Part shown: piece by piece, positions 1-24,274 of the stretch
How positions within the stretch are numbered: position 1 is the stretch's first letter
How the letters are laid out: every line of letters starts with the position of its first letter
Virus record (IMG/VR): IMGVR_UViG_3300006802_000553
Location: 1-24,274 of that record
DNA length: 24,274 bases
Direction: 5' to 3' (one strand)
Source: a virus
Translations under genes and position numbers: made by a program
The notes under the pieces: generated by a model
Database searches by the model: none
What the model was told of the DNA's origin: nothing
The model's input: only the letters and a program-made list of their open reading frames with translations

Positions 1-108
1 CCTTGGGATATTGTGACAGGCGCTACCGCCTACGCTCGTGGACTTAAGCACCAAGATACGCGAGTTGCTGTAGAGCGCATAGCTGGCAGCATTCTTGCTG
101 ATGCCTAA
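1..108 (+). CDS. 3' end of an unidentified early gene (partial)
   Basis: The first reading frame is open from the window edge to a TAA at 106-108, giving the last 35 residues of a protein that ends in ILADA. The piece is mixed charged and hydrophobic with no cysteine motif or membrane segment. Its start lies outside the window and I do not recognise the family. It runs in the same direction as the early genes that follow, 42 bases before the regulator gene, so it is probably the preceding member of the same operon. The frame could be open by chance over so short a stretch, so this is a modest call. Confidence 0.5.
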   Translation, partial: PWDIVTGATAYARGLKHQDTRVAVERIAGSILADA

Positions 109-122
109 CAAAAAAGTTATGT

Positions 123-148
123 TGCCCCTCCATCCCAAAGGGGGGGCA
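123..148 (+). promoter_or_regulatory. RNA hairpin covering the ribosome-binding site of the HTH regulator
   Basis: Bases 123-131 (tgcccctcc) can pair with 140-148 (gggggggca) through nine base pairs, one a G-U wobble, around an eight-base loop. The right arm is the G-rich ribosome-binding region that ends two bases before the ATG at 151. No U-tract follows, so it is not a good terminator for the plus strand. On the minus strand one pair becomes an A-C mismatch. A role in limiting translation of the regulator is inferred from position only. Confidence 0.45.
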
Positions 149-150
149 GC

Positions 151-399
151 ATGAACAGGCCGTATACTAGCAAGATCAATGGACAAGAGGCCGAGTTCTA
201 TAACGAACTGATAGCTCAACTCGTCGAGCGCAGGAAAAAATTAAACCTAAGCCAAGCTGACCTAGATCAAATGATCGGAGTATCTGAATCTATGGTTGCT
301 AAGTGGGAAAGCAAAGCAAGATTGCCGGGCGCATTTGTGCTGATGTGCTGGGCAAAAGCTTTAGGATTAAAACTATATGCGAAAGAAGAAAGCCAATGA
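151..399 (+). CDS. Cro/CI-type (XRE) helix-turn-helix regulator
   Basis: This 82-residue protein has the helix-turn-helix pattern of the phage Cro/CI (XRE) family at about residues 22-66: a helix with two arginines, then LSQADLDQMIGVSESMVAKWE, where SQADL is helix 2 and SESMVAKWE the recognition helix. A short tail follows, so it is a single DNA-binding domain without a dimerisation or LexA-like cleavage domain. It probably binds operators in the phage genome to control early or lysogeny genes, though no operator is identified here. The ATG follows a G-rich stretch that can fold into a hairpin. Its TGA overlaps the next annotated start in an ATGA junction. A lytic-phage regulator is as possible as a lysogeny repressor, since no integrase is visible. 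Confidence 0.85.
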   Translation: MNRPYTSKINGQEAEFYNELIAQLVERRKKLNLSQADLDQMIGVSESMVAKWESKARLPGAFVLMCWAKALGLKLYAKEESQ

Positions 400-547
400 G
401 TTCAAGCCTATCGAAAAAATCTGCCAAACCTGCGGGGAGAAAGAAGCCAGCTTCTCCCCGGACTTCTTCAAAACGTGGTACTGCTGGAAGTGCTGGAAAG
501 AAGAGCACAAGACAGGGAAAGTACAACGCTTCTGGCTTGAGGATTGA
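377..547 (+). CDS. Embedded zinc-ribbon protein, 56 residues
   Basis: A frame different from both neighbours encodes 56 residues starting MRKKKANEF. It has two CxxC pairs (C16/C19 in CQTCG, C36/C39 in CWKC) separated by 16 residues that include SPDFF and a tryptophan-rich stretch. This spacing is that of a treble-clef or zinc-ribbon fold, typical of small phage proteins that bind nucleic acid. The ORF overlaps the last 23 bases of the HTH gene and the first 152 bases of the reading frame assigned to the DUF1064 gene. In that stretch the DUF1064 frame reads as low-complexity Ser/Lys/Gly/Ala, as expected of an out-of-frame translation, whereas this frame reads like a folded protein. A weak AGGA lies ten bases before the ATG. 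The function is unknown. Confidence 0.62.
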   Translation: MRKKKANEFKPIEKICQTCGEKEASFSPDFFKTWYCWKCWKEEHKTGKVQRFWLED

Positions 548-875
548 TGGCATATTTTTTCACAGCAAAGCTGAAGGAGAAAGGTATGAGCAGCTAAAAA
601 GATTGGTTGATTCCGGCGCAATCGACGGCCTCCGTTTGCAGCCGCCGTTCGATTGCACCGTAAACAACCGCAAGATCTGCATATACAAAGCAGACTTTCA
701 GTATGACATCATAGACGACAGGGGATCCGTGATCCGCACCGTTATCGAAGATGTAAAGGGAATGATTACAGACATTTACAAGATAAAAAAGAAACTTGTA
801 GAAGCTTGTTTTGACGTTAAGATACTGGAGATCCCATCGAAAGAGGTAGGAAAATGGGAGAATAAAACAGGATAA
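396..875 (+). CDS. DUF1064 family PD-(D/E)XK-like nuclease
   Basis: The 159-residue frame has the DUF1064 pattern from residue 41 on: GKYNASGLRIDG, FHSKAEGERYEQL, LQPPF, KADFQYD and VIEDVKG followed by a YKIKKKL helix. The acidic residue of the SKAE helix, D100 and the D119-x-K121 pair are the likely metal-binding centre of a restriction-enzyme-like fold. Family members sit beside phage replication genes and are suspected to resolve or trim branched DNA, which suits the YqaJ/Erf/SSB genes downstream. The start is uncertain. The ATG at 396 overlaps the HTH stop (ATGA), but the first 40 residues are low-complexity and overlie the zinc-ribbon ORF. A TTG at 537 is the only other in-frame start nearby, and it would lose the conserved KYN segment. 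Confidence 0.75.
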   Translation: MSSSLSKKSAKPAGRKKPASPRTSSKRGTAGSAGKKSTRQGKYNASGLRIDGIFFHSKAEGERYEQLKRLVDSGAIDGLRLQPPFDCTVNNRKICIYKADFQYDIIDDRGSVIRTVIEDVKGMITDIYKIKKKLVEACFDVKILEIPSKEVGKWENKTG

Positions 876-912
876 AAAAACCCCCCGCCTGCTTCCTATC
901 AGACGAGGGGTA
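873..912 (-). terminator. Rho-independent terminator acting on minus-strand transcription
   Basis: Bases 881-892 and 901-912 form a 12-pair stem around an eight-base loop. Read on the minus strand every position pairs (two are G-U wobbles), and the stem is followed by a run of seven T residues opposite 875-881. Read on the plus strand the same arms have two A-C mismatches and no T-run, so the element is directional. It lies between two plus-strand early genes, so it should stop leftward, antisense transcription. Confidence 0.75.
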
Positions 913-929
913 AGGAAAGGAGATGTACG

Positions 930-1463
930 ATGAGCGAGGAGCTCGATAGCTGGCTAACAAAGCTGCCTAGTGTAGTCAATGCCAACGTTCCAAGAGAGCT
1001 AAAAAATAAAGTTACTCAGGAAGAGTTAGACCTGATGCACTATGTCTATTTGAAATCAGGCATAGCGCTGGGCCAAGACAAAGGCATTAAAGATGAGTGG
1101 TTGCAATATGCCAAGCGGCGTATGGATGGACTCATGTTTAAGCTGGAAGATAATTTAAACTTCCCAAGCGCACAAAAAATTTCCTCTATCTTAAACAAGC
1201 TATCCGATGTGCTGCAAGCTAAGCGGTTAACCTTGCCTCAGATGGAGGCATATCAAACTAGCTTGTCTACTATCAGAGAGTACAAGCTAAAGGCAGTGGC
1301 TAGACATCTAGTCGATAATCACAAGTGGGCTAATCTTCCTAAGCCAGCAGAGTTTCACTTGGCTTCTAAACATATCTGTCAATCAGAAGATGACTTCCTA
1401 ACAAGAGTGCGGTTCGCGCAAGGATCCTACGCAAACGCACTGAAATATAGAAACGTAGAATAA
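930..1463 (+). CDS. Unidentified early protein, 177 residues
   Basis: I do not recognise this protein. It is largely helical and polar, with no cysteine motif, no membrane segment and no obvious nucleotide-binding loop. Near its C-terminal third it has a KAVARHLVDNHKWANLPKP stretch ahead of an AEFHLA helix. This loosely resembles the layout of small phage helicase-loader or replication-initiation accessory proteins, but that is only an impression. It has a good ribosome-binding site (aaggag, seven bases before the ATG) and lies 12 bases before the YqaJ-type exonuclease, so it is probably part of the same replication/recombination operon. It is the first gene after the minus-strand terminator. 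Confidence 0.8.
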   Translation: MSEELDSWLTKLPSVVNANVPRELKNKVTQEELDLMHYVYLKSGIALGQDKGIKDEWLQYAKRRMDGLMFKLEDNLNFPSAQKISSILNKLSDVLQAKRLTLPQMEAYQTSLSTIREYKLKAVARHLVDNHKWANLPKPAEFHLASKHICQSEDDFLTRVRFAQGSYANALKYRNVE

Positions 1464-1475
1464 AAGGAGATCGTA

Positions 1476-2258
1476 ATGGATCGGACTAAAGGTATCGGTG
1501 GCAGTGATGCCATGAGAATTATGCGCGGCGATTGGCTGGCCCTATACAATGAAAAGGTCGGACTGGTTCAGCCGGAAGATCTAAGCAACGTGTTTAAAGT
1601 GCAGCTTGGAATCTTGACCGAACCACTACACAAAAAGTTCTTCGAGTTGAAGTCCGGCTTGACCGTGACGGAAGATGCGTTCCGGGAGCACCCGGTGTAT
1701 GGCTTCATGAACGGACACCTTGACGGATGGATTGCCAGTAAGGGTACGTTCCTTGAGTGCAAGCATACGTCCAGCTTTTCGAACATACGAGAGAAGGCTC
1801 GCTATTATATGGCGCAGCTTCAGCACTACATGGCTATTGCTCAAGTAGATCACTGCTATTTCTCTTGTATCTTTGGAAACAATGAGCCGGAGTACTGCAC
1901 CGTAGATCGTGATGAAAGCTACATCGCAGAACTTATAACTACAGAGCAAGCTTTCTGGTGGCACGTTCAAAACAAAGTACCGCCGGAAGACAACGACGAA
2001 GCCAAGCTCAAGGCGGAGGAGTTGGCGAAGGCGGTAGTCATAGACAATATGCGCTCAGTAGATATGAGCACCACAAATTCATGGGGTGTGCTTGCTGACC
2101 AATGGCTTGATACACTTGAAGCAAGCAAGACCAATGAAAGAATGAGCAAAGAGATCAAGGCTCTCGTGCCGGACGATGCCGCCGAGGCATTCGGCAACGG
2201 CATCATCGTCCGGCGTGATCGCCGCAATCGCTTAAGCTTGAGAAAGGAGAAGGAGTGA
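1476..2258 (+). CDS. YqaJ-type viral recombinase (alkaline exonuclease)
   Basis: This 260-residue protein carries the motifs of the YqaJ / lambda Exo-like nuclease family. IGGSDA is at residues 7-12, GILTEP with E49, GHLDG with D83, LECK with E94 and K96, and QLQHYM at 114-119. These are the acidic and lysine residues that bind magnesium in the PD-(D/E)XK core. Such enzymes degrade one strand of double-stranded DNA 5' to 3', leaving a 3' single strand for an annealing protein. The Erf-type annealing protein and SSB two to three genes downstream are its expected partners. An aaaggaga ribosome-binding site precedes the ATG. The C-terminal 60 residues beyond the nuclease are charged and may contact partners. 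All core residues look intact. Confidence 0.92.
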   Translation: MDRTKGIGGSDAMRIMRGDWLALYNEKVGLVQPEDLSNVFKVQLGILTEPLHKKFFELKSGLTVTEDAFREHPVYGFMNGHLDGWIASKGTFLECKHTSSFSNIREKARYYMAQLQHYMAIAQVDHCYFSCIFGNNEPEYCTVDRDESYIAELITTEQAFWWHVQNKVPPEDNDEAKLKAEELAKAVVIDNMRSVDMSTTNSWGVLADQWLDTLEASKTNERMSKEIKALVPDDAAEAFGNGIIVRRDRRNRLSLRKEKE

Positions 2259-2578
2259 TGAACTTTTATACTATGCATCGGAAACACGATCCCGATACCA
2301 GCCGTGAAGCTGCTAAGAGTATCGTAAAAAGCGTAACCTCATTGCAGTCTGACGTATTGTTCTACGCAAAAGACTGCGGCCCATCAGGTTTTACAGATGA
2401 GGATCTTAACAAAGCGTTCATGTGCTGGTCTTCCAGCTATCGTTCGCGCAGATCAGAGCTAACAGCACGGGGTCTTATCGTCCCATCTGGACGCAAGAAG
2501 CGACTGCCTAGTGGTCGCAATGCAATCGTATGGATACATAAGGAGTATGATAATGAATCTGCACCAGAGAATCGCTAA
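2258..2578 (+). CDS. Small winged-helix-like phage protein
   Basis: This 106-residue protein has the pattern HDPDTSREAA near the N-terminus, an LQ..VL helix, a GFTDEDL turn, then SSYRSRRSELTARGLI and SGRKKR before GRNAIVW. This is the layout of a winged helix-turn-helix: helix, TDEDL helix 2, SYRSRRSEL recognition helix, and a beta wing with the basic loop. Similar small proteins are common beside phage recombination genes and probably bind DNA, but no precise function is known to me. I chose the ATG at 2258, which overlaps the exonuclease TGA (TGATG) and has aaaggag eight bases upstream; a GTG at 2255 is the alternative. Its end overlaps the Erf gene by 26 bases. Confidence 0.78.
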   Translation: MNFYTMHRKHDPDTSREAAKSIVKSVTSLQSDVLFYAKDCGPSGFTDEDLNKAFMCWSSSYRSRRSELTARGLIVPSGRKKRLPSGRNAIVWIHKEYDNESAPENR

Positions 2579-3137
2579 GGCGATGGAGAAGGTAACGTAT
2601 ATCCAGAAGGACAAGAAACAGGGTATGCGTTACAGTATTGTAAGTCACGATGCGGTAACTGCAAAGGTGCGTCCTGCCTTGCTAGAAGCTGGCGTAATCT
2701 ATTATCCTGTCCGTGTAAATCATGAGCAGGTAGGCAACCGTACCCAGTGCTCAATGACAATCTGCTTTGCAAACATCGACGAGCCTTCCGACTACATCAA
2801 TGTCGATAGCTTTGGCTACGGCATCGACGATCAGGACAAAGGCCCGGGCAAGGCAATGTCTTATGCAGTGAAGTATGCCCTACTAAAAACGTTAGGTCTT
2901 GAGACAGGTGACGATCCAGACATGGATCAAGACGCAAAGTTTCATAACCCTGCGTTGCAAAACCTTACTCACTTTACAGACCAGATAGAAATAACAACCA
3001 ATATCGAGGAGCTAGAAGAGCTGCTTGCTATGTTCCGCAATGATATTGATGAAGCAGCAAAACTGGACAGGGCGCGAGTAAACATAGCTCGCCAAGCCTA
3101 TGCCAAGAAGAAGAAGGAGTTGAGCAATGCTGGCTAA
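2553..3137 (+). CDS. erf: Erf-type single-strand DNA annealing protein
   Basis: The 194-residue protein has the ERF family signature at residues 88-123: FGYGIDDQDKGPGKAMSYAV followed by KYALLKTLGLETGDDPD. Family members such as P22 Erf form rings on single-stranded DNA and anneal complementary strands. Here that would act on the 3' tails made by the YqaJ-type exonuclease, for recombination or genome circularisation. I chose the ATG at 2553 because an aaggag site lies seven bases upstream and the family usually begins with a short helix like MNLHQRIAKAMEKV. A longer frame from 2511 only adds residues that shadow the preceding gene. The C-terminal 45 residues are charged and helical. Its end overlaps the SSB start by 11 bases. 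Confidence 0.92.
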   Translation: MNLHQRIAKAMEKVTYIQKDKKQGMRYSIVSHDAVTAKVRPALLEAGVIYYPVRVNHEQVGNRTQCSMTICFANIDEPSDYINVDSFGYGIDDQDKGPGKAMSYAVKYALLKTLGLETGDDPDMDQDAKFHNPALQNLTHFTDQIEITTNIEELEELLAMFRNDIDEAAKLDRARVNIARQAYAKKKKELSNAG

Positions 3138-3528
3138 AGTTACGTTGATTGGTAATCTCGGACGAGATCCTGAGATCAGGCAAACTAGCAATGGAGATTC
3201 GTATGCACGTTTCTCCATCGCTACTAACAAAATTGTTAAGGGTCAGAAGTCTACTCAGTGGTGGGATGTTACTGTCTTCGATTCAAAAAAGGCAGAGATA
3301 GTCCAAGCTTACGTCACCAAGGGTACGCGAGTATTCGTTGAGGGCGAACTGCAAACACGAGAGTATCAAAGCAAGGATGGCACGACAAAGACAGCGGTCG
3401 AAGTTATTGTAGGCCGCTTCGACGGAAAGCTTGTGTTGCTTGGTGAGCGGGGAGAAGGAGGATCAGATGCACCCACTCCCAAGCCGCAGCCGCTAGAAGA
3501 AATTCTAGACGATGAAGTCCCGTTCTAA
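3127..3528 (+). CDS. ssb: Single-stranded DNA-binding protein
   Basis: This 133-residue protein is a bacterial-type SSB. The OB-fold begins LAKVTLIGNLGRDPEIR, continues with YARFSIATN and WWDVTVFD, and ends near VEVIVGRFDGKLVLL. A short proline-rich linker leads to an acidic tip, DDEVPF, at the very C-terminus. The tip matches the partner-binding tail of bacterial SSBs, which recruits replication and repair proteins. It would coat single-stranded phage DNA and work with the YqaJ and Erf proteins just upstream. An aaggag site lies seven bases before the ATG. The stop codon overlaps the stop codon of a small gene on the other strand. Confidence 0.96.
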   Translation: MLAKVTLIGNLGRDPEIRQTSNGDSYARFSIATNKIVKGQKSTQWWDVTVFDSKKAEIVQAYVTKGTRVFVEGELQTREYQSKDGTTKTAVEVIVGRFDGKLVLLGERGEGGSDAPTPKPQPLEEILDDEVPF

Positions 3529-3689
3529 TCTTTGGGCTTCTGATACTTAACAATATCGCCTTGGCTTGGGCCATCAGGCCAAGGCTTCCAACGCCATAGA
3601 CTCGGTTCGGTATTTCTAACTATCACTCCGTTCCGAAGTTGAATGTCTACCAATGGGAGCCTTGGCTTGCGGCCTTTGTTAATTGGCAC
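3525..3689 (-). CDS. Small minus-strand phage protein, 54 residues
   Basis: The plus strand has no convincing gene just after SSB, but the minus strand encodes 54 residues from a GTG at 3689. An alternative weak reading extends upstream without an ATG. The product has PINKGRKPRLPLVDIQLRNG, then SLWRWKPWPDGPSQGDIVKYQ. The layout of an LRNG element, a tryptophan-rich stretch and DIV-Y near the end resembles small hypothetical phage proteins that end with D-I-I/V-x-Y-R. Function is unknown. A gagg ribosome-binding site is eight bases before the GTG. Its TAG overlaps the SSB stop tail to tail. It is the only minus-strand gene seen within the early region. Confidence 0.6.
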   Translation of the reverse strand: MPINKGRKPRLPLVDIQLRNGVIVRNTEPSLWRWKPWPDGPSQGDIVKYQKPKD

Positions 3690-3701
3690 AGGAGAAACCT
3701 C

Positions 3702-3854
3702 ATGAATAGTATCATATTCGGTGCATTGAAAAAATCTCAGATGCGTAGATCATCTGATAGTTGCTGGCCGTTAGTCAATGCGGAAGGCAAAACATGGGCG
3801 CAAGTTAAGCTGGAGTCTGAAGATGCAACAAGCAAAAGAAAGTCCAACTCTTGA
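3702..3854 (+). CDS. Small hypothetical protein, 50 residues
   Basis: An ATG at 3702 with an excellent aggaga site six bases upstream opens a 50-residue frame. The product is basic at its centre (KKSQMRRSSD) and at its end (SKRKSNS), with a WPLVNAEGKTWAQVKLE segment between. I do not recognise it. The same frame is open further upstream from 3639, but that part lies opposite the minus-strand small gene and has no ribosome-binding site, so I start at 3702. Its end overlaps the next gene by 32 bases, in keeping with the tight packing of the early operon. Confidence 0.5.
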   Translation: MNSIIFGALKKSQMRRSSDSCWPLVNAEGKTWAQVKLESEDATSKRKSNS

Positions 3855-4041
3855 AAGAGATTTGATCGTAGACTTTCTTAGAAACTCAGCAACCAGAATT
3901 CTTGGCAAAGGAATGGCGGATCCGACTTGCGATACCATTTCTATCCATTGGATGACAGAAGCATTAGAACTAGCTGCAAATGCAATTGAAAAGGAAGAGC
4001 ATTTAACTGAAAGGATTAGCATCGATGAGTGGAACTTGTAA
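3823..4041 (+). CDS. Small hypothetical protein, 72 residues
   Basis: I chose the ATG at 3823, which has ggag seven bases upstream; the longer frame from 3778 has no such site. The 72-residue product begins MQQAKESPTLERDLIVDFL, continues with SATRILGKGMADPTCDTISI and HWMTEALELAANAIEKEE, and is acidic and mostly helical. Small phage proteins with a similar helix-loop-helix layout occur, but I cannot assign a function. It overlaps the preceding small gene by 32 bases and the following one by 17 bases, so translation of the three is probably coupled. Confidence 0.68.
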   Translation: MQQAKESPTLERDLIVDFLRNSATRILGKGMADPTCDTISIHWMTEALELAANAIEKEEHLTERISIDEWNL

Positions 4042-4204
4042 CGAAGATTTAATTCGCCAAGCTAGACTAAACGTATCCGAAAGATACGTTCAGACCTATC
4101 ATGTAAATGCAATCCTTTCAGGAGATTGGGACAGGGGAACCATAATTAAAAACGAAATGGAAAACCTGCTTAAGAATCCTCCACCAGTAGAGGATGTAGA
4201 GTAA
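4025..4204 (+). CDS. Small hypothetical protein, 59 residues
   Basis: This 59-residue frame starts at an ATG at 4025 with aaagga nine bases upstream and ends in a TAA that overlaps the next ATG (TAATG). It fills what would otherwise be an empty 160-base gap between two early genes. The product is MSGTCNEDLIRQARLNVSER, then YVQTYHVNAILSGDWDRGTI, then a helical acidic tail ending PPPVEDVE. It looks like a soluble, mostly helical protein. I do not recognise the family. The overlaps with both neighbours support it as a real gene. Confidence 0.68.
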   Translation: MSGTCNEDLIRQARLNVSERYVQTYHVNAILSGDWDRGTIIKNEMENLLKNPPPVEDVE

Positions 4205-4422
4205 TGAATGATGAAGTTAATCGCCCTGCTCATTACAACGCAGGGAAAATAGAAGCCTTCGATTATATTGCAGACTCCTTAGGAGAGAAGGGTGTGCAGT
4301 ATTATTGCGAAGGTAACATTAAGAAGTATCTTCATAGGTGGAGATACAAAAAGAATCCTGTTCAGGATTTAATGAAGGCCAAATGGTACTTAGAAAGGCT
4401 TATTGAAATCAATCAAAAATAA
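4204..4422 (+). CDS. DUF3310 family protein
   Basis: The 72-residue product fits the DUF3310 pattern: NRPAHYNAGKIEAFDYI at the start, then YCEGNIKKYLHRWRYKK and the QDLMKAKWYLERLIE helix that closes the family. Proteins of this family are widespread in tailed phages, either alone or fused to other early proteins. They are sometimes labelled as nucleotide-kinase related, but a biochemical activity is not established to my knowledge. The ATG overlaps the stop of the gene before it by one base (TAATG), so translation is probably coupled. Confidence 0.88.
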   Translation: MNDEVNRPAHYNAGKIEAFDYIADSLGEKGVQYYCEGNIKKYLHRWRYKKNPVQDLMKAKWYLERLIEINQK

Positions 4423-4433
4423 GGAGAGAGGAA

Positions 4434-4583
4434 ATGTCAAACATTGTAATCATAGGCTGCGTAGCCGTAGCCAGCGGAGTGCTAGGTTTCTTTCTAGGCA
4501 TCGGCTTTGGAGCCGACATAGGGAGTGAGATCGACCTCAACTTCGATGAGGAGGATTACGAGGGCTGGAATGACAAGCAATAA
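4434..4583 (+). CDS. Small single-span membrane protein, 49 residues
   Basis: An ATG at 4434 follows a strong aaggagagag site and opens a 49-residue frame. Residues 3-26 are an uninterrupted hydrophobic, glycine-rich segment (IVIIGCVAVASGVLGFFLGI and on), followed by an acidic tail, DLNFDEEDYEGW. It should be a single-pass inner-membrane peptide with a short negative tail. It is the last early gene and stops only six bases before the convergent late genes end. Small early phage membrane peptides can affect the host envelope or superinfection, but nothing here shows which. Confidence 0.7.
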   Translation: MSNIVIIGCVAVASGVLGFFLGIGFGADIGSEIDLNFDEEDYEGWNDKQ

Positions 4584-4614
4584 AAGCGGCTATTCTGTGC
4601 GATCCTTAGCTGCT
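4581..4614 (-). terminator. Weak hairpin at the convergent end of early and late genes
   Basis: Bases 4585-4592 and 4607-4614 form an eight-pair stem around a 14-base loop. On the plus strand one pair is a G-U wobble; on the minus strand it is an A-C mismatch, but a short TTTTATT run follows. It could weakly stop late transcription at the end of the spanin genes. The loop is long and the stem lies inside spanin coding sequence, so it may be chance. Confidence 0.3.
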
Positions 4615-4949
4615 AACCACGCCTCGACTGTCAAGCGATGCTTGACGCTGCATTCCATATAGCGAGCAATCAGATGGCTCTCCCAAAGTGCTCGTTCTGG
4701 ATCGATAAGCGGATCGGGAACGTCACCTAGAAGCGGACAGTCACTCGCTAGGTTCGCCGGTGGCGGCGGCATTGGCGTTATCGATACCGCTTTGGAGCAC
4801 CCGGACAACGCTATCAGGAGCACGACAGCTAGGAGCAGGAGCAGGAACTTCCCGGTAGATCGTCCGTATGTCTGTGGCCCTAGCTGTTCCCATTCCATCG
4901 GCTTGAGAACGGAGGGTTTCGTAGGCTCGTGATCGTTTGTCCAACTCAT
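4590..4949 (-). CDS. Outer-membrane spanin subunit (o-spanin, Rz1-like lipoprotein)
   Basis: I start this 119-residue product at the ATG at 4949, which has aggag seven bases upstream. Residues 34-50 are a hydrophobic signal ending in the lipobox LSGC with C51 as the lipidated cysteine. The mature part has a PMPPPPAN proline run typical of Rz1-type proteins, then a helical C-terminus. It would anchor in the outer membrane and join the inner-membrane spanin across the periplasm to fuse the membranes in the last step of lysis. The gene overlaps the i-spanin gene by 209 bases in another frame, the classic nested Rz/Rz1 arrangement. At 119 residues it is longer than lambda Rz1, with both N- and C-terminal extensions. 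Confidence 0.85.
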   Translation of the reverse strand: MSWTNDHEPTKPSVLKPMEWEQLGPQTYGRSTGKFLLLLLAVVLLIALSGCSKAVSITPMPPPPANLASDCPLLGDVPDPLIDPERALWESHLIARYMECSVKHRLTVEAWLAAKDRTE

Positions 4950-5097
4950 CCCGTATCTCCTGCTGTTGTTTCGCAGCGCGTTCCAAAGCTTTCGCAAGTG
5001 CAGCATCACATTGCCAATCCCTTATCTTGTAGCCCGCAGCTAGGCTCGCCAGTAGAGCCGCGCCAGCGATGTAGAGCATGAACGGGTTATAGATCAC
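4741..5097 (-). CDS. Inner-membrane spanin subunit (i-spanin, Rz-like)
   Basis: The 118-residue product starts at a GTG at 5097 with ggag nine bases upstream. Residues 5-23 form a membrane anchor (FMLYIAGAALLASLAAGY). Residues 30-66 are a charged helix rich in Ala, Lys, Gln and Glu (ALERAAKQQQEIRDELDKRS) that should form the periplasmic coiled coil of a spanin. A CRAPDSVV segment near the end is typical of Rz-like proteins. With the nested o-spanin it would bridge the inner and outer membranes and disrupt the outer one during lysis. The start overlaps the holin end by 11 bases. The pair implies a Gram-negative host. Confidence 0.87.
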   Translation of the reverse strand: MIYNPFMLYIAGAALLASLAAGYKIRDWQCDAALAKALERAAKQQQEIRDELDKRSRAYETLRSQADGMGTARATDIRTIYREVPAPAPSCRAPDSVVRVLQSGIDNANAAATGEPSE

Positions 5098-5311
5098 CGC
5101 TGTCCGCTCCCTTGATCTTGCCCCATTCCCTGACCCCGAAAGCCGTGGCGCAAGCGGTAATCACTGCCGCCCAGCCCATCAGTTCGACAGGCTCATTGTT
5201 CAGCAGCGGTAACGCCACACCGTTCACAGCGACACTAGCCGCTATGCCCACGCAGGTCAGCGGCCTCCACCAGACACGGATTGCCTCGCGCAAACCACTA
5301 GTCCATTTCAT
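5087..5311 (-). CDS. Putative holin
   Basis: I start at the ATG at 5311 because an agagg site lies about six bases upstream; the longer frame adds a basic stretch that shadows another gene. The 74-residue product has two hydrophobic segments at about residues 17-37 (LTCVGIAASVAVNGVALPLL) and 44-62 (LMGWAAVITACATAFGVREW), with a basic N-terminus containing RVWWRPL. This resembles small phage holins related to the gene-transfer-agent holin group. It would form the membrane lesion that frees the endolysin and triggers lysis. Its place between endolysin and spanins supports this. Confidence 0.75.
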   Translation of the reverse strand: MKWTSGLREAIRVWWRPLTCVGIAASVAVNGVALPLLNNEPVELMGWAAVITACATAFGVREWGKIKGADSGDL

Positions 5312-5423
5312 TGCGAGCCTCTTGCTTGCGTTTAGCGCGTTTATCCTTGGCCGTAGTCCGAAACACCTTGGCCTTGAAATAGCGCAATGCGCTGGCATGG
5401 GGGTTGCGTTTAATAGCCCTCAC
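5298..5423 (-). CDS. Small basic peptide in the lysis block, 41 residues
   Basis: A GTG at 5423 overlaps the endolysin stop (GTGA) and opens a 41-residue frame whose TAG lies just inside the holin start. The product begins MRAIKRNPHASALRYFKAKV and continues with RTTAKDKRAKRKQEARNEMD; about a third of it is Lys or Arg. The NPHA-x-ALR-x-F pattern resembles short basic phage peptides that I recall but cannot name. It fills the 108-base gap between endolysin and holin and overlaps both neighbours, which argues for a real gene translated by coupling. The ribosome-binding site is weak (ggcggg). The function is unknown; binding to nucleic acid or membrane is possible from charge alone. Confidence 0.62.
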   Translation of the reverse strand: MRAIKRNPHASALRYFKAKVFRTTAKDKRAKRKQEARNEMD

Positions 5424-5803
5424 GCCGGATAATCCCGCCAAGGTAGCTGCCAGTGCGGCCCATCTTTAAAGCTGCGCCAATCGCCGCCCCATTCAATCTT
5501 CACGCCCTCGTGAGCAGCAGCAGCTTTAACAATCAATGCCAGCTTATGATACAGCGGCCAATCCCACGAAACTTTACCCTCAATAAGAGGAGCAATGTCC
5601 ACAGCATGACCCGTCAAATGGCGGCTCTTAAAAGTTTTAGAAGCACCAGAAGCAACAAGCCTTCTCTGGCGCTCAGGTGTACGCAGCCCCTCTAGTATCG
5701 TGAAGTCTAAGTTGCTTGTGCTAATGGCGCGGTTCATTACCCTAACTAAATCAGAGTGAACGCCCTCTAGTCGAGCAAGTGAACGTGATCCAAAAGTATA
5801 CAT
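5420..5803 (-). CDS. Endolysin, M15 family peptidase
   Basis: The 127-residue product is a single M15-type metallopeptidase domain like VanY / L-alanyl-D-glutamate endolysins. The zinc motif SRHLTGHAVDI gives ligands H62 and D69, and GPHW supplies H117; E104 or D108 in EWGGDW is the likely catalytic acid. Such enzymes cut the peptide side-chains of peptidoglycan. It has no signal peptide, so it should reach the periplasm through a holin. The ATG overlaps the stop of the exonuclease gene (TAATG), so translation is probably coupled. All expected zinc residues are present. Confidence 0.93.
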   Translation of the reverse strand: MYTFGSRSLARLEGVHSDLVRVMNRAISTSNLDFTILEGLRTPERQRRLVASGASKTFKSRHLTGHAVDIAPLIEGKVSWDWPLYHKLALIVKAAAAHEGVKIEWGGDWRSFKDGPHWQLPWRDYPA

Positions 5804-6540
5804 TAGATTTCTATATTCCTAACCGCTCGTTTAGTTCGCTTGCCCTGATACCAATGAGCACAGTCTTTACACTGTAATCTCTGTGCCGAAAAGTAACGTG
5901 TGTAGGCAAGACCACGCTTCTGAACATTAAGTGATCCGCAAGCTGGACAGGCTTCGCTATTGCCGATTCCAAGGTGCGGGTGATTTCGGATATAAGGCCG
6001 CAACTTTTTATATAACCGCTCAGTAAGATGTGTGTCCTGTTTGTTGTAGCGTTCCATAAGGCGCTGGGCTTTCTCGTCGCCCTTCAAGACATCAGTCCAA
6101 AGTGAATGACCTTGATGCTGCACTTTGCTGCCAATTCCTAGCAACTGGCTTACATGGTCAAGCTTGTGGCTATCAAAGCGGAATTGCTGGCGAACCACCT
6201 TGTAAAGATCGATGGATGCCGTGGGTGGCGGTGGCTCCATGCCCTGCCTGATGAACTCGCCGCGCATATATTTGTTGTCGAAGCCATCGTTGTTGTAACC
6301 GCAGACTGCATCGGCCTCTCCCCAGAGATCGTGCATGGCTTTGAGCATTCCCTCATGCCCGTCCTTCCAATCGGCGTGAAAGTAAACTTTAGATTTGCCA
6401 TACCACTTGGCAGCAAAACAAATAACGCCACCAAATTCTCGGATCTGATTTAAGGCAAGGTTTTGGTCGCGCATTCCCCAAACTTCAGCGACCATAGGGC
6501 GAGTTTCTATATCGTAGAAAAGTATCTTAGCATGGGACAT
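5803..6540 (-). CDS. DEDDy 3'-5' exonuclease-like protein with C-terminal zinc ribbon
   Basis: The 245-residue product has the three motifs of the DnaQ/DEDD exonuclease superfamily: YDIETRP with D10 and E12, YNNDGFDNKYM with D88, and YNKQDTHLTERL with Y165 and D169, the Y-x3-D form of the DEDDy subgroup. It looks like the RNase H-like exonuclease part of family B DNA polymerases or the RNase_H_2 family, without any polymerase domain. A zinc ribbon follows, with C198/C201 and C224/C227 in CPACG and CKDC. It should cut DNA or RNA ends. Its place between the membrane coiled-coil gene and the endolysin is unexpected for a replication function. A good aaggggga site precedes the ATG. Confidence 0.85.
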   Translation of the reverse strand: MSHAKILFYDIETRPMVAEVWGMRDQNLALNQIREFGGVICFAAKWYGKSKVYFHADWKDGHEGMLKAMHDLWGEADAVCGYNNDGFDNKYMRGEFIRQGMEPPPPTASIDLYKVVRQQFRFDSHKLDHVSQLLGIGSKVQHQGHSLWTDVLKGDEKAQRLMERYNKQDTHLTERLYKKLRPYIRNHPHLGIGNSEACPACGSLNVQKRGLAYTRYFSAQRLQCKDCAHWYQGKRTKRAVRNIEI

Positions 6541-6551
6541 TCTAATCCCCC

Positions 6552-6818
6552 TTAGTTACGATCTTCCTTTTGATCTAACTTTTGGAAAAGAACGTCAAGT
6601 CTTTGTTCAACGTGCTTAAATCCTTCGCGCATACCATCGCGCATATCTTTAACTGCATCTTTAAAATCATCCCTGCGAACATAAGTCTCAGGAATAGACT
6701 GCTGAGTTTCAGCAATTTTGCGCTCAAGATCTTTTACGGTTCCCCAAATAATTTTGGCAATCCAGCTAACAACAGCGCCGAAGCCAATGAAGATCCAGTT
6801 TAAAAGATTCTGTTCCAT
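6552..6818 (-). CDS. Membrane-anchored coiled-coil protein, possible lysis accessory
   Basis: The 88-residue product has an N-terminal membrane segment at about residues 5-25 (LLNWIFIGFGAVVSWIAKII). It is followed by a charged helix with ETYVRRDDFKDAVKDMRDG and a heptad-like tail (VEQRLDVLFQKLDQKE). Proteins of this shape, with the T/Y-V-R-R-D-D-F element, are common between tail fibre and lysis genes of tailed phages. They have been suggested to act as holins, antiholins or lysis accessories, but the role is not established. It starts one base after the tail-fibre stop and has no strong ribosome-binding site, so translation is probably coupled to the fibre gene. Confidence 0.72.
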   Translation of the reverse strand: MEQNLLNWIFIGFGAVVSWIAKIIWGTVKDLERKIAETQQSIPETYVRRDDFKDAVKDMRDGMREGFKHVEQRLDVLFQKLDQKEDRN

Positions 6819-6819
6819 A

Positions 6820-8670
6820 TCAAGGCTGCTGTGCTGTAAATGAAGGGAAGTTCCAAGACAGCAAGCCAGTGCCAGAGGTGCGCTTAGCTACCAATCTAAC
6901 GTAATAGTTTGTCGAAGCGGTAAGTCCAGTAACTGTTGTTGGGCCTACCTCTACATACCCCGGCTCTTCTTCTCCCGGCGTGTTAATTGGCGCGGATCCC
7001 GTAGCACTAGCCACAACCGTCCAGTTAGAATTGTCAGAAGAATATTGAGTTTGAATCTGAGCAGTTGTGTTGCCCTGATACATAGCGTTTGCGTTTAGTT
7101 TTAGTTGACCGCTGCCATCTGATTGAACCTGTGCGTCAGCATCCGTTACAGCAACGTAGGTAGCAGTCGAAATGTTGTCCCAAGTCTGGTCAGTAAAGCT
7201 TGTAGAGCCGCTTGTGCCGCCAGAAATAGGGGCGGCTAAGCTGCGGCTAACCACAATGCTCTTGTTGTAAGTAACGCCCTCAAAAATAACAGGCACAACA
7301 ATAGAGCCAGCAGCATTAGCGACTGTCAAACTTACATTGACCACCCCTGTGGCGACAGAAGCAGTAGCCGTAATCCCTGTAGTGGGATTAAGAGTACCAA
7401 CCGTAACGCCAGAAGTCTGCTGAACGCCGCCCTTATAAACCTTAATGCCGCGAGTAAGCGGCAAGCCAGTGGTCGTTATGCCAGATGCGTCAGCTTGTAT
7501 GATAAACGGATCTACATCAGCGATGACAATCTGATTAGACGAAGTGACATCAGCCACCTGAGAAGACCAGTTGCTACCATTCCAACGGTAAAGAATACCA
7601 TCATCAGTATCGTACCAAAGATCTCCAACGCCTTCGGCAGTTGGAGCAGACGCAGAATAAAAGGTCGTTACCTTTCCGTCCGCTGTTGCCTGAGCAGTCG
7701 CAGCATTAGCAATTGCAGTTGCAATTGCGCTATCTTGAATGGCGACAAAAGATGTCCCGTTATGACGATACAGTTTGTTCCCGTCATTTGTGTCAATCCA
7801 AAAGTCACCAAGGCTTCCGCCAACTGGTGCATCGTTCTGGTAAAATGATTCAATCTTTCCATCAGCTGTGCTTTGCGCTGTTGCGGCATTAGCAATTGCA
7901 GTAGCAGCATTCGCCAACGCCAGATCTGCATCTGCTTGAGCAGCATCGGCATCCGCCTGAGCGGCATCAGCATCAGACTGCACCCCAGCAATTGAGGCTG
8001 TAAGAGTTGCATTAAGGGAGCTAATGCTAGAGCCGAGAGAGCTAATGCTGGAGTCAATTGCGTTTAGCTTGGCTTGAACATTGGTTCCGCTTGTAGTCTG
8101 AACCAAAGAAGCGCCTTGGTTAACAGCAGTGTTGGCAAGATCCTGCCGCAAACCGCTATCGCCAGTACCAGTGCTAACGGCGACCTGACCATTGCTATCA
8201 AAAACAAGATACTTGTTTGTACGCAAACTCTTGGCGGGAATAGTTAAGAGGTCAAGGGGGCTGTCGCCATCAGCCAGCTTGAAAACGCGACTGTCCAAAG
8301 TAGTCTGCAAGTTTTGCAGATTGACAATAATACGATCAAGATCGTTGTTTAAGGAGTCAATGTTAAATGGGCCAGCAAGCGGGAAGTCCGTAAGACGCTC
8401 GACAGTTACCTCACGAGAAATAACAATCACATCATTCAAAGCAGCGCCCGGACTGCCAAGAGTAATACTCCCACCGCCAGTAACGTTAGCACCAGTTACC
8501 GAGTACTCATTGGCATTTGCTGGGGTAGCATCGTAAGTAAGCTCAACGCCATTCTTATAGACATTAAGATTAGCGTTTTCAAAAAACTCAAACGGCACAG
8601 CAAACGTAACCTGCCCCGAAGTGGCAGTATACTCTACTCGTGAGGTGTTATCGTTAATTATAATTGGCAT
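6820..8670 (-). CDS. Tail fibre protein
   Basis: The 616-residue protein starts with a virion-attachment domain (about 1-170): YTATSGQVTFAVPFEFF, NVYKNGVEL and ISREVTVERLTDFP, as in T7 gp17-like tail fibres. A rod follows (about 175-265) with heptad-type Ser/Leu and repeated DADAAQA units, expected to form a trimeric coiled coil. Two tandem 57-residue units follow (257-313 and 317-373), each ending in GD-x-W-x-DT...YR-x-NG. After that come a beta-rich Ig-like region (about 378-480) and a fibronectin-like end with TVTGLTASTNYYVRLVA. The C-terminal half is likely to contact the host surface. The ggag site is nine bases before the ATG, and a copy of the repeated late motif lies 42 bases upstream. 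No reverse transcriptase is present, so no diversity-generating system is evident. Confidence 0.88.
   Translation of the reverse strand: MPIIINDNTSRVEYTATSGQVTFAVPFEFFENANLNVYKNGVELTYDATPANANEYSVTGANVTGGGSITLGSPGAALNDVIVISREVTVERLTDFPLAGPFNIDSLNNDLDRIIVNLQNLQTTLDSRVFKLADGDSPLDLLTIPAKSLRTNKYLVFDSNGQVAVSTGTGDSGLRQDLANTAVNQGASLVQTTSGTNVQAKLNAIDSSISSLGSSISSLNATLTASIAGVQSDADAAQADADAAQADADLALANAATAIANAATAQSTADGKIESFYQNDAPVGGSLGDFWIDTNDGNKLYRHNGTSFVAIQDSAIATAIANAATAQATADGKVTTFYSASAPTAEGVGDLWYDTDDGILYRWNGSNWSSQVADVTSSNQIVIADVDPFIIQADASGITTTGLPLTRGIKVYKGGVQQTSGVTVGTLNPTTGITATASVATGVVNVSLTVANAAGSIVVPVIFEGVTYNKSIVVSRSLAAPISGGTSGSTSFTDQTWDNISTATYVAVTDADAQVQSDGSGQLKLNANAMYQGNTTAQIQTQYSSDNSNWTVVASATGSAPINTPGEEEPGYVEVGPTTVTGLTASTNYYVRLVAKRTSGTGLLSWNFPSFTAQQP
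7552..7902 (-). repeat. Two tandem 57-residue repeats in the tail fibre gene
   Basis: Residues 257-313 (bases 7732-7902) and 317-373 (7552-7722) align throughout: ATAIANAATAQ[SA]TADGK, a variable loop, then GD[FL]W[IY]DT[ND]DG, YR[HW]NG. The alanine-rich half is likely coiled coil and the GDLW half a small beta unit. They are diverged copies of one unit, presumably from an old duplication that lengthened the fibre. Confidence 0.85.
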
Positions 8671-8695
8671 CTAAGAGTCTCCGAAACCCTATTGC

Positions 8696-8709
8696 AGTTA
8701 AATTTAACT
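8696..8709. promoter_or_regulatory. 14-base perfect palindrome between ejection-protein and fibre genes
   Basis: The sequence agttaaatttaact is its own reverse complement. It lies three bases downstream of a copy of the repeated late motif and 25 bases before the fibre ATG. AT-rich palindromes of this length are typical of protein-binding sites, but it may also be chance in AT-rich intergenic DNA. Confidence 0.4.
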
Positions 8710-8712
8710 AGC

Positions 8713-8726
8713 TATCAATGGACTAA
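8713..8726 (-). promoter_or_regulatory. Late motif copy B, ahead of the tail fibre gene
   Basis: On the minus strand this reads TTAGTCCATTGATA, identical over 14 bases to the copy at 22864-22877. Its TAG is the stop codon of the 1256-residue ejection protein, and it ends 42 bases before the fibre start. It does not match a host sigma-70 promoter well. A role as a phage-specific promoter or operator is inferred from repetition and location. Confidence 0.5.
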
Positions 8727-11700
8727 TCCACGGTCGGCCTATATGGTTCTAGCCCACCAGAAGACCTTCTGCTTTCATTTAAAAGAGCATCAGGATCATC
8801 TGCGAAATAATTCGACATAGATCTTTCGGCATCTTTCATTAACGATTGAATGACAAACCAATTGTTAAAAGGCAATGATCGCCTGATTGCACCCCCTACT
8901 TCAGTAGAGCTTGCATCATCATCTGAAAACACTCGGATAAGATCGCTTATCTTGGAAACAGCAGGGCCAGACAAATCACCTAAAGCTTCAAGATAATCGT
9001 CATGGCTCGCAAAAGGCTTGAGCCCCATCAATGGGCGAATTCCCACCTCTCCTAAAGTAGCTGTTTCTACTAGAGTAGGAATTTCTGAGTAAATGCCAGC
9101 AATACCAGATTGATCTACTGCTCGAACCATTTTCTCTAATGGCGAAGCCTGTTCCCAATACCATGAAGAGCCAGACAAATCTGCCTTCAAGCTGCTTACC
9201 ATGTAGCCAAGGCCAATCATAGTTGCCATGCCCATGTATGCGTTTTCATCCCGGCCCTGTAATGAGGAGAGCAGCACTTTATTTGCTGCTGAAAACCCAT
9301 AAGCCATAAATTGAAATGGAAGAGTCAGTAGTGGGAACTCACGCCCCTTGATAAATCCTCTGGCAATTTCGGGAAGATCGCTTGGGCTTGCAGTTGGAAT
9401 AATGCGGCGGGTCATTCCATTAACAGCAGTAATGTACCGTTTGGCAAGTGCAGCGTCAGGCCATTCGCTTGCGTTTGCAAGGAAAATGTCTCCCTCTTTT
9501 TCCAAGGGCATTTTGACAATTGCTTTGGCATCCTCAATTGAGAGGCCATAGCTTGCCATGTTTTTTATCAACTTCTCGCTGGCTTTTCCATCTGCAATCT
9601 TATGCAGATCTTCAAGGAAGAATTGGTGTGTCATAAACCCACTAAAACCCTTGGTTACATCTGTAATAGGAGCAAGCAAGTTTAGAATTTGAAATGGCCC
9701 GTGAGCAAAGTCAGTCATCTTTTGGGCTGCTCGACCTACTCGACTACTAGATGCTCCAGTAGGCCCACCTTGCTCAACAAAACGAGAGAGAGCGCTTGAT
9801 GAGTAAACGTCCAATCCCTGATTAGTTAGCTCTTTAATCTTATCCGATACGTTTTTGTACAATTCACGATTGCCAAACGCATGATCCATCGTTGCGCCAA
9901 GCACACGATTAAATCCATGCACCATCATGACGCGAGGAACTTCCGTAAGCGAAGAAAGACCAGCACCACCAAGTGAGGTAAGGGTACCATACCCCCGAAG
10001 ATTAGAAGCAATCCTACGCTTATTCAGCATGGCGGGATCATTAGAATAAATTGCGCCGGTTGCAGTATCGCGTACGCGCTGAAGATCAGATCTCAAAGCA
10101 GCGGCTTGACGAATACCATCGTCAAAGTCGGCAAAATCCAATTCATCAATTGCAGTAAGAATCACATCATCAATTGAATCTTTTGCAGATGAATCGCCAA
10201 ACTTAACATATAGCTCATGGATAGTGCCAAAGCGATGCCCGTAAGTCCGAAACAAACGCTCCATGTTTGTTTCGATAAAGTCAGCAACCAATTCATTCGG
10301 TATATCAAGCTCGCGAGATTTAAAAAACGAAGCGCTTGCACTTCTGTTTTCCGGCAAAAGCTGAAGCTCACCTAGCTCTGCTTGCTGAATAATCTGATTG
10401 ATTGTTCTATCAACGCGAGCCGCAATATCTTCCTCAGTGTGCTTGGTATTAGGAAGAGGATTCTCCTTAAACCAATCAAAAAGAATTTTCCTAAGATGGC
10501 GCGGGCCTTCTTCGTCCGCAATAACTTCATCAATTAACCAATAGCGAGTAAGATAAAACTTTTCGTTCTTTGGAGAAGTTTTTACATCATCATAAATGCC
10601 GGCAATACGATCATCTATAAACTTTAAATACTCTCGCTGCCTTTCAGTTAGCTGAGCAAAAACTCCAATGCCTTCTGCTTCTTTGGCTTTTTGAATAAGG
10701 GCTTTTTGTTTTGGAGTAGGTTCAAGTTTTTTACTCCATGAGCCTTCAAGCATCTCATCAAGGATAACAAGGTAGCGCTTTTGCGCTTCTGTTAGTCCTC
10801 GTTCTTCTTGCATCTTAAGAAGCTTGTTTCTAGTTTCAATATACCTTTCAGCGCGAGCTTTATTCCGCTCCTCAATATCATCAGCTATTTTTTTAAGAGC
10901 GGCTTTTGCGTCTTTTGCGCCAGCAATAATACTGCGACGAGTTTCGGCAAGGGTAGCCTTGCGTCCTTTATCTTCTTCATCAAGACGGTTGAGCAGTTCT
11001 GCCAATCCTTCATCTTCGTCTAAGTCAAACTTAGTAACGCGAGTAAGATCGTCCAACAGATCATCATACTGATCCGTTAGCTCAGACAGCTTGACTAGTT
11101 CTCGTTTGCTTAGCTCTGGCTTTTTTTCAAGCTGAGCAATCTTATCAAGGATTTGACGCGCCCGATTTGATTTCAAAGCAATAAACTTACGGCGACCCTT
11201 CGCCCCCTTGATGGCTCCTGATTCTGACCCAGCCCTTTCTGCTTCGTCAAAAAACTTGCGAGCTATGTCTACGCCTTCACGAACAAAAGGATTATCAGTT
11301 TCAATCCTGTCTCGTTTGTGCGCTCGAAAAACTTCGTCTTGAAATTCTTCGTATGTCATTAAGCCTTTGGAACCAGCCCGGCCACGCTTGCCGAATGCTT
11401 CCGCAGCGCGTTGCATATCTGTGGCAAGGTTAATGCCGAACACCTGAGCACCCTGCCCACCAGTCAAATAGCGAGCGTAGAGTTTTCGCATTTGACTTGT
11501 TGCATCAGCAGCGGCTCCCCGCCATAAATCAGCAGCAAGATAAGCAGAGCTTTCGGTAGCAATGTTTTGACGATTGCGTTCAAATACCACGCCATAGTCG
11601 CCCAACATACCGTTGACGAAATCCTCAACGGCACGAATGCCAGAGTTTTGCATTTTTCCAATAAAAGACAAACCCTGAATTTTTTCTAAACCATAAGCCT

Positions 11701-12493
11701 TGGCTACGCCCGTCTTCGCTGCGCCTGTTGGTCTAGCCACAAAGCCAGTGTTAGAGGTTATATAAGGCTCTGGCGTAAGGCCAAGCTCCTTGTTGTCTAA
11801 ATGCCTTGAGGCACTCCACTCGCCATATTCATTAATCCAGCGGTCAACATCTGCGGCCTTATAAAGCTTTGCGCCATAGGCAATGCCAGAAAGCGCACCA
11901 GCAAAAAGGCCGGTGTAAACCGTGTTCATGCGAGCTTCTTCTCTGGTTAACGTTGGATCGGTTTCTAATCCAACAGCGCCCTCAACAAGACTCGCTCCTA
12001 CAGCACTAATAGCTGCGCCTCTAATACCCGCAGCCATGATCCCGGGAATTGGTATATAGTTGACAGGATTAAAAGCTTCGGAAAACAGCACTCCCCCTAA
12101 GCCCAGTTCTCTAGCTACATTTTGACGGCGCTGGCTGTTTCGATCTATTCGTTGCTTAATGAAATTTTGATGCTTCTCACTAAACACCCCAATAAAATCT
12201 TCAGCCCAAGGTTCGTAGCCAGCAATACGATCAGGCCGGAAAGCATTATAACTTAAATCTTCTACATCATTCCAAAGCGTGTAAGTTTCCATCAATCTCT
12301 GCCATGGAGATTGCAGGGCAACAGCATCGCCAATAGCAGAAATCCAGCCGCTAAAGGACGGTGCTTGAGGCTCTGGCCTTTTGGCGCGCTCCTCCTCTGT
12401 TAAAAGAATCGTCGAGGGTTTGGGAACGCCAAAGCTTTTATCGCCTTCAGCGCCCTCAATAAACCTACCATATACAGGATATTGACTAGGCAT
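8723..12493 (-). CDS. Large internal virion / ejection protein (gp16-like)
   Basis: The 1256-residue protein has the layout of the large ejection proteins of T7-type podoviruses. Near residue 130 there is FNPVNYIPIPG followed by Ala/Gly-rich membrane-interacting helices; about 500-640 is long and strongly charged helical. The C-terminal 250 residues carry LTLPFQFMAYGFSAANKVL, YMGMATMIGLGYMVSSL, AVDQSGIAGIYSE and RSLPFNNWF, the conserved tail of gp16-like proteins. It should be packaged in the capsid core and pass into the host envelope to form the DNA channel. Unlike T7 gp16 it has no visible lytic transglycosylase domain; that activity lies in the neighbouring 936-residue protein. An agaggg site precedes the ATG, and the gap from the gene before is eight bases. 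Confidence 0.82.
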   Translation of the reverse strand: MPSQYPVYGRFIEGAEGDKSFGVPKPSTILLTEEERAKRPEPQAPSFSGWISAIGDAVALQSPWQRLMETYTLWNDVEDLSYNAFRPDRIAGYEPWAEDFIGVFSEKHQNFIKQRIDRNSQRRQNVARELGLGGVLFSEAFNPVNYIPIPGIMAAGIRGAAISAVGASLVEGAVGLETDPTLTREEARMNTVYTGLFAGALSGIAYGAKLYKAADVDRWINEYGEWSASRHLDNKELGLTPEPYITSNTGFVARPTGAAKTGVAKAYGLEKIQGLSFIGKMQNSGIRAVEDFVNGMLGDYGVVFERNRQNIATESSAYLAADLWRGAAADATSQMRKLYARYLTGGQGAQVFGINLATDMQRAAEAFGKRGRAGSKGLMTYEEFQDEVFRAHKRDRIETDNPFVREGVDIARKFFDEAERAGSESGAIKGAKGRRKFIALKSNRARQILDKIAQLEKKPELSKRELVKLSELTDQYDDLLDDLTRVTKFDLDEDEGLAELLNRLDEEDKGRKATLAETRRSIIAGAKDAKAALKKIADDIEERNKARAERYIETRNKLLKMQEERGLTEAQKRYLVILDEMLEGSWSKKLEPTPKQKALIQKAKEAEGIGVFAQLTERQREYLKFIDDRIAGIYDDVKTSPKNEKFYLTRYWLIDEVIADEEGPRHLRKILFDWFKENPLPNTKHTEEDIAARVDRTINQIIQQAELGELQLLPENRSASASFFKSRELDIPNELVADFIETNMERLFRTYGHRFGTIHELYVKFGDSSAKDSIDDVILTAIDELDFADFDDGIRQAAALRSDLQRVRDTATGAIYSNDPAMLNKRRIASNLRGYGTLTSLGGAGLSSLTEVPRVMMVHGFNRVLGATMDHAFGNRELYKNVSDKIKELTNQGLDVYSSSALSRFVEQGGPTGASSSRVGRAAQKMTDFAHGPFQILNLLAPITDVTKGFSGFMTHQFFLEDLHKIADGKASEKLIKNMASYGLSIEDAKAIVKMPLEKEGDIFLANASEWPDAALAKRYITAVNGMTRRIIPTASPSDLPEIARGFIKGREFPLLTLPFQFMAYGFSAANKVLLSSLQGRDENAYMGMATMIGLGYMVSSLKADLSGSSWYWEQASPLEKMVRAVDQSGIAGIYSEIPTLVETATLGEVGIRPLMGLKPFASHDDYLEALGDLSGPAVSKISDLIRVFSDDDASSTEVGGAIRRSLPFNNWFVIQSLMKDAERSMSNYFADDPDALLNESRRSSGGLEPYRPTVD

Positions 12494-12501
12494 TAATCCC
12501 T

Positions 12502-15312
12502 CTAATTTCTCTCAAGCCAAGCTTCAGCTTCTTGAAATCTGTCGGAAGCATTCTTCCAATGGCCTTTTAAAGTCGTGCCATACTTATCAGCAACATTAGG
12601 GTTGGCATTTACATTTCCTGCAAAAATAGCGGCAAGAACTTTTTGCCAGCCCATGCCCTTTTTATAGCCCGTATGACCCAAGCCCTGACCTTTTCCTTCA
12701 AGATAAGAAATTAGCTTAGGAAGCTGTGATTCAAACGTATCGTTTTTAGTAATATTAAGAGCTTTTTGAACAGTTGGGCTGGCTTGAAACAAGCCAACAT
12801 ACCCCAATGTATTGACCCTGCTGGGATCTGCCCCGCTCTCAACCAAAAGAATAGAGACTAATTCATGCGGCTTTATGCCAAGTTGAGTAGCAACTTCGCG
12901 GACAACCTGAGAAGGCTTGCGTCCAGTAGCACTTGAGTTTTGAATCATTTGCTCACGCACAACGGGAAGCTGCATATGTTCAACAGATGGAGCTACAGGC
13001 AAACCGCGATCAACATACTTTTTCTTTTTATCGCGGACTGTCGATGGTTCGTGTCCGAATTGAGCAGTATGAGTCTTTTGCCAAGCTTCAAATTCAGCAA
13101 GGGCTTTTTGATTTTTTACGCCAAAACGCAGCTTTTGACCCTGCCCCTCCAAACCAAGCAACTCAAGGAAACCTTGACTGCCGGGAATGTAATATTGAAA
13201 TGCTTGCTTTGCGAGTCGTTCGCCTTCGTTCTTGCTTTCCGCATACGCTCGCCTAAATTTTCCGCTTTCTCTCTCCTGAATCGATGAAGCCTGACCTAAG
13301 TCTATAATAAGAGGCGCGTTATCTTTACGCCGGATTAAACTAGTGCTTCCCGTTTTCTCGTCATAATACCAAACAGAAAACAAACGGCTCTTGGGATCCG
13401 TACCTCCAGCATAATGCTTTATAAAAACATTTTTTCCAGCTTTTAACTTTGCTTTAACGGGAACCCCCGCAAGCTGCTCGTCCCCGGCAAGTTTTTGAAT
13501 AGCCAAGTCAACATAAGGCTGAACATACTCGCGGCTTCGTTCACCAGTTTTGCTAGTAACAGTTGGCGGTGTTTCAGCTTTCCGAATATAAAGCCCAGTC
13601 CTTCTTTTAATGGTATCGCCAAAAACCTGAGTGACTCGCAATTGAGGCTCTAGCAACAAGGTGTCAGAGTTAGGGGCAACAAGTGTCCTTCTATTTGCGA
13701 GTCTACTACTCGCAATGCTGACAGCTTTTTCTAAGGGTATGTTCTGAGCGACTAAGTTGCCAGCAAAGATCTGTAACTCATTAAGGTCTTCAGCACCTAA
13801 CGCAGAGTAATCAAGTCCCTTAATATAACCCTTAAACTTTTCTTGATATTTAGCACCTTCGGGCAATACCCTTGTAATTGCGTCAACCGCCTCCTTTAAA
13901 GTGTCCGGGCGATCTTCTCTTACAGTAGAGCGAGCAAATGCAATCGGGTCTGTTTCACCAAAACGAACTCCTCGATTGTAGTTTTCTAGAAATACTAGCG
14001 TATCCGTGTCCATAAACTCGGTACGCAAATCGGGAATACTGTCTCCTTTATCATCGACTGCATTTTCCATAGCCTCTGCAACAGCAGCGGCTCTGTCGAT
14101 ATAATCTCGACTACGCGATGAAAGATTTGCAAAAAAGTCTTTGTAAATTTCGTTGGGAATAGAGGCTACAGAAAACCGCTTGGTCATTTGAAAGAAACCA
14201 GTCGGAGTATATGGGTCTAGTCCATTATCGCTTGCCCATTTTGTTACAACATCAAGCCATTTTTTTTCACCCATACCAAGCGGTTTGTCTCCGCCTGTAC
14301 CGACACTATCTAAAGTTTGATTATAAATATCTTCGTTGCCCTCGTCTTTCTCTTGCCGTTCAAGCTTAGCTTGAATGCTTCTAAGGCGAGTTAAAAGAGT
14401 AGGGCGATGCTCCGGGCTAGTGCTTTCTACTACCCACTTAGCATTAATGCCATCAACTTCACTGGTTAAATCAGACAAGCTAACAATATCTATAATGGTT
14501 TGAACCTCAGATGAGGTCGCTGCTTGCATTTTCACCTTTTCATTAAGTTTGCGAATAATCCCAGCGCCAGCCCACCACTTGTCAAAGCCTTCTTGCATTT
14601 GATTTAAGCTTTTGGGATCTGCAAAGTTAAGATTAACCAGCCTTGACAGCTGTTGTGCGGCCTGATCGTAAAAATTTAACGCCGCAAGTCGACCCTTTTC
14701 TTCGTCTACTTGTGGCAAAGCAGCGTATTCAAAAGCTTTGTTTAGGTTGTTTTCTACATCTCGCTCTAAAGTCCTTTTAATAATCTCCTCGGCTTCGCGA
14801 TGTTTTCCGTTAGTAAAGGTATTGTGCCTTTGCTGTAACTCACGCCACAAATCACTAAGCAATGCGTTTTTAATTTTAGGATCGGCTTTTTCGACTACGC
14901 CCTGTATCATAGCAACGCCTGTAGCCAGCAGATCATCAGGACTTCTTACAAGTTCTTCTTCCGTAGTAGGATTATAAAGACTCTGAATTTTAATTTGAGT
15001 CTCATTGAACGATCTTATTTGATATGCTTGTAAAGCAGCTTCGTTAAAAGTTGCTTTATAAATCTCACCGCCACCCTGAGGTTTCGGCAAAGTCAAAGTA
15101 CCATCCGGTTCTTGCTGAATACCCTGAGCCGCAAAGTCGTTAAGAGCAGCCTCTTGAGCTTGCTTCTTCATTGTAGGCTCTAGTGCAGCAAAGATCTGCT
15201 GACCCGCACGAGCGATCTCAGGCCCAACATCAGGGATGCCGACCTGCTGAACACGAGTCAAAGGAGCCGCAGCAGGGGCTCCAATCTTACGGCGAAATGG
15301 TTCGAGAGCCAT
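12502..15312 (-). CDS. Internal virion protein (gp15-like) with C-terminal lytic transglycosylase
   Basis: The 936-residue protein is mostly long charged helices, like T7 gp15-type ejection proteins that form part of the periplasmic tube. Its last 140 residues are a lysozyme-like transglycosylase (SLT) domain: LGIKPHELVSILLVESGADP with catalytic E825, then NTLGYVGLFQASPTVQKAL, a GMGWQKVLAAIFAGN helix and a KYG segment near the end. This would open a small hole in the peptidoglycan as DNA enters the cell. The start overlaps the stop of the gp14-like gene by one base, and aaaggaa precedes it. In T7 the transglycosylase is at the N-terminus of gp16, so this arrangement is a domain shuffle. The exact equivalence of the N-terminal part to gp15 is inferred from gene order and length. 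Confidence 0.85.
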   Translation of the reverse strand: MALEPFRRKIGAPAAAPLTRVQQVGIPDVGPEIARAGQQIFAALEPTMKKQAQEAALNDFAAQGIQQEPDGTLTLPKPQGGGEIYKATFNEAALQAYQIRSFNETQIKIQSLYNPTTEEELVRSPDDLLATGVAMIQGVVEKADPKIKNALLSDLWRELQQRHNTFTNGKHREAEEIIKRTLERDVENNLNKAFEYAALPQVDEEKGRLAALNFYDQAAQQLSRLVNLNFADPKSLNQMQEGFDKWWAGAGIIRKLNEKVKMQAATSSEVQTIIDIVSLSDLTSEVDGINAKWVVESTSPEHRPTLLTRLRSIQAKLERQEKDEGNEDIYNQTLDSVGTGGDKPLGMGEKKWLDVVTKWASDNGLDPYTPTGFFQMTKRFSVASIPNEIYKDFFANLSSRSRDYIDRAAAVAEAMENAVDDKGDSIPDLRTEFMDTDTLVFLENYNRGVRFGETDPIAFARSTVREDRPDTLKEAVDAITRVLPEGAKYQEKFKGYIKGLDYSALGAEDLNELQIFAGNLVAQNIPLEKAVSIASSRLANRRTLVAPNSDTLLLEPQLRVTQVFGDTIKRRTGLYIRKAETPPTVTSKTGERSREYVQPYVDLAIQKLAGDEQLAGVPVKAKLKAGKNVFIKHYAGGTDPKSRLFSVWYYDEKTGSTSLIRRKDNAPLIIDLGQASSIQERESGKFRRAYAESKNEGERLAKQAFQYYIPGSQGFLELLGLEGQGQKLRFGVKNQKALAEFEAWQKTHTAQFGHEPSTVRDKKKKYVDRGLPVAPSVEHMQLPVVREQMIQNSSATGRKPSQVVREVATQLGIKPHELVSILLVESGADPSRVNTLGYVGLFQASPTVQKALNITKNDTFESQLPKLISYLEGKGQGLGHTGYKKGMGWQKVLAAIFAGNVNANPNVADKYGTTLKGHWKNASDRFQEAEAWLERN

Positions 15313-15812
15313 TATGTTCCTTTCTTGTATTGAGCGTATGATTGTCCGATGCTTGCAAGGCTTCCAATGCCAGAAGCAACAGCACCGATCTGCTGATAAG
15401 TGCTGGCAATGCCAACGGCTTGACGGGTCATGCGATTTACTCGAATGCCTCGCATAGCCGCTATGTCGCCGGTCAAATAGCCGCTGCGTATATTGCTTAG
15501 ATCCAACGCAAGAGCCTTGCGTGATGACGCATCTATGCCCTGCAAGAAGGACTCGCTTCTAGTCCCAGTAGCAGCTTCCATGGCTACTTGCGAAGCTTTC
15601 CATTGCTCGTAATCAGACACGCGCATGGCTTCAGCTTCAGCGGCCTGTATCCGCGCTGCTTCACGTTCTTCCTGTATTTGCTTTCTCTGCAAGTCCAATT
15701 GGATTTTTTGCTGGGCAGCATTTGCCTTTGCTGATCCAATAGAAACAGCAGTTCCCGCTACCGTTGCTGCTGCTGCCGTTATTGCCGCTGCAGCGGCCAA
15801 GCTAACACACAT
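15312..15812 (-). CDS. Internal virion protein (gp14-like)
   Basis: The 166-residue protein starts MCVSLAAAAAITAAAATVAG, an Ala-rich hydrophobic segment like the N-terminus of T7 gp14. A long Gln/Glu/Arg/Ala helix follows, then GIDASSRKALALDLSNIRSG and a Gly/Ser-rich C-terminal hydrophobic segment. T7 gp14 is ejected first and forms the outer-membrane pore of the DNA channel; the same role is likely here. It overlaps both neighbours by one base (TAATG junctions), so it is translated as part of the tail and ejection operon, between the nozzle and the larger ejection proteins, exactly as in T7. Confidence 0.85.
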   Translation of the reverse strand: MCVSLAAAAAITAAAATVAGTAVSIGSAKANAAQQKIQLDLQRKQIQEEREAARIQAAEAEAMRVSDYEQWKASQVAMEAATGTRSESFLQGIDASSRKALALDLSNIRSGYLTGDIAAMRGIRVNRMTRQAVGIASTYQQIGAVASGIGSLASIGQSYAQYKKGT

Positions 15813-17977
15813 TAGAACGCTACCTCCATATTCAATCCAAGAACGCGCATCTTTACAGGATCAACCTGAGACAGTGTAACCTGCGCCTCCTTGTAGTAAC
15901 CTAGAATATAAAACTCTGCTATGCCCGAATAAGGCTCTACGTTTATGGATAGATCGTCCGTAACATGACGAAGGATTAATCTGTTGCCCTCAACAGAAAC
16001 CCCAAGCGTAGTGTCCAGACCTACGTAGACCTTTGTTATTCTTTTAGGCATTCCTGCCATAGAGCCGCTAGGCAACATGATATTAGCCGGAAGCGTTTTG
16101 ATCTCCGGCGTATAGTTATATCCCACAGTGATGGTGCTTACAGGATCTTCTAAAGTCAGCGTCGAGCTAGAAATAATATGTTCGCCCAAATACTCCCCGT
16201 CTCCAAACACATGAACGGTTTCGCCATCCAAGGCGCTGTCAACAATCCATACGGTGCCGGGAGTGCCAGCCGTGTAGGTTCTGGAACTATCTACGGTAAG
16301 GGAATCATCTGGCGCAAATTTTTCCAGCGCATAGCTGCCATCTCTAAGCACAGAAACATATAGCGTATTGTTGACCGAGCAAACGGAATCAAAAGAACCA
16401 TCGGATGCAGACCACAAAGTCCAGCCAGCCAAGCCTTCTGCTCTGGCGGAATGGAATATGGCTAAGGTTCCATCGCTGTTAACGAGTGCTGCATACTGTT
16501 CGTTTCTAGTAGCCGTGCCGTAAAGCACTGCCATATCTCTAGGAGAAACTATGAGATGCCCTGCCAGCAAGCTAAGATCAGTAGAGGCGTAACTGTTTTC
16601 GGTATCCGCATATATAAATTCACGAACACTTTTGCCTGAGCTTTGAACAAACAAAGTCCCGCCATCAAAAGGAATCGGCGTTACCTTGCTGCTTCCGTAA
16701 GGCGTTTGCCTAGAGACTCTTGTATCACTTGGCGTTAAGGGCTTGCCAATAGGCTTGGCCGCTACAAATTCGCCAGTGGCAGTGAAGATCTGAAGATCCC
16801 TGTTCGAGATCAAATGCTGGATATTAGAAATATCCTCAGAGCCAATCGAGACTTGAATGGCCTGATTGTCCAGCCCTTCGCCTACGTCAAAATTAAAATA
16901 TTGATTGACCGTGCTGCCATATAAACCATCCGGCTGTGATGTGGTTCCCCCAAACCATAGCCGCCCCTCGTGAAAGGCTACAGCCGCCGGCCATCCATTA
17001 GGTGTAGAAAATACAGGCTCGTACCATGTGCGCGTTGCCGTTGAGCTAGATGTGTACTTAACTGATGGGCCACCACCATCAACGCTTTCAGTGGGAGATC
17101 CTGTTATAGTAAACGTATAAACATTGTCATCGACAACAGTAATAGTTTTGGAGCCATTAAGCGCAGCAGCTTCAATGCCCCCGAAGCCATTGGCTCCGCT
17201 GATCGTAACGTTCTGCCCAGATGAAAATCCATGCAGCACATGAGTCACTTCAATAACCGAACTACCAAGCGTAGATCTAAAAGGATCAATATCATACTCT
17301 GCTTGCAGAGTACCTCGTATTGTACCCGTGAGATTAGAGGCATCCGTGTAGCCGGTAATTTCTACTTCGACTGTCTGCCACTTCAAACGCAAGCCCACAT
17401 AGTCGCTACTAAATACAGGGGCTGATGCGGTAACTGTAACACTACCTGTTGTAGCAGAGCAGGAGAGAGTTACCGAATCGTCCGCGAATTTGTAGTACGG
17501 CTGGTAGGTTTTATCTCCGTTTACTGACTGATCGAAGGCTAACGGAGTTATTGTAAATGTCGAAGATCCAGTTCTGCGAATGATTCGGGGAGCCCAAGAC
17601 TGATGGGCGACGATCATTGTGTCGCCAACTTGAGTGTACGTTAGCTCAAAAAGTTCCGAGGCAGACCAACTGGCATTAGAAGTTACCGTGGTTAGCAATA
17701 CGCCATTGATGCTGTAAACGGTCAAGGCATTTGCGCTAAAGGCTAGAACGTAACGTTCGTTCTCGTCGAAATCAAAAGAGATTAGCCGAGATCTAGCGGA
17801 CAGAACATCCAAGTGGATTGTCCCCGGTCTACGGGTAACACCCCCGGTATTCAGCAGAGATACGTTGCGTAGCTTTGATGCGCCATTCTGATACGCGCCA
17901 GTATCAGATCTAAAGCGCATAAGTGGATTCAACTCTCCACTGGCGAAGTTAGTCTGTACCTGACGGAAGATTGCCAT
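15812..17977 (-). CDS. Tail nozzle protein (gp12-like, tail tubular protein B)
   Basis: The 721-residue protein begins QVQTNFASGELNPLMRFRSD and has RNVSLLNTGGVTRRPGT shortly after, the hallmark start of gp12-like nozzle proteins. Beta-rich repeats follow, with FHEGRLWFGGT, FNFDVGEGLDNQAIQVSIGS and a C-terminal beta domain. It should form the hexameric nozzle at the end of the short tail, through which DNA passes. Residues of about 240-295 (VTHVLHGFSSGQNVTISGAN and on to VYTFTITG) look like an inserted FCCH-type beta domain. Its start overlaps the adaptor gene stop by one base and has no strong ribosome-binding site, so translation is coupled. Confidence 0.92.
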   Translation of the reverse strand: MAIFRQVQTNFASGELNPLMRFRSDTGAYQNGASKLRNVSLLNTGGVTRRPGTIHLDVLSARSRLISFDFDENERYVLAFSANALTVYSINGVLLTTVTSNASWSASELFELTYTQVGDTMIVAHQSWAPRIIRRTGSSTFTITPLAFDQSVNGDKTYQPYYKFADDSVTLSCSATTGSVTVTASAPVFSSDYVGLRLKWQTVEVEITGYTDASNLTGTIRGTLQAEYDIDPFRSTLGSSVIEVTHVLHGFSSGQNVTISGANGFGGIEAAALNGSKTITVVDDNVYTFTITGSPTESVDGGGPSVKYTSSSTATRTWYEPVFSTPNGWPAAVAFHEGRLWFGGTTSQPDGLYGSTVNQYFNFDVGEGLDNQAIQVSIGSEDISNIQHLISNRDLQIFTATGEFVAAKPIGKPLTPSDTRVSRQTPYGSSKVTPIPFDGGTLFVQSSGKSVREFIYADTENSYASTDLSLLAGHLIVSPRDMAVLYGTATRNEQYAALVNSDGTLAIFHSARAEGLAGWTLWSASDGSFDSVCSVNNTLYVSVLRDGSYALEKFAPDDSLTVDSSRTYTAGTPGTVWIVDSALDGETVHVFGDGEYLGEHIISSSTLTLEDPVSTITVGYNYTPEIKTLPANIMLPSGSMAGMPKRITKVYVGLDTTLGVSVEGNRLILRHVTDDLSINVEPYSGIAEFYILGYYKEAQVTLSQVDPVKMRVLGLNMEVAF

Positions 17978-18558
17978 TAGCCAATAGTCCTACGCACACG
18001 AGTGAACAAAGACATATCAAGCTTGCGAGTAGTCTGCTCTTGGCTGTCAATGTTACGAGCCAAAGCAAGGTGACGCAATGCCTTCTTGTCTAGGAAATCA
18101 GCGGTCTGAATTTGGTTTGCAACAGAGTATGCAAAGAGGCTCGCCAGATAAGTCTCAACCAAAGACACAAAATATGGGGGCCACAAATCTTCATCAGCCC
18201 TAAATGTGTAATCGGCAATTACCTGATCCGCTACGTCTGCATTGCAGTACGCTAATTTCTGATAGCGATCATAAGCAACGGTGTAGCCGTTAACCTTTAG
18301 GTTGTGCAGCACAAGCATATCGGTCGGCAACTGATAAGCGGCATCCCAGCCATCAAGCGGTGCTTCACTCCTGCGAGAAAGCTGTGCCTGTCCAGAAGCA
18401 AACCGCCAACGATGGCGAGTCAAAAGGTCACGAACAGTATCTTCATACAGGTTCTTAGCGACATTAGCTTCAGTAGTTCCATCCTGAAAAGACGTAATCG
18501 GCTGAGCGCCGATCATTACCAAAGCGGTGGAGCAAATTTGAAGACCTGTCTTTGCCAT
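17977..18558 (-). CDS. Tail adaptor protein (gp11-like, tail tubular protein A)
   Basis: The 193-residue protein has the gp11-like pattern: ALVMIGAQPITSFQDGTTEA near the N-terminus, LYEDTVRDLLTRHRWRFA, YQLPTDMLVLHNL, and a C-terminal WPPYFVSLVETYLASLFAY helix followed by a basic end. In T7-type phages this protein forms a ring between the portal and the nozzle. The aggag site is six bases before the ATG. It is the first gene after the capsid terminator, so it is expected to be expressed at a lower level than capsid, through read-through or its own promoter. Confidence 0.92.
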   Translation of the reverse strand: MAKTGLQICSTALVMIGAQPITSFQDGTTEANVAKNLYEDTVRDLLTRHRWRFASGQAQLSRRSEAPLDGWDAAYQLPTDMLVLHNLKVNGYTVAYDRYQKLAYCNADVADQVIADYTFRADEDLWPPYFVSLVETYLASLFAYSVANQIQTADFLDKKALRHLALARNIDSQEQTTRKLDMSLFTRVRRTIG

Positions 18559-18572
18559 GAAAAGCTCCTAGC

Positions 18573-18609
18573 AAAAGGGCCGAGCGCGGAAAGGAAACGC
18601 GCCCGGCCC
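18573..18609 (-). terminator. Strong terminator after the major capsid gene
   Basis: On the minus strand, bases 18609-18598 and 18588-18577 form a 12-pair GC-rich stem (one G-U wobble) with a nine-base loop, followed by TTTT opposite 18573-18576. It is directional: on the plus strand the wobble becomes an A-C mismatch and there is no T-run. Its place after the capsid gene parallels the terminator after gene 10 in T7. Confidence 0.8.
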
Positions 18610-18643
18610 GGAGGAGGGGGAAAGAGGAGAAAACCCCTCCTCC
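18610..18643 (-). terminator. Second hairpin directly next to the capsid terminator
   Basis: Bases 18610-18619 (ggaggagggg) and 18634-18643 pair perfectly over ten bases around a 14-base loop. The hairpin abuts the terminator stem without a gap and begins six bases after the capsid stop codon. It lacks its own T-run. It may protect the 3' end of the capsid mRNA or help the terminator; the role is inferred. Confidence 0.65.
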
Positions 18644-18648
18644 CTTAC

Positions 18649-19473
18649 TTACGCTTCGTGCGACTGTACTTCGTACACGCCATTAGCATCGATCAGTACC
18701 GTACCCTGCGACATCATCGACGTAGCAAGGTGAGCGGCCTTCTCAGGCACATAGTTCAGTTCAGTCGAAACTTCAGCACCCGAAGCAAGGCCGATAGCCG
18801 AGCGGTGGTATGCAAAGTTCTTACGCTTGTTGGTAGCAATGGGCAGACCCGAGAAGGTCATCCACATGAAGCCAAGCCAACGACGAGCAACCATGCCGCC
18901 CTTGTACGGGAGGTCGTCTGCACCAACAAAGTCAGCGTCCGAGAACGCCGAAATGCCGAGCAGATCCGTCCAAGCGCGAGGCGACACAACGAAGTAACGC
19001 TCGCCATCGTCAGGAACGTCATTGTTGCCGAAGGCAGCAAAGACCGTCTCTACCTTGTCGAGAGTCAAACCGTCAGTACCAGCTTCGACAATGGCATTGG
19101 TCGTGCCATCAAGCGCGGTGGTAATGAGTTCGTCCGACTTGCGACCAATCGCAGCAGCAGCCGACTGAGTAACAACCATACGTTCGTCGTGGTTGATCTT
19201 CAGTTCGTCCAGCTTGTCGATGTAGTCAGCAGCGTAGTAGTCGCCCAGAGTACATTCAACATTGGTGTGGTCGATGGTCATGAGCGGCACGTTGCCGTGA
19301 CGCGACTTCGTGCCAGCGGTGCCGGTTCCAACCTTCTGGAAGGTGGTGCTTGCACCCTTAACGTTCGACTTGGAACGCACAGTGTTACGCAGCTTGGAAC
19401 CCATGCGCTGATAAGCCATGTGGACTTCCGATTCAAACTGCTTCACAAAGGCGTCATTAATATCTTGAGCCAT
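18649..19473 (-). CDS. Major capsid protein
   Basis: The 274-residue protein fits the HK97-fold capsid group found in BPP-1-like podoviruses and some siphoviruses. It starts with FVKQFESEVHMAYQRMGSKL, has TTFQKVGTGTA, a GNVPLMTIDHTNVECTLGDY stretch that leads to YIDKLDELKINHDERM, then an AAAAIGRKSDELITTAL helix and FVVSPRAWTDLLG. The C-terminus has AIGLASGAEVSTELNYVPEK. It should form the icosahedral shell together with the scaffold encoded two genes upstream. The ribosome-binding site (ggagg, seven bases before the ATG) is strong and codon use looks more restricted than in neighbours, as for a highly expressed gene. A strong terminator follows and a late-motif copy lies 127 bases upstream. 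Confidence 0.92.
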   Translation of the reverse strand: MAQDINDAFVKQFESEVHMAYQRMGSKLRNTVRSKSNVKGASTTFQKVGTGTAGTKSRHGNVPLMTIDHTNVECTLGDYYAADYIDKLDELKINHDERMVVTQSAAAAIGRKSDELITTALDGTTNAIVEAGTDGLTLDKVETVFAAFGNNDVPDDGERYFVVSPRAWTDLLGISAFSDADFVGADDLPYKGGMVARRWLGFMWMTFSGLPIATNKRKNFAYHRSAIGLASGAEVSTELNYVPEKAAHLATSMMSQGTVLIDANGVYEVQSHEA

Positions 19474-19580
19474 AATAGCCTCCGTATAATTGACGATGAG
19501 TTCAGTCGGTTATCCGTACCTAGCTTCTTGAAGTTATCCTTACGGGCTTCGTCCGCAATTAACGGGCCTGACGCAGAAAT

Positions 19581-20060
19581 CTAATGAGTGGGGTTTAATT
19601 TCAATGGACTAATTAGTTTAGTATACATCTTTCCAGTTTCTTCATAGCCAAGCTTAAGAAAGAAACTTTCGGAACTATCTGTTCTAACGCCTGTTGTTAC
19701 TCCAACGCGAATAGCTTTTGCTCCGCGAGATATACCCCAAGCTTCGGCAAACTTAACCATTCTTAAGGCTGCGCTTGTTCCACGTGAAACAGGCAGGACA
19801 TAAAAAGACAAGTCTTCTACGAAATCATCGGTGCCAAAAAACGTTTGAATGATTGCCACTGCCATAAAGCCAACAACCTGCGAGTCCCTTTCTGCCACTA
19901 CACAGTAAAAGTCATTGTTAGTCAAAAACACTTTGACTAGCGATAGAACCTTATCTGGATCGTAAGGGTAAATGCTGTAGTGAGGGGACTCAGAGTGCAT
20001 CGCCTCGGTTAGCTTCATAATCGAGGCGGTGTCACTTTCCCTAAGCTCTCGGACAATCAT
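19581..20060 (-). CDS. GNAT family N-acetyltransferase
   Basis: The 159-residue protein has the GNAT fold pattern: IVRELRESDTASIMKLTEAM at the start, VVAERDSQVVGFMAVAI for beta strands 2-4, and LSFYVLPVSRGTSAALRM as motif A that binds acetyl-coenzyme A. Here RGTSA replaces the usual R/Q-x-x-G-x-G/A. FFLKLGYEETG is the typical C-terminal strand. It would move an acetyl group from acetyl-CoA to an amine, but the substrate cannot be told. Its gene lies between scaffold and capsid and overlaps the scaffold stop by four bases (ATGA), so it is made with the head proteins; a structural protein or a host factor are both possible targets. No ribosome-binding site is seen, so coupling is likely. Confidence 0.88.
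   Translation of the reverse strand: MIVRELRESDTASIMKLTEAMHSESPHYSIYPYDPDKVLSLVKVFLTNNDFYCVVAERDSQVVGFMAVAIIQTFFGTDDFVEDLSFYVLPVSRGTSAALRMVKFAEAWGISRGAKAIRVGVTTGVRTDSSESFFLKLGYEETGKMYTKLISPLKLNPTH
19601..19612 (-). promoter_or_regulatory. Late motif copy C, ahead of the capsid gene
   Basis: On the minus strand this reads TTAGTCCATTGA, matching 12 bases of copies A and B. It lies within the last codons of the GNAT gene, in a frame where TTAG is not a stop, and 127 bases before the capsid ATG. Preservation despite lying in coding sequence, and its place ahead of the most highly expressed late gene, make a promoter or operator plausible. Confidence 0.45.
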
Positions 20061-20791
20061 CTATTAAACGACTTGGCAAAGAAGTCTTCGACCTGTTTAA
20101 CAAATGCAGGATCCCTGTCGGCTGGATGCCAGTAGCGGCGATCCTGCATCATCTTCTCTACGTCTTTACGAGTAATCTCAGGCGGTTTTTCAAAGGCCGC
20201 TTCGTCAATGTTCCCGGTAGCCTTGAGCATATTAATTACTTTTTCGATTGCCGCGATGCCCGATGCGCTAGTGCAAGCACCTGCCAAAGCTTCACGCTGC
20301 TGTTCGTCAAAGGTGTTATTCATCCAAAGCGTAACGGCTTCAATGCGAGCCTCCGCAGCTTCTCCAAGCTGTGCCATTTCCTGCTTGTAAGAACTCTCAA
20401 GCCTCGCAAGCTCAACCTGAGCATAGTTGTTAATTGCGTTTTCAAATTGCTCTTGGTTGTAACCCTGCTCGTGAGCAAAGGTACGCCACCATTCGACTAT
20501 AGGGCTCGTCGATAGCTGAGTCCCATCCAAGTAATCTGCCTCTGGAAGCTTGTAGTCCGTTGGTGTTTCAGGGCGATTAGCCAATCGCTCTGCCTCGAAC
20601 TCCTTAGCGACAACATCCTTCATGTTGCCCCGCATCTTTTCCAACTCGCTATACGACTTGGCAAGGTTTTCGTAAGAGGGATTATTGTCTACCCAAAACT
20701 TTTCAGGCAACCACTCTGGTCTTTCCGAAACAACAGCTTCGGTTGCCACTTCTTCTACTAGCGTAGTTTCTTGACTTACTTCTTCACTCAT
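20057..20791 (-). CDS. Capsid scaffold protein
   Basis: The 244-residue acidic protein fits T7 gp9-like scaffolds: an acidic start (MSEEVSQETTLVEEVA), then RPEWLPEKFWVDNNPSYENL with AKSYSELEKMRG, and a YKLPEAD segment. The central part is a long helix with EQFENAINNYAQVELARLES. The end, ITRKDVEKMMQDRRYWHPAD and a helix ending in KSFNR, is typical of the capsid-binding end of these scaffolds. It would direct assembly of the procapsid and leave before or during DNA packaging. An aggggc site lies about seven bases before the ATG. The gene lies between portal and capsid, as expected, with a GNAT gene inserted. Confidence 0.9.
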   Translation of the reverse strand: MSEEVSQETTLVEEVATEAVVSERPEWLPEKFWVDNNPSYENLAKSYSELEKMRGNMKDVVAKEFEAERLANRPETPTDYKLPEADYLDGTQLSTSPIVEWWRTFAHEQGYNQEQFENAINNYAQVELARLESSYKQEMAQLGEAAEARIEAVTLWMNNTFDEQQREALAGACTSASGIAAIEKVINMLKATGNIDEAAFEKPPEITRKDVEKMMQDRRYWHPADRDPAFVKQVEDFFAKSFNR

Positions 20792-21041
20792 TGCTTTGCC
20801 CCTTATTAATTCTCGTTTCGATAATGCCCACTAGGTAACGCATACCCTCTCTGTGCCGTAGCTCAGTGTCGGATATGTTGGGGCCAGCCACATACTCTAT
20901 TGTGATTGATCTAAGGTACTCAATCGCCTTACGACCAGCACGACCCCTAAAGGTCGCGGCCATTATTTGATTAAGTTCCTCTTCCTCTTTTGGCTTACGG
21001 CTTATGCCATCAGCCCCCAAGACCTGCTGGATCGATGCCAT
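20784..21041 (-). CDS. Bbp19-like small phage protein
   Basis: The 85-residue protein resembles the short Bbp19-like phage domain, named from BPP-1, found between portal and scaffold genes: an AATFRGRAGRKAIEYLRSIT helix, a loop with GPNISDTELRHREGMRYLVG, and a basic end. The role is unknown to me, although its constant place in the head gene cluster suggests a virion or assembly function. It overlaps the portal gene by 32 bases and the scaffold gene by eight bases, so the three are probably translated together. Confidence 0.78.
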   Translation of the reverse strand: MASIQQVLGADGISRKPKEEEELNQIMAATFRGRAGRKAIEYLRSITIEYVAGPNISDTELRHREGMRYLVGIIETRINKGQSNE

Positions 21042-22578
21042 TCTGTCCCATCTGAGCTATGTTCTGCGCCAGTTCCGCTCTTTCCGCCTCATTACGAATA
21101 AGGCTATCTGGCACTCCAAACTTATCTGCTAGGTACTGTGTAGTCAAATCGCCTTTAACATACAAGTTAACCATTTGCGGCCCGAAACGAGTCTGAACCA
21201 ATTCCAAGAATCGATTGACCGCATTAACGTCCTCGAAAGCCTGAGCCTGAGCCAAGGGGCTTGTCGAGCGAACCTGTACCTCGCGGCCATTAACCGTGGG
21301 TATTTCGATACGACCCTGCTTCTTAAGGATGTAAAGAACACGGCGCAGTATCGGATTGATAAACTCTGCTTGCAGTCGCCCAAACGCAGAACCAATCTGC
21401 CTAGACAGATCCGCCATACGTTGAGCAACTTCGGTAGCCGACATGGGCGTAGTGTTCGGATTGCCAAGCATCTCATTATAGAGAGCTTTACGAATGTTCA
21501 TTCGCATATCAGACAAAACCAACTGAGCCACATCAAAGCTACCAGCAGGCCCTACCGGGCGAATGCCAGAGCTACCGGGAGCAACGGGTATAATCGTACC
21601 GGGGATCAAGCGAATGTTGGACGGATTAATAATCCCATCGTCTTCTGCCGTATAAATGCCGGAGATAGACATCTGAGCATTTTCTAAAATCATTTGCACA
21701 GTGAGGTTAGTGGTCTTCACTGCTGGCATTGCATTCAGGAGGGGGCCGCGCCCCCAAACTTCCCCTGCCGCTTTCGACCAGCGGAATGCAATGTACGGAC
21801 TAGAGCCAACTCCAGTATAAGTCTCCTCTACAATCAAGGACTGACTTTCTGGTATGACTACACAGAACTTATTGACCTCTACGTTAAGCTGCGACCAATC
21901 CCTGTAAACGGCCTCAACGATTTCAATGTGGCGATCTGATCCACTTTCAAGCTCCTGCACTAGATCCGGCGGGAGCTTAGCATTTGGGTAGGCAACCTTA
22001 AGCATGGATGCCCGTATGCTTCTCTCACGATAAATGGAGTCTAGCTTATCGTTAGGGCCGCAATCCAAATACAACTGCGGCAGGGGAACGGCAGTAAAGA
22101 CTACAGGATTCAGCGCGTCTCCTTCGTCAACGCGAATACACGCAGTTCCTAAGGCAATATCAAGCAGCGCCTCGTTTGCTTCCTGAGCAAAGTTGCTGTT
22201 CTGAATAATCTCAAAAAGATATTCAGTCACTTCCTCAAGAGCCTCGTCTACTTCCGAACGCTCTTCTTCTGGAATCTCAGAGCCAGCGACAAGCCGCGCC
22301 CATCGGGCATAGTTTGGAATCAAGCCAGCCTGAAGGCGAGATGCAAATTCCTGAACCCCGACAATAGCTGTCTCGTCAAAGATCTTATCTAGTCGAGATT
22401 GCCCCGGAGCTTGCTGATAAAAGCTTTCCCTGCTTGGCAAGGCATACTCGTAGCACTCTTCATATTCAGATACCCACGGCTGGCGCAATTGCTTTGCCCG
22501 TTGAAAGCGAGCCAAAACTCGCTCTGAAGTACCGGCACTAGGGCTTAGGCTAACTGTAGGCTGCTGAATGACTGGCAT
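21010..22578 (-). CDS. Portal protein (head-to-tail connector)
   Basis: The 522-residue protein matches the T7 gp8-like connector family: FQRAKQLRQPWVSEYEECYE with YALPSR near the start, then FDETAIVGVQEFASRLQAGL with PNYARW. The middle has YIAFRWSKAAGEVWGRGPLL NA, and the C-terminal part has NTTPMSATEVAQRMADLSRQ, GSAFGRLQAEFINPILRRVL and a helical end. It forms the 12-subunit ring at one vertex through which DNA is packaged and ejected. It starts five bases after the small basic protein gene, with a GGGG eight bases before the ATG. The gene order terminase, small basic protein, portal, Bbp19-like protein, scaffold is conserved in this phage type as I know it. Confidence 0.93.
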   Translation of the reverse strand: MPVIQQPTVSLSPSAGTSERVLARFQRAKQLRQPWVSEYEECYEYALPSRESFYQQAPGQSRLDKIFDETAIVGVQEFASRLQAGLIPNYARWARLVAGSEIPEEERSEVDEALEEVTEYLFEIIQNSNFAQEANEALLDIALGTACIRVDEGDALNPVVFTAVPLPQLYLDCGPNDKLDSIYRERSIRASMLKVAYPNAKLPPDLVQELESGSDRHIEIVEAVYRDWSQLNVEVNKFCVVIPESQSLIVEETYTGVGSSPYIAFRWSKAAGEVWGRGPLLNAMPAVKTTNLTVQMILENAQMSISGIYTAEDDGIINPSNIRLIPGTIIPVAPGSSGIRPVGPAGSFDVAQLVLSDMRMNIRKALYNEMLGNPNTTPMSATEVAQRMADLSRQIGSAFGRLQAEFINPILRRVLYILKKQGRIEIPTVNGREVQVRSTSPLAQAQAFEDVNAVNRFLELVQTRFGPQMVNLYVKGDLTTQYLADKFGVPDSLIRNEAERAELAQNIAQMGQNGIDPAGLGG

Positions 22579-22583
22579 TTAAT

Positions 22584-22820
22584 TTACCCCAAAAGGCCGC
22601 GAGCCATAAACCCCTGACCGCCTTTGCGTCCAGAAATCAAGGAGCGGAATCCATAACTTCCAGTTGCACGAGCGATGGCTTCTCTGGTTCTGCGCTCTTT
22701 GCTTTCGGCTTTCTCGCTTGCAAGCTGAGCCTTCAATGCTTCACGCTGCTCTTTAAGTTCACGTTCTGCGGCCAGTTCGTCCGCTGTGGGTGCTGGCATT
22801 TTAGGTTTTTTAAAACACAT
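22584..22820 (-). CDS. Small basic structural or assembly protein
   Basis: The 78-residue protein begins MCFKKPKMPAPTADELAAER, has a charged helix rich in Glu, Lys and Arg, and ends with RTREAIARATGSYGFRSLIS followed by a Gly/Arg-rich end (GRKGGQGFMARGLLG). Such Pro-start, Gly/Arg-end small proteins are common between terminase and portal in short-tailed phages and may correspond to T7 gp6.7 or gp7.3-type virion components, but this is a guess from position and composition. A ggag site is eight bases before the ATG, and motif copy A is 43 bases upstream. Confidence 0.78.
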   Translation of the reverse strand: MCFKKPKMPAPTADELAAERELKEQREALKAQLASEKAESKERRTREAIARATGSYGFRSLISGRKGGQGFMARGLLG

Positions 22821-22863
22821 ATAGAGTACTCCGCTCTACACGAATGATTAGACGGTGCATATT

Positions 22864-22877
22864 TATCAATGGACTAA
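22864..22877 (-). promoter_or_regulatory. Late motif copy A, after the terminase gene
   Basis: On the minus strand this reads TTAGTCCATTGATA, identical over 14 bases to copy B. Its TAG is the terminase stop codon, and it ends 43 bases before the start of the small basic protein gene, almost the same distance as copy B from the fibre gene. It could start a transcript for the portal, scaffold and capsid block. Confidence 0.5.
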
Positions 22878-24274
22878 AAAGCTTTAGACCGCAAAGCACT
22901 TGGTTTTCTAAATATATCAAACGCACTTCTAGCATTAACTGGTCTAGTATCCGTGCGTCCAGTAGTTAATGCGCGGCCTTCGCCTCCACCACAAAAAGCA
23001 TACTGCAATGCGTCATGGATATGCGAGAACTTATTCTTATCGGGACGTTCTTCATGCCGCGCTGTTCCCGACACTTGTAACCTGCGATAGTGATAGCCAC
23101 CGCGAAAGCCCTTTACAAGATTGCCACATCGCTGGTCTATCAGGAATCCAGCCTGACCATCTACCATCCTATTTAATGGCGTAGCCACTGCCTCTATTCG
23201 CAAGGCAGGATCATTAGTAGGCGCTATGTATGCCTTGATCCCTGCTTGCCTTAATATCTGAAACGGCGTTCTTTCATCGGTCTGGGCTCTATAGTCGCCA
23301 GCCGGATCTCCATACACAATGAAGTGACCGCCCGGAAACTTCTGAGCCATCTCTTGTTTCAAGACTTCTGCGAATCTGACAATCCCCATATCCTGCGCGA
23401 CAAGTTCGTGAAGAACATACCACCTGCCTCTAACAGACTGACAAAAAGCAGCAGCGGGAGTAAGACCAAAATCAAGACCGACAATAATAGGAATCCCGGG
23501 AGTAGGTATAATGGGTTCCTTAGAAACGTGAACAGTTTCGTCAAACATTGGATAAACTGGCTTTCCATCAGACAAGCTCCCAAGTTTGTTTAAAACGTAC
23601 ACATCAATCCAGCTTTTTGTTTTACCAGTAATAATATCTGGGTAGTAGTTCGGCGTTAGGTTATTAATGTTTTCCGCTTTGGGATTCTTTTTGTATTCTA
23701 AAACAGTACCTTCTGAATCAACCTCTGCTACCATGCCACCCGGTTGAGTGAAGAACTCCCAAGTGTCTGGCTTCACCAGCATCAAGGCCTCTTCTCGTGT
23801 AACATGATCTGGAAGCGGCGCTTCTCCAGACATGATGGGCCACCAATGATCTTCATCTGGCGCGTTTGTATCGGCTATAACACCGTACCATGTAGGCCCT
23901 CCATCTTTCATAGAGGGAAATCGTCCTACGCGCATCGTACAGGCATCGACTATTTGTTTGGGGACTTCTCGTGCTTCGTTTATCCATACACCCGTAAGTT
24001 CAAGCGACAGCAATTTTTTCACATCTTCAGGGCGATCAAGCGCCAAGAAAATAACCTCAAGATCAAGATCTGCTTTTTTGATGTGGTGAGTGTACGGCGG
24101 TGGATGCCAAAGCATTTTGCCCCACACATTTTCAGGAAACCAATCAAGCCATGTTTTGATTGTCGTAGTACGTAGTTGCGGGTTAGTATTACGTACCACT
24201 GCCCAACGACTTTTTCTGATCCCATCGGCATTAGGCTCCTGTGCTAGAGCTCGACGAAACATTTCAATGGCACA
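22874..24274 (-). CDS. terL: Terminase large subunit (5' end cut by window edge)
   Basis: The frame is open to the window edge: four codons precede the first methionine at 24262 and the usual Walker A region is missing, so the gene continues outside. Counting from that methionine, SRWAVVRNTNPQLRTTTIKT (18-37) is the conserved N-terminal ATPase segment, VWINEARE (92-99) the Walker B with catalytic glutamate, and ADTNAP (130-135) the coupling motif. The RuvC-like nuclease has VGLDFG with D264, YGDPAGD with D319 and HIHDALQY with D417. The enzyme pumps DNA into the procapsid and cuts it. Among terminases it looks closest to the BPP-1-like / T7-type late-gene class. The TAG stop is part of late-motif copy A. 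Confidence 0.94.
   Translation of the reverse strand, partial: CAIEMFRRALAQEPNADGIRKSRWAVVRNTNPQLRTTTIKTWLDWFPENVWGKMLWHPPPYTHHIKKADLDLEVIFLALDRPEDVKKLLSLELTGVWINEAREVPKQIVDACTMRVGRFPSMKDGGPTWYGVIADTNAPDEDHWWPIMSGEAPLPDHVTREEALMLVKPDTWEFFTQPGGMVAEVDSEGTVLEYKKNPKAENINNLTPNYYPDIITGKTKSWIDVYVLNKLGSLSDGKPVYPMFDETVHVSKEPIIPTPGIPIIVGLDFGLTPAAAFCQSVRGRWYVLHELVAQDMGIVRFAEVLKQEMAQKFPGGHFIVYGDPAGDYRAQTDERTPFQILRQAGIKAYIAPTNDPALRIEAVATPLNRMVDGQAGFLIDQRCGNLVKGFRGGYHYRRLQVSGTARHEERPDKNKFSHIHDALQYAFCGGGEGRALTTGRTDTRPVNARSAFDIFRKPSALRSKAF

Follow-up and report, generated by a model that had tools for sequence, protein, structure and literature searches.

A conserved sequence word at late-gene boundaries of a viral genome probably forms the extended -35 part of late promoters

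A 14-base motif that recurs at late-gene boundaries of the virus record IMGVR_UViG_3300006802_000553 is, judged from sequence comparisons, with high probability functional. The explanation that fits best, and that is regarded as probable, is that a set of late promoters has it as an extended -35 block and that these promoters would be recognized by host RNA polymerase carrying a sigma factor of the sigma-70 type. According to this model TTG would be the -35 triplet, an A at position +29 or +30 would be the -11 base of a weak -10 box, and transcription would start near position +40, right at the ribosome-binding site or at a leader RNA of the capsid gene. The GTCCA part, whose letters change together within a genome, would be bound by a factor that the phage encodes and that aids the polymerase at otherwise poor promoters, and the best candidate for this factor would be a small helix-turn-helix (HTH) protein, XREA. 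An activator is likely because the -10 box is weak, and the chances that one is needed at these promoters are put at about even. The identification of this activator with XREA is tentative and somewhat less probable than that.

The window, i.e., the whole stretch of 24,274 nucleotides that was analysed, carries early genes on the plus strand at its left end (YqaJ, ERF, SSB and the HTH protein). The minus strand encodes terL, a 78-aa protein, portal, a scaffold-like protein, a GNAT acetyltransferase, capsid, tail, internal virion proteins and fibre. It was verified that the three motif copies are situated on the minus strand, exactly where an earlier note had placed them, two of them as the complete TTAGTCCATTGATA and one as the 12-base form TTAGTCCATTGA at 19612-19601, which is identical to the first 12 bases of TTAGTCCATTGATA (Table 1). 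It was likewise verified that copies 1 and 3 supply the stop codon of the preceding gene, TAG in both cases, and that they end 43 and 42 bases, respectively, before the next ATG (22820 and 8670). Copy 2 (19612-19601) lies within the last codons of the GNAT gene, and the capsid ATG follows 128 bases downstream. A fourth GTCCATTG at 187-174 on the minus strand is antisense within the HTH gene, has three mismatches to the 14-mer and is not associated with a gene boundary; it is probably a chance occurrence. The GNAT gene itself (19581-20060, minus strand) has been retained in most relatives at its place between the scaffold and capsid genes, which is an unusual one.

Table 1. Positions of the motif copies, of proposed promoter elements and of neighbouring features in the window
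Feature	Position	Strand	Remarks
Motif copy 1, TTAGTCCATTGATA	22864..22877	-	Holds the TAG stop of terL; proposed -35 TTG at 22869-22867
A at +29 (copy 1), proposed -11 A of a degenerate -10	22845	-	Statistic over 81 sites
Predicted transcript start (about +40)	22834	-	Inferred; 14 bases ahead of the ATG of the 78-aa gene
78-aa gene	22584..22820	-	First gene past motif copy 1, followed by portal
Motif copy 2, TTAGTCCATTGAAA	19599..19612	-	In the end of the GNAT gene, upstream of the capsid gene; proposed -35 TTG at 19604-19602
A at +29 (copy 2), proposed -11 A	19580	-	88% of capsid-type sites
Structured capsid leader RNA	19504..19572	-	First helix from 19569, the predicted transcript start
Major capsid gene (Phage_capsid_2)	18649..19473	-	After motif copy 2
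Motif copy 3, TTAGTCCATTGATA	8713..8726	-	Holds the TAG stop of a large internal virion gene, upstream of the fibre gene; proposed -35 TTG at 8718-8716
A at +30 (copy 3), proposed -11 A	8693	-	81-site statistic
Fibre gene	6820..8670	-	After motif copy 3
XREA, 82-aa Cro/CI-type helix-turn-helix protein	151..399	+	Early strand; candidate regulator

In the whole window, TCAATGGACTAA is the sole 12-mer that occurs three times on the same strand. The earlier note had put the probability of such a triple at roughly one in a hundred windows; this figure was too low, as 6 of 200 dinucleotide shuffles of the window, about 3%, also contained a same-strand 12-mer triple. The window taken alone is weak evidence for the motif for this reason, and it was conservation in relatives that settled the matter and confirmed that the repeat is real.

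For this comparison, two IMG/VR scans supplied 160 loci whose capsid or terL genes are homologous to those of the window. The core GT(C/G)C(A/G)TTG was present on the late strand at homologous places, namely ahead of terS, at the terL stop, ahead of the capsid gene and ahead of the fibre gene. The earlier note had named absence from these places in close relatives as evidence against its reading, and the respective search revealed that the motif is present at the homologous boundaries. At the terL stop, the core GTCCATTG was found in nearly all members with a terL identity of at least 68%, in differing reading frames and with the stop codon either inside or behind the core. At terL identities of 65-68% the form at this place is TTTGTGCGTTG, and some of these members are devoid of the motif. 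The same core lies 130-150 bases ahead of the capsid ATG and about 50 bases ahead of the fibre ATG in relatives, and 20 large contigs carry further copies at the start of the late arm. In the GTCCATTG clade, a manual count over 13 large contigs yielded 53 copies on the late strand versus 4 on the other strand.

The two variable letters of the core (positions 2 and 4) were compared between the terL and capsid sites of one and the same phage, using the 27 non-redundant phages that have both sites. They agreed in 25 of the 27 phages, compared with a mean of 11.4 and a maximum of 18 after shuffling. Sites at unrelated gene ends thus change together, which is the mark of a common reader.

A scan of viral contigs with the exact 14-mer retrieved mostly unrelated phages, as chance predicts, and its matches are informative only at homologous places. 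The motif was absent from more distant prophage and MAG contigs (capsid identity below 60%), with the exception of the Rhodobacterales MAG contig L347. Inspection by eye revealed ordinary sigma-70-like pairs right before the capsid gene, in the place of the motif, in L330, L332, L333, L335, L336, L338, L340 and L355, examples being TTGTCC-N17-TATACT and TTGACA-N17-TATAAC. Ordinary -35/-10 pairs were seen by eye at the pre-capsid place of several Micavibrio and Desulfovibrio contigs.

The geometry downstream of the motif was characterized with 81 non-redundant sites, and the G of GTCCATTG was counted as position 0. The information content was confined to positions -3 to +8 around this G, plus an A at +29/+30. 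This A was present in 86% of the 81 sites, whereas other offsets had an A in 49%; an equally high share did not occur in any of 2000 jittered sets. In the fibre-class sites taken alone the signal was weak (96 of 2000 jittered sets were equally high); in the pre-capsid sites the A was anchored to the motif (88%) and not to the leader (62%). The distance from the motif to the capsid leader RNA was 41-46, the Shine-Dalgarno sites were mostly found at +39 to +47 from the G, and the start codon of the next gene was never nearer than +40, while in four sites it was at exactly 40 or 41. If TTG is taken as the -35 triplet, the A would be the -11 base and +40 the predicted start. The internal sites kept GTSCRTTG but lost the ACA, with TTGAC in only 3 of 72, and no clear -10 hexamer was visible at them in the 81-site alignment. 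A fixed TANNNT -10 common to all sites was sought and not found. It counts against the promoter model that the predicted 5' untranslated regions would be 10-14 bases long, with the Shine-Dalgarno sequence at the extreme 5' end, which is unusual.

The -35 register is directly visible at the sites ahead of terS. In the relatives their TTG was extended to TTGACA in 36 of 39 cases, so that they read GTNCRTTGACA, and the best -10 match was situated 17-19 bases after the -35, with only a modest -10 enrichment. In several pre-terS sites the GTSCR part had decayed while the TTGACA was still there. There is thus a trade-off: the motif is strictest at the internal sites with their poor core promoter and looser at the strong pre-terS promoter, which suggests a reader of GTSCR that aids a weak promoter. 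The view of the earlier note that the motif does not resemble a sigma-70 promoter is therefore probably wrong, considering the TTG in -35 register, the pre-terS sequence GTSCRTTGACA with a -10-like sequence 17-19 bases on, and the A at -11 elsewhere. Its proposal of a phage-specific promoter or operator has good support in its first half, for which the conserved boundaries, the late strand, the concerted variants and the fixed spacing argue; a plain repressor operator is less likely. In many relatives (e.g., L152, L160 and G003) G runs (GGGGGGG) or CGCGCGCG were observed 35-45 bases past the pre-terS motif, and these are possibly a packaging site (pac or cos).

Candidate readers were looked for among polymerases, sigma factors and HTH proteins. 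A search with PF00940 (RNA polymerase) had no match in 22 records, and its control was likewise silent; the ORF lists of near-complete relatives contained no unexplained gene of the size of an RNA polymerase. Sigma-70 region 2 was not detected in 22 phage records, with a control that responded in 11 of 14 cases. Matches to sigma region 4 stayed below the cut-off, and some of them were on HTH proteins, including XREA. The latter contains an HTH_3 domain (42 bits versus a Pfam cut-off of 23), has the P22 c2 repressor among its PDB matches, and its PHROG match is annotated "CII-like regulator". All 18 motif-bearing contigs in which the respective region is covered encode XREA, it was not found in G022 and MEP301, both of which are motif-less, and Hodr, from which the motif is absent, has only a divergent fused form. 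In GTSCATTG phages the KWE signature of XREA is preceded by A, N or S, whereas GTGCGTTG phages mostly have H or G at this position. These residue variants track the two main clades and fit the idea that XREA is the reader, but they are not independent proof, because both the presence and the variants of XREA follow phylogeny. The usual targets of XREA relatives (P22 c2 type) are palindromes, to which these proteins bind in dimeric form; the motif, unlike their sites, is a single non-palindromic block.

Further candidates were tried and rejected. XREB, the product of a neighbouring HTH gene, is absent from the window's own subclade and cannot be a general reader. A protein similar to DnaA domain IV occurs in one motif-less record and is missing from several motif carriers. 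This small early protein, whose similarity lies in its GNRDHSTVLH signature, is encoded at 33840-34265 (minus strand) of G007 and is present in about half of the relatives. A search for genes common to motif carriers returned many structural genes. The contig L356 (7815 bases, from the sample series of the near-identical L004) encodes an identical XREA protein; it extends about 1 kb past the left end of the window, and a 370-aa gene is found there in the place of XREB.

Several known systems share features with the putative promoters. CII of phage lambda recognizes the direct repeat TTGC-N6-TTGC around the -35 of the promoters PRE, PI and PaQ. Common to both cases would be a phage HTH activator with a site around or overlapping the -35 of a weak host-type promoter, but here one block of 8-11 bases runs into the -35, and a CII-type direct repeat TTGC-N6-TTGC flanking the -35 was not found in the 81 sites, the information being restricted to the block from -3 to +8. 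In addition, the best Pfam match of XREA is HTH_3, and its link to CII exists only via the PHROG annotation. The middle promoters of T4 also have a phage-specific block at the -35 region (the MotA box) and are used by the host polymerase, without a phage polymerase; however, a MotA box stands in for the -35 and is combined with a good -10, whereas here the TTG of the -35 is kept and the -10 is poor. T7-like phages (Autographiviridae) have several copies of one oriented word before their late modules and a similar order of structural genes. In contrast to them, a phage RNA polymerase was not found here, the block comprises 10-11 bases, and the predicted start lies 40 bases further on.

The HTVC010P-type and related marine podoviruses (Skadi, Hodr and MEP301) have homologous terminase and capsid genes. 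Skadi, which is of the HTVC010P type, is reported to be without an RNA polymerase and to use that of the host, and sigma-70 promoters were named only near its replication genes (PMC10504331). The motif word was not found in the 29.8 of 34.2 kb of Hodr that were read, and it was not at the homologous places in the 25.2 of 34.8 kb of MEP301. The literature searched, to which subscription papers mostly did not belong, contained no description of late promoters of the HTVC010P-type group.

Apart from a host-type promoter, the motif could be the operator of a phage repressor, e.g., XREA, which would cover the -35 and keep the late genes silent, either at an early stage of infection or in the lysogenic state. 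The matches of XREA to HTH_3 and to the P22 c2 repressor are in favour of this, as is the overlap of the pre-terS site with a near-consensus -35. It is nevertheless unlikely, because the motif is single and non-palindromic, and because its strictness at weak internal promoters and looseness at the strong pre-terS promoter are the reverse of what a repressor predicts; moreover, an integrase was not seen when the ORF lists of two near-complete relatives were inspected by eye. Less probable still is a function in RNA, where the word would be repeated along a single long late transcript and serve, for example, antitermination (nut-like) or processing. Such a signal would agree with oriented copies at gene ends, several of them per transcription unit, but hairpins after the motif were not beyond chance (mean z -0.33 to 0.01, 97 sites): directly behind it they had appeared common by eye, and they did not exceed dinucleotide shuffles. 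The fusion to TTGACA before terS and the fixed spacing to RNA signals also suit a promoter.

The promoter of a single-subunit phage RNA polymerase, with a T7-like start right after the motif, would explain the short oriented block, its several late copies and their concerted change within genomes, and it would go along with the T7-like order of head and tail genes. It is very improbable, since PF00940 gave no match (with the silent control mentioned above), no unexplained gene in near-complete relatives has the size of such a polymerase gene, the RNA signals begin 40 bases downstream and not immediately after the block, and the pre-terS site contains TTGACA. The shuffles that also contain a 12-mer triple speak for a chance repetition or an inherited gene-end sequence without function; as the word is conserved at gene boundaries that are not homologous to each other, in three frames and with concerted variation, this explanation is close to negligible.

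The sites might even represent a phage-specific class of late promoters, in which one small Cro/CI-type protein recognizes a half-site joined to the -35 TTG and makes a -10 box dispensable. Reader and sites would coevolve across a large marine podovirus lineage, and each transcript would open directly with the ribosome-binding site, the start codon or the structured leader of the capsid gene. This extended proposal is speculative and has a lower probability than the identification of the activator with XREA. Marine podoviruses without an RNA polymerase of their own are abundant. The word is traceable through 160 uncultured relatives and comes with a named candidate regulator, which makes the switch from early to late expression in this group testable, and a late-promoter word would also aid the annotation of operons in metagenomic phages.

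The leader RNA ahead of the capsid gene consists of two stacked helices, each with an AYAA bulge (AUAA/ACAA). In an alignment of 19 sequences 93% of the cells pair, and 8 of the 13 pairs have changed on both sides. The covariation score was 0.377, versus 0.03-0.10 for slid versions, whereby the structure had been drawn from the same 19 sequences, which favours its score. No Rfam family matched the window, the leader included. The leader appears to be a new, covarying RNA and is a second, separate candidate control element. With a covariance model it was also located ahead of the capsid gene of several distant contigs, in part at weak E-values, and the matches included Pelagibius contigs and, weakly, Pseudodesulfovibrio.
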